Positions 1 through 64,000 of a DNA stretch of 64,000 nt are shown in pieces. The translations under genes and the position numbers were made by a program. The DNA comes from Chloracidobacterium thermophilum B (lineage in GTDB: Bacteria; Acidobacteriota; Blastocatellia; Chloracidobacteriales; Chloracidobacteriaceae): NCBI RefSeq assembly GCF_000226295.1, contig NC_016024.1, forward strand, positions 1,843,501 through 1,907,500, in the 5' to 3' direction. The notes beneath the pieces are model-generated. The model saw only the letters and a list, made by a program, of their open reading frames with translations, ran no database searches and was not told the origin of the DNA. How positions within the stretch are numbered: position 1 is the first letter of the stretch; every line of letters starts with the position of its first letter.

Positions 1-1348
1 CATAGGCTTCCTGACGCATCCCCACAAGGACACAACTCAGGTTGGGCAGGCTGCGCAGGGTATTGATGGCCATCTGGCTGAGCGTTTGGCCGTCATCCGT
101 ATAGCCAGACGCGCGGAGCCGCCGCCGTATCTCATCCGACTGCGGCTGGGCCTGGGCGGCAGCAAAATGTGCGACGGAAGCCAGCGCGTCATTGGCCAGC
201 CCGATGAAACGCTCGCGCCAGCTTTGGAAAGCAGCTTTGTGACGGGAAGGTAGCTCAAGCTGTCCCAGCCACTGCTGCACCGGAGCGATGACCAGCCGGT
301 AGGCATTCTGCTCCCAGACGAGTGGTGAATCGAGGCGGGGCGCAAGCTGAAGCAGCCAGTCAGCCAACCCTTTCCCGAACATCAGAGGGAGTCCGAAATC
401 AGCCGCCAGAAGCGCCTCGTGCTCCCGAAGCGGCGACAACTGCTGGGAAAGGTCATCCAGCGACACCTGACTGCCGGGCGGGATAAAGTCCGCCAGCCGT
501 ACCAGACGTTGCCGGGCAAAGGCATTGAGCGGGCGATTGGCGAGCGTGCCCAGCCCGTGGGTAGCACAAAATTCCAGGGGCGTGAGGCCATCGTTGTTGA
601 TTTCCGTGACGGCTCCGGTTTCGAGAAGATTGAGGGGAAACTGGACAACTCTGAAGTGATGGTTGGGTGTCACTGACTCTGCCTGGGCCAGACAGCGCGC
701 GAGGCTGACATGTGTCGGGTCATCAGCCGACAGAGGAAAGTGATTCGACGAAATGCCGTAGAAGCGGATGACGCCGGCCGCAACTTGGGTTTCGAGAAAA
801 GCAAATGCTTCCCGAATCCGGCGGTAGAACGCTTCGTGATCAGCCGCCGTAATGCCACGCTTGGCGCAGGCCATCAGGAAGTATTCGGGATTGTGCAGCA
901 GCAGGACGTCGAGCGTGACAACGCCCATGCGTTCACGGCTGCGCTCGATTTGGGTGGCCAGAAATTCCGGGTGGATGCAGTGCCACAGTCCCGGGCCATA
1001 CCTGACGACTTCGGGAAAGTTGCGGCTCTGGGCCAAACGCATGTTGTCTCCCTGGATGTAACCGGCCTTGGTCACGAGAATCACCGCCGAACGGTCGGTC
1101 TCACGCAGGACACGTCCAATTGTGCGTTCGGCTCCGCCGTCCGTGTAGTTGGCACTGGTGTCAATCAGATTCCCCCCGCGCTCCAGATAGGCCCGGAGTG
1201 CGGCTTCATGGGAGGGTTCGTCTTCCTCCACGCGATAGGAGCCAAAACCCAGCGGATGGCACCACAGTCCTGTCGTTCCGAGTGGCTTGAAGCCAGGTGG
1301 CGGTGTCAAACCTGCCGGCTGGGCGTAACCTTCAATTCGGTGGGACAT
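1..1348 (-). CDS. Aldo/keto reductase family protein (3' end cut by window edge)
   Basis: The frame stays open from an ATG at 1348 to the window edge, about 449 codons, so the stop lies outside. The N-terminal half is a typical aldo/keto reductase: a LGFGSYRV-type strand, then GGNLIDTSANYTDGGAE (the barrel segment with the catalytic Asp and Tyr), and a VTKAGYIQG strand with the catalytic Lys. The segment VTLDVLLLHNPEYF matches the usual D-x-x-x-x-H strand. The distal part (LSCVLVGMRQEAYV) matches the NADPH-binding end of the family. The protein is longer than the usual ~320 residues because of extra sequence in the second half. It is a cytosolic NADPH-dependent oxidoreductase of unknown substrate. 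It lies just downstream of the pilus genes and points the same way, with about 90 bp between. Confidence 0.8.
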   Translation of the reverse strand, partial: MSHRIEGYAQPAGLTPPPGFKPLGTTGLWCHPLGFGSYRVEEDEPSHEAALRAYLERGGNLIDTSANYTDGGAERTIGRVLRETDRSAVILVTKAGYIQGDNMRLAQSRNFPEVVRYGPGLWHCIHPEFLATQIERSRERMGVVTLDVLLLHNPEYFLMACAKRGITAADHEAFYRRIREAFAFLETQVAAGVIRFYGISSNHFPLSADDPTHVSLARCLAQAESVTPNHHFRVVQFPLNLLETGAVTEINNDGLTPLEFCATHGLGTLANRPLNAFARQRLVRLADFIPPGSQVSLDDLSQQLSPLREHEALLAADFGLPLMFGKGLADWLLQLAPRLDSPLVWEQNAYRLVIAPVQQWLGQLELPSRHKAAFQSWRERFIGLANDALASVAHFAAAQAQPQSDEIRRRLRASGYTDDGQTLSQMAINTLRSLPNLSCVLVGMRQEAY

Positions 1349-1440
1349 ACCAACGCAAGCCTCTGGGCAACAAAAAAGCCTTTGCCAAGGCAAAGGCAAC
1401 AGGTGACACGAAAAAACTCCCGCCCTACCTGCCAGACGTT

Positions 1441-1812
1441 TTAGACGAACTCCTTTTCGAGGAGCAAGTGGGCTTTACGCAGCTCAAAACGCGCGCGTCC
1501 GAGATTTCCACCAGGGTTGAGAATAATGATGAGAAAGTATTCGCGCCCAATGAGGCGCACGACGAGCAGAAAATTGTCCGACATCAGGGTGAGTTCATTG
1601 AGTGCCCCAACCCCGGTGTCGGACGACATGCGCATCGTGTTGCGGAGGAGCGTGGCATGCGAGGTGGCAATCAACGCGACCCGCTCCCCCAAATCCATTT
1701 TGGATGGGACTTGCACATGTTCGATGGCCAGTCCGTCAAGTCCCATGATGGCTATGCCGATACTCCCCTCGACCCGCGCCAGAATGCCCTGGAGCAGTTC
1801 CGAAAAGGTCAC
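1441..1812 (-). CDS. Roadblock/LC7 domain protein (MglB-like)
   Basis: A 123-residue protein that is essentially one Roadblock/LC7 domain. The opening helix (FSELLQGILARVEGSIGIAI) is followed by the strand MGLDGLAIEHV, a central helix, and the closing strands ending in YFLIIILNPGGNLGRARFELR. Roadblock proteins form dimers and in bacteria often regulate small Ras-like GTPases, as MglB does for MglA in polarity and type IV pilus control. The start codon overlaps the pilQ stop by four bases (ATGA), so the two are translationally coupled at the end of the pil operon. No MglA-like GTPase is visible in the window. The domain call is firm; a role in pilus polarity is inferred from position. Confidence 0.8.
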   Translation of the reverse strand: MTFSELLQGILARVEGSIGIAIMGLDGLAIEHVQVPSKMDLGERVALIATSHATLLRNTMRMSSDTGVGALNELTLMSDNFLLVVRLIGREYFLIIILNPGGNLGRARFELRKAHLLLEKEFV

Positions 1813-4436
1813 GGTTGCCCTCCGCTGGTTGCCGGCTGGGGTGAAGCGGGTGGCTCACCGCCTGAGAGGATGTTCTCGCCACGTCCAATCCGGGGTGTGA
1901 TGAAGAACAGCAACTCACCAGTCGTACGCGACACCGCACGCCGCTTGAAGAGTTCACCCAGCAGCGGCAGGCTCGAAATGCCTGGTGTCCGAAACACGTC
2001 CGTAGTTTCAACATCATTGAGCACCCCGCCAATGATGGTCGTGCCACCATCGGGCACGAGGACCTGGGTGGTGGCAGCACGACGGCTGATGCTCGCAAGA
2101 CCGTTGATGGCCTGTCCTGGAGCATCATTCGTCACACTCACCCGTAACAGGACGTTGCCTTCGGTTGTAATCTGCGGGGTAATCTTCATACCAACATTGG
2201 CATCAATAAAGGTCACCTGCTGCGCCACACCAATACCAGCCGTGGCAACAAAGGGAATCTGGGTTCCAGAAATAATAGTCGCGTCTGCGTTATTGAGCAC
2301 CGTGACACGCGGGGCCGCTATGGATTTTGCAATTCCCTTTTGCTCGTTGGCTGTCAGGGTTGCGGCCAGCAGAGAAGTACCAATAGGTCCGGTAGTCAGT
2401 GCCAGAACCGAAGACCCACCACCGGAAATACCCGATGCCGCCACTGGCCCAATAAGTAACCCTGGTGCCAGCGAGGGGTCTGTTGTACTGCCATCGCTTG
2501 CACCGGTGTTGAGAAATGTGTTGGCTGAGGTCGAGAAGGCGGCTGCTCGCCCTTGGCGGGTTGTCGCAGCAGCAAAGAGCTGAACGCCAAGCTCACGCGC
2601 AAAGTTACGCGAAGCAAAGACGATCCGGGCTTCGATTTCAACCTGCGGCTCTGGCACGTCGAGACGCGCAATCACATCGCGTACCTGTTCAAGGTAGGAA
2701 GGAATGTCGGTGATGATGACCGTGTTCGTCCGGGGATTGATGGAAATCCGCCCGGCCGGCGAAAGTGACTGCTGAACAATAGCGACGAAACCGATTCCCC
2801 CGATCATCCCGCCTATGGGTTGCCCACTTGGGCTTTGAACTCCAACGCCGCCTGCCGCTCCTCCCTGTTGCGTGGCTGCATTTTGGTCAACACGCTCGTA
2901 CTTCAGCTTGAAGTATTCTGTTACCGTTGGTGCGCTGTAAATTTCTTGGAGACGCTGGTTACGCCGGTTTTGCTCTTCTTCCGTGATGGCAGCTACCGTA
3001 GCCACCCGAACGATCATACCTTCACGCCGGTAAGTCAGTCCGTTGGCGCGGAAGATCGATTCGAGAACCTGCGTCCAAGGAACCTGGTTGACTTTGAGTG
3101 TGACCGGCACTTTACCAACGGATTTATCCAAGACGAAATTCACGTCGTAATTATCGGATATAAACCGGAGAATGTCCGAGAGATCGACATTTGTAATGTC
3201 CAGACTCACCGGTTCGCCCTGGTAGGAAGGGTCGCCAAACTGGGCCCCACGGCTGCCCTGTGGGGTACGCCCGGCAGAGGGTGCTGGCGCATTAGCAGGG
3301 GCGCTGGAAACCGCAGCCGAAGCAGTTTTGTCTTTGGCTGCTGGCGCCGCTGCCGGAGGTGCACTGCGGGACGGCGGGACGGTCAGCGCGGCTGGCTCTG
3401 GTTTCACACTGGCTTGGCGGGCCGGCGTCACAGGCAATTCAGCAGCGGCCGGCGTTTCGGTGGCTGGTGTGTCACTGGCAGCCGGAGTAGTGGATACCTC
3501 TGGTGTGCCACTTGGTACTGTAGCCGAGGCCGAAGCCGCCGTTGCAACTGGATTGGCGACCGTCCGGGGCATCGTTGCCGGACGGTCGCCAAACTGCACA
3601 ACCAGTCCGGTTTCGGACTCAGAAACCGTGTAGGCCACGGTCTGCTTCAAGTCGAAAACCACGCGAGTGGTACGCCCATCCGGTTCTCCCACCCGCACCC
3701 GGGTCACCATCTTGTCCTGACCAGCCAGTACACGTTTTTCAACCGCAGCTACGGCATCAAAAAGGTCCACGACCAAGCGCGGTGGATTCTGAAGCAGGAA
3801 GTGGTTGTACTTGGCTTTGGCGGTCAGTCCCAACTCAGCAATCGTCATCGGCCCGGCTTCCGACAAGGTCACCGACTGGAGGAGCGTTGATTTGGCGCTG
3901 GCAGCCTTGGCTGTCCGGGCTGCGCCAGTCCTGCTGAAAACGACTGGCTGTACCGGGGATGCTGGCACAGCACCAGATGCCGAAGGTTCACCAGCCCTTG
4001 CTAAGCTCAGCGGCTCAAACTCAATGACCAGGGTTTTGGCATCGTTTCGTAGATAGGAACGCACGTGGCAGTCTTCGCGCAAAGTAATGTCCAAGCGGGC
4101 AGTAGCCTGTCCGACAAGGCCCGACCTGACAACCACGGACGCAACCAGCCCTTGCTCCGCGCGATATTCAGGCTGCAACGCCGATACGTCGGCACCGTGT
4201 AGCTCAATGGAAACCAAGTGTGGTTCTGGCTTCGATACGTTGTAATCCAGACGGGCCGTGCTCTGTAGCTGCACGCACGTCACACGCGATGCATCAGAAC
4301 GCACATCAAGCGTGGAGACGACAACGGTCTCCACTGCCGCTTCCGAGGCCCGGAGGGGCACAGCGCCACACCACCCAAATCCACAGAGCAGAAATAGTGC
4401 TGCACCAGCGCAGGAGCGTTTTGGCAGGGATTTCAT
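1809..4436 (-). CDS. pilQ: Type IV pilus secretin PilQ
   Basis: An 875-residue outer-membrane secretin through which the type IV pilus exits. I chose the ATG at 4436 because it gives a clean signal peptide (MKSLPKRSCAGAALFLLCGF) and sits behind a GGAGGA ribosome site; the frame stays open upstream to 4586. Order of parts: two AMIN-type domains that bind peptidoglycan (about residues 35-130 and 170-270), a long Ala/Pro/Thr-rich linker (about 270-390), an STN/N0 domain (VSLDITNVDLSDILRFISDN), an N1 domain, and the C-terminal secretin barrel (VLVPDGGTTIIGGVLNDVET, then LPLLGELFKRR and LLFFITPRI). It is the last pil gene of the pilM-N-O-P-Q run and overlaps the Roadblock gene by 4 bp. Confidence 0.95.
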   Translation of the reverse strand: MKSLPKRSCAGAALFLLCGFGWCGAVPLRASEAAVETVVVSTLDVRSDASRVTCVQLQSTARLDYNVSKPEPHLVSIELHGADVSALQPEYRAEQGLVASVVVRSGLVGQATARLDITLREDCHVRSYLRNDAKTLVIEFEPLSLARAGEPSASGAVPASPVQPVVFSRTGAARTAKAASAKSTLLQSVTLSEAGPMTIAELGLTAKAKYNHFLLQNPPRLVVDLFDAVAAVEKRVLAGQDKMVTRVRVGEPDGRTTRVVFDLKQTVAYTVSESETGLVVQFGDRPATMPRTVANPVATAASASATVPSGTPEVSTTPAASDTPATETPAAAELPVTPARQASVKPEPAALTVPPSRSAPPAAAPAAKDKTASAAVSSAPANAPAPSAGRTPQGSRGAQFGDPSYQGEPVSLDITNVDLSDILRFISDNYDVNFVLDKSVGKVPVTLKVNQVPWTQVLESIFRANGLTYRREGMIVRVATVAAITEEEQNRRNQRLQEIYSAPTVTEYFKLKYERVDQNAATQQGGAAGGVGVQSPSGQPIGGMIGGIGFVAIVQQSLSPAGRISINPRTNTVIITDIPSYLEQVRDVIARLDVPEPQVEIEARIVFASRNFARELGVQLFAAATTRQGRAAAFSTSANTFLNTGASDGSTTDPSLAPGLLIGPVAASGISGGGSSVLALTTGPIGTSLLAATLTANEQKGIAKSIAAPRVTVLNNADATIISGTQIPFVATAGIGVAQQVTFIDANVGMKITPQITTEGNVLLRVSVTNDAPGQAINGLASISRRAATTQVLVPDGGTTIIGGVLNDVETTDVFRTPGISSLPLLGELFKRRAVSRTTGELLFFITPRIGRGENILSGGEPPASPQPATSGGQP

Positions 4437-4640
4437 AACTCTCCTCCAATCAAAAGGTCCATCTTTTGGAATCTCAACCTGAACAAATACCTGCAGGCTC
4501 CGACTTGCAGAAACCGCAGTACATACCACGCTTTGGTCTCTGGCACTCCTCGAACCTGCCTGACCATTGACTGATCCAACCAACAAATCCAGCGAACAAG
4601 GCGTCGTCCTAACGCATCGTCTTCTTTCTGGAGGCCGGGA

Positions 4641-5330
4641 TTACGGCGTTCCCGTTGTGGATCTGGGAGCGTAATCAAGAAAACGCTGCTTGGTGACAAG
4701 CTGCCCATTGCTCCGCACAATGATCTCTGAGCAAGTGACCCGCCCTAAGACTTGCGTATCACCGACGCCAAATGACCGTGGCACACGCTGGATGTTGATG
4801 ACTGAGCCATTCCAGAACTTTGAGCCTTCACGCACAAACAGGGTCGTGTTCAACTTCTGATCCTTGAGTAAGGCTCCAAGCCCACGTTCCGTCGAGTAAA
4901 TTCCGATAACCTGCAATTCTTCCACCAGGTACTTTTCCGATTCAGCCGGTGGGGGCTGTCCCTGTTCCAAACGGCGGTCACGAATTTCACGCCATTTGGC
5001 TTCCCGTGTGGGAAAGTCAGGATAGGGAAGGTCTGTTACTGGCGGGCGGTATGGATCCCGAATCTTGCTACTGTCTTTGAATGGATCACGTCCGGTCCCG
5101 GTATAACTTGGGGATATAGTACTTGCCGGCGGGCCAGAGGATTTCCCATCCTGACTCCCTGCGCCTGTGGATGACACAGCAGATGACACTGACACACCAC
5201 CGGCTGCCTTTTGAGCAGCAGACGAAGGTGACTGACCAAGCGTCAGTCCTACAAAACCTGGCAGCACCAAGCAAACCAGGCTACTGATGGCTGCTCTGCG
5301 GCACGTGCAACAAACAGTGTGAATACCCAT
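4641..5330 (-). CDS. pilP: Type IV pilus assembly protein PilP-like
   Basis: A 229-residue exported protein in the usual pilP slot between pilO and pilQ. It has an N-terminal signal sequence (about residues 10-32), then a Ser/Gly/Pro-rich unstructured stretch, then the RDPF motif and a C-terminal beta domain (VEELQVIGIYSTERGLGALL, then LFVREGSKFWNGSVINIQRV). This is the PilP pattern that links the PilN/PilO inner-membrane pair to the secretin. PilP is normally a lipoprotein. I see Cys residues in the signal region but no convincing lipobox, so lipidation is uncertain. The Arg/Glu-rich insert around residues 105-130 is longer than in proteobacterial PilP. Family call rests on order plus the RDPF/beta-domain pattern. 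Confidence 0.8.
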   Translation of the reverse strand: MGIHTVCCTCRRAAISSLVCLVLPGFVGLTLGQSPSSAAQKAAGGVSVSSAVSSTGAGSQDGKSSGPPASTISPSYTGTGRDPFKDSSKIRDPYRPPVTDLPYPDFPTREAKWREIRDRRLEQGQPPPAESEKYLVEELQVIGIYSTERGLGALLKDQKLNTTLFVREGSKFWNGSVINIQRVPRSFGVGDTQVLGRVTCSEIIVRSNGQLVTKQRFLDYAPRSTTGTP

Positions 5331-5481
5331 AGGGCTTTCCTCAGAGGGTTTTCCTCAAGAAATATTCGACTGAACTAGCCCCAAAACCCACAAAAACCTA
5401 TCTGGTTCAGCCAGTCTTAGCGCATCCGCAGCGCGCATCCGCAGCAAACCGGAATAGCAGCTCTCATTACCTTGACTCATC

Positions 5482-6051
5482 TTACCTTGACTCATCATCA
5501 AGACTCAGGATGTCCTTCTCAGAAGCGAAGAACATCGTGATTTCATAACTCACTTCAATGGTCAGTCTGGGGGTCTGGGGGCTGGCCTGACGGATTTCGA
5601 CATCCGAAACCCGGACGATGCGTGGGAGGGCAGCAATATCGGCAAAGAGTTGACCAATCTGATCGTAGGTCGTACCAGCTTTGACACTGACAGGCTTTTC
5701 GTAATAAAAGCTCTGCTTCCGAACGGGACCAGGACGAAATTCGCGGACGATGGCAGAACGTCCCTGCGCAATTCGCTGTAACTGGGCCAAGGTTTCAGAC
5801 AGGCGCACCTCTTCAGGGATGTTCGCGCGATATGCCTGCAAGTCACGCATGTATTCTTCAGTTTTTTTCTTGTATTCGCTGAGCTGCACACGGACGTTTT
5901 CCAGCTCGCGCACTTCACTATCAAGCTTTTGTGCTTCCTTCTCATCGCGCTCAGCCTGGGTTCGCAGGTCGCTACATACCGAGATGTCAAAAGCAAAGAC
6001 TGCCACAATAACCACTACGAGGGTAACAACAACTTGTAATAAAAAAGTCAT
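5482..6051 (-). CDS. pilO: Type IV pilus inner-membrane protein PilO
   Basis: A 189-residue bitopic membrane protein. One transmembrane helix (about residues 4-22, LLQVVVTLVVVIVAVFAF) is followed by a charged coiled coil (about 28-75) and a C-terminal ferredoxin-like periplasmic domain (IGQLFADIAALPRIVRVSDV, then LTIEVSYEITMFF). This is the standard PilO layout. PilO pairs with PilN to form the alignment complex between the cytoplasmic PilM ring and the PilP/PilQ periplasmic parts. It lies 15 bp after pilN. The protein is slightly short of proteobacterial PilO, mainly because it has almost no cytoplasmic tail. Confidence 0.88.
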   Translation of the reverse strand: MTFLLQVVVTLVVVIVAVFAFDISVCSDLRTQAERDEKEAQKLDSEVRELENVRVQLSEYKKKTEEYMRDLQAYRANIPEEVRLSETLAQLQRIAQGRSAIVREFRPGPVRKQSFYYEKPVSVKAGTTYDQIGQLFADIAALPRIVRVSDVEIRQASPQTPRLTIEVSYEITMFFASEKDILSLDDESR

Positions 6052-6066
6052 GACATGAACTCCCTG

Positions 6067-6732
6067 CTACTTTACAGTCTGCGCCGCTTGGGCAGATTGG
6101 GCTGAACCTGATGGAGCTGCTGGTTGGGGTGGATTGTAGTCACAGACAATGGTGAATTTCAGCGATTGCTGCTCAGTGACATCTGGAAGGACCTGCCCTG
6201 TCTCCTGGAAGGTTGGGTTGACATTAGTAAAGAGACCGTTTGAGCGAAGTTCAAGCTGTTGCGCGAACTCAATAACAACGTCCCGGTTTTTCTTTTCGCG
6301 ATCTCTTTCAGACCGATCCACCACTCCTTCAATGGTGATTTTGCTGCCCCGCATTTCGATCCGCTCCAATCGAACACCTTCGGGAATACGTGCATTGATT
6401 TGGGACATCATCCCAACCGGGCCTCGTCGCTCAGCATCGAGTTTTCTGATGATCTCCAAACGTGCTTCCAGTAATTTCTTCTTTTTCTCGTATTCATCCC
6501 GCTCTTTCTTGACCTGCTCCAGTTCGGCTTTTTGTTTTTTGGCCTGATCCAGATGTGCTTTGGCCTCGCGAGCTTTGGCATTGCAGAGATACCAGTCAAG
6601 ACCAGCAATGACAATCACCAAGAGGAGCCCAACAAGCACCAGAGGAATTATCGCAAGACTTCGGGTTGTAGCCGGAGCAATGGTAGGTGTCGGCTCACTG
6701 ACTGCACTTGTGGCAAGATTGATTTTCGGCAT
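6067..6732 (-). CDS. pilN: Type IV pilus inner-membrane protein PilN
   Basis: A 221-residue PilN. It opens with MPKINLATS, the short cytoplasmic peptide (INL motif) that docks into PilM, then a transmembrane helix (about residues 26-47), a long Lys/Glu-rich coiled coil (about 53-95) and a periplasmic domain (INARIPEGVRLERIEMRGSK). I placed the start at the ATG at 6732; a TTG two codons upstream is the only other choice. The end is Pro/Ala/Gln-rich, beyond the usual PilN length. About 130 bp separate it from pilM, and I see no separate gene there. Confidence 0.9.
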   Translation of the reverse strand: MPKINLATSAVSEPTPTIAPATTRSLAIIPLVLVGLLLVIVIAGLDWYLCNAKAREAKAHLDQAKKQKAELEQVKKERDEYEKKKKLLEARLEIIRKLDAERRGPVGMMSQINARIPEGVRLERIEMRGSKITIEGVVDRSERDREKKNRDVVIEFAQQLELRSNGLFTNVNPTFQETGQVLPDVTEQQSLKFTIVCDYNPPQPAAPSGSAQSAQAAQTVK

Positions 6733-6861
6733 GTTCAATGTCCGTCAGTCAGCAGTAAACGACCAACTGACTCCCTTTCTATATGCAATTGCGTCACAAG
6801 GTACGAATCCAACCAGAGAAGGCAAATGCTCCCACACTTTCTATGGAAGCCGGCCATACCT

Positions 6862-7941
6862 TTACTGTCCAGGCTGGCGCGCAGCCAACCCAACAGCCAC
6901 AGCCATCGTGGGTGACATTTCACGAATATACTCTTCATCAAATTTCCCCGAATCCACCTTGATCCGGGAAGGATTGAATGCATTGAACCGCTCAACCGGA
7001 ATTCCAAATCGTTCCGAAAAGGCAGAAGTCAAGCCAGATATTTTTGAACTCCCTCCAGCAACCAGCACGCGGTCTATGGGGGCCACATCCGACGAACTCG
7101 TGGCACGCCAGAAATCCATTGTTTTCTGAACTTCCATGGCGAGGATGTCCGTCACCGAATCAATCAGTGACTGCGCATCGCTCGGCTGCAAACCATTGTC
7201 TGTTGGAACCCCCCGTTTCAGGGCTTCGGCCTGCTCAAAGGTTAGTCCCAGCTCTTTTTGCAGCAGGTCGGTATATTGGTTACCACCAGCCGAAATATCA
7301 CGGGTGAAGACTGAGTTCGATCCGCGGACGATATTGATGCTCGTCACAGCTGCACCTATGTCGAGCAATGCCACAGTCGCTGTCGGCATTGGTTGGTAGT
7401 TGACTTCGTAGGCGTTTTGCAGGGCAAAAGCATCCACGTCAATAACGACTGGATTTCTCCCCGCCTGGGAAATGACGGTTGTGTACTGGGCAATCTTGTC
7501 ACGCTTACAGGCCACCAGAAGAACCTGCATGACACCACTCGCCGGATCGCGGCCGACGACAGAGTAATCCAAGTTGACATCCGTAATGTCAAATGGGATG
7601 TGCTGGTCGGCTTCCCACTGAATCCGTTCAGCCAGCTCATCATCGGTCATGTAAGCAACTTCAATCTTCTTGATAATAACTGAGTGCCCTGAAACTGATG
7701 TATGGACATCTTTGGTTTTGATTTTGTGCTCACCAAGAAGGCGGCCGATAGCATCGCTGACGTGATTCAGGTCAATGATATGGCCATCCACAATAGCGTC
7801 GGGAACAAGATTGGCATGACCAATGTTCAGAAGCTTATAAGTACCGTTTTTGACCGGTTGGAGTTCCACCACTTTGATGGCACTGGAGCCAATGTCAATA
7901 CCAACCGTGGTCTTGGCACTACCGAAACCCAGCAGGCCCAT
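6862..7941 (-). CDS. pilM: Type IV pilus assembly ATPase-fold protein PilM
   Basis: A 359-residue actin-fold (FtsA-like) cytoplasmic protein that binds ATP and the PilN N-terminus. It opens MGLLGFGSAKTTVGIDIGSS with the phosphate-1 loop, has the SHS2-type insert (DDELAERIQWEADQHIPFDI), the phosphate-2 loop (ALLDIGAAVTSINIV) and the adenosine loop (RVLVAGGSSKISGLTSAF). The start at 7941 is favoured by TGGAGG 13 bases upstream; an in-frame ATG at 7992 would add 17 residues without homology. It is the first gene of the pilM-N-O-P-Q-Roadblock operon, so the operon promoter should lie within 7942-8423. Confidence 0.92.
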   Translation of the reverse strand: MGLLGFGSAKTTVGIDIGSSAIKVVELQPVKNGTYKLLNIGHANLVPDAIVDGHIIDLNHVSDAIGRLLGEHKIKTKDVHTSVSGHSVIIKKIEVAYMTDDELAERIQWEADQHIPFDITDVNLDYSVVGRDPASGVMQVLLVACKRDKIAQYTTVISQAGRNPVVIDVDAFALQNAYEVNYQPMPTATVALLDIGAAVTSINIVRGSNSVFTRDISAGGNQYTDLLQKELGLTFEQAEALKRGVPTDNGLQPSDAQSLIDSVTDILAMEVQKTMDFWRATSSSDVAPIDRVLVAGGSSKISGLTSAFSERFGIPVERFNAFNPSRIKVDSGKFDEEYIREMSPTMAVAVGLAARQPGQ

Positions 7942-8423
7942 AGCGAAGCTACTGCCTCCATTTCTCACAGGAGTGGGGTATGTACAGAGCAAGCCTGGGT
8001 AAAAACAGAAACCTGCATGTCAGCAACCAGAGGCCAGAACGCCTGCCAACGGATTGGGCACGAAGCCCAACCGAGGCTGAATGAATCTCCTCGCACTATC
8101 GCGCCATGCATTCCACGCACTCGTCATTCGTAAAGAAAACGTTAACCTGGCTCTAGTGAAAGAGCACGCCACGCAGTGCAAGCAATATGACCCTGGAGCC
8201 AATGAGAGTACGCCCTGTGACGACAACTGCCCTGTTCTTTTGCGTACCGTATGGTTATCACCACGCTCCCGGCACGTCAACCTCTTTTTGAGAAAGGTGT
8301 ACGTGAAGACAATACAAGGTGCTGCACTTTCAACCAATTGGTGACGGGCCCCGGCCGGCCTCCCCCGCGCCGTGCCCAGGCGGTTCATTGCACCCACGCC
8401 CGAAACGCACTAGAGTCGCGGGC
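7942..8423. other. Divergent intergenic region between pilM and the anchored-protein gene
   Basis: About 480 bases without a convincing gene. It must carry promoters for the pil operon (minus) and for the 8424 gene (plus). Short open frames cross it on both strands, but none has a family signature or a good ribosome site. I could not identify a clear -35/-10 pair or a tRNA. Confidence 0.5.
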
Positions 8424-10250
8424 GTGAGTGCAAGAACAGGACCCTACCTCACACGCCACAGTGGATGGCTTGCGCTTGGGCTGGCGCTGGTTGGGATGCT
8501 GCTCTGGACGCTGTGGCTGCGGCCACGACCAGTGTCGCCCAATCTGGCCCGCTACAGCCCACGGGAGGCACTGGTCTTCATCGAAGCCGGTTCGCTGCCG
8601 GACGGACTGCGTCGCTTTGAAGACCTGTCGCTCTGGAAAGACCTCAAATCGGCTATTGGCGCTCCCGGACAGTTCGAGGATGTCCTACACGGGGGCCGGC
8701 TCATCGAGTGGTTCGACATTGGCCCGGCCGAAGCACGTCTGCTGGCCCGCGCCCGCTGGGGACTGATCGTGACGGGCATCACCGCCGAAGTCACGCCCCC
8801 CCCTGTGGCGGCCCCGTCAAACATGCCCGGCTCGAACCCGGGCAAGCCCGCGGCCCCGCCGTCTGCGGATGGCGCCACGTTGGATGTGACCCCCCAACTA
8901 ACACTGTGCCTCGCCACCGGGCTGTCTGCAGCAGAACTCACCAGCCTCGCGCGGGAGCGGCTCCCCCTCGTGGCGCGCAAGCTGCTTGGCCCTGACCTGC
9001 AACCTTCCGAACACGCTGATGCTGGCAGTCAGGTACTGTGCTTTCGCTCGCCAGCACGTCCTGAAGCGGCACTCTGGGTGGCTACGCGCCGCGACCTGCT
9101 CTTTCTGGCCAATCACGAAGCCGCCCTGCGGGCCTGTCTCGATGTCGCCGACGGCCGCCGCCCGCCCCTTGCCGGAGTTCCCGCCTTTGAAGACGCCCGT
9201 CAAACGGTGCAAGGTCAATCGTCCTGGCTTTTTGCGTTCATCAATCCGTCAGGGCTGGAAGCCGCGCTTCGGCTCAGGCAGGGACTCCCCGGCGCTGGTG
9301 GCACTATCTCGGCCAACGGTCAGGAACAATCGCTGCTGACGGCCCTGCTGACCGGACTTTCCAACGGACTGGGGTACAGCCTCGACGTTCAGGCGGGACA
9401 GGTCGTGGAGCGTTACCATCTGGCACTGCACCCGAATATCGTCGCCGCCCTTCGGCCACACCTGCGTCCGGCGCTGGCCACGCCCCACGTGGAGCGATTC
9501 CTGCCGCCGACCGGTGGACTGACAGCTATCGGACTGGCACAACCACTCACGGCACTTGATCAGGTACAGCTCGCTCTTGCGGCCCACAGCCCGGCTCCGG
9601 TGGCGTTTCTGAGCCGGGAGCTGGTGGTTGGACTGCGCGAACGCTATGGGATTCGCCCCCGGGAAGCCCTCGATGACTTCCTTGGCGAGCAGTGGCTGGT
9701 GATTGACCCCGGCCGCAGAACTCCAACCGCTCTGATTTTGGGCGTGCCAGTCCGCGACCGCACCCGTCTCCTGCCGACGCTGGACCGTTACCTGCGCGCG
9801 GATGGTGCCAACATCACCAACCTGAGTCTGGGTACAACCGGTATCCTGCTGGCTGCGTCAACGCACCGGGACGGACGGGCGGCATGCTTTCTGGATGACT
9901 GGTTGTTTCTCGGCGAGCGCAGCGTTCTTGAACAGACGCTCCCCCAGGCCATGGCCGGTGCGCCACCGCAACCCGCCCGTTCCACATGGCACGGGACACC
10001 TGACGCCTTCCTGCGCCGCGTCAACCAGCCCCGGGAAGACCTCGAACGCGCCACGCTGGCGCTCATCGCCCTGACCCGCGCTGGCGAGGCCACACCTTCC
10101 AGGTTGGGTGAACGGGCCATCCGGCGCGCCATCGAACGCCAGCCGCCAGCCACCGGCTACCTTCAGCTTCGGGAGGATGGCTGCTTTGGTGAAATGCGCT
10201 CGCCGCTCGGAAATCTTGCGTATTTGACTTCGCTGTTCGACAGCCAGTGA
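8424..10250 (+). CDS. Membrane-anchored protein of unknown function (DUF3352-like layout)
   Basis: A 608-residue protein if it starts at the GTG at 8424 (the frame is open back to 8319). It has one N-terminal transmembrane helix (about residues 14-32, WLALGLALVGMLLWTLWL) and a large extracytoplasmic part. The segments ALVFIEAGSLPDGLRRFEDL and WGLIVTGITAEV, followed by a Pro/Ala-rich insert, then repeated strand-helix stretches (FAFINPSGLEAALRLRQGLP; RDRTRLLPTLDRYL), recall DUF3352-type proteins, whose function is unknown. There is no enzyme motif I can name. It is followed 56 bp later by rimO on the same strand. The family suggestion is weak. Confidence 0.6.
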   Translation: MSARTGPYLTRHSGWLALGLALVGMLLWTLWLRPRPVSPNLARYSPREALVFIEAGSLPDGLRRFEDLSLWKDLKSAIGAPGQFEDVLHGGRLIEWFDIGPAEARLLARARWGLIVTGITAEVTPPPVAAPSNMPGSNPGKPAAPPSADGATLDVTPQLTLCLATGLSAAELTSLARERLPLVARKLLGPDLQPSEHADAGSQVLCFRSPARPEAALWVATRRDLLFLANHEAALRACLDVADGRRPPLAGVPAFEDARQTVQGQSSWLFAFINPSGLEAALRLRQGLPGAGGTISANGQEQSLLTALLTGLSNGLGYSLDVQAGQVVERYHLALHPNIVAALRPHLRPALATPHVERFLPPTGGLTAIGLAQPLTALDQVQLALAAHSPAPVAFLSRELVVGLRERYGIRPREALDDFLGEQWLVIDPGRRTPTALILGVPVRDRTRLLPTLDRYLRADGANITNLSLGTTGILLAASTHRDGRAACFLDDWLFLGERSVLEQTLPQAMAGAPPQPARSTWHGTPDAFLRRVNQPREDLERATLALIALTRAGEATPSRLGERAIRRAIERQPPATGYLQLREDGCFGEMRSPLGNLAYLTSLFDSQ

Positions 10251-10306
10251 CGTAAGCTACAGGCTTTGACATCCATCCCGGTCAACGGAAAGGCGCACCT
10301 GACATC

Positions 10307-11719
10307 ATGACAGCTCCCAAACCAAGCCTTGGTATGGTCAGCCTGGGCTGTCCCAAAAATCTGGTTGATAGCGAAGTCATGCTCGGCCTGGCCGCACAAA
10401 GCGGCTATGCCATCACTGACGATGCCGGTAGCGCCGATGTCATCGTCGTCAACACCTGCGGCTTCATTGAAGCGGCTAAACAGGAATCCATAGACACCAT
10501 CCTGGAGATGGCGGCGCTCAAGGCCGAACGGCCAGGACGGCGACTCATCGTGGCCGGATGTCTGGTCGAGCGTTACCGCCAGCAATTGCCGGCAGAACTC
10601 CCGGAAGTGGATGCCTTCATCGGCACGAATGAACTGGAGCAACTGCCACATCTGCTCCGTACGCCTGCGGCCACCGTCACGCCCCGGCCGGTCGTGCTTC
10701 GTCCACGAGGCGGCGTCCCCCAGCGCGAGCGTACGCGGCCGGACGCCGATTATCTCTACAGCGAGACCACCCCGCGCCAACGGACCACCCCCCGGCACTA
10801 TGCCTACGTCAAGATTGCCGAGGGCTGTGACCATCCCTGCGCGTTTTGCTCCATTCCGCAGATGCGCGGCCATTTGCGCAGCCGGCGCATCGGCTCGATT
10901 CTCGCCGAAGTCGAACGCCTGGCAGAAGAAGGTGTCCGGGAAATCATCCTCATCGGACAGGATACGACAAGCTACGGGGAAGACCTGGGGCTGAAACAGG
11001 GACTGGCCGACCTGCTGCGCGCCCTGGCGCAAGTACAGGGCATCACCTGGATACGGTTTCTCTACGCCTATCCCACCCGCATCAGCGACGCGCTGCTCGA
11101 TGTATTGGCCAGCGAACCAAAGCTCTGCCCCTACATTGACATGCCGCTCCAGCATGCGGCGACCCGGATGCTGCACGCCATGCGCCGGCCCGGTTCACGG
11201 TCGTTTATGGAAAAACTCATTGCGCGCATCCGTGAGCGGGTGCCGGGGGTTGCCCTGCGGACGACCTTCATCGTTGGCTACCCCGGCGAAACTCAGGCGG
11301 ATTTCGAGGTGCTGCTTGATTTCTGCGCGGCCCAGGCTTTCGACTGGGTCGGCGTCTTTACCTACTCCGACGAGGAAGGCACACCGGCTTTTGACCTGCC
11401 GGACAAAGTGCCCTCCCGCACGGCCGAAGCCCGCCGGGCAAAGCTGATGCGGTTGCAGGCGCGGCTTTCCAAACAGCGTCTCAGGCAGTTCAAACGCCGT
11501 GTCGTCGAAGTGTTGTTTGAAGGGCCTTCTGACGACAGCGACCTGATCTGGCAGGGCCGGATAGCCACCCAGGCGCCGGGCATTGACGGGCGGGTGCTCA
11601 TTACCGACGCGCCGGAAGGCTTCGCGCCGCCACAACCGGGCGACCTCGTCCACGTGGAGATTACAGCCACCCATACCTACGACCTCGTGGGGCGCATCGT
11701 CCCCAACCACCGGGCTTGA
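10307..11719 (+). CDS. rimO: Ribosomal protein S12 methylthiotransferase RimO
   Basis: A 470-residue radical SAM enzyme that adds a methylthio group to the conserved Asp of ribosomal protein S12. The N-terminal MTTase domain has its three cluster cysteines in SLGCPKN, NTCGFI and VAGCLVERY. The radical SAM motif CxxxCxxC is EGCDHPCAFC at about residue 175. The barrel segments (LIGQDTTSYGEDLG; PYIDMPLQHA) and a C-terminal TRAM domain follow. The motif order and the SLGCPKN start separate RimO from MiaB. Length is a little over the usual ~440 residues because of an Arg/Pro-rich insert before the radical SAM motif. The next gene starts 6 bp downstream. Confidence 0.95.
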   Translation: MTAPKPSLGMVSLGCPKNLVDSEVMLGLAAQSGYAITDDAGSADVIVVNTCGFIEAAKQESIDTILEMAALKAERPGRRLIVAGCLVERYRQQLPAELPEVDAFIGTNELEQLPHLLRTPAATVTPRPVVLRPRGGVPQRERTRPDADYLYSETTPRQRTTPRHYAYVKIAEGCDHPCAFCSIPQMRGHLRSRRIGSILAEVERLAEEGVREIILIGQDTTSYGEDLGLKQGLADLLRALAQVQGITWIRFLYAYPTRISDALLDVLASEPKLCPYIDMPLQHAATRMLHAMRRPGSRSFMEKLIARIRERVPGVALRTTFIVGYPGETQADFEVLLDFCAAQAFDWVGVFTYSDEEGTPAFDLPDKVPSRTAEARRAKLMRLQARLSKQRLRQFKRRVVEVLFEGPSDDSDLIWQGRIATQAPGIDGRVLITDAPEGFAPPQPGDLVHVEITATHTYDLVGRIVPNHRA

Positions 11720-11725
11720 AACTTC

Positions 11726-12769
11726 ATGCCAGCACATCCTTCACCGCCAAACCAGGACGCACCGGTTCTTGTCGAAGTCTGGCGCGGCTCAGCCGTGGAG
11801 TCGCGTCACCGGGGTGCCATTGTGGCCGCGACTGCCACCGGACAGATGGTGGACGCCGTAGGCGATCCGAACTGGCTCTGTTTCCTGCGCTCGGCAGCCA
11901 AGCCTTTTCAGGCCATGGCCGTACTCCGCACCGGCGCCGCCGAACGCTTTGCTCTCACCACGCGCGAACTGGCCATCATGGCCGCTTCACACAATGGCGA
12001 GCCGGAACATACGGCCGTCGTTGCCGGATTGCTCAGCCGACTGGGACTTACGGCAGACGTGCTCCGGTGCGGCACGCATCCGCCGTTCAATCGCGCCGCG
12101 GCCCGCCGCCTTGCCGGAGCCACCATCACAGCATTGCACAACAACTGTTCCGGCAAACACGCCGGCATGCTGGCTGGCTGTCTCGCAGCCGGTTTTGCGA
12201 CCGCGGATTACGATGCTCCGACACACCCGCTTCAGACTGAAATTGCCAACACCATCGCCACGATGTGTAACGTGGCAGTGGAAGCCATGCCCCGCGGCCT
12301 GGATGGCTGCACGGTGCCGACCTGGGCCGTGCCACTCCAGAACCTGGCCGTTGGTTATGCCCGGCTCTTTGCCCATTCCCCTTACCCGGAGGAAAGCCGG
12401 CGGATGGCGACGGCCATGCTGGCGCATCCCGAACTCATCGGCGGAACCGAGCGCATTGACACGGACCTGATGCGCGCCGTACCGGGGCACCTGCTCTCGA
12501 AGGTCGGCGCGGAAGGTGTCCACGCTGTTGCCGTCCCGGCAAGCGATCGCTTTCCCGATGCACTTGGGCTGGCGGTCAAGATTGAGGATGGTGACAGCTT
12601 CCGCGCCCGCAACACGGTCGTGCTGGAGGCACTCCGGCAACTGGGACTGCTCGGCGCTGAACCGTACGCGGCGCTCATGGAAAAGTACAGCCAGCCCATT
12701 CTGACCCACCGCCAGCAACCGGCCGGTGAACTGCGCGCCGTGTTTCAGCTCACTCAAGCCGCCCCGTAG
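11726..12769 (+). CDS. L-asparaginase II family protein (Rhizobium-type)
   Basis: A 347-residue member of the asparaginase II family, which is unrelated to the E. coli AnsA/AnsB fold. It resembles beta-lactamase-like enzymes and hydrolyses asparagine to aspartate and ammonia. The SxxK-type motif is seen in RSAAKPFQAM, followed by ASHNGEPEH. The metal-binding Cys and Lys lie in HNNCSGKHAGML, and the second Cys in GLDGCTVPTWAVPL. All expected active-site elements are present and the length is normal. It is probably co-transcribed with rimO (6 bp spacing), though no functional link is known. The downstream gene converges with only four bases between stops. Confidence 0.88.
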   Translation: MPAHPSPPNQDAPVLVEVWRGSAVESRHRGAIVAATATGQMVDAVGDPNWLCFLRSAAKPFQAMAVLRTGAAERFALTTRELAIMAASHNGEPEHTAVVAGLLSRLGLTADVLRCGTHPPFNRAAARRLAGATITALHNNCSGKHAGMLAGCLAAGFATADYDAPTHPLQTEIANTIATMCNVAVEAMPRGLDGCTVPTWAVPLQNLAVGYARLFAHSPYPEESRRMATAMLAHPELIGGTERIDTDLMRAVPGHLLSKVGAEGVHAVAVPASDRFPDALGLAVKIEDGDSFRARNTVVLEALRQLGLLGAEPYAALMEKYSQPILTHRQQPAGELRAVFQLTQAAP

Positions 12770-12773
12770 AAAC

Positions 12774-15002
12774 CTATGGCTTGGGCTGGTAGGTCGTGCG
12801 GATGCGCTGACCTTTCGCGCCGCCTGAAGCCCGGACGATACCTTCCGATTTAATGAAGGAAATCTCCGGCGCTATGGATACCCCGCGTTCGACATCCTCG
12901 ACCCGGGCGAGATTGCCAACCACCACGTAGCGGTCGTCGGCCGCTGTGTAGCGGGCGAGATCGCCCGTCACCCGGCGGCCAGGCTGGACAATGACCACCT
13001 GGTTGGTGGCCGTCAGGCGCTCCAGCCGGTTCTCACGCGCAGCCAGCTCGATTTCGACTTCCCCGGCTGTCAGCGTCGTGTCGCTCTGCGTCAACCTGAC
13101 ATCTCCGGTGTAGCGCGCCCGCCGCTCCACATCGCTGTAGGTAAAGGTCTGCGCCGTACCAAACACCGGGGCATCTTCGGGAGTGGATGCAGCTTTTGGT
13201 GAGGCAGGACGGGCCAGGCGGTAAAAGGCCGTGGAGACGTGCCCGGTTGCCGTCAGGCGGCGGTCAGCCTTGAACAGTTCCAACCGGTCGCCACGTACGA
13301 AGCTGTCTCCCTGCCAACAGCGCGCTTCGCCGGTGAAGACGGCCCGCTGTGGTTCGACCTGCGCTTCCTGCGCCGTGATGAAAACAGGTGCCATTGGCTG
13401 CCCAAACATCCCGGTGTTGCCGGTCTGGCGGGCTTCGTAGTACGTCGTACGCACGTCGCCGCGCGCCACATGGGAGCGTGCCGCCGTTGACAGGTCGAGT
13501 TCCCGGGCCTCTGCCCGCAAGGTCTCGTCCCATACGACCGGACGCTTTTCACGACCGCGCAACTCGACGACTTCCTGCGCCCGAAGAAATGTGGCCTGCT
13601 CGGCCCGCGCCTGGCGTGGACCTTCCTCGAAAGCCACCTGGCCGGTTTGCACAATACGGACCAGCTCGCCCTGCGCTGCATCAAACGTGGCTTCCGCCCG
13701 ATCACTCGTCGTCCGGCGGGGAATCCGCAGTGAGTTGTCCAGCGCCGGCTCGGCCCGCATCTCGACGCCGCCGGTGGCTGTACAGGTCTGCACTTTTCCG
13801 TCGGGGTAAAAGTCTGCCGTGAGACGTGGTGCGCGGAGGATTTTGCTTTCGCTGCGCGGCGTCGGTGCCAGTGGCGCTACGGTCAGGACGGCAGCCCCAT
13901 CCGCCTCGGCGCTCTGCATGACCTGTCCCCCCGGCGCAAAAGTCACGCGCAGCGTGTCGGATTGAAGGTTTTTCCGCTCCGGCGTCCGGCCAGCCGTGGT
14001 ACTGACCGGCTCAATGTGCAGGTGCGCGTTGCCGGTTGCCTGCGCCCGTGTGATCTCACTGGCGTTTGCGCCACGGGTAAAGGAAGCTTCCAGACGCTCG
14101 CCGGTCACTTCGCGGTGTTCAGTCTCGGTTTGCTGCCGGAGGACAGGTTGCCCCGTACCGACGGCCTGCGTCAGTCCCCCCAAGGGATCGAAGTCGAAGG
14201 TCAGCACCGAGGCCGTCAGAACAAAACCTTTTTCTGCACTCTGCAAGGTGGCTGCCGTCTGGGCTTCGACCCGGCGGAGGCGCTGGGCGTCATCGAGTTG
14301 AGCGATCAGGGTTTGCGCCGCAAGGGCATCCCCGCGTTGTGTCACCCGAGCCCCCTGGCCAAGCACGAGGCGTTTTTCGCGGGCCAGATATTCAGCCCGG
14401 CCGGCAGTGATGACGGTCGTAGGCTGGGTTGGCTTTTCAGGGGTAACGGTCGTGCGCACGTCCTTTTCCAACACCAGCCGGTCGGCCTTGCCATCGAACT
14501 GCGCCCCCCTGGCTTCTCCGCTCACACGCCCGCGGACGAACTGCACCGGGTCGGACGTGGTGGCCGCTTCAGCCTCGCGGTCATAGCGGATGGACTCGGT
14601 TTTAACGGTCAGTCCCTGGGTCGTCGTCAGCACGACGTTGCCCCTGAAATCCGAAGTCCGCGCCGTTGGATCATAGTCACAGGTTTCGGCCGTCAGCTTG
14701 CCCGTAGGCTGTCCTTGGGCGTCAAATGTCTGCAACTCAACGCCTTCGAGTTTGTGCCGCCCGTTCACAAAAGCTGTATCCCGCTTGGCCTGGAGGACAA
14801 GCCGGGTGATGTCGCCTTCCTTGTGAAGGTACTGGAAGTCATTGGAAACCACTTCGATGTCCGGGGCGAGGTCGCGGCGCGCCACATTTGGCGGCTTGGA
14901 GGGCGCACGCTGGGTCACGAAATAGGACACGAGATAGGCCGTCGTCACCAGCACGCCGGTCAGCGCCAGGAATCGAAGCCACCGTTGTGCACCCAACGCC
15001 AT
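12774..15002 (-). CDS. LptC/LptA-like (OstA-type) lipopolysaccharide transport protein, extended
   Basis: A 742-residue protein with an N-terminal transmembrane anchor (about residues 7-27) and then an all-beta periplasmic region. The first part matches LptC (DIEVVSNDFQYLHKEGDITR, with ARRDTAF-type strands). It is followed by many repeated OstA/LptA beta-jellyroll units (LTAETCDYDPTARTSDFRGN; ADRLVLEKDVRTTVTP; GEVEIELAARENRLERL), each about 25-30 residues long. LptC is usually ~200 residues and LptA ~180, so this looks like one chain covering the inner-membrane anchor and a long stretch of the periplasmic bridge. It heads a minus-strand run reaching up to metG. The OstA fold call is firm; the bridge role is inferred. 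Confidence 0.8.
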   Translation of the reverse strand: MALGAQRWLRFLALTGVLVTTAYLVSYFVTQRAPSKPPNVARRDLAPDIEVVSNDFQYLHKEGDITRLVLQAKRDTAFVNGRHKLEGVELQTFDAQGQPTGKLTAETCDYDPTARTSDFRGNVVLTTTQGLTVKTESIRYDREAEAATTSDPVQFVRGRVSGEARGAQFDGKADRLVLEKDVRTTVTPEKPTQPTTVITAGRAEYLAREKRLVLGQGARVTQRGDALAAQTLIAQLDDAQRLRRVEAQTAATLQSAEKGFVLTASVLTFDFDPLGGLTQAVGTGQPVLRQQTETEHREVTGERLEASFTRGANASEITRAQATGNAHLHIEPVSTTAGRTPERKNLQSDTLRVTFAPGGQVMQSAEADGAAVLTVAPLAPTPRSESKILRAPRLTADFYPDGKVQTCTATGGVEMRAEPALDNSLRIPRRTTSDRAEATFDAAQGELVRIVQTGQVAFEEGPRQARAEQATFLRAQEVVELRGREKRPVVWDETLRAEARELDLSTAARSHVARGDVRTTYYEARQTGNTGMFGQPMAPVFITAQEAQVEPQRAVFTGEARCWQGDSFVRGDRLELFKADRRLTATGHVSTAFYRLARPASPKAASTPEDAPVFGTAQTFTYSDVERRARYTGDVRLTQSDTTLTAGEVEIELAARENRLERLTATNQVVIVQPGRRVTGDLARYTAADDRYVVVGNLARVEDVERGVSIAPEISFIKSEGIVRASGGAKGQRIRTTYQPKP

Positions 15003-15017
15003 GGGCCGATTTTCTCT

Positions 15018-16124
15018 TCAGGACAGGGTTTCCTGCGGCGCGGCTGACTCCATCACTGCCCGGTGAAGGGCGGCCAACCGCTCTGTTACCCGGCGGAACG
15101 CCTCGGCGCTGTAGGGATAGGGAGCCATGACCATGGCTTTGACTTTGGCAATCCGGTCAATTGAGACCTCCAGCCGCGACCGGGGAATCCGCCCGGTCTC
15201 CACAGCACGCACGAGCGCCGTCTGGGCTTCCTGCATCAGGTCAGGACGGCTACAGATAAGCAACATGTCATTACCAGCTTCAACGGCACGGACGGCAGCT
15301 TCTGGAAACTCAACGGTTTTCTGGATGGCGCCCATTTCCAGATCATCACAGATGGCAATGCCGGAAAACTCCATGCGCTTGCGGAGCAGGTCCGTCACGA
15401 CGTTACGGGACAGCGAGGCCGGAATCCCACTGTGCCCGTCAAAGGCCGGATAACTGGCATGAGCGGTCATCACCGCCGGAACACGGGTGTAGAGCGTGCT
15501 GAACAGGTCGGCGTAAACCCGCAGGTCTTCTGCCAGAAGCTGCTTTTCCGAACGGTTGACGGTGGGCAGGGCATGGTGGGAATCCACGGCTGTGTCGCCC
15601 AGACCCGGAAAGTGTTTGCCACATCCCAGAATGCCGTGGTTCTGCAAACCTTCGAGATAGGTCCCGGCAAAGCGGATGACCGTCATGGCCTGCCCACCCC
15701 AGCAACGCTCTTCGAGTCCGTTGGGTTGGTCGTGTGGGAACTCGATGTCGAGTACCGGGGCAAAGTTGATGTTGAAGCCCAACAGCCGGAGCAAATCCGC
15801 TGTCACCACTCCCAGTTCAAAGGCCAATTTGGCGTCATCCGCAAGTGAAATCTGCTTTGCGGAGGGCATCGGCCCGGCCAGGTGGCGGAGACGGTCCACC
15901 CGTCCGCCTTCCTGGTCAATCGCAATAAGCGGCATCACCCGACTGAAGCGGCGGATGTCGGCCGTCAGTTCGGCCGTTTGCTGCGGGGACTCCAGATTTC
16001 GGGCAAAGAGAATGACACCACCCGGCTGGATGGACTTGATAAGCTGCTGTGCTTCAACATCCAGGGTTGGGCCAGGCAAGCCGATGAACAACAACTGCCC
16101 GACTTTTTGTTCCAGCGAAAACAT
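15018..16124 (-). CDS. nagZ: Beta-N-acetylhexosaminidase, GH3 family (NagZ-like)
   Basis: A 368-residue glycoside hydrolase family 3 enzyme. It carries the NagZ signature KHFPGLGDTAVDSHHALPTV around residue 170, which includes the mobile His-loop (DSHH) used as general acid/base. Other family segments are QEGGRVDRLR near the N-terminus and the catalytic Asp in AICDDLEMGAI. NagZ removes N-acetylglucosamine from anhydromuramyl peptides in peptidoglycan recycling. There is no signal peptide, so it should be cytoplasmic. It is 15 bp from lptC on one side and 15 bp from mtnA on the other, suggesting one transcript. Confidence 0.9.
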   Translation of the reverse strand: MFSLEQKVGQLLFIGLPGPTLDVEAQQLIKSIQPGGVILFARNLESPQQTAELTADIRRFSRVMPLIAIDQEGGRVDRLRHLAGPMPSAKQISLADDAKLAFELGVVTADLLRLLGFNINFAPVLDIEFPHDQPNGLEERCWGGQAMTVIRFAGTYLEGLQNHGILGCGKHFPGLGDTAVDSHHALPTVNRSEKQLLAEDLRVYADLFSTLYTRVPAVMTAHASYPAFDGHSGIPASLSRNVVTDLLRKRMEFSGIAICDDLEMGAIQKTVEFPEAAVRAVEAGNDMLLICSRPDLMQEAQTALVRAVETGRIPRSRLEVSIDRIAKVKAMVMAPYPYSAEAFRRVTERLAALHRAVMESAAPQETLS

Positions 16125-16139
16125 GCGTCCTTGGAATGG

Positions 16140-17180
16140 TTACGTGCCGGCCGCCAACCGGCGCAACGACACGGTAAAGGGAGGGTAGGCAACCCCACGC
16201 TCCGTAATAATCCCGGTGATGAGATCGTGTGGCGTCACGTCAAAGGCCGGGTTGGCAACGGCCACGCCGGCGGGCGCAATCGGTACGGACGCAATATGCG
16301 TGACTTCCTGTGCAGCGCGGTCTTCAATCGGAATGCCATCGCCGGTTTCAAGGGTCAGGTCAAGGGTGGAAACCGGCGCGGCCACGTAGAAAGGAATACG
16401 ATGGCGCTGCGCCAGCACGGCCACCATGTATGTTCCAATCTTGTTGGCGGTGTCGCCGTTGGCGGCAATCCGGTCGGCACCGACGACAACACAGTTGATG
16501 CGCCCCAGCTTCATGAAGTGACCGGCCATGTTGTCGCAGATTAATGTCACCGGTATGCCGTCCTGCATGAGTTCCCATGTCGTCAGGCGTGCGCCCTGCA
16601 AAAAGGGACGGGTTTCATCGGCATAAACGGTGATCCGCTTCCCCTGCTCGACGGCGGCACGAATCACCCCCAGCGCTGTCCCGTAGCCGGCTGTCGCCAG
16701 CGCACCGGCGTTACAGTGGGTCAGTACGGTTGCGCCGTCGGGAATGAGTTCCGCGCCGTGGCGACCAATCTGGCGGCAGGTGGCAATGTCTTCTGCGTGG
16801 ATGGCCTGGGCTTCCGCCACCAGGGCTTCTGCAATCAGGGCTTCCGGTGTCTTTTCGGCGCGCAGATGTTCAAACTGGCGACGCATGCGCTCGATGGCCC
16901 AGAACAGGTTGACGGCTGTGGGGCGGGTGGCAGCCATAGTCTGGCAAATCCGCTCAAAGGCGGCCGGGAGGTCTTCCCCGGCGGCCACACTTGCCCGAAC
17001 CCCCAAGGCAATACCGAACGCCGCCGCCACGCCAATGGCCGGGGCCCCACGGATGACCATCGTCCGAATGGCCTCGGCAACCTCCTCACAGGTCGTGTAC
17101 GTGCGATACAGTTCGCTGCCGGGTAAAACGCGCTGATCAATGACACGCACGCCAGCCGGCGTCCACTCCACAGTGCGCAT
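16140..17180 (-). CDS. mtnA: S-methyl-5-thioribose-1-phosphate isomerase MtnA
   Basis: A 346-residue aldose-ketose isomerase of the methionine salvage pathway. It converts methylthioribose-1-phosphate to the ribulose form. The substrate loop [16 protein letters not shown] is at about residue 45. The catalytic Cys is in [14 protein letters not shown] and the catalytic Asp in [13 protein letters not shown] chose the ATG at 17180 because family members start just before the R-x-V-E-W strand; a GTG at 17201 would add seven residues. It sits between nagZ and the GT-C type gene. No other methionine salvage gene lies in the window. Confidence 0.93.
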
Positions 17181-17276
17181 ACAGTGTTCGGTACTTTTCA
17201 CACCCTTACCGTCGCGGGCCAGTCTCTGGTAATCGGCGGGCCATACTAAGCAAGTCCCGGGAGCTTGGCAAACCCG

Positions 17277-17846
17277 TCACGGCGCATGGCTTGCCGCCTC
17301 GCCGGAAGTGGACTTACAGCGCAGAAGTGCAATCCCAAAGACCTTGCCAATCGGAGGCGCTCCATAGACCTGCACCACCTCATAGTGCTTGTCAACCCAG
17401 GCCAGGATGGTGCGTCCAAAGCGTGGGTCCTGTCCAAAGGGGGCCAGTCCGTATTCGTAAAAGTTACGCTGCACCAAGGCAATGTAATCGGGCGGATGGG
17501 CCGTCAGTGTTTCCACCACCCGTTCCTCCCCGCCATAGACCGCCATCAGAACGGGATCGAAAACGGTGTACGGCGTCGGGTTTTCACGCCGCAACAGATA
17601 ATTGAGAACGATGCCATCGGGGATGACAACCAGTGTCGCCCCCGGCGGCATGGTCTGCGCCATGTTTTCCAGCGCCGCAGCCGTGATGGTACCCGACTCA
17701 CTAAATGGCAGTCCAAAGGCGTGCATCCGGTCTGCACCTGTGCCAAGAGGTATGTTCTTTACCGAGTAGAAACGACCACTACTTTCCTGTGCAGTCAAAA
17801 AAAAAAGCCACCAACACACCAGCGCTGCCCCAGCGGATGAGTTCAC
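17277..17846 (-). CDS. C-terminal domain of the frameshifted GT-C type protein at 17779-19128
   Basis: The frame that continues the preceding gene beyond the T10 tract. The part after the tract reads as an extracytoplasmic domain (ESSGRFYSVKNIPLGTGADR; VVIPDGIVLNYLLRRENPTP; VVETLTAHPPDYIALVQRNF; VFGIALLRC). The other GT-C genes in this window have an equivalent end (PVVCVPQEDPFYVMTGRRNP; then KWVIVKRVL), so this piece should not be read as a separate gene. The nominal ATG at 17846 lies inside the overlap and encodes the last transmembrane helix out of register. Treat 17277-19128 as one locus. Confidence 0.65.
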   Translation of the reverse strand: MNSSAGAALVCWWLFFLTAQESSGRFYSVKNIPLGTGADRMHAFGLPFSESGTITAAALENMAQTMPPGATLVVIPDGIVLNYLLRRENPTPYTVFDPVLMAVYGGEERVVETLTAHPPDYIALVQRNFYEYGLAPFGQDPRFGRTILAWVDKHYEVVQVYGAPPIGKVFGIALLRCKSTSGEAASHAP

Positions 17847-19128
17847 CTGTGCCCCAGTCCTTGGCTTTGATGAACTCCGGCAACAGGCCGACAGTGCTCA
17901 CGGCCAACAGCACCGTGGCCGGCAATGCCAGAGTGAAGCCATAATTCCCAACATGCGCGTTGAGCGCGATTTTTCCCAAGAGTAGCAATGCGAAAACACT
18001 CCACATTGTCAGCGGAATCCACCGCTGCGCCAACAGCGCCTGATCAGTACATCGAAGCGCCATCCATACCAGCCAGGGAAGTGCCAGTCCGGCCAAAAAT
18101 GGTAGGGAGTATAAAGCTGAATTCCAAGGCAGAACTTTGTAGGCGAGCAACCACGTCACCCCAAAAGTAACCCCAGCCCACACTACCCATCTGCGTATCA
18201 CCTTATGCAGGATTCGTTCCAGACCAATGAATGTACTCACAGCCACTACAAAGCCACCTAGTCCACCCACTGCGTGCGCAAGATGCTCTTGCCAGCGATC
18301 CAGTCCCATGACCCACCGGTAAAAAACCTGCCCGAAGGCATCCGTCCGTACCACATTCAGCCAGTTGCCAAGCAAACCTGTCAGGGCCAGCTTCAATGGC
18401 ATCTGGGTGGCAAGGTACAGGCCAAACCCAAGTGGCACGACCACGCTGCCAACGATGAACCAGCCCACATCCAGTCGCCAGCGTTTCCGTCGGAGTGGCA
18501 GAAACTTCAGGCTGAGCCAGTAGCCACTGACAAGCGCACCTGCCATAGCCCCAGACGGTTCAATCTTTGTCAGGCACACGGCGCCGAAGCAGAGACCAAG
18601 AACGAAGGGACGCCATTTCCCACCCTGTTGGAGGTAATCGGCGAAGACCGACAACCCCAGGATGGCCAACCCAAGGCCGTGAACGGCTTCGTGACGGTAA
18701 GGTGCAACGTAATCCCAGCTTCCGCCGGTTTCGTAGGCCTGAAAGGCAAACACGACGAGCAGGACCAAGCCAGCGATAAGGCCGGCCGTCCGATCAATCG
18801 CCCGAGTGAAAAAGCGATAGAGCAGCGCCGTCAGGCCGGCCACGAATGCGATGTTGACCAGTGACAGGGTCAGGTAGGACACCCCAAACAACCGGAACCA
18901 CAGGGCGTTCGTGTACTGCGACAGCGGCCCGCCCAACCACACAATGTCCCGGTACAGATGCTTTCCCTCGGACAACTGCCAGGCAACGTACAACTCGATG
19001 CCATAGTCCACGAAGGGATTGCCCCACTTCCGCCAGCTTCCCCACACCAGAGCAGCAAAGACGAGTGCCAGCAGCAGCGGATAGACCCAGCGGGTTGCCC
19101 TGTCGGAGGTCGCCACATTCGTCGTCAT
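17779..19128 (-). CDS. GT-C type polytopic membrane glycosyltransferase-like protein, N-terminal part (frameshifted)
   Basis: A 449-codon frame with about ten hydrophobic helices. It begins at the ATG at 19128, which overlaps the gmhB stop by ATGA. The first loop (NPFVDYGIELYVAWQLSEGK) carries the acidic pattern of GT-C/family 39 enzymes, which use polyprenyl-phosphate sugars at the membrane. The frame ends abruptly after a run of ten T (17797-17806, minus sense) within a transmembrane helix (SAGVLVAFFF). The missing C-terminal domain continues in the next frame (17277 to about 17800). Removing one T would give a 616-residue protein, close to the other GT-C genes here. It may be a true frameshift mutation, a slippery phase-variable site or a sequence error. 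Confidence 0.75.
   Translation of the reverse strand: MTTNVATSDRATRWVYPLLLALVFAALVWGSWRKWGNPFVDYGIELYVAWQLSEGKHLYRDIVWLGGPLSQYTNALWFRLFGVSYLTLSLVNIAFVAGLTALLYRFFTRAIDRTAGLIAGLVLLVVFAFQAYETGGSWDYVAPYRHEAVHGLGLAILGLSVFADYLQQGGKWRPFVLGLCFGAVCLTKIEPSGAMAGALVSGYWLSLKFLPLRRKRWRLDVGWFIVGSVVVPLGFGLYLATQMPLKLALTGLLGNWLNVVRTDAFGQVFYRWVMGLDRWQEHLAHAVGGLGGFVVAVSTFIGLERILHKVIRRWVVWAGVTFGVTWLLAYKVLPWNSALYSLPFLAGLALPWLVWMALRCTDQALLAQRWIPLTMWSVFALLLLGKIALNAHVGNYGFTLALPATVLLAVSTVGLLPEFIKAKDWGTGELIRWGSAGVLVAFFFDCTGK
17797..17806. repeat. A10/T10 homopolymer at the frameshift point
   Basis: Ten consecutive A on the plus strand (T on the coding strand). In the coding direction it reads GCT TTT TTT TTT GAC and leads to a stop 5 codons later. 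With nine T the frame would run GCT TTT TTT TTG ACT and continue into the C-terminal domain. Confidence 0.9.
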
Positions 19129-19751
19129 AAGCCGCTCTTCGGTTGAACAGGTGTGGTGGACGAGGTAATGCCTTGTGTTTTCAGAACCCAGGTCACAGCG
19201 TCCAGGACATCTTCGGCAACGTAGTCCGGCCAACCGGACCACTGCTCCCGTTGATACTCATACTCGCCCCGCCCGTAACCCGTAAGCACCAGCACGCCCT
19301 GCGCGCCCACCCGGTGCGCCAACTGCACGTCACTGTAGCGGTCGCCAACAACGACACACTGCGTAAGTTCCAGCCCAAAGTCACGCGCCGCCTGCAGCAG
19401 CAAACCGGGCTTGGGCTTGCGACACTCACAATCCAGCCGGTAGGGTGGTTCGCCGACAGTCGGATGGTGCGGGCAGACGTAAATCGCATCGAGCCGCGCC
19501 CCAGCGGCGGCGAGTTCTTCCCGCAACCGGGCATGGACGGCCTCAATCATCCAGCCCGGAAAATAGCCCCGCGCTGCCCCGGCCTGGTTTGTCACCACAA
19601 TGGCCCGCCACCCGGCAGCATTGACGGCCCGGACGGCCGCCGCTGCCGCCGGCAGCAGGCGCAGACGGGACACGTGGTTGATGTAGCCGACTTCCTCGTT
19701 GAGCGTGCCGTCCCGGTCAAAAAAGATGGCGCGGTGGGCAACGTCCGTCAT
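19125..19751 (-). CDS. gmhB: D-glycero-D-manno-heptose-1,7-bisphosphate 7-phosphatase GmhB
   Basis: A 208-residue HAD-IIIA phosphatase that removes the 7-phosphate during ADP-heptose synthesis for the lipopolysaccharide inner core. The HAD motif I with DxD is IFFDRDGTLNEEVGY, motif II is VVTNQAGAARGYF, the zinc-binding loop is CPHHP...CECRKPKP, and motif IV is VVVGDRYSDVQLA. The zinc loop and length are those of GmhB rather than histidinol phosphatase. It overlaps the GT-C type gene by 4 bp and starts 4 bp after nuoF, so all three are probably co-transcribed. With the Lpt-like gene it supports an LPS-bearing outer membrane. Confidence 0.93.
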   Translation of the reverse strand: MTDVAHRAIFFDRDGTLNEEVGYINHVSRLRLLPAAAAAVRAVNAAGWRAIVVTNQAGAARGYFPGWMIEAVHARLREELAAAGARLDAIYVCPHHPTVGEPPYRLDCECRKPKPGLLLQAARDFGLELTQCVVVGDRYSDVQLAHRVGAQGVLVLTGYGRGEYEYQREQWSGWPDYVAEDVLDAVTWVLKTQGITSSTTPVQPKSGL

Positions 19752-19754
19752 CGT

Positions 19755-21029
19755 TCAGGCCGCCGAGGGAACCGCCGTCGCCGGCTTGACGTGCTTGAGA
19801 AAGTCTTCGGGAAACTTCTTCATCGCACTCGTAATCGGCCACACTGCCGCATCGCCCAGCGGACAGTGCGACCGGCCCTCGATATTCGGGCACAACCGCC
19901 GGATGGTGTCGAGGTCAGCCGTGGTGCCCTCGCCGCGTGCAATCTTTTTGAACAGCTTGAGCAGCCAGTCTGTCCCTTCCCGACACGGCGTGCACCAGCC
20001 ACAGGACTCGTGGTTGTAAAACCGGATGAGGTTGTAGGTCGTCATGAAGATGTCTGTCGTTTCGTCCATGACGATGACCCCGCCCGAACCCAGCAGCGAG
20101 CCGGCCTTGGCCATGCCTTCGTAGTCGAGTGTCGCCTGCTCGACTTCCTCGGCCGTCATGATGGGCACCGATGAGCCACCTGGAATGACAGCCTTGAGTT
20201 TGCGCCCCCCACGGATGCCACCACAGTCCTCCTCGATGAGTTGCTTGAGCGGGTAGCCCATGCGGACTTCATAATTCCCCGGACGATTGACGTGACCGCT
20301 GACGGAAAAGATTTTCGTCCCACCGGATTTTTCTGTCCCCAGACTGCGATACCAGTCGCCGCCATGGACGATGATGTGCGGCACGGCGCAGAAGGTCTCG
20401 ACGTTGTTGACAACCGTCGGACAGCCATACAGTCCGGCAACCGCCGGAAACGGCGGCTTGATCCGGGGATGCCCCCGGTAGCCTTCCAGTGAGTTGAGCA
20501 GCGCCGTTTCCTCGCCGCAGATGTAGGCCCCGGCCCCCGGATGCACGACGATTTCACATTCAAATGATGTGCCGCAGATGTTTTTCCCGATGAAACCATG
20601 TTCCCGGGCTTCGGCAATCGCCTGTTCGAGAATGGCGATCAGATACCAGTATTCGCCCCGGATGTAGATGAACACCTGCTTTGACAGCAGCGCATAGGCG
20701 GCAATGAGCAGGCCTTCGATGAGCTGGTGCGGGTCTTTTTCCATCAGCTCGCGGTCCTTGCACGTCCCCGGCTCACTTTCGTCGGCATTGCACACGACAT
20801 ACTTCGGTTTGGGCGAGTTGACGGGCACAAAGCCCCATTTCATCCCGGTGGGAAAACCAGCCCCGCCACGCCCACGCAGGGAAGACTTTTTGACTTCCTC
20901 GATGACCTCCGCCGGCTGCATGCCGGTCAGGGCCTTTTTGAGGCCGGCGTAGCCGCCATCGGCCAGGTAGGTGGCGATACTGCGTGAGTTGGGCGTGTCA
21001 AAACGCCTGGTCAGGAGTTTGGTCTGCAT
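19755..21029 (-). CDS. nuoF: NADH-quinone oxidoreductase subunit F (NuoF)
   Basis: A 424-residue flavoprotein subunit of respiratory complex I. It holds FMN, the NADH site and one [4Fe-4S] cluster. The glycine-rich nucleotide segment RGRGGAGFPTGMKW is near residue 53, and the FMN region AYICGEETALLNSLEG near 175. The cluster cysteines are in SCGWCTPCREG plus the single Cys of RSHCPLGDAA. All are intact, so the subunit should work. It acts at the cytoplasmic tip of complex I with NuoE and NuoG, but neither lies next to it. It is flanked by metG and gmhB, which is unusual for this gene. Confidence 0.95.
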   Translation of the reverse strand: MQTKLLTRRFDTPNSRSIATYLADGGYAGLKKALTGMQPAEVIEEVKKSSLRGRGGAGFPTGMKWGFVPVNSPKPKYVVCNADESEPGTCKDRELMEKDPHQLIEGLLIAAYALLSKQVFIYIRGEYWYLIAILEQAIAEAREHGFIGKNICGTSFECEIVVHPGAGAYICGEETALLNSLEGYRGHPRIKPPFPAVAGLYGCPTVVNNVETFCAVPHIIVHGGDWYRSLGTEKSGGTKIFSVSGHVNRPGNYEVRMGYPLKQLIEEDCGGIRGGRKLKAVIPGGSSVPIMTAEEVEQATLDYEGMAKAGSLLGSGGVIVMDETTDIFMTTYNLIRFYNHESCGWCTPCREGTDWLLKLFKKIARGEGTTADLDTIRRLCPNIEGRSHCPLGDAAVWPITSAMKKFPEDFLKHVKPATAVPSAA

Positions 21030-21070
21030 GATCTTTCTGAACTTCTCCGCCGCGAAATAGCACTTGCATC

Positions 21071-21080
21071 GGGGGGGGGG
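21071..21080. repeat. G10 homopolymer between metG and nuoF
   Basis: Ten consecutive G on the plus strand in the 65-bp gap after the metG stop and before the nuoF start (C10 in transcript sense). Such tracts are prone to slippage and lie here where they could change leader spacing. Confidence 0.85.
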
Positions 21081-21094
21081 TGAAGAAACCGTCC

Positions 21095-23095
21095 TTACTT
21101 GAGCCGCGCACCGTTGGGCACGTCTTCGGCAAACGTGGCAATCACCGGCCGCCCCTGCTCTCCGACCGAAGCCGCCAGCAGCATGCCGTTGGATTCAAGC
21201 CCCCGCAGTTTGCGCGGGGCAAGGTTGGTGACGACGACGATCTTGCGCCCAATGAGCGTTTCCGGGGCATAGTACTGGGCAATGCCGGCCAGGATTTGAC
21301 GTGGCGCAGCCTCACCAACATCCACTTCCAGGCGCAGCAGTTTGTCGGCCTTTGGGATGCGCTCGGCCACAAGCACCTGCCCCACCCGCAGCTCCACTTT
21401 GGCAAAATCATCAATCGTGATGTAGCCGCTTTCACCACCTGCTGGTGACGGTTCCGTTGCCTGGGATAGCACGGCAGCCGGCTCCGGTGCCCCCGGCCGT
21501 GACGTGTTCTCGATGTCGTTCATAATGGCTGTTTTGTCCAGACGTGGAAAAAGTCCGGGGCCATCAGCAACCACAGCCCCCTCAAAACGCTGCCATGAGA
21601 GGTCTTCGGGAGCAACCGCCGCCGGATGTCCCGCCAGCCCCAGGCGGTTCCAGAGCTGCCCCGTGGCATCGGGCAGGAAGGGATACAGCCAGACCGCCAG
21701 ATGCCGCAACCCTTCGGCGGCCGTATGCAGAATCGTGGCCAGGCGCGGCTGCGCTCCAGGGTGCGCCGTGAGTTTCCAGGGCGCAGTGTCGCTGAGATAC
21801 TTGTCAAGCAGCGCCACCAGTTCCCAGGCGGCTTCAAGCGCCCGACTGAGCGCCAAACGCTCAATATGCGCCAGAAACACCGGGCGCTGGGCGGCAAACT
21901 GCTCGGCTATGGTGGCAGCCATGGCGCGGGCCTCTTCCGGCGCATCCGGCGGCACATTCGGCACAGCGCCGCCAAAGGCTTTGCGGATGAGCGTCACCGT
22001 CCGGCTGGCGAGATTCCCAAGCCCGGAAGCCAGATCACCGTTGGCGCGGTCAATGAGAGCTTCATAGGTGAAGTCACCGTCCTGCCCGTAGGCCATTTCG
22101 CGCAGGCAGAAATAACGTACGACATCGTTGGAGAAGTGGCGGCGGAGCACATCCAGATCAATCGCGTTGGAACGCCCGCTGGCATCCGGCGTCTTGGACA
22201 TCTTGCGTCCGCCGGACAGCCACATGCCATGCGAAAACACGCGCCGGGGCAATGGCAACCCGGCCGCCATCAGAAACGCCGGCCAGTACACGGCATGGAA
22301 ACGCAGGATGTCCTTCCCGACGAGGTGCAGCACATACGGCCAGAACCGGTCGAAGTCCTGCCGCCGCCCATTGCCGTAGCCAAGCGCGGTGATGTAGTTC
22401 GACAGCGCATCGAACCACACATACATCGTGTGCGCCGGGTCATCGGGCACCGGAATTCCCCACTTGACCGAAATGCGGCTGATGGAGAGGTCCCGCAGGT
22501 TGGCGGCGACGAAGCTTCTGACTTCGTTGCGGCGCGTGTCAGGCTGGACGGCCTCGGGCTGCGTTTCATAAAACTCCAGCAGGCGGTCACGAAAGGCCGA
22601 CAGTTTGAAAAAGTAGCTCTCTTCGGCCACCCACTCGGTCGGGCGCAGGTGAATGTCGCACACCGGCGCTTCGCCCGGCGTGACTTCCTCCTTGAACTCA
22701 TTGCAGCTTGGGCAGTACCAGCCTTCGTAGTGTCCCTTGTAGATGTAGCCGCGCTCGCGTACCTGCCGCCACAGTGTCTGTGCGCCGGCAATGTGGGCGG
22801 GATCAGTCGTGCGAATCCAGTCATCGGGCTGGAGACCAAAGGCCGCGAACGTGCGCTGAAACTCGGCGACAGTGGCATCCACATAGGCTTTGACCGGCAG
22901 GTTGGCGGCCGCTGCCGCCCGCTCGATGTTCAGGCCGTGCTCATCCGTGCCGGTAAGAAAAAACGTCTCGAAGCGGCGCTGGCGATAGTGCCGCGCCAGG
23001 GTATCGGCCAGCAGGGTCGTGTAGAGATGCCCCAGATGGGGACGGGCATTGACGTAGTAAATCGGCGTCGTGACGTAGAATCGGCGGTCGGTCAT
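21095..23095 (-). CDS. metG: Methionyl-tRNA synthetase MetG
   Basis: A 666-residue class I aminoacyl-tRNA synthetase. The ATP-site motif is HLGH (NARPHLGHLYTT), and the KMSKS loop reads GGRKMSKTPDA. The connective-peptide zinc knuckle is CPSC...CDIH, a single knuckle with three Cys and one His as in some thermophile enzymes. After the anticodon-binding helical domain there is a linker and a C-terminal EMAP-II/Trbp111-type tRNA-binding domain (about the last 105 residues, FAKVELRVGQVLVAERIPKA), which makes the dimer. I chose the ATG at 23095 near the FYVTTPIYY strand; an in-frame ATG at 23113 adds six residues. It diverges from the flavin monooxygenase gene. Confidence 0.95.
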   Translation of the reverse strand: MTDRRFYVTTPIYYVNARPHLGHLYTTLLADTLARHYRQRRFETFFLTGTDEHGLNIERAAAAANLPVKAYVDATVAEFQRTFAAFGLQPDDWIRTTDPAHIAGAQTLWRQVRERGYIYKGHYEGWYCPSCNEFKEEVTPGEAPVCDIHLRPTEWVAEESYFFKLSAFRDRLLEFYETQPEAVQPDTRRNEVRSFVAANLRDLSISRISVKWGIPVPDDPAHTMYVWFDALSNYITALGYGNGRRQDFDRFWPYVLHLVGKDILRFHAVYWPAFLMAAGLPLPRRVFSHGMWLSGGRKMSKTPDASGRSNAIDLDVLRRHFSNDVVRYFCLREMAYGQDGDFTYEALIDRANGDLASGLGNLASRTVTLIRKAFGGAVPNVPPDAPEEARAMAATIAEQFAAQRPVFLAHIERLALSRALEAAWELVALLDKYLSDTAPWKLTAHPGAQPRLATILHTAAEGLRHLAVWLYPFLPDATGQLWNRLGLAGHPAAVAPEDLSWQRFEGAVVADGPGLFPRLDKTAIMNDIENTSRPGAPEPAAVLSQATEPSPAGGESGYITIDDFAKVELRVGQVLVAERIPKADKLLRLEVDVGEAAPRQILAGIAQYYAPETLIGRKIVVVTNLAPRKLRGLESNGMLLAASVGEQGRPVIATFAEDVPNGARLK

Positions 23096-23304
23096 AGCCG
23101 CATGTGATGACATAGCCCAGAGCCAAGTGCAACGTGAAGGACACTTTCACCGGGCGGGACTGTTCGGCGGTGCGCCTTTCTGCATCGGCTTTCTGCACCG
23201 GGAAGTATCTCCGGTGTAAAAGATGCTCTACACTCCAGCTTGCGTGGACTCCCCAGGCCCATACCTTCGTCAGTTTTACACCACCAGGCTTCTTGCATTC
23301 ACCC

Positions 23305-24657
23305 ATGGCACGCACAGGTTCTGAACTTCCCAAGGTCTGCATCATCGGCGCCGGCTGCTCCGGCATCACCGCTGCCAAGGCGCTTCACGAGCATCAGTTT
23401 GACTTTGACTGCTACGAAAAAAGCGACCGCGTGGGCGGCAACTGGGTTTTCGGCAACAAAAACGGGATGTCATCGGCTTACCGCCGGCTCTTTATCAACA
23501 CCTCCCGCGAGCGCATGCAGTATTCCGATTTCCCTATGCCGAAGCACTACCCGGTCTTTCCCCATCACTCGCAGATTGCCGAGTACTTCGATGCTTACGT
23601 GGACCACTTCGGCTTCCGGTCCCGCATCCGGTTTGAGACCGGCGTCAAGTGGGCCGAGCGCCGGGATGATGGCGTGTGGGTCATTACGCTCGACAATGGC
23701 CAGGTGGAACACTACGACGCGCTCATTGTCGCCAACGGCCACCACTGGGACCCGCGCTATCCAGAGCCGCCCTTCCCCGGAGAATTCGACGGCCTGATAC
23801 TGCACTCCCACTACTACGTGGACAACGACATCTTCCGCGACAAGAACGTGGTCGTACTGGGGATGGGCAACAGCGCCATGGACATTGCCTGCGAAGCCAG
23901 TGAAGTGGCCAAGCGAACCTACCTGGCGGCGCGGCGCGGGGCATACATCATCCCCAAATACATTTTCGGCAGGCCGCTCGACCAAATCGTGACCACGGCC
24001 AAAATTCCGTGGCCCGTGCGGCAACGCCTCTTTGAGTGGACGTTGCGGTTAGCTGTAGGCCGCATGGAGGACTATGGCTTACCCAAGCCGGACCACCGCT
24101 TCGGTGAAGCGCATCCGACGATTTCAGGACGCATCCTCGACCGGCTCACCCACGGAGTCATCACCCCAAAACCCAACATCGCTGAACTGCTGGGCAACCA
24201 GGTCCGCTTTGCCGACGGCAGCGTGGAGGATGTGGACGTGATTGTGTACTGCACCGGCTACAAAGTGACCTTTCCCTTCTTTGACGAGAACTTCATCTCC
24301 GCGCCGGACAACGACCTGCCACTGTTTCGGCGGGTGTTCAAACCGGACATTCCCAACGTCTTTTTCATCGGCCTGCTTCAGCCGTTGGGCGCGATCATGC
24401 CGCTGGCCGAAGCCCAGGGCCAGTGGGTGGCGTCCTATCTCAAGGGTGAGTATGCCTTGCCTCCGCGCGAGGAGATGGAAAGAGACATGGAACGTGAACG
24501 GGCGCGTATGTTTGCCCGCTATGTCAAATCCAAACGACACACCATGCAGGTGGATTTTGATGACTACCTGGCTGATCTGAAACGTGAGCGCCGCAAAGGC
24601 GAAGCACGGGCGCGGCGACAGGGCTACACGCTTCCCATTCCCCGCCAAGTCCCTTAG
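23305..24657 (+). CDS. Flavin-containing monooxygenase (FMO family)
   Basis: A 450-residue FAD- and NADPH-dependent monooxygenase. The FAD Rossmann motif is CIIGAGCSGITAAK near residue 12. The FMO signature F-x-G-x-x-x-H-x-x-x-(Y/F) is seen as FPGEFDGLILHSHYY. The NADPH Rossmann motif VVVLGMGNSAMDIACE follows, then the ATG-type motif (VIVYCTGYKVTFPFF). The ATG at 23305 is preferred because the frame upstream (open to 23134) lacks homology. The substrate is unknown; family members oxidise N or S atoms or perform Baeyer-Villiger reactions. It is a single plus-strand gene between minus-strand neighbours, with about 190 bp upstream for its own promoter. Confidence 0.9.
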   Translation: MARTGSELPKVCIIGAGCSGITAAKALHEHQFDFDCYEKSDRVGGNWVFGNKNGMSSAYRRLFINTSRERMQYSDFPMPKHYPVFPHHSQIAEYFDAYVDHFGFRSRIRFETGVKWAERRDDGVWVITLDNGQVEHYDALIVANGHHWDPRYPEPPFPGEFDGLILHSHYYVDNDIFRDKNVVVLGMGNSAMDIACEASEVAKRTYLAARRGAYIIPKYIFGRPLDQIVTTAKIPWPVRQRLFEWTLRLAVGRMEDYGLPKPDHRFGEAHPTISGRILDRLTHGVITPKPNIAELLGNQVRFADGSVEDVDVIVYCTGYKVTFPFFDENFISAPDNDLPLFRRVFKPDIPNVFFIGLLQPLGAIMPLAEAQGQWVASYLKGEYALPPREEMERDMERERARMFARYVKSKRHTMQVDFDDYLADLKRERRKGEARARRQGYTLPIPRQVP

Positions 24658-24675
24658 CGCCAAGAGCTGTAGGGC

Positions 24676-25281
24676 TTACATTTCACGCCGGTAGGCCAGT
24701 GCCTTGTGCAGTGTGACTTCATCGGCGTACTCAAGGTCGCTGCCGACCGGCAGCCCCATTGCCAGCCGTGTCGTCCGAACACCGATGGGTTTGAGCAGGC
24801 AGCCGATGTAGTTGGCCGTAGCCTCGCCTTCCGTGGTCGGGTTCGTGGCCAGAATAACTTCTGTCACTTCCAGAGTGCGCAGGCGCTCCAGCAGCGACCG
24901 CAGGCGGATGTCGTCCGGGCCGATCCCCCGGAGCGGGGACAGGGCCCCGTGCAGGACGTGGTACAGGCCCTTGTACTCGCCGGTGCGTTCAATGGCAAAG
25001 ACGTTGTATGGCTCCTCGACCACACAGAGCAGATGCTGGTCGCGTGCCGGGTTGGTACAGTACGCGCAAGGGTCCTGCCCGATGTCCGTCAGGTTGTGGC
25101 ACACCGAGCAAAAGGTCATCCGGGATTTGACCTCGGTGATGGCCAGCGCGAGCCGTTCGGCGTCTTCGGCACTACTGCGCAGGACGTGGAAAGCCAGCCG
25201 TTGGGCTGACTTGTGGCCAATGCCCGGCAATCGCCTGAATTCGTCAATCAGGCGGGCAATCGGTTCCGCAAATTCTGCCAT
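24676..25281 (-). CDS. recR: Recombination mediator protein RecR
   Basis: A 201-residue protein of the RecFOR recombinational repair pathway that loads RecA at single-strand gaps. It has the N-terminal helix-hairpin-helix ([20 protein letters not shown]), the four-Cys zinc finger ([18 protein letters not shown]) and the Toprim domain ([34 protein letters not shown]). Length is standard. It follows ybaB by 25 bp, the common dnaX-ybaB-recR order, but dnaX is not upstream here. Confidence 0.95.
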
Positions 25282-25306
25282 AGGTGGCTCAGGCGCACAC
25301 CTGATG

Positions 25307-25639
25307 CTAGGACATACCGGGAATTTTCAGGTTGCCGAGCAGACCCGTCATCTGCTGCTGCATCTGCTGCTGGGCAACTTCATCCGCGCGGCGGCCGGCT
25401 TCGTTGACGGCAGCAACAATCAGGGCTTCGAGCATTTCCTTGTCGGCGAGCGCCTCGGCATCGAGTTTGACCGACACAACCTGCTTGAGGCCATTGACCG
25501 TGACGCGCACCATACCGCCGCCCGCCGTCCCTTCACACCGCGCACTTTCCAGCGCACGCTTGATTTCTTCCTGCTTCTGCTGCATCTGCTCCATGGCGCG
25601 CTCAAAACCAGGCAGGCGGTCCAGACCGGGTAGTTTCAT
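25307..25639 (-). CDS. ybaB: YbaB/EbfC family nucleoid-associated protein
   Basis: A 110-residue YbaB/EbfC protein that binds DNA as a dimer. The Gln/Met-rich first helix ([19 protein letters not shown]) is followed by the conserved core [20 protein letters not shown] and the last helix, rich in Gln and Met. The ATG at 25639 sits behind AAGGAGACAACG, a good ribosome site, and gives the usual length. Its position directly upstream of recR is conserved in many bacteria. Confidence 0.93.
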
Positions 25640-25714
25640 CGTTGTCTCCTTGGTGACGAAAAATCCCACCGAACGGCGAAGCTCGGTGGAGGGATAGCAT
25701 AGCGGCTTACCTGC

Positions 25715-27442
25715 TCAGGGTGAATCAGCTTGCGCCGGAGCCAAGCGCTGGAGGATGTCATAGCCGCTCAACCTGGCCACTGTGGTGTACTTTTCAGAGA
25801 AAGCTTCCGGGATTCCCTCAACCTCCCACGCAAGATGTCCTATTTGCAGTACTCGCTTGACAATCACCCACTTCACCCGACGGCGCTCGGCTTCTTCTAC
25901 AATCTCTTCTGGGAAAAAAGGTGTAGCTGTGCTGTCAAAGATGACCATCGGAAGGGGATTGCGTCGCCCCGTCATCACGTAAAACGGATCCTCCTGTGGA
26001 ACACATACCACTGGCTCGGCTTCAGGAATGCGGTCAGCCACAAAATCCAACAGTTCGGCGAAGTTGCTGAGGTAAGGACTATCAACTGTAAAGCGGCGAA
26101 GAGGACCTGAATAGGCCGTTTGCAATGCGTCTCCTGTTTGGTCAACGTAACGCAATCGGACATTGTGGTAAACATAAGGAAAAGCCGCCAATGTCAGGGC
26201 GATGGCAATCCCCCAGCACACCAGCGGCTGCCGGCGGTCGCTGCCAAACAGACTCACTACGTAGGCCACCATGAGTACAAAAAGTGCCCATATTCCGTAG
26301 GACGATCCGGTATGCCCTTGGGAAAGAAATGAAAAGAACGTCAGGATGACGGCTATCCACGGGAGCATCGTCCGAACCGGCTGTGACGCCGACAAGACTG
26401 ACGGCAGTTGCCATAATCCAACGACCAGCGTGAGGATCATGACCGGAACCCACAGCGACAACAGCGGATAATCGAACCCAACGAAGAAGCGTCCGCAGAG
26501 CCAGGTTATGGCGCTCACCACGACAAAAGGCCCCAGCAAAAGTGTCGCACTTGCGGTTGCCACCCAGAACGGGCGCGCCCCCTCGCCTTTTCGCTGCCAC
26601 AGCCACCACCCCAACACCATCAGCCCACCCAGCGCCCACGACTCATAGTTTCCATAAGTCTCCAAAATGAATGTCAGGTCTGCCAACCGGCGGCTGGCAG
26701 AAACAAAAACCCACCGCCAGTAGTTCCATAGCCCGCAGGTCAGCCCCAGCCACACCACCGTCCCGACCACACCCGCCGCCACACCGGCCCCAAACCACCG
26801 CAATCCCACCACCTCAAGCCCTTCGCGCTCCCCCTCTCCAACCCCACCTACCCACCGCTCACGCAACCACCCCCACCACACCACCGCCACTACCACCAAC
26901 ACCACATACGGATACCCCACATTCTGCTTCGCCAGCGCCGGCAACACCGTCGTCACCCCACCCAAAAATGCCACCACCGCCCCCACCCGCCGCGTCGCCA
27001 CCCACTGCAGCAGGTTCAGATTCAGCAACACCAGCAAACACACGTCCGGGTCATAAAACGGATGCGGATAAATACAATGCGGCGCCAGCCATACCAGCGG
27101 CACACACAACGCCACCCCACTCCACCCAGACACCGACACCCGCACCAGCCCGTACGTCAGCAGCACGTACCCCACGTTCACCACCGTGCAGTACCACGCC
27201 GTCACCCCATAGCTAAACCCAAACACCTTGATGAGCGTCGCCTGCACGTGAAACGTCAACGGCGAATGCGGTAACCCAAAATCCCGGTACATCAACTCCC
27301 CCTGCGCTATCCGCCACGCCGTGTCCACAATGTAGGCATAATCCCCCAACACCCCAATCCGCCCCGTCTGCCACTGGTGCACCACCCCAGCACCAAACCC
27401 CAAAACACAAACGGCAAGCCACTGCACGGCTTGCCGCCACAC
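25715..27442 (-). CDS. GT-C type polytopic membrane protein (glycosyltransferase 39-like), copy 1
   Basis: A 575-residue membrane protein if it starts at the GTG at 27442, which follows GGGGGAG by six bases and is shared with copies 2 and 3. The frame is open to 27574 through two copies of a 66-bp repeat. About ten hydrophobic helices follow. The first loop (GDYAYIVDTAWRIAQGE) has the acidic pattern of GT-C enzymes that move sugars from polyprenyl phosphates. The C-terminal extracytoplasmic part (PVVCVPQEDPFYVMTGRRNP; KWVIVKRVLQIGHLAW) ends in LSGYDILQRLAPAQADSP. It is strikingly like the plus-strand genes at 43036-44769 and 44798-46705. The sugar and acceptor are unknown. Coding-strand G/T bias is strong, especially in the first third. 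Confidence 0.75.
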   Translation of the reverse strand: MWRQAVQWLAVCVLGFGAGVVHQWQTGRIGVLGDYAYIVDTAWRIAQGELMYRDFGLPHSPLTFHVQATLIKVFGFSYGVTAWYCTVVNVGYVLLTYGLVRVSVSGWSGVALCVPLVWLAPHCIYPHPFYDPDVCLLVLLNLNLLQWVATRRVGAVVAFLGGVTTVLPALAKQNVGYPYVVLVVVAVVWWGWLRERWVGGVGEGEREGLEVVGLRWFGAGVAAGVVGTVVWLGLTCGLWNYWRWVFVSASRRLADLTFILETYGNYESWALGGLMVLGWWLWQRKGEGARPFWVATASATLLLGPFVVVSAITWLCGRFFVGFDYPLLSLWVPVMILTLVVGLWQLPSVLSASQPVRTMLPWIAVILTFFSFLSQGHTGSSYGIWALFVLMVAYVVSLFGSDRRQPLVCWGIAIALTLAAFPYVYHNVRLRYVDQTGDALQTAYSGPLRRFTVDSPYLSNFAELLDFVADRIPEAEPVVCVPQEDPFYVMTGRRNPLPMVIFDSTATPFFPEEIVEEAERRRVKWVIVKRVLQIGHLAWEVEGIPEAFSEKYTTVARLSGYDILQRLAPAQADSP

Positions 27443-27444
27443 CC

Positions 27445-27576
27445 CACGCTCCCCCAAACGTGCAACCGTCTCAGTCAATCCGAATGCAGATTTTCCCAAA
27501 ATGTCCACCCCACGCTCCCCCAAACGTGCAACCGTCTCAGTCAATCCGAATGCAGATTTTCCCAAAGTGTCCACCC
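27445..27576 (-). repeat. 66-bp tandem duplication upstream of GT-C copy 1
   Basis: Two adjacent 66-bp units, 27445-27510 and 27511-27576, differing at one base by my reading (A at 27501, G at 27567). Each holds the last codons and stop of the quinone oxidoreductase plus the ribosome-site region of the GT-C gene. The length is a multiple of three, so it keeps the frame open (a repeated 22-residue unit if translated). Confidence 0.9.
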
Positions 27577-27788
27577 TGCGCCATCAACCCAAACGCCTGC
27601 TGTGTCTCTTCAACGGTGAAGATTCTGTCCACTACCGGACGAATCCGGTTCTGCTCCAGGGCACGGTTCATCGCCTCGAACATCTCCCGCGACCCAACAA
27701 TGATGCCCTGCACGCGGATGTTCTGCATCAGCACCGGCGCAATGTCAATTTCGCCAGTCCGCCCGGACAATACCCCCGATCAGGCTGA
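27537..27788 (-). pseudogene. Truncated copy of the quinone oxidoreductase 3' end
   Basis: This stretch matches 42757-43007, the last ~250 bases of the intact quinone oxidoreductase gene, down to the same end GGHFGKICIRID. It has no 5' portion. An extra G (GGGGG against GGGG in the intact gene) shifts the frame just inside the left border. An open frame from 27770 covers 77 residues (SGRTGEIDIAPVLMQNIRVQ onward) but lacks the N-terminal domain and most of the Rossmann fold, so it cannot be an enzyme. Differences from the intact gene cluster in about 30 bases (DRIFTVEETQQ against DKIFALDEARQ). Confidence 0.85.
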
Positions 27789-28005
27789 CCCATTCAGGAC
27801 AGCCTAAGCAAAAGCCAGCAGGCATCCAAGTGGGCAATGAAGCATTCTCCGGGCGTGTTCCAGTTGATCTTTGCCAATTTTTCATTGCTGTAACACAGCA
27901 GCCGTTTTCCCACGCAAGAAGAAACCGGTGAGTTGGTTTCTGAAAACAGCTATCGGTTCCAGATTTCAATTCCTGGATTTCACACAAGATTTAGGAGGTA
28001 GCCGT
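27789..28005. other. Intergenic stretch beyond the duplication border
   Basis: Just over 200 bases, more AT-rich than the surroundings. It ends in the promoter/ribosome-site region of the 28006 gene. A short minus-strand open frame (27745-27987) crosses the duplication border but has no recognisable family. I found no terminal inverted repeats or transposase fragment. Confidence 0.4.
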
Positions 28006-28752
28006 ATGTGGGGAATACAGCAGCTTTTTGCTTTACCTTTTGCGCTTACGTTTCTAGTCTCCCATTGTCTGCCGTACGGAACGATGACCTGGAAAAAGAG
28101 TATCGGCAACATGGACTCGCTTCAAGCCTCAGAGCTTTTGGAAAAAGAAGAAGCAGGAAATAAGCTGTCGGAAAATCGGAACAGCGCAAACAGAACTGAG
28201 GCTGTAAGCAAAACACCTCCGCCCATCAGGAAGGTGGATGAGTCAGAGTACGGGCTGAAGTACCAGCCACTTCAGACGGAAACCAAAGCCACTGCATTCC
28301 AGTTCAAAGGATATGAAATCGTACCATTAGCCAACTATGCCATCCGGGCCAGGGTCTTGAAGTCAGAAATTGACTTTACCAGCCCGCTTGGAATGATTGC
28401 CCCCATCAGGTTGTGGGTCGGGTGGCGGCAAATGGGAAGTACCTGCAATTGCAGAAATATTCTCTTTGATGAGATTTCCAGAAGGTTTTACTACAGCTAC
28501 ATCCCCGGCGAAATTGATCCCAGGGAAATCAACAACTCAATCAGCTATCTGGCACTTTTACCAGCCGATGAAAGCGTCGGAGAAGTCCTTCTCGGACTTG
28601 GGAAGTGCGATATGGTCAGAATGGAAGGCTTGTTGGTCAACATCCGGGACAGAGAAAAAGGCTATGTGTGGAAAAGCTCCCTGTCCTATGCCGACAAATC
28701 ACCCAAGGTACTGTTTGTTACCAGAGTCGGGATTGAAGAAGCCGGAAAGTAA
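28006..28752 (+). CDS. Small secreted protein of an uncharacterised family
   Basis: A 248-residue protein starting at the ATG at 28006 behind TTAGGAGGTAGCC, a strong ribosome site. It opens with a signal sequence (MWGIQQLFALPFALTFLVSH), then a Lys/Glu/Asn-rich linker to about residue 95, then a compact domain: YEIVPLANYAIRARVLKSEI, LWVGWRQMG, FYYSYIPGEIDP, ISYLALLPADESVGEVLLGL, DMVRMEGLLVNIRD and a final KVLFVTRVGIEEA. I recall a widespread uncharacterised family with this pattern (an ARVL strand, an LGWG segment, an IPA segment, a V-x-L-x-G-x-LV strand and a WxSSL end). Function is unknown. Base use is clearly more AT-rich than in its neighbours, which suggests transfer. Confidence 0.65.
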   Translation: MWGIQQLFALPFALTFLVSHCLPYGTMTWKKSIGNMDSLQASELLEKEEAGNKLSENRNSANRTEAVSKTPPPIRKVDESEYGLKYQPLQTETKATAFQFKGYEIVPLANYAIRARVLKSEIDFTSPLGMIAPIRLWVGWRQMGSTCNCRNILFDEISRRFYYSYIPGEIDPREINNSISYLALLPADESVGEVLLGLGKCDMVRMEGLLVNIRDREKGYVWKSSLSYADKSPKVLFVTRVGIEEAGK

Positions 28753-28785
28753 CCCGGTTTGCCAAAGTCTTCAGGAAAAATATCA

Positions 28786-29253
28786 TCACGCGGAGCTGTC
28801 GCTGGTGGCTTGCCCCAACGAGCTAGCGTTTTTTGGAAGGGCATAAGTTCCGACGGCATGAGCCACCGGTGTCGGGTCATCAGCAACACGGATGAGAACC
28901 TCGCCGACGGCCGATCTTTGGCTCAATCGCAAAAGGGTAGCCTCGCCGATGGCGTCGCGCGCGACCGGACGCCGCAGGTAGTGAATCGTCATCTCACTGG
29001 TGACGGCTTCCAGCACGGGGCCGCACATGGCCAGAACGACCAGGTACAGTGCTGTGTCCGCCAGCGTAAACAGCGCCGGGCCGGAAAGCGTCCCGCCGGG
29101 GCGAATGTGCTCTTCGAGCCTGCGCATCCGCACCCGAACCCGCATGGGTTCTACGGTTTCGACACAAAACAACCCTGGCGGCACGAGCGGAAAAGCGTTG
29201 TGCAGCAAGTCATTGAGTTCCTGAGCAGACAGACGCGGCAGCAGGGCGGTCAT
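28786..29253 (-). CDS. PaaI-type hotdog-fold thioesterase
   Basis: A 155-residue single hotdog domain. The signature helix and strand RPGGTLSGPALFTLADTALY match the PaaI/YbgC-like thioesterases, where a G-x-x-x-x-x-AD segment lines the acyl-CoA site. The later strand AVTSEMTIHYLRRPVARDAI is also typical. It probably hydrolyses an acyl-CoA in the cytoplasm; the acyl group is unknown. It overlaps the redoxin gene stop by one base (TGATG), so the two are translationally coupled. Confidence 0.8.
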   Translation of the reverse strand: MTALLPRLSAQELNDLLHNAFPLVPPGLFCVETVEPMRVRVRMRRLEEHIRPGGTLSGPALFTLADTALYLVVLAMCGPVLEAVTSEMTIHYLRRPVARDAIGEATLLRLSQRSAVGEVLIRVADDPTPVAHAVGTYALPKNASSLGQATSDSSA

Positions 29254-29957
29254 CAGCGCATGCGTAACAGGGGTGAGCCTAGCTTGTCCGGTTGGGAAGG
29301 GTTCGCTGTTGGCCCGGAGGCCGCCGGCAGTCCCAGCTTTTTACGGATGAACGCCTCGGCCTCGGCTTCGATGAGTTCACCATTGGCGACGGTAACCTGT
29401 TCAGCCAGCACCTCGCCCGTTTCGATGACCGCTGCCGGTTCGAGGAAGATGTTGTAGGGAGAACCATAGGTGCGGAAGTCGCCCGTCATCCGCCGGTACA
29501 GCGCATGGGAGGTCTCACCAATCCGGCGGCGGTCTTCGGATTCAACCACAACCGGGTAAGGCGCGCCGGCTTCACCAAAAAAGGCCCTGGTCTCGTCGGT
29601 AGTGCCGTATTCGTTGACAGCAATGATGCCCAGCCCATGCGGTTGATATTTGGCGTGCAGGCGGGACAGAACTTCGGCCTCATAGCGCCAGTTGCCACAC
29701 CAGGGCGCGAAGTACACAACCAGCACAAGTTTCTTGCCCTTCATCCATGTCCGCAGGTTGATGGGTTGGCCGTCGAGTCCGGGATAGGTCCAGTCTTTGT
29801 AGCGGAGCTTGACGGTTTGCAGCGGGGCGTACTCATGCCCGTCTTCCGTCGTGTTCATGTCCATGTGCCGGGGGACTGCCACGGCGGGTGCGTCCGCCAA
29901 GCTGAACCACGCCAGTGCCAGCAGACAGAGCAGGTGCGTCCAGTGGTTGCGTTTCAT
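29253..29957 (-). CDS. Secreted thioredoxin-fold (redoxin/TlpA-like) protein with a single-Cys motif
   Basis: A 234-residue exported protein: signal peptide about residues 1-27, then a thioredoxin fold (LRTWMKGKKLVLVVYFAPWC). The usual WCxxC is reduced to WCGNW, so only the first Cys remains. The following segments (LGIIAVNEYGTTDETRAFFG; PYPVVVESEDRRRIGE; YNIFLEPAAVIETGEV) match the TlpA/AhpC-TSA superfamily. A single Cys argues against a classical dithiol reductase and points to a peroxidase-like or structural role. Its stop overlaps the thioesterase start. Its start overlaps the lon stop by four bases (29954-29957), so lon, redoxin and thioesterase form one transcript. Confidence 0.78.
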   Translation of the reverse strand: MKRNHWTHLLCLLALAWFSLADAPAVAVPRHMDMNTTEDGHEYAPLQTVKLRYKDWTYPGLDGQPINLRTWMKGKKLVLVVYFAPWCGNWRYEAEVLSRLHAKYQPHGLGIIAVNEYGTTDETRAFFGEAGAPYPVVVESEDRRRIGETSHALYRRMTGDFRTYGSPYNIFLEPAAVIETGEVLAEQVTVANGELIEAEAEAFIRKKLGLPAASGPTANPSQPDKLGSPLLRMR

Positions 29958-32350
29958 TTGTTGACTCCCTTGGCCGGCAAAGTCTTTGCCGCCTTGCCGA
30001 GCGCTGCGGCAAACACTTCGCTGACCTCCTGCACATAAATGAACTTGAGACCTTTGACGAGTTCCGCCGGGATGTCCCTGACATCCGGCTGGTTCTGCGC
30101 CGGAAGGATGACGGTTTTGATGCCGGCCCGCCGCGCCGCCAGGATTTTTTCGCGGATGCCACCGACGGGCAGGACATCGCCGCGCAGGGTGATTTCGCCC
30201 GTCATGGCCACCGTGCGCCTGACGGGACGGCGGGACAGCGCCGAAACCATGGCCGTGGCCATAGTGATGCCGGCCGAGGGTCCGTCCTTTGGAATCGCGC
30301 CTTCCGGGACGTGAATGTGGAGGTCATGCTGCGTGAAAACATCAGGCTCGATACCCAGTTCGCGGGCGCGGGACTTGGCATACGACAGTGCCGCATGGGC
30401 GGATTCCTTCATGACTTCACCCAGCTTGCCCGTCAGAAGCAGCCCGCCCTTGCCGCGCAGCAGGAGGGCTTCGACGTGCATCACGTCGCCGCCGACACTC
30501 GTCCAGGCCAATCCGGCGGCCACGCCGATGCGATCCTGGGACAAAATGGCGTCGGCTTTGAACTTCGGGACGCCAAGGTAATCAGACAGATTGGCGGCCG
30601 TGATGGTGACTTTCCCGCTGTCGCCTTCGGCGACGCGCCGCGCCACCTTGCGGCACATCTTGCCAATTTCGCGTTCAAGCTGGCGGACGCCGGCCTCACG
30701 GGTGTAGCGGGCAATGGTCATCCGCAGGGCGCTTTCCGTGATGGCCAGATGCTTGCCGGTCAGGCCGCTCTCGGCAAGCTGCTTGGGCACGAGATGCCGC
30801 CGGGCAATGACGAGTTTTTCTTCCTGGGTGTAGCCCGACAACCGCACAATTTCGAGCCGGTCGCGCAGGGCCGGTTGAATCGTGTCGGTGACGTTGGCCG
30901 TCAGCAGGAACATGACTTTTGAAAGGTCAAACGGCACACCCAAGTAGTTGTCACGGAAGGCGTGGTTTTGTTCCGGGTCAAGCACTTCCAGCAGCGCCGA
31001 GGCCGGATCGCCCCGGAAGTCGTTGCCCAGTTTGTCCACTTCATCGAGGAGCATCAGCGGGTTTTTCGTCCCGGCCTGCTGAAGCCCAAGGATGATGCGT
31101 CCGGGCATGGCACCCACGTAGGTTCGGCGGTGCCCACGGATTTCAGCTTCGTCGTGGACGCCACCCAGTGAAATGTGGACGAACTTGCGCCCGATGGCTT
31201 TGGCCACCGACCGGCCGAGAGAGGTCTTGCCCACGCCGGGCGGCCCGACCAGACACAATAACAGCCCTTTGGTATCCGGTTTGAGCCGCCGTACTGCCAG
31301 GGCTTCGAGAATGCGCTCCTTGACCTTTTCGAGGCCGTAATGGTCGGCATCGAGGACGGCTTTGACGTGCTGAAGGTCAATGTGGTCTTCCGAAAAAGTG
31401 TTCCAGGGAAGCGCCAGCAGGGTATCCAGATACGTCCGCAGCAGCCCCGCCTCGGCGGCGTCCGGGTGGAGCCGTTCGAGGCGTTTGAGCTGGCGCGTCG
31501 CTTCTTCCCGCGCCGGTTCGGGAAGGCGGGCTTCGGCGATTTTTTCCTGGTAGGCCGCCACTTCGTCGCCGGCATCAGAAATTTCGCCCAACTCCTGCTG
31601 AATGGCCTTGAGCTGCTGGCGCAGGTAAAACTCGCGTTGGGAGCGGTCAATCTCACCCTTGGCCTGGCTGCTGATTTCCTGCTGTACCGTGAGAATGCCC
31701 ACTTCGCGGGCCATGAGGTCGTGAACGCGCCGCAGACGGGCAATGGGGTCGGCTTCTTCGAGAATCGCCTGGGCATCACTGAGCTTGGCGTCGAGGTTGG
31801 AGGCGCAGAGATCAGCCAGGCGGCCCGGATCATCCAGGGATGCCGCAATGGCGAGCACTTCGGCAGAAATCTGCTTGCCCAGGGTGACAATCCGTTCGAG
31901 CAACCCCTTGACCGCGCGGATCAGGGCTTCAACTTCCAGGGTCATCTCGACCGAGGCTTCAGGAATGGTTTGCACCTGCGCCTGCAGGTAGCCGGCTTCG
32001 TCGGTCACACGCAGAAGTGTCGCCCGCGCCAATCCCTGAACGAGAATCCGCACCCGGCCATCGCCGGTTTTGAGCAGGCGCATCACAGCCGCAATCGTAC
32101 CAACCCGGTGCAGGTCATCGCCGGTCGGGTCCTCGTCCTCTGGATTGCGCTGGGTGGCGAGCACAATCAGACGCCGGTTGGGGAGGGCGTTTTCGATGGC
32201 ACGTTGCGATTTCTCGCGCTGTACAAAAAGGGGAACGATGAGAAATGGAAAGATGACAATGTCGCGCAGCGGCAACAACGGCAGTGTGTCGGGAATATCG
32301 CCTGTCCCCTCGTTGGTCAACGGGAGTTCATCAGATAACTCGTGTGTCAT
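29954..32350 (-). CDS. lon: ATP-dependent protease Lon
   Basis: A 798-residue Lon if started at the ATG at 32350 ([20 protein letters not shown]); the frame is open to 32458 and none of the candidate starts has a strong ribosome site. The N-terminal substrate domain starts at [20 protein letters not shown], the AAA+ Walker A is [15 protein letters not shown], and Walker B is [10 protein letters not shown]. The proteolytic domain has the catalytic Ser in [14 protein letters not shown] and the Lys in the later [13 protein letters not shown]. All catalytic parts are intact. Lon degrades misfolded and regulatory proteins in the cytoplasm. I found no CIRCE-type element upstream. Confidence 0.95.
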
Positions 32351-32769
32351 TGGCAACGCCACGCTGGCGCTTGGGATTTTGGAGACCATAGTGATTTGAG
32401 CAAACATATCCTGGCAAACTGGTAAGGTATCGCGTTTCAGGCTGGATAGGAAAGACATCCCGAACGGGAGACGGTGGTGTGCAGAACGGTTTCAGTCTAA
32501 AAATAACCAGGCGAAACACGCTGACTTCGGCTGTGCCTTTGCCGCTCCAGGGCATCCGGTCCTGATGTGGGCCACAGAAGCTGGCTGGCAATTGTTGGCA
32601 CCTTCGGATTTTAAACAAAGATGTCACATCGCCTGCGTACCGTGGTGTAAATGGCAGAGCTGAAAGGGGCCGCGGTAAACCAGTTCATCTGCGTCATGTT
32701 TCGTTGGTCATCGCCTCTCAGACCGATGGGCTTCTTGATAACGTCAGGCTCGATGCCAGGAGGTAGCCT
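32351..32769. other. Divergent intergenic region between lon and the Cys-tail membrane protein
   Basis: About 420 bases (310 if lon starts at 32458) with no credible gene. The plus-strand end holds CCAGGAGGTAGCC, a strong ribosome site for the 32770 gene. No operator, riboswitch or RNA gene could be identified. Confidence 0.5.
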
Positions 32770-33825
32770 ATGAGTTCCTACCCAGTCAGCACGCCCAAGC
32801 CTTCCGACCCGTGGAAATCTGTAACCCCAACCACAAACCAAGCGACTTCTCTTACAGGCGATGACGCCTGGGTGGTCCGGGCGTTTGTCATCGCCTGGTT
32901 TACCCTGCTCCTGTGTTTCACCGTCGTCATCATCTGCCTGCCCAAAACCGCGTTTCTGCTGGCTTACCTGCTGGCTTGTGCGACCGTGATCGCAATGCTG
33001 TATGTGCGGCGAATCGTGGCCGAGCCGGTCAGGGAACTGACGAAGTTCGATACTTCTGACCCCTACCGACTGGCCTACCTGCGCGGGGGAGCCAACGAGG
33101 CCCTACGGGTGGCCACGGCCGTCCTCATCGAAGCCCGTCACCTGAGGCTTTTGCAGAACGAGTCGTCGGAAAAAAAGGAAAAGCAGCTCGTGACCGCGCC
33201 GGACTGTGATGCGAAGTCGCTGCCATTTCCTCTGGAAAGAGCCGTACTTCGCTTTTTCACAACTCCACGGAAGCCGGAGGAAATGTTTGAGCAGGGTGGT
33301 CTCAAACAGCAGGTGGATGATCTTTACAAAGAAGAGCTGGAGAACGCCGGCTTGTTGCCCTCTGAAGCCCAGAAACAGGCCCGTACCAGTCGGGCGCTGT
33401 TTGCTCTGATCCTCATCCTGGTGGTCGGTTTGACCAAGATTGGGGTGGCCTTGTGGCATGGATACCGCAACATCGGCTTTACCCTGCTGATTATGATTGT
33501 TGCGGCAATCTGGGCTTGGAGTTTTAGCGGAGACTATCGGACGCGCCTTGGCAACTATGTTGTGAAGTCGCTGGAATCGCTGTTTGAAGGCATGCGCGCC
33601 CAGGCCGCAACCCTCAAAGCCAACGCCTCGATGGCGCAGATTGCCCTGCTGGCCGGTGTCTATGGTGTCGCGGCCCTGCCGGCGGAGGTTTTCCCTGAAG
33701 TCCGGGAAGCCTTCCCCAAAGCTCCGACCGACAGTTCATCCTGTGGGAGTTCCTGCAGCAGTTCGTGCAGCAGCGACGGCGGTAGTTGCAGCAGTTGTGG
33801 CGGCGGCTGTGGTGGCTGTAGCTAG
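32770..33825 (+). CDS. TIGR04222-like membrane protein with Cys/Gly/Ser tail; possible MNIO substrate
   Basis: A 351-residue protein with a strong ribosome site (AGGAGGTAGCCT). Two adjacent hydrophobic segments lie at about residues 37-82. A cytoplasmic-looking stretch follows with DPYRLAYLRGGANEALRVA, the hallmark of the TIGR04222 membrane-protein group, and further helices at about 214-255. The last 30 residues are almost only Ser, Gly and Cys, with seven Cys spaced in CxxxC, CxxC and CxxxCxxC patterns (SSSCGSSCSSSCSS, then GGSCSSCGGGCGGCS). The next gene, 52 bp on, is a DUF692/MNIO oxidase, a family that modifies Cys in ribosomally made peptides. I infer that the tail may be modified while tethered to the membrane. 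The family match is likely; the substrate role is a hypothesis. Confidence 0.75.
   Translation: MSSYPVSTPKPSDPWKSVTPTTNQATSLTGDDAWVVRAFVIAWFTLLLCFTVVIICLPKTAFLLAYLLACATVIAMLYVRRIVAEPVRELTKFDTSDPYRLAYLRGGANEALRVATAVLIEARHLRLLQNESSEKKEKQLVTAPDCDAKSLPFPLERAVLRFFTTPRKPEEMFEQGGLKQQVDDLYKEELENAGLLPSEAQKQARTSRALFALILILVVGLTKIGVALWHGYRNIGFTLLIMIVAAIWAWSFSGDYRTRLGNYVVKSLESLFEGMRAQAATLKANASMAQIALLAGVYGVAALPAEVFPEVREAFPKAPTDSSSCGSSCSSSCSSDGGSCSSCGGGCGGCS
33733..33825 (+). other. Cys/Gly/Ser-rich C-terminal tail of the membrane protein
   Basis: Thirty codons before the stop encode seven Cys within a background of Ser and Gly and one Asp. Low-complexity tails of this kind resemble the core regions of thiazole/oxazole or Cys-modified peptides rather than metal-binding folds with conserved hydrophobics. 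Confidence 0.6.
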
Positions 33826-33877
33826 GTTACTGTTGTTCCCACTTGCCTGATGGTCGTAAGTCTGATGGTGACTGGAT

Positions 33878-34771
33878 ATGGTGGAAACCCTGCCCGATCG
33901 CGTCGGTCTTGGATGGCGCGCCCCTTTGGCAGCCGACATCCTGGCTAACCTGGATCGTATCGAGGTGGTGGAAGTCATCGCCGATGATTACTTCGACGCA
34001 CCGGGCAGGGAGCGGCAGGCGTTGCGCTGGCTGGGGCGGCAAGTGCCGCTGGTGCTGCACGGCGTTTCCCTGGGGTTGGCCTCGACCGCACCGGTTGACC
34101 CCGTTCGGCTTGACCACATGGCCCGTCTCATCGGTGAGGTCGAGCCATGGCTGTGGTCGGAGCATCTCGCCTTTGTACGTGGCGGCGGCGTTGAAGTCGG
34201 CCACCTGGCCGCGCCGCCGCGAACAGCCGCCACCATCGAGGGCACGGCACGCAATCTCGCCACAGCACGCACCATTGTCGGCAGCAATCCACTGGTTGAG
34301 AACATCTCCACCATTATCGAGCCGCCCGGCAGTGCGCTCGATGAGGTGACGTGGCTGGAAGGCATCCTGGCCGCCACGGAAAACGGTTTGCTGCTCGATC
34401 TGCACAACCTGTACGCCAACGCCTGCAACTTCGATTTTGACCCCCGTGAAGCCATCGCCCGGCTTCCCCTCGAACGGGTCGGCTACATCCACCTGGCAGG
34501 CGGGAAGTGGGTGCAGGCGACGCGCTTTCCGGGGCGACGGCTGCTCGACGACCACCGCCACGCAACGCCACAACCGGTGTTTGACCTGCTGGCCGAAGTG
34601 GCGCGGCGGACGGCGCGGCCGCTGGTCGTCATTCTGGAGCGCGACGGCGACTATCCGCCCTTTGCCCAGCTTCTGGATGAACTCGATGCCGCACGTGCCG
34701 CCCTGGCACGGGGGCGCGCCGACCGGGACGCCAACCAGAACGTACGCACCAATGTCGTCGCCACACTTTGA
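33878..34771 (+). CDS. DUF692 family multinuclear non-heme iron oxidase (MNIO)
   Basis: A 297-residue TIM-barrel enzyme of the DUF692/MNIO family (relatives: MbnB, TglH, BufB), which use two or three iron atoms to modify Cys in peptides. Likely metal ligands and signature segments occur in order: VVEVIADDYFD, LVLHGVSLGLAS, WLWSEHLAFVR, NPLVENIST, LLLDLHNLYANACNFDFD, VGYIHLAGG, DDHRHATPQPV and the closing VVILERDGDYPP. All look intact. The gene follows the Cys-tail membrane protein by 52 bp and overlaps the small third gene by 20 bp, so the three form an operon. The first segments run slightly short of other DUF692 proteins, but the barrel is complete. Confidence 0.88.
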   Translation: MVETLPDRVGLGWRAPLAADILANLDRIEVVEVIADDYFDAPGRERQALRWLGRQVPLVLHGVSLGLASTAPVDPVRLDHMARLIGEVEPWLWSEHLAFVRGGGVEVGHLAAPPRTAATIEGTARNLATARTIVGSNPLVENISTIIEPPGSALDEVTWLEGILAATENGLLLDLHNLYANACNFDFDPREAIARLPLERVGYIHLAGGKWVQATRFPGRRLLDDHRHATPQPVFDLLAEVARRTARPLVVILERDGDYPPFAQLLDELDAARAALARGRADRDANQNVRTNVVATL

Positions 34772-35057
34772 AGCCTTTTTGGCGCGGCTCTATGCCGATG
34801 AAGCTTTCCGGGAGCAGTTTTTGGCCGCGCCGGAAAACACAGCTCGCGCCTTTGGGCTGTCGCCGGAAGAATGCGCGGCGCTGGCGGCAATTGATCTGAC
34901 GGGCCTGGAGCTGGCTGCGCGGGTGTTTGCCAAAAAGCTCGACTACAAGGCGGAGTACAAACGCCGGCAGGGATGGCGAACCCGCTGGCGGCGGTGGTGG
35001 CGTGACCGCTGGGCGGAGTGGCGGCACCGCCGCCGGACAACCCTTCAGGCGAAATAG
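34752..35057 (+). CDS. Small helical protein with Trp/Arg-rich tail, partner of the MNIO enzyme
   Basis: A 101-residue protein whose ATG at 34752 lies 20 bp inside the end of the MNIO gene. Residues 1-60 form helices (FEAFLARLYADEAFREQFLA; NTARAFGLSPEECAALAAID; ARVFAKKLDYKAEY) like the LigA-type helical domain seen in some peptide-modification clusters. Residues 66-101 are strikingly basic and aromatic (RRQGWRTRWRRWWRDRWAEW, then RHRRR). I do not know the function. By analogy with MbnC, BufC or TglI-type partners of MNIO enzymes, it could present the substrate. The tail could also bind membranes or nucleic acid. It ends 13 bp inside the converging UbiB-like gene. Confidence 0.7.
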   Translation: MSSPHFEAFLARLYADEAFREQFLAAPENTARAFGLSPEECAALAAIDLTGLELAARVFAKKLDYKAEYKRRQGWRTRWRRWWRDRWAEWRHRRRTTLQAK

Positions 35058-36538
35058 AGCGCCAGCGCCGTCCGGGCAAGATTCCACACGCGCGTCCAGT
35101 TGAGCTTCCCATTACGGGCATCGTGCAGGCTGGCCCAGACCTTTTCCCGCAGTTGCGCGCTTTCGCGCCGGAACAGAAAGTCGCGCGCATAGGGCAGGGC
35201 AACTTCAAGGAAGTTGAAGCGCGGGTTCATCGTGATGCTGATGCCTTCCAGAGTCATCAGCGCCCGGATGATGAAGGTGAACGAAGCAGGCGTCGAGAAG
35301 GGGTAGCGGTAGATGATGTCGCCCAGGTCGTAAGTCAGGTCCTTGAAGCGGACTTCCGAGAGGTTGACATCGAGTTTGCGCCGGAACAGGTCTTCGACGA
35401 CGCGCGCAAAATCTTCCATATCGGCTTCGGGCGAAAGAAATCCCAGCCCGACCAAATCCCGGACGATGCCCGGCGCATCACGTTCGATAAGGTGGAAAAA
35501 GGCGCTGACCATCTGGCTCTGCAGGGTTGGGGAAATATGCCCGACCATGCCGAAGTCAAAAAAGGCCAGCCGTCCGTCGCGCAGTATGAGAATGTTGCCC
35601 GGATGCGGGTCGGCGTGAAAGAAGCCGTCTTCGAGCAGTTGTTTGAAGTAGGTGCGATACATCAGCTCGTTGGCTTCCTTGGCGTCAATGCCGGCGGCGG
35701 CCAGCCCTTCCAGATCGGTCACACAGATGCCACGCAGGAACTCCATGGTGATGACCCGCGAGGTCGTCTGTTCCCAGAAGATGGTCGGCACGTGAACCCG
35801 TGGCCAGTCGGCAAAGTTCTGCCGGAAGCGTTCGGCATTGCGGCCTTCGTTGCGGTAATCGAGTTCGGCATAGATCGTGCGCTCGAACTCATCAATCATC
35901 CCAACCCAGTCGTTACCTTTGAAGAGCCGTTTCGAGCTGGCCATCCACCGGGCAAGACGGCGCAGGATGTCCACATCTTCGCTGATGCGCGCCACGAGAT
36001 TGGGGCGTTGCACCTTGATGGCCACTTCCTGCCCGTCGTGCCGGACGCCGCGATAGACCTGTCCCAGACTGGCGGCGGCAACGGGTTCCGGGTCAACGGT
36101 GCGGAAAAGCTGGCTGACGGGCGCCCCCAACTCGCTCTCGATGATGGCGAAGGCTTCGCTGTTTGGAAACGGCGGCACACGGTTCTGGAGCTTGGCCAGT
36201 TCCTGAATGAACGGCACCGGCAGCAGGTCGGCGCGGGTGGCCAGTGCCTGCCCGATCTTGATGAACGTCGGGCCGAGCCGGATGAGCTGTTCGCGCAGCC
36301 GGGCTGCCTGGGCTTCGAGTTTTTCAGCCGGAAGTACGGCCAGGTTGCCGCCGTCTGAGTGAACTCGGGCGCGTCGGAGGTCGCGGTACAGCATCCAGGC
36401 GAAGCGCCCCAGAACCCACACGATAAAAAGCGTTCGCTGCCAGTGGCGAAGCCAACTCCAGCCCCCCCGCCGCGTGGGGACAACCGGTGGGTGAACATTC
36501 GGTGAGATGGAGAAGTCTGCGGGCAGGGTACGGTTCAT
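35045..36538 (-). CDS. ABC1/AarF/UbiB family atypical protein kinase
   Basis: A 497-residue UbiB-like protein. It has the KxGQ motif (FIKIGQALATRADLLP), the Ala-rich loop (AAASLGQVYRG), the invariant Lys strand (EVAIKVQRPN), the catalytic region (GFFHADPHPGNILIL) and the DFG-like FFDFGMVG. The family supports ubiquinone and other isoprenoid lipid pathways, perhaps as an ATPase. The C-terminal end is amphipathic and may touch the membrane. I chose the ATG at 36538; a GTG three codons upstream is also possible. It converges on, and overlaps by 13 bp, the small MNIO-cluster protein, so antisense transcription is possible there. Confidence 0.9.
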   Translation of the reverse strand: MNRTLPADFSISPNVHPPVVPTRRGGWSWLRHWQRTLFIVWVLGRFAWMLYRDLRRARVHSDGGNLAVLPAEKLEAQAARLREQLIRLGPTFIKIGQALATRADLLPVPFIQELAKLQNRVPPFPNSEAFAIIESELGAPVSQLFRTVDPEPVAAASLGQVYRGVRHDGQEVAIKVQRPNLVARISEDVDILRRLARWMASSKRLFKGNDWVGMIDEFERTIYAELDYRNEGRNAERFRQNFADWPRVHVPTIFWEQTTSRVITMEFLRGICVTDLEGLAAAGIDAKEANELMYRTYFKQLLEDGFFHADPHPGNILILRDGRLAFFDFGMVGHISPTLQSQMVSAFFHLIERDAPGIVRDLVGLGFLSPEADMEDFARVVEDLFRRKLDVNLSEVRFKDLTYDLGDIIYRYPFSTPASFTFIIRALMTLEGISITMNPRFNFLEVALPYARDFLFRRESAQLREKVWASLHDARNGKLNWTRVWNLARTALALYFA

Positions 36539-36674
36539 CGAGGTCACATGCCACCGGTGCGGGGTTCACCGGATGGGCCTTCCCCGCCCGTTATAGCAAA
36601 CTCATCCCACGGGCAAAAGCGACAAAAGCCGACGGCTGCCGTCACTGTCCGGCTGGCGGCAGGGCGCCTGCGCG

Positions 36675-37142
36675 TCAGGAAGTGTGGTCATAAACGATGC
36701 GCCAGCCGTTGGGAAAACGCCGTACCAGGAGGGTGAAGCGCCCGGAAGTGATCTGTTCGGGAAGTACGACCCGCCAGGCCCCGCGTACGAGTGCCGCGCG
36801 CGGCCCGACCATCTCGATGACGAGGTCCTGGAAGTCAAGCGTTCCCATGGCGCGTCCTTCGGACTGGTAGCGTTGCCGGTAGCGCACCAGCGTCGCTTCC
36901 CACCCCTTGGTCACGGTCGTACCGGAAACAAAGGTCAGTTCCGGCGAGCGCCAGTAACCGTCCATGAAACCTTCCAGATCGCCCCGGTTCCAGGCGGCTA
37001 CCTGCCTGTCGAGCAGCGTACGAATGGCGGCCACGGACGATGGGGGCTGCGCCGGAGTGCGAATTGCACCAAACAGTAACCAGAGCAGACAGAAACACGC
37101 GGCAAGCGGTCGGAAAGGCATGGGATTCAGGGCGGTTTTCAC
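36675..37142 (-). CDS. Exported DUF4440/SnoaL-like (NTF2 fold) protein
   Basis: A 155-residue protein with a signal peptide (about residues 1-30) and a single NTF2-like domain: VAAIRTLLDRQVAAWNRGDL, EGFMDGYWRSPELTFVSGTT, YRQRYQSEGRAMGTLDF and the closing strand FPNGWRIVYDHTS. This matches the DUF4440 family, common in Acidobacteriota and other phyla, with no fixed reaction. Its start overlaps the stop of the upstream gene by four bases, so the two are probably made together. Confidence 0.8.
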   Translation of the reverse strand: MKTALNPMPFRPLAACFCLLWLLFGAIRTPAQPPSSVAAIRTLLDRQVAAWNRGDLEGFMDGYWRSPELTFVSGTTVTKGWEATLVRYRQRYQSEGRAMGTLDFQDLVIEMVGPRAALVRGAWRVVLPEQITSGRFTLLVRRFPNGWRIVYDHTS

Positions 37143-38350
37143 TCGATGATTTTGACGTCGCCTTCGAATTTTCGGTAGTTCCGAAACTCGCTGACATTCC
37201 GAAAAGCCTGGCGATAGGCATCGCTCACCTGGATGGTCTCAGCCGTCAGCGGCATCCAGTAGTTCTTGCCGAGAATCGTGACCCAGTCGTAATCCACGGC
37301 CGATTCGACCTGCGACATGGGAAAGCCTGGTGGAATGTCGGTTGCCGTATGTTCGATGCGCAGCACGCGCTTGGTGGCTTCGTCAATCCACAGGCTGCCC
37401 TGATAGCCGACCTGAATGCGCTGCGGTGTGCCGTCGGAGAGCCGTACGGTGAGGGTGTAGCCGGAATTGGCCTTGGGAACAACGAAGTCATACACGCGAC
37501 AGAGGCGCCCCCGGTAGCGTTCCCGTCTGGCTTCACGGAACCGGGTATTGGTGCTGGGCAGAAACGGGGCGGCAAGCTGGCCGGAAAAATCGCCAACGGA
37601 AGTCGCGCCGCCAACGTCTTCATAGCGCCGTTGGGTGGCGCGTCCGTTGATGGACAGCAGTTCGACCCGTTCGCGTCCGCCTTCGACCCGGACTTCCGTT
37701 TCAAGGATGTCGCGCGTTTGCCACTGGCCGCGACCGTCCCGCACCATGCGGCGGATGGTCTGGGTGACGATGAAATCCGGGAGGTCGTCGGCGCTGCGCA
37801 GGGCATGAAACCGGGCCTGTTCGATGAGCGGCAGTTGGCTGAGACGCGCTGTTTCGTCTTCTGCGGACGCTTCCGACGGCTCATCACTGACCGGTTCTGC
37901 CTGGTCGCGGGGTGGCGCCGAACTGGCAGGGACAGGGCCGGACGGTATGGTGCGGGTGGGTTGGGGACGCGCCGTTGGGGATGGTTTTGGCGATGGTTGA
38001 AACGTCAGTTCGACCAGAGCCGTGATGAGCGCGCCGGGTGCACCAAGCTGGCGGGCGCGGTCCAGAACTTCGTCCGTGACTTCAAAGGTGATGCCGCGTT
38101 GGCGCAACTCCCGGATGGCCGCGTCAGTGGTGATTTGTCCCTGGCGCACACGCTGGACAAGACGGTAAAAGCCCACTTCCGACAGCGGGCCGGTCTGGTT
38201 TTCCGAAGTTTCCACCGAGCGCGGACGCTGCAAGGCAGGGTTGTTCCCGCCCGTCCCGGCGAGGATTGTGGTGCGCAGGGCATGGCTCATCAGGAGCATC
38301 AGCCCGGCGACGGCAAGAAAGAGCTTGAGTCGGGTGGGATGAACTGCCAT
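37139..38350 (-). CDS. Secreted protein with outer-membrane-lipoprotein-sorting-like C-terminal domain
   Basis: A 403-residue exported protein: signal sequence about residues 8-30, a helical segment (SEVGFYRLVQRVRQGQITTD; ELRQRGITFEVTDEVLDRAR) and a Pro/Ser-rich linker (about 115-165). A beta-rich C-terminal half follows (DDLPDFIVTQTIRRMVRDGR; CRVYDFVVPKANSGYTLTVR; GSLWIDEATKRVLRIEHTAT). The second half resembles acidobacterial proteins that share a fold with LolA/LppX. I cannot name a function. It is coupled to the DUF4440 gene by a 4-bp overlap. Confidence 0.65.
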   Translation of the reverse strand: MAVHPTRLKLFLAVAGLMLLMSHALRTTILAGTGGNNPALQRPRSVETSENQTGPLSEVGFYRLVQRVRQGQITTDAAIRELRQRGITFEVTDEVLDRARQLGAPGALITALVELTFQPSPKPSPTARPQPTRTIPSGPVPASSAPPRDQAEPVSDEPSEASAEDETARLSQLPLIEQARFHALRSADDLPDFIVTQTIRRMVRDGRGQWQTRDILETEVRVEGGRERVELLSINGRATQRRYEDVGGATSVGDFSGQLAAPFLPSTNTRFREARRERYRGRLCRVYDFVVPKANSGYTLTVRLSDGTPQRIQVGYQGSLWIDEATKRVLRIEHTATDIPPGFPMSQVESAVDYDWVTILGKNYWMPLTAETIQVSDAYRQAFRNVSEFRNYRKFEGDVKIIE

Positions 38351-38420
38351 ATCATCGGGTCTCAGGGTTACGAACCGCCTTTGTACCTCAACATGCTGTC
38401 ACACGCTGTGGAAACCAACC

Positions 38421-39008
38421 GTGATTAAGTCGGACAAGTGGATCCTTCGCATGTGCGAAGAGTATAACCTGATTTCGCCTTTTGAGCGGCGGCTCATCCG
38501 GCAGGTCGAAGACCGGCGCATCATAAGCTGTGGGCTGTCAAGCTATGGTTATGACTGTCGTCTGGCGCGGGATGAGTTTAAGGTCTTTTCTCCGATCCAG
38601 GGGACGGAAGTGGACCCCAAAAACTTCAATCCCGACAACCTGCTGGACATTCCGCTGCGAACGGCGGCCGACGGCAGCCACTACTGGTTGCTGCCGCCTC
38701 ACTCTTATGCGCTGGGGGTGACGATTGAGCACTTCCAGATGCCGCGCAACGTCACGGCGATTGCTCTTGGAAAAAGCACCTATGCGCGTTGTGGGCTGAT
38801 TCAGAACACCACGCCGCTCGAAGCCGACTGGAAGGGGCGGCTGGTCATCGAGCTGTACAATGCGGCCAACCTGCCAGTCCGGCTCTATGCCGAAGAAGGA
38901 TTCGTTCAGATCATCTTCTTCGAGTCGGACGAGGAATGCGCCGTTTCCTACAGTGACCGCGCGGGCAAGTATCAGCATCAGACCGGATTGACCCTGGCCA
39001 AGGTTTAG
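38421..39008 (+). CDS. dcd: dCTP deaminase
   Basis: A 195-residue trimeric enzyme that deaminates dCTP to dUTP in pyrimidine nucleotide synthesis. The start is a GTG at 38421. The family signature is visible: SSYGYDCRLARDEFKVF near the N-terminus, LGKSTYARCGLIQNTTPLEA (the active-site Ser, Arg and Glu region) and the C-terminal lid GKYQHQTGLTLAKV. Length is that of E. coli Dcd. It starts 8 bp before pyrC, a sensible pairing of two pyrimidine genes. Confidence 0.93.
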   Translation: MIKSDKWILRMCEEYNLISPFERRLIRQVEDRRIISCGLSSYGYDCRLARDEFKVFSPIQGTEVDPKNFNPDNLLDIPLRTAADGSHYWLLPPHSYALGVTIEHFQMPRNVTAIALGKSTYARCGLIQNTTPLEADWKGRLVIELYNAANLPVRLYAEEGFVQIIFFESDEECAVSYSDRAGKYQHQTGLTLAKV

Positions 39009-39016
39009 GCAAGCGC

Positions 39017-40342
39017 ATGGCACTCGTCATTCGGAACGGCCGCGTCTGCGATCCCTCGCAAAACCTGGATGCGGTCATGGATGTTCTGGTGGTGGACGGC
39101 CGCATTGCAGCACTGGGGCCGAATCTGGACATCCCTCCACAGGCGGAACTGGTGGATGCAACCGGGTTGGTTGTGGCACCGGGATTCATAGATGTTCACG
39201 TGCACCTGCGTGAGCCGGGCTTTACGGCGAAGGAAACGATAGCTACCGGAACACGCGCGGCTGTGGCCGGCGGCTTCACGGCCGTGTGCTGCATGGCGAA
39301 CACCTTGCCCGTCAATGACTCGCCGCTGGTTACGCGCTACATCCTCGACCGGGCGCGGGAAGCTGCTGCGTGCCGCGTGTATCCCATTGGCGCTGTGACC
39401 AAGGGATTACAGGGGGAAGCTCTGGCGGATATTGGTGGGATGGCGGCGGCCGGGGTCGTGGCCCTGTCGGATGACGGACATGGGATTGCCAACGCCAACC
39501 TGTTGCGACGGGCGCTGGAATATGCCAGCGACTTTGGATTGCCGGTCATTGATCACTGTGAAAATCGTGACCTGGCGGCCGGCGGCGTCATCAATGAAGG
39601 AGCTGTGTCCACACGTCTGGGGGTACGGGGGATGACGCGCGCCGCCGAGGAAGTGGATGTGGCGCGGGATGTCGTGTTGTCCAGCCTGACGGGGGCGCAT
39701 ATTCACATTGCCCATCTGAGCACGGCCGGTTCGCTGGAACTGGTGCGGCGCGCCCGCGCCGAGGGCTTGCCGATTACCTGTGAAGTTACACCGCATCATC
39801 TGACGCTTGATGAATCCGCTGTCTTGACGCTGGGGCCACTGGCCAAGATGAATCCGCCGCTGCGTACGGCCGGGGATGTCGAAGCCCTGCTCGAAGGTGT
39901 GGCTGACGGCACGGTGACTTGTCTGGCGACCGACCATGCGCCGCACACAACGCTGGAAAAGGACCAGGTGCTTTTGCACGCGCCCTTCGGGGTGGTGGGA
40001 CTGGAGTGCGCCGTGAGTCTGATGCTTGACCGGCTCTACTGGCAGCAGGGCATTCCGTTGCTGCGCCTCATCGAGCTGTTTTCGACCGGCCCGGCGCGCG
40101 CCTTCAACCTGCCTGGTGGGACGTTGCAAATTGGCTGCCCGGCGGATATGACAATACTGGACATCCACCGCGAAACGGTGGTGGATGTGCGTCAGTGGCA
40201 GTCAAAAGCGCGCAACTGCCCTTTCGACGGCTGGCGGCTCAAAGGCGCGCCAGTCATGGTGGTGGTGGGCGGCGAGCGGCGGAGTGTTCTGCCGCCGCCT
40301 GTGCTTGCCGAAACGGTTGCGGCAGACTACCGGACAAGTTAA
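39017..40342 (+). CDS. pyrC: Dihydroorotase PyrC
   Basis: A 441-residue class I dihydroorotase of de novo pyrimidine synthesis. Metal-binding HxH is in DVHVHLREPGFTAKET, followed by AVAGGFTAVCCMANTLPVND. Later metal ligands are in VIDHCENRDL, TCEVTPHHLTL and the catalytic Asp in ATDHAPH. All are present. The enzyme should be cytoplasmic and zinc dependent. It is 8 bp downstream of dcd. Confidence 0.94.
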   Translation: MALVIRNGRVCDPSQNLDAVMDVLVVDGRIAALGPNLDIPPQAELVDATGLVVAPGFIDVHVHLREPGFTAKETIATGTRAAVAGGFTAVCCMANTLPVNDSPLVTRYILDRAREAAACRVYPIGAVTKGLQGEALADIGGMAAAGVVALSDDGHGIANANLLRRALEYASDFGLPVIDHCENRDLAAGGVINEGAVSTRLGVRGMTRAAEEVDVARDVVLSSLTGAHIHIAHLSTAGSLELVRRARAEGLPITCEVTPHHLTLDESAVLTLGPLAKMNPPLRTAGDVEALLEGVADGTVTCLATDHAPHTTLEKDQVLLHAPFGVVGLECAVSLMLDRLYWQQGIPLLRLIELFSTGPARAFNLPGGTLQIGCPADMTILDIHRETVVDVRQWQSKARNCPFDGWRLKGAPVMVVVGGERRSVLPPPVLAETVAADYRTS

Positions 40343-40429
40343 CGTGCGCCGATTTTTCGTGTGCCGGTGCGTGTCCGTCACGGGCCGGCACATGCCAAAT
40401 ACTGAAGAAGAGAGAGGATGCATTCGCTC

Positions 40430-40672
40430 ATGGCAGAGCAATCCGTTGAAGAGAAAGTCAAGGCTATCATCGTCGAGGAACTCGGCGTGGATGAAAGTGA
40501 AGTGACCCCGGAGGCCAAGTTCATTGAGGACCTGGGTGCCGATTCACTCGATACGGTCGAACTCGTCATGCGTTTCGAGGAGGACTTCGGACTCGAAATT
40601 CCTGATGAGGACGCCGAGAAAATCCTGAGCGTGAAGGATGCAATAAGCTACATCCAGTCCAAGCTCGGATAG
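40430..40672 (+). CDS. acpP: Acyl carrier protein
   Basis: An 80-residue acyl carrier protein. The phosphopantetheine Ser is in [20 protein letters not shown], the classic signature. I chose the ATG at 40430 because it gives the normal N-terminus ([19 protein letters not shown]) with a GAGAGG ribosome site about 12 bases upstream; an ATG at 40418 lies too close to that site. It lies 56 bp before fabF, the common acpP-fabF pair, but fabD and fabG are not upstream. Confidence 0.96.
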
Positions 40673-40728
40673 GTTGTGCGTTCCACAAGCTGTTTGCCCG
40701 CGCACCGCGACCGTGGAGGTTTTGCGTC

Positions 40729-41964
40729 ATGAAACGGCGTGTCGTCGTCACTGGCGTCGGGGTGGTCAGTCCCCTTGGGCTGGATGTCCCGGCCACTTGG
40801 GAGGCATTGCTGGCCGGGACAAGCGGGATTGGCCCCATCACGCGCTTCGACGCCACAGCGTTTGCCGTCCGCATCGCCGGCGAGGTGCGTGGTTTTGACC
40901 CGGCGGCGTTCATCGAGAAAAAAGAGATCAAAAAGATGGACCCGTTCATCCACTACGCCATCGCCGCTGCTGAGGAAGCGATGCGCGACAGTGGGTTGCA
41001 CATCAACGGTGACCATGCGGCCCGGGTAGGGGTTCACATTGGGTCGGCGCTGGGTGGGTTGACCATCATCGAGCGCGAGCACACGAAACTGCACCGTGAA
41101 GGTCCGCACCGGGTTTCACCGTTTTTCATTCCGTCCGCCATCATCAACCTTGCCAGTGGACAGATTTCGATCCGCTTTGGGGCGAAGGGACCGAATCTCG
41201 CTTCGGCCACGGCCTGTGCTTCCGGCGCACACGCCATTGGGGAATCCTTCCGTATCATTCAGGCAGGGGATGCCGATGTGATGCTGTGCGGGGGTGCGGA
41301 AGCGCCCGTAACGCCGACCGGTATTGGCGGTTTTGCGGCCATGCGCGCCCTTTCCACGCGCAACGCTGAACCGGCGCGGGCCAGCCGTCCATTTGACCGG
41401 CAGCGGGATGGCTTTGTCATGGGCGAGGGGGCGGCCGTTCTCGTTCTGGAAGAACGGGAACAGGCTTTGGCGCGGGGGAAGCGTCCGCTGGCAGAGGTTG
41501 TTGGCTTTGGACAATCCGCCGACGCTTTTCACCTGACGCATCCAAGCGAGGTTGGCGACGGCGCGGCGCGGGCTATGCGGCAGGCGCTGGCCGATGCCGG
41601 CATTGCCCCGGCCGAGGTTGGTTATCTCAATGCCCATGCGACGGGCACTCCGGCCGGAGATGCTGCCGAAGCGGCAGCTATCCATCAGGTTTTCGGTGCG
41701 GCTGCGACTTCGCTGGCGGTCAGTTCAACGAAGTCCATGACCGGTCATCTGCTGGGGGCAGCCGGCGCGCTGGAAGCCGTCGTCGCAGTACTGGCGCTGC
41801 GGGATGGGCGCATCCCGCCGACGATAAATCTCGATGAACCGGAGTTTGACTTGGACTGTGTGCCTTGCAAGGCCCGCGAAATGTCCCTCGACTATGCCAT
41901 GAGTAATGCTTTTGGCTTTGGTGGGGTCAATGTTTCGCTGGTCTTCCGGCGGGCCGAAGCCTGA
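40729..41964 (+). CDS. fabF: 3-oxoacyl-ACP synthase II (FabF)
   Basis: A 411-residue condensing enzyme that elongates acyl-ACP with malonyl-ACP. The catalytic Cys is in ASATACASGAHAIGES, and the two His in YLNAHATGTPAGDAAEA and SSTKSMTGHLLGAAGA. The C-terminal loop SNAFGFGGVNVSLVF is intact. Length is normal. It forms a pair with acpP and is followed 26 bp later by the quinone oxidoreductase gene. Confidence 0.96.
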   Translation: MKRRVVVTGVGVVSPLGLDVPATWEALLAGTSGIGPITRFDATAFAVRIAGEVRGFDPAAFIEKKEIKKMDPFIHYAIAAAEEAMRDSGLHINGDHAARVGVHIGSALGGLTIIEREHTKLHREGPHRVSPFFIPSAIINLASGQISIRFGAKGPNLASATACASGAHAIGESFRIIQAGDADVMLCGGAEAPVTPTGIGGFAAMRALSTRNAEPARASRPFDRQRDGFVMGEGAAVLVLEEREQALARGKRPLAEVVGFGQSADAFHLTHPSEVGDGAARAMRQALADAGIAPAEVGYLNAHATGTPAGDAAEAAAIHQVFGAAATSLAVSSTKSMTGHLLGAAGALEAVVAVLALRDGRIPPTINLDEPEFDLDCVPCKAREMSLDYAMSNAFGFGGVNVSLVFRRAEA

Positions 41965-41990
41965 GAGTTCCAGTTGGGAGGTCTTCTGCT

Positions 41991-43007
41991 GTGAAGTGCG
42001 TTGAACTTGCTGATCAGTTTGGAATTGAGCACCTTCGTCTCACTGAGCGCCCTCACCCGGAGCTGAAGTTTGGAGAGGTTTTGATCCGAGTGCGGGCTAC
42101 ATCCCTCAACTATCGCGATCTGATGACAGTAACTGGGGTCTATAACCCCAAGCAGCCGCTCCCGTTGATTCCGCTGTCTGACGGTGTGGGGGAGGTTGTG
42201 GCGGTTGGGGATGGCGTCACGCGCGTTGCCGTTGGAGACCGGGTGGCCGGGATTTTTGCGCAGGGATGGACCGCCGGTGAGCCGGCCGTGGAAAAGGTGC
42301 GCACAACGACCCTGGGTGGCCCGCTCGATGGCATGCTGACCGAGTACCGTGCGCTTTCGCAGGAAGGGGTGGTCAAAGTCCCGGACTATCTGAATGACGA
42401 AGAAGCGGCCACCCTGCCCTGTGCGGCGCTGACAGCCTGGAGTGCGCTCATCGCCCACGGACAGCTCAAGCCGGGGGATACCGTACTCGTCCAGGGGACA
42501 GGCGGCGTTTCCATATTTGCCCTCCAGTTTGCCAAAGCCGCCGGTGCCCGGGTCATCATCACCTCCGGGAGTGATGAAAAGCTCGAACGCGCCAAGGCCT
42601 TGGGGGCGGATGAAGTCATCAACTACCGGCAGGCTCCCGACTGGGACAAAGCCGTGCGGGAGATGACTGCCGGCCGCGGTGTTGATCATGTGGTTGAAGT
42701 AGGTGGTACCGGCACTTTGGCTAAGTCCATTCGTTCCGTCCGGTTTGGCGGTCATATCAGCCTGATCGGGGTATTGTCCGGGCGGACTGGCGAAATTGAC
42801 ATTGCGCCGGTGCTGATGCAGAACATCCGCGTGCAGGGCATCATTGTTGGGTCGCGGGAGATGTTCGAGGCGATGAACCGCGCCTTGGAGCAGAACCGGA
42901 TTCGTCCGGTGGTGGACAAAATCTTTGCTCTTGACGAGGCTCGGCAGGCGTTTGGGTTGATGGCGCAGGGTGGACATTTTGGGAAAATCTGCATTCGGAT
43001 TGACTGA
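41991..43007 (+). CDS. Quinone oxidoreductase-like NAD(P)-dependent alcohol dehydrogenase (MDR family)
   Basis: A 338-residue medium-chain dehydrogenase/reductase. The start is a GTG at 41991 with GGGAGG nine bases upstream. The N-terminal GroES-like domain (SLNYRDLMTVTGVYNPKQPL; PLIPLSDGVGEVVAVGDGVT) lacks the catalytic zinc Cys, as in zeta-crystallin-type quinone oxidoreductases. The Rossmann motif is VLVQGTGGVSIFALQFAKAA. The substrate is unknown; NADPH-dependent reduction is likely. The last ~250 bases are duplicated at 27537-27788. The following GT-C gene begins close to its 3' end. Confidence 0.88.
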   Translation: MKCVELADQFGIEHLRLTERPHPELKFGEVLIRVRATSLNYRDLMTVTGVYNPKQPLPLIPLSDGVGEVVAVGDGVTRVAVGDRVAGIFAQGWTAGEPAVEKVRTTTLGGPLDGMLTEYRALSQEGVVKVPDYLNDEEAATLPCAALTAWSALIAHGQLKPGDTVLVQGTGGVSIFALQFAKAAGARVIITSGSDEKLERAKALGADEVINYRQAPDWDKAVREMTAGRGVDHVVEVGGTGTLAKSIRSVRFGGHISLIGVLSGRTGEIDIAPVLMQNIRVQGIIVGSREMFEAMNRALEQNRIRPVVDKIFALDEARQAFGLMAQGGHFGKICIRID

Positions 43008-44769
43008 GACGGTTGCACGTTCGGGGGAGCGTGGGGTGTGGCGGCAAGCCGTGCTGTGGCTTGCCGTTTGTGTTTTGGGGTTTGGTGCTGGGGCGGTGCA
43101 TCAGTGGCAGACGGGGCGGATTGGGGTGTTGGGGGATTATGCCTACATTGTGGACACAGCGTGGCGGATAGCGCAGGGGGAGGTGATGTACCGGGATTTT
43201 GGGTTACCGCATTCGCCATTGACGTTCCACGTGCAGGCGACGCTGATACGGGTGTTTGGGTTCAGCTATGGGGTGACGGCGTGGTACTGCACGGTGGTGA
43301 ACGTGGTGTACGTGCTGCTGACGTACGGGCTGGTGCGGGTGTCGGTGTCTGGGTGGAGTGGGGTGGCGTTGTGTGTGCCGTTGGTGTGGCTGGCACCGCA
43401 CTGTATATATCCGCATCCGTTTTATGACCCGGATACTTGTTTATTGATCTTGCTGAATCTGAATCTGCTGCAGTGGGTGGCGACGCGGCGGGTGAGGGCG
43501 GTGGTGGCGTTTTTGGGTGGGGTGACGACGGTCTTGCCGGCGCTGGCGAAGCAGAATGTGGGGTATCCGTATGTGGTGTTGGTGGTGGGGGTGGTGGTGT
43601 GGTGGGGGTGGTTGCGTGGGCGGTGGGCAGGTGGGCGTGGTGGGGAGTGGAGTCAGGAAGAGAGCAAGGAAGAAGGAACAGAAGAGCTGGATGTTGTGGG
43701 CTTGCGGTGGTTTGGGGCCGGTGTGGCGGCGGGTGTGGTTGGGGCGGTGGTGTGGCTGGGGCTGACCTGTGGGTTGGGCAACTACTGGCGGTGGGTCTTT
43801 GCCTCTGCCAGCCGCCGATTAGTGGGTCTAGTCTTGATCCCAGAGATTTATGGAAACTATGAGTCGTGGGCGCTGGGTGGGCTGATGGTGTTGGGGTGGT
43901 GGCTGTGGCAGCGAAAAGGCGAGGGGGCGCGCCCGTCCTGGGTGGCAACCGCAAGTGCGACACTTTTGCTGGGGCCTTTTGTCGTGATGAGCACCATAAC
44001 CTGGCTCTGTGGAGGCCTTTTTGTTGTGGGATACAATCACCCGCTGTTGTCGCTGTGGGTTCCGGTCATGATCCTCACGCTGGTCGTTGGGTTGTGGCAA
44101 CTGCCGTCAGCCTTGTCGGCGTCACAACCGGTTCGGGTGATGCTCCCGTGGATAGCCGTCATCTTGACATTCTTTTCATTTCTTTCCCAAGGGCATACCA
44201 AATCGTCCTATGGAGTATGGGCGCTTTTTGTGCTTATGGTAGCATCTGTGGTAAGAGTACGTAATGACCCATGGCAATTACTGATATGTTGGATTTTTGC
44301 GATCACACTGACACTTACAGCTATTCCCTATGTATATCGCAATATTCGGTTACGCTACATTGACAGGCGCGGAAAAACACTGCAAACCGTTACTTCTGGT
44401 TCATTCCGTGGCTTTACAGTTCATGTTCCTCACCTCAGTAACTTTTTTGAACTGTTGGATTTTGTGACTAAATACATTCCCGAATCCGAGCCAGTGGTAT
44501 GTGTTCCGCAGGAGGATCCGTTTTACGTGATGACGGGGCGACGCAATCCCCTTCCTATGGTCATCTTTGACCGCACAGCTACACCTTTTTTCCCGGAAGA
44601 TATTGTGAACGAAGCCGAGCGCCGTCAGGTGAAATGGGTGATTGTCAAGCGAGTACTGCAAATAAGACATCTTGCGTGGGAGGTTGAGGGAATCCCGGAA
44701 GCTTTCTCTGAAAAGTACACCACAGTGGCCAGGTTGAGCGGCTATGACATCCTGTATCGGATTGACTGA
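42757..44769 (+). repeat. Right arm of the ~2 kb inverted segmental duplication
   Basis: Counterpart of 25715-27788. It runs from inside the quinone oxidoreductase gene (TCAGCCTGATCGGGG) through GT-C copy 2. Similarity starts sharply at 42757/27788. Confidence 0.8.
43036..44769 (+). CDS. GT-C type polytopic membrane protein (glycosyltransferase 39-like), copy 2
   Basis: A 577-residue protein if started at the GTG at 43036 behind GGGGGAG; a GTG at 42970, inside the quinone oxidoreductase end, is also in frame. Helices and loops match copy 1, including GDYAYIVDTAWRIAQGE near the start and PVVCVPQEDPFYVMTGRRNP in the C-terminal domain. Its end is unusual: after LSGYDILYR it reads ID and stops, using the same sequence (CGGATTGACTGA) as the quinone oxidoreductase stop. 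Copies 1 and 3 instead end in APAQADSP or APAQVDSP. The end was evidently replaced when the tandem copy arose. An insert of charged residues (SQEESKEEGTEELDVVGL) sits in a cytoplasmic loop. Confidence 0.75.
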   Translation: MWRQAVLWLAVCVLGFGAGAVHQWQTGRIGVLGDYAYIVDTAWRIAQGEVMYRDFGLPHSPLTFHVQATLIRVFGFSYGVTAWYCTVVNVVYVLLTYGLVRVSVSGWSGVALCVPLVWLAPHCIYPHPFYDPDTCLLILLNLNLLQWVATRRVRAVVAFLGGVTTVLPALAKQNVGYPYVVLVVGVVVWWGWLRGRWAGGRGGEWSQEESKEEGTEELDVVGLRWFGAGVAAGVVGAVVWLGLTCGLGNYWRWVFASASRRLVGLVLIPEIYGNYESWALGGLMVLGWWLWQRKGEGARPSWVATASATLLLGPFVVMSTITWLCGGLFVVGYNHPLLSLWVPVMILTLVVGLWQLPSALSASQPVRVMLPWIAVILTFFSFLSQGHTKSSYGVWALFVLMVASVVRVRNDPWQLLICWIFAITLTLTAIPYVYRNIRLRYIDRRGKTLQTVTSGSFRGFTVHVPHLSNFFELLDFVTKYIPESEPVVCVPQEDPFYVMTGRRNPLPMVIFDRTATPFFPEDIVNEAERRQVKWVIVKRVLQIRHLAWEVEGIPEAFSEKYTTVARLSGYDILYRID

Positions 44770-44797
44770 GACGGTTGCACGTTTGGGGGAGCGTGGG

Positions 44798-46705
44798 GTG
44801 TGGCGGCAAGCCCTTCTGTGGCTTGCCGTTTGTGTTTTGGGGTTTGGTGCTGGGGCGGTGCATCAGTGGCAGACGGGGCGGGTTGGGGTATTGGGGGATT
44901 ATGCCTACATTGTGGACACGGCATGGCGGATAGCGCAGGGGGAGGTGATGTACCGGGACTTCGGGTTACCGCATTCGCCGTTGACGTTTCACGTGCAGGC
45001 GACGCTCATCAAGGTGTTTGGGTTTAGCTATGGGGTGACGGCGTGGTACTGCACGGTGGTGAACGTGGGGTACGTGCTGCTGACGTACGGGCTGGTGCGG
45101 GTGTCGGTGTCTGGGTGGAGTGGGGTGGCGTTGTGTGTGCCGCTGGTATGGCTGGCGCCGCATTGTATTTATCCGCATCCGTTTTATGACCCGGACGTGT
45201 GTTTGCTGGTGTTGCTGAATCTGAACCTGCTGCAGTGGGTGGCGACGCGGCGGGTGGGTGCGGTGGTGGCATTTTTGGGTGGGGTGACGACGGTGTTGCC
45301 GGCGCTGGCGAAGCAGAATGTGGGGTATCCGTATGTGGTGTTGGTGGTTGGGGTGGTGGTGTGGTGGGGGTGGTTGCGTGGGCGGTGGGTAGGTGCTGGG
45401 GCGGGCAGCCGGGGAGGGGGCGAGGGGGAGAGCAAGGAAGAGGGGACAGCAGAGCTGGATGTTGTGGGTTTGCGGTGGTTTGGGGCGGGAGTGGTGGCGG
45501 GCGTGGTTGGGGCGGCGGTGTGGCTGGAGTTGATCTGTGGGTTGGGCAACTACTGGCGGTGGGTCTTTGCCTCTGCAAGTCGCAGAGTGCCCGATTGGAT
45601 CGTGAAAAGTGCCTACAAAAGCTACCTGATGTGGTTTGTATGGTTTTGCCTGAGTGCATTGGCGCTCAGCTGGTGGCTATGGCAACGGGAGCGTCCGGCA
45701 ATCAAGCCGTTCCTTGTGATGGGTGTAGCTTTGGTCTTCTGGTTTATCGCTCTGATTGTTGCCACTCAAAGAGATTATTTGCTCTGGTCCTGGAGCGCTG
45801 TGCTGGTGCTGGGCTGGTGGGGATGGCAACAGGGACGTTTAATGAATACTTCTTCCTGGCTGGGCCTCACCAGCCTGGCATTCCTACTCGGCCCCTTTGT
45901 TGCCATAGGTCTCACAGCAGGACTTGTTGGACACTTTTTTACTACTGCTTATCATCCGGTTCTATTTTTATGGATTCCCCTCATGATCCTTACGGTGTTA
46001 GCCGGGTTGTGGCATCTGCCATCAGCATTGTTCTCATCACGGCTGATGTGGGCATTACTGCCGTGGCTCACAGTCATCCTGACATTCCTTTCGTTCCTTT
46101 CCCAAGGCTACATTAATTCGTCTTACGGAATATGGGCGTTCTTTGTACTGATGGTGGCGTATGTGGCGAGTCCGCTTACTGGTAATCCGCGGCAGCCACT
46201 GGTGTGTTGGGGTGTTGCCATCACGCTGACCCTTGCGGCTGTTCCCTATGTGCAACGCAACAATCGGCTGTGTTACATCGATCAGCAAGGAAAAGTGCAA
46301 AAGATTACTTCTGGTCCCCTCTTCGGCTTTACGTCCTATGGTCCTTACCTCGACAACTTTACCGAGTTGCTGGATTTTGTGGCTGACCACATCCCCAAAG
46401 CCGAACCGGTGGTATGTATTCCGCATGAGGATCCGTTTTACGCCGTGACGGGGCGACGTAGTCCGCTTCCGATGTTTATCTTTGACCGGACGTCCAATCC
46501 TTTCCCACCGGAGAGGGTTTTGGAAGAAGCCGAGCGCCGTCAGGTGAAATGGGTGATTGTCAAGCGCATACTGCAATTTGGTAGCCTTGCAGGAGAGGCC
46601 AAAGGACTCCCGGAAGTGTTCTCGGAGAAGTACTCAAGGGTGGCACGGCTGAAGGGTTATGACATCCTCTATCGGTCGGCTCCAGCGCAAGTTGATTCCC
46701 CCTGA
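44798..46705 (+). CDS. GT-C type polytopic membrane protein (glycosyltransferase 39-like), copy 3
   Basis: A 635-residue tandem neighbour of copy 2. The shared GTG at 44798 is behind GGGGGAG; an in-frame ATG at 44744 lies in the end of copy 2 and is an alternative. The first ~190 residues are nearly identical to copies 1 and 2. The middle (about 245-400, for example DWIVKSAYKSYLMWFVWFCL and WFIALIVATQRDYLLWSWSA) is quite different and longer, giving extra transmembrane helices. The C-terminal domain again resembles the others (PVVCIPHEDPFYAVTGRRSP; KWVIVKRILQFGSLAGEAKG) and ends APAQVDSP. This pattern of like ends and an unlike middle suggests recombination among paralogues. Substrate unknown. 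Confidence 0.75.
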   Translation: MWRQALLWLAVCVLGFGAGAVHQWQTGRVGVLGDYAYIVDTAWRIAQGEVMYRDFGLPHSPLTFHVQATLIKVFGFSYGVTAWYCTVVNVGYVLLTYGLVRVSVSGWSGVALCVPLVWLAPHCIYPHPFYDPDVCLLVLLNLNLLQWVATRRVGAVVAFLGGVTTVLPALAKQNVGYPYVVLVVGVVVWWGWLRGRWVGAGAGSRGGGEGESKEEGTAELDVVGLRWFGAGVVAGVVGAAVWLELICGLGNYWRWVFASASRRVPDWIVKSAYKSYLMWFVWFCLSALALSWWLWQRERPAIKPFLVMGVALVFWFIALIVATQRDYLLWSWSAVLVLGWWGWQQGRLMNTSSWLGLTSLAFLLGPFVAIGLTAGLVGHFFTTAYHPVLFLWIPLMILTVLAGLWHLPSALFSSRLMWALLPWLTVILTFLSFLSQGYINSSYGIWAFFVLMVAYVASPLTGNPRQPLVCWGVAITLTLAAVPYVQRNNRLCYIDQQGKVQKITSGPLFGFTSYGPYLDNFTELLDFVADHIPKAEPVVCIPHEDPFYAVTGRRSPLPMFIFDRTSNPFPPERVLEEAERRQVKWVIVKRILQFGSLAGEAKGLPEVFSEKYSRVARLKGYDILYRSAPAQVDSP

Positions 46706-46757
46706 ACAGGCAGGCCGTCGCGCTGTCCTTCCGACAAACTTCGATGCCAGGGGAGTT

Positions 46758-48011
46758 TTATTTCCAACTGAGCAGCGGCCGGGCGTCCGGTCGCCGGAAT
46801 GAGGCCAACGCCCCTGCCGCCAGGATGATGAAATACACATCCAGGTAACTCCGGTGGCTGGTATGCGCCCAGAAAACCGCCGTGACCACACTGAAAGCCA
46901 AGACGTGCGCCACGCACAGAAGCAGCGCCGGCCAGTTTTTCCGGCGTCCCAGAAGCCATAGTCCAACTCCAGCCAGCAGCATCACGGGCACGTAAGACAC
47001 CCCATAGATGAGCTGTTCCATCCGGCCTTTGACCGGATTGAGCTGCCACCAGAACGCTGCGCCCAGCTTGCGGCACGCTCCCCAGGCAGTCGCCCCCGGA
47101 TGTGACCGGATATAGGCCCACGCCCGGGCGCGAAACCAGTCGTCAAGGTCCGTTTCACGGCGCGTGGCCCGTTCGACTTCGGCCAGTTCGGCTGGTGTCA
47201 TGGCAGCCCAGGCCGCCGCCGTGCTGCGGTCAATGCTTTCGACCGGATAATGGGTAAAGGTCTGGGGATTATTCGCTATCCAGAGTGAGTGTCCCAGACG
47301 GGTCGTCAGCACCGGACGCCCCACAACCAACCAGTTGCGCGCCAGCCAAGGCAGCAGCACGAGCAACAACGCCAGGGCATAGCTGCCAACCACCAACCAC
47401 CGCCGACCTGGTGATGTGGACTGACAGCTCCACCAGAGCCAGCCAAGCGCCAGTGGCGCAATCGGCACCAAAGAAGGACGGACGAGGATGGCCACGCCCG
47501 TCAGACCGCCCGCCAAAAGCGCCTGGCGCAGTGGATGACTGGATACCGACACAAGGGCCAGCGCCAGCGTCGCCAGGGCAACGGTTGCCGTGTAGAGTCC
47601 TGTTTCCTGAAGCGCCGTGTCATGGACGACAAAGTAGGGATACAGCGCCGTACCTACAGCAGCCAGCCACCCGGCCGGCGCGCTGAACCACAGCCGCGCC
47701 AAATGGTAGGCGCACCAGACCGTTACCACGCCAACGGCCGACTGTGCGGCCGCAATGGACAGAAAGTTTCGTTCGCCGCCAGTGACAAGCGCCAGGAATG
47801 CCGGATACAGCGGCGTCCAGTAGGCGCAGGTGAGCGCGTCCAGACAGAAGGTGTGCTCCCGGACGAGCTTCTGGGCCAGATCGAAATAAAAGCCGTAGCT
47901 TTGTTCCCAGAAGGTGGCATCGCCACGCGCCACCCGAACGCCAAAGCGCACCCCACCAGCCAGAAACGCCACGGTGAGGAACCCGGCCAGGTGTCGCCAG
48001 CGGTCAGGCAT
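46758..48011 (-). CDS. ArnT/PMT-like GT-C membrane glycosyltransferase
   Basis: A 417-residue polytopic membrane protein of the dolichyl-phosphate-mannose/ArnT-like class. The first helix (residues 8-25) is followed by an extracytoplasmic loop with [20 protein letters not shown] and [13 protein letters not shown]. These, with [20 protein letters not shown], match family 39-type enzymes. A later loop carries the [17 protein letters not shown] segment. It starts at the ATG at 48011, overlapping the ribBA stop by 8 bp. It is not closely like GT-C copies 1-3. The likely job is transfer of a lipid-linked sugar to an envelope glycan or protein. Confidence 0.75.
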
Positions 48012-49119
48012 CGAGGGGCACCGTCTCGACAAACACCAGACCAAACCCTTCCAGCGCCGTCAGGCGGCGGGGATGATTGGTGAGCAGGCGGATGCGATGC
48101 AGCCCCAGTGCACGCAGGATTTGCGCCCCGGTGCCATAGTCGCGGACGCTCCCGTGAACGACAGATTGACCGTTGGCAATCGCCCGCAGATGCTCCTCCA
48201 GGTGCGTTCCGGCATGTTTCTGCCGGAGATAGAGCAGGACGCCACTCCCTTCAGCCGCAATTTTGTCGAGCGCACACCGCAGCCACCGGCCGGCCTCGTC
48301 GCTGGCTTCTTCAAACACGTCGCCAAGCAGGGTTTGCGAGTGCACCCGCACCAGCGCGGCCTCTTTCTTTTCGGGTTCTCCCATCACCAGCGCCAGATGC
48401 ACCTCATCGGTGATGTCACTGCGAAATGTCATGGCGCGAAACCGCCCACTGGGCAGGTTCACCATGGCTTCGGCCGTGCAGCGGACGTGAATTTCATTGG
48501 CGAGCCGGTACCGGATCAGATCGGCAACCGAGACGATTTTCAGCCCATGCCGGCGGGCAAACTCAATGAGTTGCGGCAAGCGCGCCATCGTACCGTCGTC
48601 ATTCATGATTTCGCAAATCACTCCGGCCGGCGTTAGTCCTGCAAGGCGCGCCAGGTCCACGCTGGCTTCCGTCTGCCCCGGACGTACCAGCACGCCGCCA
48701 CGCCGGGCGCGCAGGGGGAACACGTGGCCGGGACGCGCCAGGTCCTCCGGGCGCGTAGCCGGGTTGACGGCCGTGAGAATCGTCGTGGCGCGGTCGGCTG
48801 CCGAAATTCCGGTTGTCACACCCCGTTTGGCTTCGATGGAGACGGTAAAGGCCGTCCCAAACCCGGAGGTGTTGTTGGCGACCTGAAGGGGTAGATCGAG
48901 TTCGTCACAGCGTTCTTCCGTCAGTGAAAGACAGATGAGGCCGCGCCCATACTTGGCCATGAAGTTGATGATGTCCGGTGTGACCTTCTCGGCGGCGCAG
49001 ACGAGATCGCCCTCGTTTTCACGGTCTTCATCATCCACAACGATGACCATGCGCCCGGCCCGGATGTCGGCAATGGCTTCCTCAATAGGAGCAAGTGCCA
49101 TAAGACTTGGATTTTTCAT
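48004..49119 (-). CDS. ribBA: 3,4-dihydroxy-2-butanone-4-phosphate synthase fused to a degenerate GTP cyclohydrolase II domain (RibBA-like)
   Basis: A 371-residue protein. Residues 1-205 are a complete RibB domain that makes the four-carbon unit of riboflavin: [18 protein letters not shown] (acidic metal loop), the catalytic [13 protein letters not shown] segment and [15 protein letters not shown]. Residues 210-371 have the RibA fold but lack its zinc site: where active enzymes have C-x-T-GD...RCDC, this reads [20 protein letters not shown]. The GTP-handling loops are also changed (LYLRQKHAG). Only RibB activity is therefore expected, and a separate RibA should exist elsewhere. It starts 417 bp after the bchY stop with no visible FMN riboswitch. 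Confidence 0.88.
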
Positions 49120-49233
49120 TTCTCTCTTGTGCGGTGGCTGGCAACGGTGTCATCTCCGTTTGTAGTGTTTGTCCACATCGGACGCAACGCCACCCAACTG
49201 ATTTCACTCGTTTACCGCTCCCACCAACAGCAA

Positions 49234-49283
49234 GAGTGGCGAGTGGTGAGTGGTGAGTAGCGAGTGGCGAGTGACGAGTGGTG
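49234..49283. repeat. Degenerate short tandem repeat (GAGTGGY-type)
   Basis: Seven consecutive 6-8 base units of the form GAGTGGCGAGTGGTGAGTGG with small changes. They cover about 50 bases upstream of ribBA. The units are too short and unspaced for CRISPR. Confidence 0.8.
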
Positions 49284-49409
49284 ATAGGAGATGCCGGCAG
49301 AATGTGGAAAAAGCAATCCCTGGTAGCTTTGCGGGTCTGGCCTGGAATGCAGACAGAAAATAGCAGGCGAAGAAGGGCTACCTGCACTCAGGTTTTCAGG
49401 CAAAACTTT

Positions 49410-49442
49410 GGGTGGGAGTCGCCGTTCGGCTGACGCCCACCC
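49410..49442 (-). terminator. Hairpin downstream of bchY, possible terminator
   Basis: A 33-base inverted repeat. The outer arms GGGTGGG and CCCACCC pair, a GTC/GAC stem follows after a mismatch, and an inner GCCG/CGGC pairs. It lies about 95 bases past the bchY stop on the transcript strand. No strong T-run follows, so it could also be a repetitive hairpin element. Confidence 0.45.
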
Positions 49443-49536
49443 TAACCCGACTGAAACAACACCCAACATCCAGCGCAAATGACAACCCTGCTTTCAAAAC
49501 CAGGTTGCCTGTGCCAGGCCGTGGCCTTACCTCCGC

Positions 49537-50886
49537 CTAAACACTGGGGACAGCCGTGCCCTCAGTCGGCAATGGCTCGGCTGCTTCTGCGTACTCATCC
49601 ACATCGGCAAAAAAGTCCGTCAGATGTTGATATGCCGACCGACGCGCAATCGCCTGGCTGACCAGCTCGGCAATCGTCTGCGCCCCCTGCGCCAAAAAGA
49701 GCGGGCGGGAAGCAAAAATGTTGGTGAAGTACATGCTCGGAATCCCGCGCTCTTTGGCATAGGCAGCCAGCGCCGTCGTCCCCAGTACCAGGTCCGGCTT
49801 GTATTCATCCACGGCAATCACATCCTGGTCGAACGTCTTGCGAAACACGACCGTGGTGCCATGCGCGGCCAGCCACGCCTCGTCTTCTTTTGTAAATGGC
49901 GTCTGCCCGATGTTGGTTGACACATAAGGCACCTCCGCACCGGCTTCTATGAGCAGGCGCGCCACCATAAGTTCACTGCCCTCGTACCCCGCGACAATGA
50001 TGCGTCCCCGCACCGGCGTGCGGGCAAAGACCTCCGCGACGGCCCGGGACTCCGTCTCGGCCAGAGTCTCAATAAGACTGGGACGGACGTTGAACGCCTT
50101 GCCAATGCGCTCAATCCAGGTGCGGGTGCCTTCGACGCCAACCGGCGTGCAGCCCATGGAGGGAATCTTGTACTTCGCCAGCAACGCACAGGTCTTCGTG
50201 TAAAACGGATGCAGCGTGACGTTGACCCCGACGCCAAGCACTTTGCGGAAATCCCCAATCGTCCGCGATGGGATGTGGGCCACGAGCCGAATGTCCATCT
50301 TTGCCAGCAACTGTTCCAGATACAGCGGATCGGCCGGGAAGACCTCCCCAATGGTCGAGGCCGTATCTGTCTGACGCGGCGGCAGACCATCCCGTTCCAC
50401 CAGACACTTCAGAAGCTGGGACGCGGCAATGTCCTTGGCCTCGGCATGGGATTTGACGCCATAGCCCGGCACGTGCATGGGCACGACCAGCGGAAAGGTC
50501 GGGTCATCTTTGGCGCGGGCGGCATAGTCTTTGGCAATGGCATCAATGGCCAACCCGACCGTTTCTTCATTGCACAGGGTAATCAGCGCAATGACGCGGG
50601 GATTGAACTGGGCAATCGTTTCGGCCACGGCCGCCCGCGTCCGGTCTTCAATCCGGCCGTTGGTCAGGTCAGCCGCCGTATAGACCGGCGTCAGGACCGA
50701 CTTCCGCGCCGCATAAAAGTGCGACACAAAATCCAGACCATACACACAGCCGGCATTGCCAACCAGAATCGGAACAATGCCCTCGACGCGCATCATGACG
50801 CGCAGGCTGCCAAAAGCCTGACACATCGAAAGAGGGGCGTGTTTGGAACTACAGGCGTTGATACGTTGCAAAACGTTGAGTTGCAT
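49537..50886 (-). CDS. bchY: Chlorophyllide reductase subunit BchY
   Basis: A 449-residue subunit of chlorophyllide a reductase (BchXYZ), the nitrogenase-like enzyme that reduces ring B on the way to bacteriochlorophyll. Family marks are MCQAFGSLRVMMRVEGIVPI and GNAGCVYGLDFVSHFYAARK, which include cluster-ligand Cys. NVTLHPFYTKTCALLAKYK and IPSMGCTPVGVEGTRTW follow, and the end is the usual RPLFLAQGAQTIAELVSQAI. The frame is open to 50946, but I prefer the ATG at 50886 because upstream sequence forms a hairpin and lacks homology. bchX and bchZ are not adjacent, unlike in purple bacteria. Its presence shows that the organism makes bacteriochlorophyll. Confidence 0.9.
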   Translation of the reverse strand: MQLNVLQRINACSSKHAPLSMCQAFGSLRVMMRVEGIVPILVGNAGCVYGLDFVSHFYAARKSVLTPVYTAADLTNGRIEDRTRAAVAETIAQFNPRVIALITLCNEETVGLAIDAIAKDYAARAKDDPTFPLVVPMHVPGYGVKSHAEAKDIAASQLLKCLVERDGLPPRQTDTASTIGEVFPADPLYLEQLLAKMDIRLVAHIPSRTIGDFRKVLGVGVNVTLHPFYTKTCALLAKYKIPSMGCTPVGVEGTRTWIERIGKAFNVRPSLIETLAETESRAVAEVFARTPVRGRIIVAGYEGSELMVARLLIEAGAEVPYVSTNIGQTPFTKEDEAWLAAHGTTVVFRKTFDQDVIAVDEYKPDLVLGTTALAAYAKERGIPSMYFTNIFASRPLFLAQGAQTIAELVSQAIARRSAYQHLTDFFADVDEYAEAAEPLPTEGTAVPSV

Positions 50887-50916
50887 CCGCTTCACAGGCG
50901 GGGACGGATGGATCAC

Positions 50917-50937
50917 GGGCCGCGTCTGTCGCGGCCC
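50917..50937. promoter_or_regulatory. Perfect hairpin in the bchY leader
   Basis: GGGCCGCG and CGCGGCCC pair perfectly with a five-base loop, about 30 bases upstream of the preferred bchY start. It could be the terminator of an upstream transcript or part of a leader control element. Confidence 0.45.
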
Positions 50938-50995
50938 TGCTTCCAACCTACAGTGTCCTCCCCGCCAAACGAAGGGTGACTTTCCACCTTTTGCC

Positions 50996-51024
50996 GTCCC
51001 CGCTGACAGCCCACCGGCGGGGAC
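50996..51024. terminator. Hairpin just after the deoxyhypusine-synthase-like gene
   Basis: GTCCCCGC and GCGGGGAC form a perfect 8-bp stem around a 13-base loop, 5 bases after the stop at 51030 on the minus strand. No T-run follows. A third related arm (GGCGGGGACGG at 50898-50908) could compete for pairing. Confidence 0.45.
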
Positions 51025-51029
51025 TGCGC

Positions 51030-52007
51030 CTACCAGCCCAGGATGTAGGCAAACATCAGGGGCGCCACAATCGAGGCATCCGATTCAATGATGAACTTCG
51101 GCGTTTCGACCGCAAGTTTGCCCCAGGTGATTTTTTCATTCGGGACCGCCCCGGAGTATGAGCCATAGGAAGTCGTCGAGTCGCTGATCTGACAGAAGTA
51201 GCCCCAGACCGGCACGTTTTCCCGGCGCAGGTCCTGGTGCAGCATGGGGACGACGCAAATCGGAAAGTCCCCCGCAATGCCACCGCCAATCTGGAAGAAA
51301 CCGATGGAAGCCGTGGCGCTGGTTTCGGTGTACCAGTTGGCCAGTTCAATCATGTATTCAATGCCTGTCCGCACCGTGTGCACGTGCTTGATGTCACCGG
51401 TGATGCAGTGCCCGGCGTACATATTGCCCAGCGTGGAGTCTTCCCAGCCCGGCACGAACATGGGCAGTCGTTTCTCCTTGGCGGCCAGCACCCAGCTATC
51501 TTTCGGGTCAATCTGGTAGTTGGCCTGCAGCCGGGGGTTGTTGAGAATCCGCCAGAAAAACTCGTGCGGGAACAGCCGTTCACCGCGCGCATCGGACGCC
51601 ATCCATTCTTCAAGAATGAACGACTCGATGCGCCGCATCGCCTCCCCTTCCGGGATACAGGTATCCGTGACCCGGTTGAGATGCCGCTCCAGCAGCGCCT
51701 TTTCATCCTGTGGTGTCAGGTCACGGTAGTGCGGGATGCGCTCGTAGTAGTCGTGGGCGACAAGATTGAACACATCCTCTTCCAGGTTGGCGCCAGTACA
51801 GGAAATGGCATGCACCTTGTCCTGGCGGATCATTTCGGCCAGGGACAAACCCAGCTCGGCTGTGCTCATTGCCCCGGCCAGCGTCACCATCATTTTCCCG
51901 CCGGAGTCCAGATGGCGGCGGTAGGCTTCAGCCGCCTCGACCAGCGCCGCCGCGTTGAAATGGCGAAAATGGTGCTTGATAAAGTTGGTAATCGGTTGTG
52001 CATTCAT
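51030..52007 (-). CDS. Deoxyhypusine synthase-like protein
   Basis: A 325-residue member of the deoxyhypusine synthase family. The NAD-binding Rossmann part (MMVTLAGAMSTAELGLSLAE; ISCTGANLEEDVFNLV) and the C-terminal part with GGGIAGDFPICVVPM are clear. The catalytic-lysine region reads PNEKITWGKLA and keeps the Lys. Bacteria lack eIF5A, so bacterial homologues act on polyamines (homospermidine-type) or have other roles. The ATG at 52007 follows GAGG; the frame stays open to 52058. It is followed by bchY on the same strand. I do not infer a pigment role from position alone. Confidence 0.88.
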   Translation of the reverse strand: MNAQPITNFIKHHFRHFNAAALVEAAEAYRRHLDSGGKMMVTLAGAMSTAELGLSLAEMIRQDKVHAISCTGANLEEDVFNLVAHDYYERIPHYRDLTPQDEKALLERHLNRVTDTCIPEGEAMRRIESFILEEWMASDARGERLFPHEFFWRILNNPRLQANYQIDPKDSWVLAAKEKRLPMFVPGWEDSTLGNMYAGHCITGDIKHVHTVRTGIEYMIELANWYTETSATASIGFFQIGGGIAGDFPICVVPMLHQDLRRENVPVWGYFCQISDSTTSYGSYSGAVPNEKITWGKLAVETPKFIIESDASIVAPLMFAYILGW

Positions 52008-52126
52008 CAGCTCATAACCTCTACAGCACTTCATCCAGCCGCCACAGGGGAAGCGCACCGGGCGTCAACCCGGCGCAGGTATTCCCAACTGGCGCAGGCA
52101 GGCCCGCCGTGGCGGCCATCCGTGGC

Positions 52127-55111
52127 TTACATGAAGGCGAAATCGAAACGTTCCTGGTGAATGTTCGGGTCACTGTGCAGGGTGACAGGGACCCCGAAGC
52201 TGAATTCGATTTCCCGCAGCACCCGTGATTCAGCGCCCCGCAGCAGGTCGGCAACCGCCGGACTCACCCGCAACGTCACCTCGCTGAACACCTGGCTCGA
52301 AGCGGCCTTTTCCTTGGCGAGATGCTTGGCGTCCGACAGAATTTCGTAGCACATCGTCTGCGCCGACTTGATCATGCCGCTGCCGCCACAGTAGTGACAC
52401 GGCTCACTCAGCATCCGTTCGAGGCTCTGGCGGACCCGCTTGCGTGTAATGGCCACCAGCCCGAAATCATTGAAGGACGTAATCTTGGAAGGCGACCGGT
52501 CAGCCTTCATCGCCTGCTCCAGTACCTGCATGACCTTCTGGCGGTTCCGGCGGTCTTCCATGTCAATGAAGTCCAGAACGATGATCCCGCCCAAGTCACG
52601 CAACCGGATTTGGCGGACGATTTCTGCCGCGGCTTCCAGATTGGTCCGGGTGATCGTGTCCTCCAGACGGTTCGACTTGCCGACGAATTTGCCCGTGTTC
52701 ACATCAATGGCCACGAGCGCCTCCGTCTGATTGATGACGATGAAACCACCCGACTTGAGCCAGACCCGTGGTTTGAGGGCGGCTTCGATTTCAGGCTGGA
52801 TGTTGTATTCCTCGAAAATCGGCCGATTCCGCGTGTAGAGCCGCACCCGGTCCACGAGTTTGGGCTGGAAGCGGTTGATGAAATCCACGATGTTGGTGTA
52901 TTCGCCCGGATCATCCACCCGAATAACCGAAAAGTCACTCGACATGTGATCGCGCAGCAAACGCTGGACAAGGTCCAGTTCACGGCAGAGCACCGTTCCC
53001 GCCCGGGCCTGCTCGGCCCGGCGCCGGATGTCGCGCCACGTGCGGGCCAGGTAGAGCATGTCATCGCACAGGTCCTGCTCCGAACGGCCCTCGCAGGCGG
53101 TCCGCACAATGAACCCGCCTGTGACGCCTTCCCGCTCCCGCAACATGGTCATCGTGCGCTTGAGCCGCGCCCGTTCCTGTTCGGTTGAAATCTTACGTGA
53201 AACCCCGATGTGGTTGATAGTTGGCAGATACACGAGGTAACGCCCCGGAAGGGACACATACGAAGTAATCCGGGCGCCTTTGAGGCCAATTGGCTCCTTG
53301 GCAATCTGGACGATGATTTCCTGCCCTTCGCGCAGCAACTCCGTAATGGCCGGCTGCCGACGTGGCAGGTCAGGGTCGCGACGGTCTTCCCGCGCCGGAC
53401 GTGCTGCCGGACGCGCCTCCCGTCCAGCGCGGAGATCAGGACGGGACTCAACAGCATTCTGGGCTTCGATGAGGGAAAGCGACTCCGCACTCACCGGAAT
53501 CTCCCGCACCACCACAGCCGGCTCCCCTGGCGTACCACCGGTGTTGCCGTTTTCAGGCAGCCGGTCGGGATCGGGCCGGTGTGATTCAGCTTCCGGTGTG
53601 GCGCTCGGCTCGGCAGTTTCTTCCGGGGTATCACTCCGGTCATCCGACTCAGCGGATTCATCCCCTGGGGTGACGGCCGTGCGTGCACCGCTGCGCCGCC
53701 GGCCCCGGCGACCACGCCGTGGCGGGAATTCGGCCTGCGACGGACGTACCTGAAGCTGGGCCGTATCACCCTGTGCCTTTTCTTCGCCGTCTCCGGCCCT
53801 GCCTGTTTCCATTTCCTCTTGAGGGCTGGCTTCGCCAATATCCGCTGCTCCGGTTTGCACCGGCATCGCTTCCGCCGGCGTAGCTTCAGTGGTCACAGCA
53901 TCTGATGTGGCGGATGGCTCAGGAACAGACGTTGTTTCAACCGGCACAGCCAGAAGTGCCGCATCGCCTGTGGCAGACTCGGTCTCTTCCGTGAACGGTT
54001 CAGCGCCGGTGGTTAATGGCTCATCGTCATCGGCAATCCGCTCATAGCCCAAGGTCAGCGGTTCAATGGTTGGCGCATCACTGGTCGCGGCTTCAACCGG
54101 CTCCGGTGCCGGTTCTTCAGAGGTGGTGGTCAGCTCTTCAATACGGGTTTGGGCGATGATCTTTTGCTGGATGATGGCATCCTTGAGCAGGTCGCCGGCT
54201 TCTTCTTCGTAATCATCATCGCGCACGCGCTCAAACTGAACTTCCACCGCCGGCGGCCCTGCTGCCGAAGTCTCGGCGGTGATCAATTCTGCAACTTCGT
54301 CTTCGACTTTCCGACTGCGGCGACGTGAGCTTTTTTTCTTTTCCTCACCGATGACCTCCTTGCGCCGGCCGCGCCGTCGTTCACGGGGCGCACCCGGTTC
54401 GATGGCTTCCGCCAGCGCCTCCCGCTCGATTTCGAGACGGTCTTCCCCGCTGGCAGCTTCCTCTGCAACCACCCTCTGCCCTGACTCGCCACGGACAGAT
54501 GAAGCTTCCTGACTTGTTATCGTGTCATCATCACTGACCCGTTCAAACTGCGCCCCGGCAGCCGACCCCAAAAGTGAAGACAGCAGGGGCGTCTCCACCC
54601 TGACATCATCCACCGGGCTTTCTCCAGCCGCACCTGCTTCACCGGGAGCTTCCGAGACAGGCGGCACAGCCACCGCTTCTTCCGTGGGCTCCAGATCAAC
54701 AGCCGTTGCCTCACGAATCCCTGTCACGGCCGGCGGTTCTGTCACTTCAGAACGGTGGTCGCGTCCGCTGCGCCGCCCGTTCGTCTCCCGCCGTGCTGGT
54801 TCGGGTTGACGTTCCGGGCGTTCGCTTCGTTCAGCAGGCAACCGGGGAAGGGGTTCCGTTGTGTCGAGGTCTTCTTCGGTTTCCTCGAAAAAGTCCCCGA
54901 CGTAGAGAAAGGCATCCCGCTCCAGCCCGATGTCCACAAAGGCCGACTGCATTCCGGGGAGAACCTTGCGTACCCTGCCCTTGTAGATGTTGCCCACGAC
55001 GGCTTTGGATTCATCGGCCCGCTCGATGTAGAATTCGACGACGACACCATTTTCCAGAATCGCAACCCGCTTTTCATAAGCGTTCACGCTGATGATCATT
55101 TCCTTGTTCAT
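52127..55111 (-). CDS. rng: RNase E/G family ribonuclease with a very long insert in its S1 domain
   Basis: A 994-residue RNase E/G-family endoribonuclease. The N-terminal start (ISVNAYEKRVAILENGVVVE) and the first half of the S1 domain (NIYKGRVRKVLPGMQSAFVD) are normal. At about residue 76 a Glu/Ala/Thr/Arg/Pro-rich, low-complexity stretch of about 510 residues begins, and the S1 domain resumes at ITELLREGQEIIVQIAKEPI. The DNase I-like catalytic part has its metal Asp residues in ALVAIDVNTGKFVGKSN and GGIIVLDFIDMEDRRNR, and the Zn-link is CHYCGG. The C-terminal half is short, as in RNase G. It processes rRNA and mRNA. The insert contains several RRGRRGRRRSG-type basic patches that could bind RNA. 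Confidence 0.92.
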   Translation of the reverse strand: MNKEMIISVNAYEKRVAILENGVVVEFYIERADESKAVVGNIYKGRVRKVLPGMQSAFVDIGLERDAFLYVGDFFEETEEDLDTTEPLPRLPAERSERPERQPEPARRETNGRRSGRDHRSEVTEPPAVTGIREATAVDLEPTEEAVAVPPVSEAPGEAGAAGESPVDDVRVETPLLSSLLGSAAGAQFERVSDDDTITSQEASSVRGESGQRVVAEEAASGEDRLEIEREALAEAIEPGAPRERRRGRRKEVIGEEKKKSSRRRSRKVEDEVAELITAETSAAGPPAVEVQFERVRDDDYEEEAGDLLKDAIIQQKIIAQTRIEELTTTSEEPAPEPVEAATSDAPTIEPLTLGYERIADDDEPLTTGAEPFTEETESATGDAALLAVPVETTSVPEPSATSDAVTTEATPAEAMPVQTGAADIGEASPQEEMETGRAGDGEEKAQGDTAQLQVRPSQAEFPPRRGRRGRRRSGARTAVTPGDESAESDDRSDTPEETAEPSATPEAESHRPDPDRLPENGNTGGTPGEPAVVVREIPVSAESLSLIEAQNAVESRPDLRAGREARPAARPAREDRRDPDLPRRQPAITELLREGQEIIVQIAKEPIGLKGARITSYVSLPGRYLVYLPTINHIGVSRKISTEQERARLKRTMTMLREREGVTGGFIVRTACEGRSEQDLCDDMLYLARTWRDIRRRAEQARAGTVLCRELDLVQRLLRDHMSSDFSVIRVDDPGEYTNIVDFINRFQPKLVDRVRLYTRNRPIFEEYNIQPEIEAALKPRVWLKSGGFIVINQTEALVAIDVNTGKFVGKSNRLEDTITRTNLEAAAEIVRQIRLRDLGGIIVLDFIDMEDRRNRQKVMQVLEQAMKADRSPSKITSFNDFGLVAITRKRVRQSLERMLSEPCHYCGGSGMIKSAQTMCYEILSDAKHLAKEKAASSQVFSEVTLRVSPAVADLLRGAESRVLREIEFSFGVPVTLHSDPNIHQERFDFAFM

Positions 55112-55518
55112 ATTTGGAGCTATTCCTCGATATGTTTCTGCTGTGGCTGGTCAGACACGCAACCAAGGTCGGTGTCATCCTTGACCGTTGGCGCATCATT
55201 CTTTTCGCAGCAGCGCCAGCGTGTGTCAGGCCGACCCGCCGGCACACGGCCGGGTCAATGCCGGTGCGCCCCGGAAAGCCACAGGTATGTTTGCGGATAG
55301 CGACGAGAACCAGTCAGCGAACAGGGCAAGGAAAGCACGCATCCAGAAGCGCTGGCAGCCAAAACCCGTCATTGTGCCTGGCATCACCAGTCTGGCATCG
55401 CCGGTGAAACATCCCAGGCTCACGATAGCCACACCCGGCAACTCTCACCGCTGAAACTCCACCGGCAGCGGGTCAAGCTTTTTTCTTCATCAACCTCGAC
55501 CGGGGGGGGGAGGATGTC
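55112..55518. other. Intergenic region between rodA and the RNase E/G gene
   Basis: About 407 bases on the minus strand. A hairpin-capable sequence (GACCCGCCGGCACACGGCCGGGTC at roughly 55233-55256, written in two arms GACCCG and CGGGTC) and a nine-G tract (55502-55510) lie here. It probably holds the RNase leader; RNase E genes are often self-regulated through such leaders. No gene was found. Confidence 0.5.
55502..55510. repeat. G9 homopolymer downstream of rodA
   Basis: Nine consecutive G on the plus strand (C9 in transcript sense), beginning eight bases beyond the rodA stop. It resembles the G10 tract at 21071-21080. Confidence 0.8.
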
Positions 55519-56664
55519 CTAATTCGAGAAGCGCCTTCCGTACACGTTCGCCACCAAACCCAAACTCACGAACGTCATCAACAATGACGAGCCGCCTGCA
55601 CTCAACAACGGCAACGGTATCCCAATGATGGGAACAAGCCCCACGACCATGCCGAAGTTGACAATGACATGAAACGCCAGAAGCGTCATGTAGCCCGCCA
55701 GGACGAGCATTGAAAATCGTTCTCGTGAACGTCCCGCAACGTTGGCAGAGTGTAGTATGACGAAAAGAAGCAGCGCAAGAACACCCAGAGACCCCACCAG
55801 TCCAAACTCCTCGGCAATCACCGAGGCAATGAAATCCGAGTGATGGGCCGGAACAAAGCCGCCCTGGCTCTGGGTGCCGCCCCGAAATCCGCGCCCCAGA
55901 ATCCCCCCTGACCCAACGGCAATCATGGATTGCAGGGTTTGATAGCCAAACCCCTCGCGCGTCTGCCGGTCCTGAAGGCGTTCGGGATGAAAAATGGCGT
56001 TCCAGGTGACATTGATTCGGTCCCGCTGGTACTGCTTGAGCCGGGGTTCAACCAGAAACACAAAGAGCAGCGGGCCAAGGATGAGACTGGCAACGGCCGA
56101 CCCCACCACCCACCGCACCGAAATACCACTCAAAAAGACCATGACGAGCACTGGCGGGAAGAAGGTCAGGGCCGTACCGGTGTCTGGCTGCTGGAGCGTC
56201 AGACCGACCGGAATCAGCGTCACGACCGCGACCAGCGCCAACTGCGGCCACGTCACTCCCTGGAGACTGATGGGGCGTAGAATCCGCGCCACGAGCAGGA
56301 TGGTGCCCAGTTTGGCAAACTCCGAAGGCTGAAGCGTTCCTAACGGCCCGAGCCGAATCCAGCACCGCTGACCATTGATTTTCACCCCGACAATGAGGAC
56401 GGCAATGAGCAACAGAACTGTGACGGCATAGATGTATGGCGCGGCATCGAAGACCCGCTGAAAGTTCAGGCGTGTCACCCAGAAAAAGACGACATAACCA
56501 ATGCCGCACCACAGCATCTGCTTGAACCAGAACTTCTGATGCCACTCCGTCGCCTCGCCCGGCGCGGCATCAATGCTGTAGAGCGCCACCAGGCTGACCC
56601 CACACAACAGGGTCAGCGCCACGAGCAGGGGCCAATCAAAATCGCGCCAGGGACGTTCCGGCAT
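55519..56664 (-). CDS. rodA: Rod shape-determining protein RodA
   Basis: A 381-residue SEDS-family peptidoglycan polymerase with about ten transmembrane helices. Typical segments are FWVTRLNFQRVFDAAPY, GQRCWIRLGPLGTLQPSEFA, SGILGRGFRGGTQSQGGFVP, HHSDFIASVIAEEFGLVGS and the final GIPLPLLSAGGSSLLMTFVS. All are diagnostic of RodA/FtsW; pairing with mrdA makes RodA the choice. I placed the start at the ATG at 56664; the frame upstream is open to a TTG at 56691. RodA works with PBP2 and the MreBCD proteins in cell elongation. Confidence 0.94.
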   Translation of the reverse strand: MPERPWRDFDWPLLVALTLLCGVSLVALYSIDAAPGEATEWHQKFWFKQMLWCGIGYVVFFWVTRLNFQRVFDAAPYIYAVTVLLLIAVLIVGVKINGQRCWIRLGPLGTLQPSEFAKLGTILLVARILRPISLQGVTWPQLALVAVVTLIPVGLTLQQPDTGTALTFFPPVLVMVFLSGISVRWVVGSAVASLILGPLLFVFLVEPRLKQYQRDRINVTWNAIFHPERLQDRQTREGFGYQTLQSMIAVGSGGILGRGFRGGTQSQGGFVPAHHSDFIASVIAEEFGLVGSLGVLALLLFVILHSANVAGRSRERFSMLVLAGYMTLLAFHVIVNFGMVVGLVPIIGIPLPLLSAGGSSLLMTFVSLGLVANVYGRRFSN

Positions 56665-56694
56665 GTGCCCGCACCTGCTTTCTTGGGACAACCC

Positions 56695-58620
56695 TCAACG
56701 CGCCGTCGTCTGGGGCTGTGTCCTCAGACGTGCCGCCGGACGGACAGCTCCCGCAGCGTCGGCTGACCCGATCTGCACCGGGAGTCCCTTTTTCTTCCTC
56801 AACCAGGCTTCAAACACCGCCCGTACATTGGGCGCGGAAACCTTGGCTCCAAAACCGCCGTGCTCGACGAGCGAAATGGCGGCGATTTCCGGTTTATCCC
56901 GTGGGCCGAAACCGACGAACCACGAGTGATCGCGCTCTTCGAGCTTGGAGGCTTTGAGTTTGCTGACCACCTGGGCCGTCCCCGTCTTGCCACACATCTC
57001 AAAACCGGTTTCCGGGTCACGCAGCGCCGAACCGGAGGCTGTCCCACCGGCATTGACCGCCCCCCACATCCCTTCTATCACGGCCTCCCAGTAGTCATCC
57101 GGGAGTTCAATCCGCTTGACCTGATCCTTGAAGGTCACACCAGGGCGTTCCTGCGTGGGACGCGCTTCAAGCAGAAAGTGCGGCGTATGAAACTCTCCCC
57201 GCATGGCAATGCCGGCGACCGACCGCAGCATCTGCAGGGGCGTCGGGCGTACCATAGCCTGCCCAATGGAAGCATAAACAGAATCCGCATCGGTCCAGCG
57301 GTACTGGGCCGGGGTGGCATTCGGCATCGTGCGCCGCACAGTGGCCGCCTTGAGTTCGAGACTCGGAATGTAGCCCTTGAACTCATTGGGCAGATCAATA
57401 CCGGTGTACTCTCCGGCGCCCAACTCCGAAGCGTAGGTGCGGAGATTGTCCAGACCGAGCTTGATACCCAGCCGGTAAAACCAGCCATCACAGGACTTGG
57501 CAATGGCCGTGGGCAGCGGTGGCATTCCGTGACTGCCCATGCACCGGACATGGCGGCCGCCAACGTTGATCCCTCCACCACACAGCAGGCGGTCCGTCGG
57601 CTTGAGCACGCCAGCCCGCATGGCGGCCACAGCCATGATGATTTTCCAGGTCGAACCCGGCGGATAAATGTCCTGGATGGCGCGGTTGCGCAGTGGCTTA
57701 TGCTTGTCGTTGGCATACCGCGCATAGTCGGCCCGTGAAATACCGGCAGCAAACAGGTTGGGGTCATAGCCCGGCATTGAAGCCAGCGCCAGCATTTCCC
57801 CATTGCGCGGGTCCATGACGGCAATGGTTCCATCCAGTTTCAGCGCCTTGAGCCGCTCTTCCGCCACCCGCTGCAAGTCCAGATCGAGCGTGGTCACAAT
57901 GTCCTGACCGGCAACGGGAGGTACCGTCTCGATTTCACGCACGAAGCGCCCACGCCGATCAACAATAATGCGCCGATACCCATCCCGCCCCATGAGAATA
58001 CGGTTGTAGAACCGCTCCAACCCGGACTGCCCGACCTTGTCCCCCGGACGACAGTAGTCAAATTCCGGCCGCTTGAGCTGGGCTTCACTGACCTCGGCTA
58101 CGTAACCCAGAACGTGGCAGGCCAACTCCCCGTGGGGGTACTTCCGCTGAGGACGCAGTTCGACGAGAAACTCCGGGTGTTCATAATCCAGCACAGCAAC
58201 TTTGGCCCGGTCGGCATCGGTGATGTTGGATTTGACTTCAACCGGACGAATTCTCGCCGCTGGCGAGCGGAGTTGCTGCCGGGCATACTCTGGTGCCACC
58301 CCGAACTCCTCCGCCAGAATACGCAGCGTTTCAGCTTCATCCTGAATGTCTTCCCGGTTCACCATCAGGCTGAACGTCGGCCGGCTGTCCACCAGGACAT
58401 TTCCGTGGCGGTCAAGGATGTTGCCGCGCGGTGCCACGATGGGAATCTTGCGCTCGCGGTTGTTTTCGGCCTGTTTGACATAGTCCTCGTGGTGAACGAC
58501 CTGCATGCTCCACAGGCGCAGGGCCAGAACAACAAAAGCCGCCACAATGCCGGCCTGAAGCGCCAGCAACCGGAGCCGTGGATTGAAAGAGGGTGGCGGA
58601 GCTGAAAAGTGCGGCGTCAT
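56695..58620 (-). CDS. mrdA: Penicillin-binding protein 2 (MrdA)
   Basis: A 641-residue class B penicillin-binding protein. One N-terminal transmembrane helix (about residues 20-40) anchors a periplasmic dimerisation domain (GNILDRHGNVLVDSRPTFSL) and a transpeptidase domain. The catalytic triad of motifs is YPPGSTWKIIMA (SxxK), AKSCDGWFYRLG (SxD, as in MrdA) and CGKTGTAQV (KTG). It cross-links peptidoglycan during elongation with RodA. It lies between mreD and rodA with short gaps, so the five genes mreB to rodA look like one operon. Confidence 0.95.
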   Translation of the reverse strand: MTPHFSAPPPSFNPRLRLLALQAGIVAAFVVLALRLWSMQVVHHEDYVKQAENNRERKIPIVAPRGNILDRHGNVLVDSRPTFSLMVNREDIQDEAETLRILAEEFGVAPEYARQQLRSPAARIRPVEVKSNITDADRAKVAVLDYEHPEFLVELRPQRKYPHGELACHVLGYVAEVSEAQLKRPEFDYCRPGDKVGQSGLERFYNRILMGRDGYRRIIVDRRGRFVREIETVPPVAGQDIVTTLDLDLQRVAEERLKALKLDGTIAVMDPRNGEMLALASMPGYDPNLFAAGISRADYARYANDKHKPLRNRAIQDIYPPGSTWKIIMAVAAMRAGVLKPTDRLLCGGGINVGGRHVRCMGSHGMPPLPTAIAKSCDGWFYRLGIKLGLDNLRTYASELGAGEYTGIDLPNEFKGYIPSLELKAATVRRTMPNATPAQYRWTDADSVYASIGQAMVRPTPLQMLRSVAGIAMRGEFHTPHFLLEARPTQERPGVTFKDQVKRIELPDDYWEAVIEGMWGAVNAGGTASGSALRDPETGFEMCGKTGTAQVVSKLKASKLEERDHSWFVGFGPRDKPEIAAISLVEHGGFGAKVSAPNVRAVFEAWLRKKKGLPVQIGSADAAGAVRPAARLRTQPQTTAR

Positions 58621-58678
58621 GGGGGAGGGACATCAGGAAAACATCCGCAGCGCCGGGTCCCAGGTGCAGAAGGTATGG

Positions 58679-59290
58679 TCAAAAGGCGCGCGGCGCCAGC
58701 GGTTCATCCGTGCTACGGACGGCAATCCACTTACCCAACCAGCGATCACCCAGGGGAAACAGGGCTATCCCCGCCAGACCATTCCCCAGTAGGGCGAACA
58801 TCCCCACCCGGACGACATCCCGCAACGTCGTTCCGGGCGGCAACATCGAAAAAAAGTACAGGAAAAAGGCAAATAATCCCGTGTTGACGACGGAACACAG
58901 CGGCAGCACCAGCAAGCGTGTCGCTTTGCTGTCCAGCGAAAACTTGACACTGACCACGGCCAGCGCGTAGCCGATGAGCATCTTGGTAAAGCCGCTGGCA
59001 CCATAGAGTACCCCCCACACCAGGTCCTGCAACAGGCCACCGGTCATCCCGACCAGGGCGGCGCGCAGGGCACGCGGCTGCACACCAACGAAGACGGTCA
59101 AAATGAGGATGAAATCCACATACTCGAAGAACGGGCCAAGATAGGGCAGGCGGACCAGCATGGTTTGCAGCGCCACCATAAGCAACAGCGCAATGACGAC
59201 ACGCGCCGTCGGCCCAAGCTCCAGCACGATGAAGGTGGTACTAGCGCGGCGCTGGGGAAGTGACTGGCGCATGACGTAGGGGGATAACAT
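58679..59290 (-). CDS. mreD: Rod shape-determining protein MreD
   Basis: A 203-residue integral membrane protein with about five helices (VVIALLLMVALQTMLVRLPY; FEYVDFILILTVFVGVQPRA; AALVGMTGGLLQDLVWG and two more). It sits in the usual mreD position and has the typical length and the GGLLQDL segment. MreD links MreC to the elongation machinery. The ATG at 59290 is used; a second ATG six codons inside is possible. Confidence 0.88.
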   Translation of the reverse strand: MLSPYVMRQSLPQRRASTTFIVLELGPTARVVIALLLMVALQTMLVRLPYLGPFFEYVDFILILTVFVGVQPRALRAALVGMTGGLLQDLVWGVLYGASGFTKMLIGYALAVVSVKFSLDSKATRLLVLPLCSVVNTGLFAFFLYFFSMLPPGTTLRDVVRVGMFALLGNGLAGIALFPLGDRWLGKWIAVRSTDEPLAPRAF

Positions 59291-59322
59291 GGTGTGCTGA
59301 CTGACTTCTCAGGAACAATGAT

Positions 59323-60228
59323 TCATTTACTTTTGGATGGCTGCTTGGCTGTGGGCGAGGGGCGCAGGAGGTCTGAAACCGTTACCCGAATGGTCGGAGG
59401 GAGAATGGCCACTTCTTCCAGGCGCTCCAGAGGAGCCGCCGGGCGCACCTGGATGCGGTGGAGTCCGGCACCGGAGCCACGTTCGACCGTCTCCACAGTA
59501 CCGATGATAAGTCCCTTCGGATACACACCGTCGAGACCGCTTGTGAGTACCATCTCGCCTTCGCTGACATCTGTCAGGCCGGAGACATTATCCAACCGGC
59601 ACAGCGGCTGATTCTGCCCGCGCAGTTCGCCATTCACCCGTGATACGGCCAGGGTCGCACCCAGTCCGGCCTGCCCGTCGGCAATGGTCTGTACCACGGC
59701 CACGTTTGGGCCGACGGCCACCACCCGCCCGACCAGCCCCTGGGGCGTGACGACCGGTGCATTGATGAGCACCCCATCCAGCGAGCCTTTGTCGAGCAGG
59801 ATTTGCCGGAACCACGGAGTGCCGTCGCCACCAATGACATTGGCCACAACCGTCGGCGCCGGCGCAGACTGCTTCAGGGCCAGCAGTTCGCGCAACCGCT
59901 GCCCGTCCAACGCCTCGCGCTCGCGCTCCACCAGCAGCCGCCGCAGGCGATCATTTTCGGCCTGCAAACGCTGGTTGGCGGCATAGACCCCGCGTAGGTC
60001 CACATATCCCTTCCAGGCGGATACCACCGTTGTGATCACGGCATCAGACGCCTTCTGGAGCGGCTGGAGTACCGTCAGAAGCGCCACCCGCGGCAGGCTT
60101 TGTCCGAGGGTACGGGCACGGGCATGGAGGGACATCAGCAGAAACTGCGCCAGAAGCAAACCGGCCACGAGCAAGGCAACCCGGCGCGCCGGGTCGAGCT
60201 TCTGCAATGGAGAGGGCAAGTGCAACAT
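59323..60228 (-). CDS. mreC: Rod shape-determining protein MreC
   Basis: A 301-residue bitopic protein. One N-terminal transmembrane helix (about residues 14-33) is followed by a coiled coil (ANQRLQAENDRLRRLLVERE) and two beta-barrel domains (VVANVIGGDGTPWFRQILLD; GLVGRVVAVGPNVAVVQTI; GEMVLTSGLDGVYPKGLIIG). This is the MreC pattern. I chose the ATG at 60228. The frame upstream (to a TTG at 60252) overlaps the mreB stop. MreC connects MreB to the PBP2-RodA synthase. Confidence 0.92.
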   Translation of the reverse strand: MLHLPSPLQKLDPARRVALLVAGLLLAQFLLMSLHARARTLGQSLPRVALLTVLQPLQKASDAVITTVVSAWKGYVDLRGVYAANQRLQAENDRLRRLLVEREREALDGQRLRELLALKQSAPAPTVVANVIGGDGTPWFRQILLDKGSLDGVLINAPVVTPQGLVGRVVAVGPNVAVVQTIADGQAGLGATLAVSRVNGELRGQNQPLCRLDNVSGLTDVSEGEMVLTSGLDGVYPKGLIIGTVETVERGSGAGLHRIQVRPAAPLERLEEVAILPPTIRVTVSDLLRPSPTAKQPSKSK

Positions 60229-60241
60229 CCGGCCCCCAGGC

Positions 60242-61297
60242 TCAGTTGGCAATCATGTGCTTGGCGTAAGCGCCTCCCAGACTCACCCGTTTGAGCAGCT
60301 CAAAGTCACCCAACATCTTGCCGGTGCCAAGCACAACGGACGACAGCGGGTTTTCAGCCAGGGTCACAGGAACGCGCGTTTCCTTCATCAGAAGTTTGTC
60401 AAGGCCCTTGAGCAACGCTCCACCACCGGTCAGGACAATCCCCCGGTCGGCAATATCGGCTGAGAGTTCCGGTGGCGTTCGTTCCAGCGCCACCCGCACC
60501 GCGTTGACGATGGTAGCAATCGGCTCCGCCATGGCCTCACGCACTTCCTCGTCAGAAATCGTGATCGTTTTGGGAATCCCCTCGATAAGGTCACGTCCGC
60601 GAATCTCCATCGTGAGACGCTCTTCCAAACGGTACGCCGACCCCAACTCGATTTTGACCTGCTCGGCCGTCCGTTCGCCGATGAGCAGGTTGTACTTGCG
60701 CTTGATGAACTGGGCGATGGCTTCGTCGAGTTCGTTGCCTGCCACCCGCACGGCACGGGAATACACAATGCCGGAAAGCGAAATCACGGCAATGTCGGTT
60801 GTACCGCCGCCGATGTCCACAATCATGTTGCCGTATGGTTCGGTGATGGGCAGCCCTGCGCCAATGGCCGCGGCCATGGCTTCCTCGACCAGATACACCT
60901 CCGCTGCCCGCGCCCGGTAAGCAGCATCTTCAACCGCCCGCAGTTCAACTTGGGTAATCTCACCCGGCACGCCGATGACCACCCGTGGCGACACCCACGA
61001 CTTCCCGTTGTGCGCACGCCGGATGAAGTGCTGGAGCATTTTCTCGGTCACTTCAAAATCGGCGATAACGCCATCTTTCATCGGGCGAATCGCCACGATG
61101 TTCCCCGGCGTCCGCCCAATCATTTCCTTGGCTTCCTTACCAACGGCCTCAACCTGGTGGGTGATCTTGTTGATGGCGACAATGGATGGCTCACTGACAA
61201 CAACCCCACGGCCTTTGGCATACACCAGCGTGTTGGCCGTTCCCAGGTCAATCGCCAGGTCATTGGAAAAGTAGTTGAAGATAGAACGCAGTTTCAT
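60242..61297 (-). CDS. mreB: Rod shape-determining actin-like protein MreB
   Basis: A 351-residue bacterial actin. The phosphate-1 loop is AIDLGTANTLVYAKGRG, then the SIVAINK strand, VIGVPGEITQVELRAVEDAA, EVYLVEEAMAAAIGAGLPI, the phosphate-2 loop VDIGGGTTDIAVISLSG, and VLTGGGALLKGLDKLL near the end. It forms membrane-bound filaments that direct cell-wall synthesis. It is the first gene of mreB-C-D-mrdA-rodA. The intergenic region upstream has a TTGACA-like box. Confidence 0.97.
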   Translation of the reverse strand: MKLRSIFNYFSNDLAIDLGTANTLVYAKGRGVVVSEPSIVAINKITHQVEAVGKEAKEMIGRTPGNIVAIRPMKDGVIADFEVTEKMLQHFIRRAHNGKSWVSPRVVIGVPGEITQVELRAVEDAAYRARAAEVYLVEEAMAAAIGAGLPITEPYGNMIVDIGGGTTDIAVISLSGIVYSRAVRVAGNELDEAIAQFIKRKYNLLIGERTAEQVKIELGSAYRLEERLTMEIRGRDLIEGIPKTITISDEEVREAMAEPIATIVNAVRVALERTPPELSADIADRGIVLTGGGALLKGLDKLLMKETRVPVTLAENPLSSVVLGTGKMLGDFELLKRVSLGGAYAKHMIAN

Positions 61298-61435
61298 CAG
61301 TTAAACGTATCATTCCCAGCCAACAGGTTCAGAGCGGCCATGACAGCGCGCCCAAGCGCAGCTTTTGGCGAGGCCCACCGGAGGGCCCGACTTCTCAAAA
61401 CACTGCCCTTGAAAGCTTGTTCACTTTTGAACCAT

Positions 61436-61441
61436 TGTCAA
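61436..61441 (-). promoter_or_regulatory. Candidate -35 box (TTGACA) upstream of mreB
   Basis: A perfect TTGACA on the minus strand, about 140 bases upstream of the mreB start. No good -10 box stands at the expected distance, so this is only a candidate. Confidence 0.25.
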
Positions 61442-61460
61442 GAAACGCAGCGCCCCAAGT

Positions 61461-61475
61461 TCGGAATTTTTCCGA
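61461..61475. promoter_or_regulatory. Short perfect inverted repeat upstream of mreB
   Basis: TCGGAA and TTCCGA flank a three-base spacer, 20 bases upstream of the TTGACA-like box. The size suits an operator half-site pair. No regulator can be named. Confidence 0.3.
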
Positions 61476-61576
61476 CTGTCAGCCCTCCAACCAGCCGGGA
61501 AGCAGCGGCCCATAGACCACGGTGGGCGAAGCCCATGCGATCTCCCTGGCCAAAGCCTGCCCAGGGGCGGTCAAGC

Positions 61577-62812
61577 TCAGCGGGTGACAACTTTTTCACC
61601 TCGCCGCCCACGAGCGTCTGTAGCGACAATGCGAAATGTTTGGCCGGGCAGAATAATGGAGAACCGCCCATCACCGTCCACAGGGGCAACGCGCCCGTTG
61701 ATGCGGATTTCCGCCCCCGGTTCGGTTTCTCCTGCAACTTTGTAGATACCAGCCGCAACCCGTGCGACCTGTACCTTCTCTATGTAGATAGGCGTGTCAG
61801 ATACTCCTGGCTGCCGGGGAACAAACGTCAGGCGGTACTCCTCGCTCCACACGCCAGGACGCCCATCCCGCGCCACGGCCCGCACCCGCCACCAGTACGT
61901 GCCGCTCTGCGAGTTGACGTTCCACGTGAACCCAGGCGTAGCAGTATCTTTCTCAAAAACCAGGGCGCGGTCGAGAAAGTATTGAGAGCTGGCAACTTGG
62001 AGCTGGTAATAGGGAGCGTCCGTCACCGTCCCCCAGGCAAAGGTCACCGGCAGCGGCTTGCCATACTCCAGTGGGATAATGGAGGCATTTTCCGGCAATG
62101 CCGGACGGGGCGGCGACAACAGGGTGTATTCCCCCACTTTCTGATCCCGGTCATACTCCACAGTTGTGTTGGTACGGATACTTTCCGTCACGCCCCGGTC
62201 GGTCGTCGAGCGGAGTTCCCCGCGCTCCACACTGACCCGCACCCGCTCGCCCTCCACGTTGACTTCGGCACTGGAGTTCTGCGTTACGCTGAACTTGATA
62301 TTCTTCGATGCCAGCTCGTTGACATCCTCTGCCGTCTGAATGGTCCCCGTGCTGATATTGACCGTGCCGCCTTCGACCCGGTTGCGCACCACCTGCTGGT
62401 CGGTCTTGGCGTTCTTGGCGTTTTCCTGAACCATGACCGTCGAATCCGACTTCATCTTCAGAACGCTGCGGTCAACATACTGGATGACGGCGGCCCCGTC
62501 CGAAGCTGTATAAATGACATCACCTGGCTCAAGGATGGTGTTGGGGGTCGCCGGTTCAAGCTGATTGGTCCGTGCCCGCTTGATGTTGACTGTGCCCAGC
62601 ACCTGAACCAGGCGGGCCCCTTGAGTTTCAAATTGTCCGGCAAGGGCTTCCTGGTGACGTTTCCAGAGATACAACCCGACAATTGCGCCAACAAGCAGTA
62701 AAAACCCGGCAATAATTTGGTAAAGCGTCCGGCGGGAGATGAGATACCATTCCACGATCGGACGCTTGAACTTGGTCGAGGCGGCGTTTTTATTGCCCGG
62801 TTGGACGTACAT
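61577..62812 (-). CDS. FecR-domain membrane protein
   Basis: A 411-residue protein with a cytoplasmic N-terminus, one transmembrane helix (about residues 32-50) and a FecR-type domain (ARLVQVLGTVNIKR; ILEPGDVIYTASDGAAVIQY; NRVEGGTVNISTGTIQTAED). A Fn3-like segment follows (PYYQLQVASSQYFLDRALVF; SGTYWWRVRAVARDGRPGVW) and a short final Ig-like domain (EPGAEIRINGRVAPVDGDGR). In Acidobacteriota such proteins are common; here there is no sigma factor or TonB receptor next to it, so it need not be an anti-sigma factor. It is divergent from the aminopeptidase gene. Confidence 0.82.
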   Translation of the reverse strand: MYVQPGNKNAASTKFKRPIVEWYLISRRTLYQIIAGFLLLVGAIVGLYLWKRHQEALAGQFETQGARLVQVLGTVNIKRARTNQLEPATPNTILEPGDVIYTASDGAAVIQYVDRSVLKMKSDSTVMVQENAKNAKTDQQVVRNRVEGGTVNISTGTIQTAEDVNELASKNIKFSVTQNSSAEVNVEGERVRVSVERGELRSTTDRGVTESIRTNTTVEYDRDQKVGEYTLLSPPRPALPENASIIPLEYGKPLPVTFAWGTVTDAPYYQLQVASSQYFLDRALVFEKDTATPGFTWNVNSQSGTYWWRVRAVARDGRPGVWSEEYRLTFVPRQPGVSDTPIYIEKVQVARVAAGIYKVAGETEPGAEIRINGRVAPVDGDGRFSIILPGQTFRIVATDARGRRGEKVVTR

Positions 62813-62885
62813 TGAACACCGTCCACTTGGTTGACTGAATCCGTTGCCTCGTGCGGCACTGAGAGCGCTCCCACCACACGCTATC

Positions 62886-62915
62886 GCTATAACACAGCCA
62901 ACTGTGCAAAATCAA
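62886..62915 (-). promoter_or_regulatory. Candidate promoter for the FecR-domain gene
   Basis: On the minus strand TTGATT (62915-62910) and TATAGC (62891-62886) stand 18 bases apart, about 75 bases upstream of the start at 62812. The match to the sigma-70 consensus is moderate. Confidence 0.3.
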
Positions 62916-62965
62916 AATGTGCCTGAAACTTGTTATCCTGCCCTGTACTTGGAGTCACTTACACC

Positions 62966-64000
62966 ATGCATTTGTCCATTCACTGCCAGCCCCTGGTACA
63001 AACCACCGTTGATGTCCTCCTCGTGCCGGTCTTTACCGAGGATGTCTCCAACTCCGGTTCTCTCAACGAAAGTCTCCCTTCTGTTGGCGAACGTCTGTCG
63101 GCCGTGCTGGGTACAGCTGAGATGATGGGCAAATCAGGGCAACTGCTCACCCTGCACCTGACGCCCGGCTTATATGCCACCAGGCTGGTGTTGATGGGCG
63201 TCGGCGCGGCCGACAAGCTGACGACCCAGACGATGCGTGAAAGTGTGGCTGCCGCAATTCGCGCCCACGGAATGCAGGGCGCGCGACGTTTTGGTCTGCT
63301 TCCACGGTGGGGCGCACTCCCGCCCCAGTCCTTTGTCCAGGCCGCGGTGATCGGCGCTCATCTGGCGACGTTCCCTGTGGATTGTTACCGCACCGAGGAC
63401 ACGCGCCCGGTTCAGGTCGAGACGCTGACGGTTGTAACCGAAACCGCCGATGACGCCATCCACGAGGGTATCCGCCGGGGCAGCATTCTGGGGGAAGCCA
63501 TCAACTTTGCGCGGTTTCTCGTCAATGAGCCAGCCAACCGGATGACCCCCACCCACCTTGCCCATCACGCCCAGGAAATGGCCAACGACGTGGGCCTGCA
63601 AACGGACATCCTCAACGAAGACAAAATGCGCGACCTTGGAATGGAGGCGCTGCTGGCCGTGGCGCGCGGCTCGGTCGAGGAACCACGGCTGATTACCGTA
63701 CGCTACAGCCCTCCCAACGGCGGCGGACGTGAAACCATCGGTCTCATCGGCAAGGGCATCACCTTCGACACCGGCGGTATCTCGCTCAAACCGGCCGAAA
63801 ACATGGAAAAGATGAAGTACGACATGGCCGGCGGGGCGGCTGTCCTTGGGGCGATGCGCGCCATTGCCCAGCTCAAGCCCAACCTCAACGTCATTGGCAT
63901 CGTTCCGAGCTGTGAGAACATGCCTTCCGGCAAAGCCACCCGTCCGGGCGATGTCGTGCGGACCATGCTGGGGAAAACCGTCGAAATTATCAACACGGAT
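62966..64000 (+). CDS. pepA: Leucyl aminopeptidase (M17 family), 5' part, cut by window edge
   Basis: The first 345 codons of an M17 leucine aminopeptidase. The ATG at 62966 has GGAG eleven bases upstream. The N-terminal macro-like domain (VLLVPVFTEDVSNSGSLNES; YATRLVLMGVGAAD) is followed by the linker FLVNEPANRMTPTHLAHH. The catalytic domain begins with LIGKGITFDTGGISLKPAEN (metal-binding Lys and Asp) and MKYDMAGGAAVLGAM. The window ends at NTD, in the NTDAEGR motif. The metal-dependent enzyme cleaves N-terminal residues in the cytoplasm. Nothing in the visible part is unusual. Confidence 0.93.
   Translation, partial: MHLSIHCQPLVQTTVDVLLVPVFTEDVSNSGSLNESLPSVGERLSAVLGTAEMMGKSGQLLTLHLTPGLYATRLVLMGVGAADKLTTQTMRESVAAAIRAHGMQGARRFGLLPRWGALPPQSFVQAAVIGAHLATFPVDCYRTEDTRPVQVETLTVVTETADDAIHEGIRRGSILGEAINFARFLVNEPANRMTPTHLAHHAQEMANDVGLQTDILNEDKMRDLGMEALLAVARGSVEEPRLITVRYSPPNGGGRETIGLIGKGITFDTGGISLKPAENMEKMKYDMAGGAAVLGAMRAIAQLKPNLNVIGIVPSCENMPSGKATRPGDVVRTMLGKTVEIINTD

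Follow-up and report, generated by a model that had tools for sequence, protein, structure and literature searches.

RNase E/G gene and its domain organization

The analysed stretch (hereafter, the window) comprises 64,000 nucleotides of contig NC_016024.1 of Chloracidobacterium thermophilum B, and all coordinates given below are numbered from its first nucleotide. An RNase E/G gene encoding a protein of 994 aa is located on the minus strand at 52127–55111; no second RNase E/G match was found in the genome (3.70 Mb, two contigs). Residues 1–73 (54893–55111, minus strand) correspond to the N-terminal part and the first half of the S1 domain, as defined by alignment to the RNase E structures 2bx2 and 4oxp. 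Residues 74–582 (53366–54892, minus strand) form a mostly disordered-looking insert within the S1 domain, delimited by the same alignments and by low pLDDT values, and residues 583–994 (52130–53365, minus strand) contain the second half of the S1 domain and the 5' sensor, catalytic, and C-terminal domains, which were assigned using Pfam and NCBIfam matches and the structure alignment.

Pfam and NCBIfam recognized the catalytic and C-terminal domains (RNase_E_G at residues 620–893 and RNase_E_G_Thio at residues 904–990) and left the middle of the protein unmatched. The protein is a member of the RNase E/G family (PF10150, E-value 6.8e-100; TIGR00757, 472.7 bits vs a cut-off of 325.95). It scored below the equivalog cut-offs for both ribonuclease G (PRK11712, 481.9 bits vs 594) and RNase E (three models, 257–306 bits vs 900–1400). 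The ribonuclease G model (489/489) was matched through its last position, which falls exactly at residue 994; thus, no tail is present beyond the RNase E/G fold. In the first-pass annotation of this DNA, the C-terminal scaffold had been described as missing, and the extension of the Pfam and ribonuclease G matches to the protein end confirms this description.

The gene adjoins a rod-shape/cell-wall cluster, and a BchY-like protein with a score just under the cut-off of that model is encoded nearby. No Rfam match to an RNase E leader was found in the region 55000–55600 at E-values up to 1. The genome also encodes PNPase, an RNase J-type protein, and several DEAD-family proteins, and contains no match to RNase Y.

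Size, composition, and motifs of the S1-domain insert

Residues 1–73 and 582–708 of the window protein align to residues 21–93 and 161–285 of Caulobacter RNase E (4oxp), respectively, and residues 4–74 and 586–932 align to residues 10–80 and 94–438 of E. coli RNase E (2bx2), respectively. Because both pairs of alignments flank one S1 loop, the size of this loop can be given as 508–511 aa in the window protein, compared with 67 aa in Caulobacter and 13 aa in E. coli. An insertion of about 500 residues at 53350–54885 (residues 76–588), as proposed earlier, therefore fits the structure-based boundaries. The insert had also been regarded as rich in Glu, Ala, Thr, and Pro, in agreement with the proportions found among 502 residues (Glu, 15.7%; Ala, 13.3%; Arg, 11.0%; Pro, 9.8%; and Thr, 8.0%). 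It contains no Trp or Cys and six Phe/Tyr residues, and its disorder is judged from composition and low pLDDT values.

Several short elements, all on the minus strand, were identified in the insert. An acidic motif (hereafter, FERV) is present in three copies: FERVSDDD (54524–54547; residues 189–196), FERVRDDD (54212–54235; residues 293–300), and YERIADDD (54023–54046; residues 356–363). The second copy constitutes the first half of a microdomain of ~38 residues, the second half of which is a predicted helix, GDLLKDAIIQQKIIAQTRIEE (54134–54196; residues 306–326); the helix sequence GDLLKDAIIQQKI, which is of the GxxxKDAxxQ type, lies shortly after this FERV copy. The arginine patch RRGRRGRRR recognized in the first pass (53693–53719; residues 465–473) is part of an [FML]xxRR element shared across the class. 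Another basic stretch, RERRRGRRKEVIGEEKKKSSRRRSRK (54308–54385; residues 243–268), which was chosen by eye within the genus and is conserved there, is found in the middle of the insert. A degenerate DNA pattern for [FY]ER[VI]xD[DE] yielded exactly three matches in the 3.7-Mb genome, all in the insert, and the reversed pattern used as a control yielded none.

The AlphaFold model of the window protein, which was built from a 38-row alignment including four class members, and that of a protein (L044) from the sister clade described below were both poor (pTM, 0.35 and 0.36), and neither provides a confident fold of the S1 domain or a confident docking of any motif on the core. In the window protein, ten-residue pLDDT means were 31–45 over residues 81–580, except at residues 301–330 (63, 79, and 64), where a helix predicted at residues 301–328 coincides with the conserved helix. 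The corresponding signal in L044 is weak: the ten-residue block containing LPGES (from residue 184) reached 54, and its neighbours 46 and 44. Foldseek recovered RNase E, the TM-scores normalized by query length being 0.10–0.13 for the large chains.

Evolutionary constraint within the insert

Substitution rates were compared among seven genomes of the genus, in all of which the reading frame is kept. The omega values were 0.025 for the folded part and 0.237 for the insert; the intact frame and the latter value indicate that the insert is real coding sequence. As dS was near saturation (1.2–1.6), omega can be read only in relative terms, and we therefore relied on pN. Gapped columns accounted for 175 of 589 in the insert and 1 of 493 elsewhere, and the insert length ranged from 492 to 564 aa. 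In the final test, in which motifs were defined by class-wide patterns only (51 columns, with the mid-insert basic stretch excluded), pN was 0.060 for the motifs, 0.333 for the remaining filler, and 0.031 for the folded part. When equal blocks were placed at random 5000 times, a pN as low as that of the motifs was never obtained. The insert is thus mostly fast-evolving filler that holds short, strongly constrained elements. In the first-pass annotation, free length variation together with a lack of conserved motifs had been named as the mark of an unconstrained spacer. The length does drift, but conserved motifs are present, and they stay while the filler changes.

Distribution of long inserts in Acidobacteriota

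A search of 297 genomes of the phylum was conducted using only the part of the protein that follows the insert, to keep the sample free of bias from the insert itself; 256 genomes gave a match and 41 did not. All of ten genomes of the family searched in addition were also matched, and the complete protein was used to search a public collection of genomes, which provided 80 loci, from which 70 usable proteins were obtained. About 111 of the 256 matching genomes, selected among those with the better scores, were read whole, and more distant matches, including families with two RNase E/G copies, lie outside this sample. Genes cut at the locus end were either fetched again as a whole (L002–L004, L009, L011, and L034–L036) or left out (L040, L043, L062, L074, L094, and L105); also left out were two proteins in which an anchor was missing (L098 and L212), one interrupted by a run of N (L113), and three loci with no signature-bearing frame (L099, L102, and L195). 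After the removal of cut genes and copies, the final set consisted of 180 distinct RNase E/G proteins from Acidobacteriota. The nearest relatives include a MAG named as Chloracidobacterium (L038).

The comparison of insert length in other Acidobacteriota suggested in the first pass gave values from 38 to 886 aa at the insert site. The distance between the two S1 anchors is 142–886 aa in 144 of the 180 proteins and 38–104 aa in the other 36; thus, the short loop described earlier as normal for the family is found in only the latter 36 of the acidobacterial proteins examined. In a FastTree tree of the flanking sequences, from which the insert was excluded, the short and long forms fall on the two sides of one branch with a local support of 99, although no root was inferred and long branches are present in this tree. 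The long side includes 41 proteins of the window's class (insert length, 265–564 aa; median, 427 aa), 77 proteins of a clade in which most of the named members are MAGs of Bryobacterales, Solibacter, or Terriglobia (299–886 aa; median, 436 aa), and a third group of 26 proteins with inserts of mostly 142–254 aa (L142 and L145, 325 and 315 aa, respectively). Because the loop of E. coli is short, a single growth of the insert is the simpler reading of this distribution. The distance from the second S1 anchor to the protein end is 375–402 aa in all 180 proteins (a few of them cut by contig ends), and therefore none of the 180 has a C-terminal scaffold.

Motif conservation in the window's class and its sister clade

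The search for short conserved motifs, also proposed in the first pass, was started by counting all spaced four-letter patterns in the inserts and in one shuffle of the same inserts. In the window's class, arginine patterns were found in 39, FER..D in 35, and KDA..Q in 30 of the 41 inserts, and LPG....K was found in 77 of the 79 long inserts outside the class; the corresponding counts in the shuffle were 0 to 4. Using fixed patterns and 200 shuffles, the relaxed FERV pattern was detected in 40 of 41 class inserts (81 copies; shuffled mean, 0.49), the strict FERV pattern in 35 (64 copies; 0.05), the KDA helix in 34 (0.26), and the arginine patch in all 41 (1.26). As the patterns were set after the sequences had been viewed, the shuffles gauge the strength of the signal and are not a blind test. 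FERV is present in 20 of 21 genera (counted by genus code), with one to three copies per insert in most of the class members sampled. The first set includes five genera that lack the helix pattern (g5, g10, g13, g17, and g20), one of which (g17) was matched by the profile described below.

According to the pattern search, FERV and the KDA helix are absent from all 139 inserts outside the window's class. The sister-clade proteins, which are 41–49% identical in the alignment, have an insert of similarly great length at the same site and carry a different but equally conserved motif, LPGES, which was found in 74 of the 79 long inserts outside the class (shuffled value, 0.00) and has no occurrence in the inserts of the window's class. 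When the two members of the mid-length group are set aside, the strict motif is present in 74 of 77 inserts, and the other three contain the near variants LPGEFIAKY, LPGESLAKH, and LPGEKLRKY. The arginine patch is more widely distributed, being found outside the class in 76 of 79 long, 3 of 24 mid-length, and 0 of 36 short inserts. With the patterns used, FERV, the helix, and LPGES are likewise each found in 0 of the 36 short-loop proteins.

Held-out genomes and specificity to RNase E

The RNase E gene was located in 23 of 24 further genomes of the class. Thirteen of these genomes had been found using a profile that holds FERV and are thus not blind for this motif; in the remaining 11, RNase E was located by its catalytic part in 10. 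L245, which is among the 13, and L039 appear to represent a single contig. The arginine patch was present in all 23 proteins, and the insert (263–544 aa) was long in all 20 that could be measured at both ends. Relaxed FERV was found in 17 of the 22 genomes with a readable insert, and in 4 of the 9 readable inserts outside the 13 profile-picked genomes. Because FERV is lacking in 5 of these 9, the class-wide claim is weaker than 40/41 would imply. The five inserts without FERV (L255, L257, L258, L260, and L262) all belong to one family, f8, in which the motif is reduced to a remnant of the QRIVDD kind; the f8 member of the first set (L013) has QRIMDD, and all six f8 members read lack the aromatic residue of the motif. 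Judged from these sequences, FERV is typical of the window's class except for one family with a worn remnant, and the helix is less general than FERV.

When 58 class genomes were searched with a profile of the FERV-helix microdomain, built from ten sequences, 43 gave one strong match each (E-value below 1e-8). Thirty of these matches are located at RNase E genes by coordinates, and 13 were found to lie in RNase E on reading (L242 and L251 being truncated at contig ends); the best match outside RNase E was a 51-aa frame with an E-value of 0.0199. No strong match was obtained in the other 15 genomes, which belong to families f8 (six), f5 (three), f3 (two), and f2, f6, f7, and f81 (one each). Similarly, LPGESxxKY was found once per genome, at the RNase E gene as judged by coordinates, in seven of seven chosen f15 genomes, and was not found in the one short-insert genome tried (G115). 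In the genomes scanned, the FERV/helix and LPGES motifs were thus found only in RNase E.

Proposed function of the insert and alternative explanations

We consider it probable, at roughly 0.6, that the insert serves as a degradosome-like recruiting arm that has grown from the S1-domain loop and not from the C-terminus. The proposal of an alternative degradosome platform made in the first pass thus gains partial support, as constrained short motifs stay while the filler around them changes. RNase E works as a tetramer, as established for E. coli, and four arms would therefore leave the enzyme next to its RNA-binding and 5'-sensor surface. The FERV and helix elements may bind one or more partner proteins, with several copies providing avidity; PNPase and a DEAD-box helicase, both of which have genes of their kind in the genome, would be the first candidates. 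The arginine patch may hold RNA near the S1 surface, and the filler may merely set the reach of the arm. Points against this reading are that the motifs are not universal, that the AlphaFold models are poor, and that the known PNPase motifs NDPR, GWW, and R5+SSA were found in 0 of 180 inserts. The window patch RRGRRGRRRSGA is similar to the cyanobacterial PNPase nonapeptide (RRRRRRSSA), but this candidate was rejected, as the likeness RR[RG]S[SG]A is limited to 2 of 180 inserts, namely the window protein and one sister.

A broader version, which we hold only tentatively, is that a giant S1 arm beside the RNA channel assembles an RNA degradosome in a large part of Acidobacteriota. It would have originated independently of the C-terminal scaffold known from proteobacteria; the arm would have arisen once, and its docking code would later have been replaced wholesale, with FER[VI]xDD plus the helix in the window's class and LPGESxxKY plus P[ED]SK[FY] in Bryobacterales/Terriglobia, neither of which matches the degradosome motifs compared.

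The main rival is a cis-acting gate, in which the acidic FERVxDD motif would bind the S1/5'-sensor RNA channel of its own enzyme and control access by mimicking RNA, with no partner being recruited. In its favour, the motifs of the window protein are acidic and reside in the same loop as the Caulobacter insert, which protrudes into the predicted RNA site and whose Asp/Glu residues could mimic RNA (PMC4245959); in addition, FERV was detected nowhere else in the window's genome. Weighing slightly against it, the sister clade has the chemically different LPGESxxKY despite the 41–49% identity of the proteins, and the AlphaFold models dock no motif on the core confidently. We regard this explanation as unlikely, though it deserves to be taken seriously.

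Less likely still is that bulk properties of the insert (charges, arginine patches, and sparse aromatic residues) drive the formation of RNase E foci resembling BR-bodies and that specific partners play no part. The composition would suit such a role, and the location of three of the six Phe/Tyr residues of the window insert in FERV motifs is compatible with a sticker-and-spacer arm; RNA-binding arginine motifs and foci are described for Pseudomonas (PMC11964227). However, FERV motifs hold only 69 of the 349 insert aromatics class-wide, and exact residues are kept amid free filler: among the 81 pattern hits, all of which have Arg and Asp by definition of the pattern, Phe is present in 62, Glu in 74, and a preceding Gly in 37. 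Bulk composition would not fix exact residues, and this conservation therefore counts against the explanation.

A functionless spacer lengthened by slippage is very improbable: the fast-evolving filler and the length variation in the genus and among the 41 class members would fit it, and the filler could still be a spacer, but this reading is contradicted for the motifs by their class-wide presence, their low pN, which no random placement reached, and their specificity to RNase E. We likewise give hardly any weight to a membrane tether formed by the conserved helix, by analogy with the amphipathic helix that anchors E. coli RNase E, since, in spite of the neighbouring rod-shape/cell-wall cluster, the low hydrophobic moment (0.16–0.18) and the net charge (−1 to −2) computed for three sequences led us to reject a membrane helix.

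Comparison with known RNase E systems

The recruiting-arm reading suggests that a large bacterial group may build its RNA-decay machine on an unusually placed arm. A 2011 review lists RNase E/G of the Fibrobacteres/Acidobacteria group as a protein of 511 aa with no predicted potential for a degradosome-like complex (PMC3071783). Should the arm recruit partners, the means to form such a complex would exist in many acidobacterial lineages after all, and recruiting arms would have evolved at two different sites of RNase E. The short peptides FERVxDDD and VLPGESLAKYR are defined baits with which binding can be tested directly, and the position of the arm beside the RNA-binding surface would provide a test of whether helpers hand RNA directly to the active site. 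The acidobacterial proteins with short loops share the same catalytic core as those with long inserts.

S1 inserts of about 50–150 aa are reported from alpha-proteobacteria and plants; they are charged, predicted to be disordered, partly helical, and diverse in sequence, and the Caulobacter insert is itself partly helical and is contained in the catalytic-domain fragment bound by RhlB (PMC4245959). The window insert shares these general features and, according to the flank alignment to 4oxp, occupies the same point of the S1 domain as the Caulobacter insert. It differs in size (508 aa, and up to 886 aa in relatives, compared with about 50–150 aa in those proteins) and in the presence of repeated motifs and an arginine patch, and the C-terminal scaffold of the Caulobacter enzyme is absent here. 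As inserts of 50–150 aa are known elsewhere, the window insert can be regarded as a giant, motif-bearing variant of them.

The C-terminal scaffolds of E. coli and Pseudomonas provide the second comparison. In Pseudomonas, PNPase, RhlB, and RNA are bound by short linear motifs of the RNase E tail, in which one repeat varies in number (PMC11964227), and PNPase recognition differs between lineages (PMC12489471). The window insert resembles these scaffolds, as described there, in being a disordered arm with conserved short linear motifs, arginine-rich elements, and variable repeats (PMC11964227, PMC12489471). Unlike them, it is located inside the S1 domain and not at the C-terminus, and its motifs are unlike NDPR, GWW, and RRRRRRSSA. 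Among the titles and abstract openings searched in the open literature, no report of an acidobacterial S1 arm was found. The kind of structure, both as an S1 insert and as a motif-bearing arm, is already known, whereas its size, its spread over much of the phylum, its motif sets, and the lack of a C-terminal scaffold appear new to us.

Recurrent motifs in the S1 inserts

In the Bryobacterales/Terriglobia clade, the sister clade in which 77 RNase E proteins carry long inserts in the S1 domain, two motifs besides LPGESxxKY recur: P[ED]SK[FY], which was found in 56 of the 77 inserts, and [RK]Yx[HQ]R, which was found in 32 (examples of such inserts are those of L151 and L044). In the A1 consensus, arginine stretches adjoin both motifs. 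Within the window's own class, FER[VI]xDD, a short conserved element of the inserts, is eroded (e.g. QRIVDD) in the six members of family f8 that were read (L013, L255, L257, L258, L260, and L262). The RNase E match of L149 (genome G111), as listed, contains one internal TAG stop.

Genomic context of the RNase E/G gene

Just downstream of the RNase E/G gene (window 52127-55111, minus strand) lies a gene for a bacterial member of the deoxyhypusine synthase family (PF01916; 51030-52058), whose product falls under the cut-off in all seven NCBIfam models listed. A protein resembling chlorophyllide reductase subunit Y is encoded at 49537-50946 (394.9 bits vs a cut-off of 425.15).

RNase E/G is the last gene of a cell-shape cluster, whose other members lie within 55112-61297 on the same strand: MreB (60242-61297), MreC (59323-60252), an unassigned 203-aa frame at the place expected for MreD, a PBP2-type transpeptidase (56695-58620), and RodA (55519-56691), which directly precedes RNase E/G. 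In Escherichia coli, rng likewise adjoins mreBCD.

RodA and RNase E/G are separated by 407 bases (55112-55518), which include a run of nine Gs (55502-55510) and gave no Rfam match at E-values up to 1. This gap is possibly a leader of RNase E/G, a reading suggested by analogy with E. coli rne, which controls itself via its own leader.
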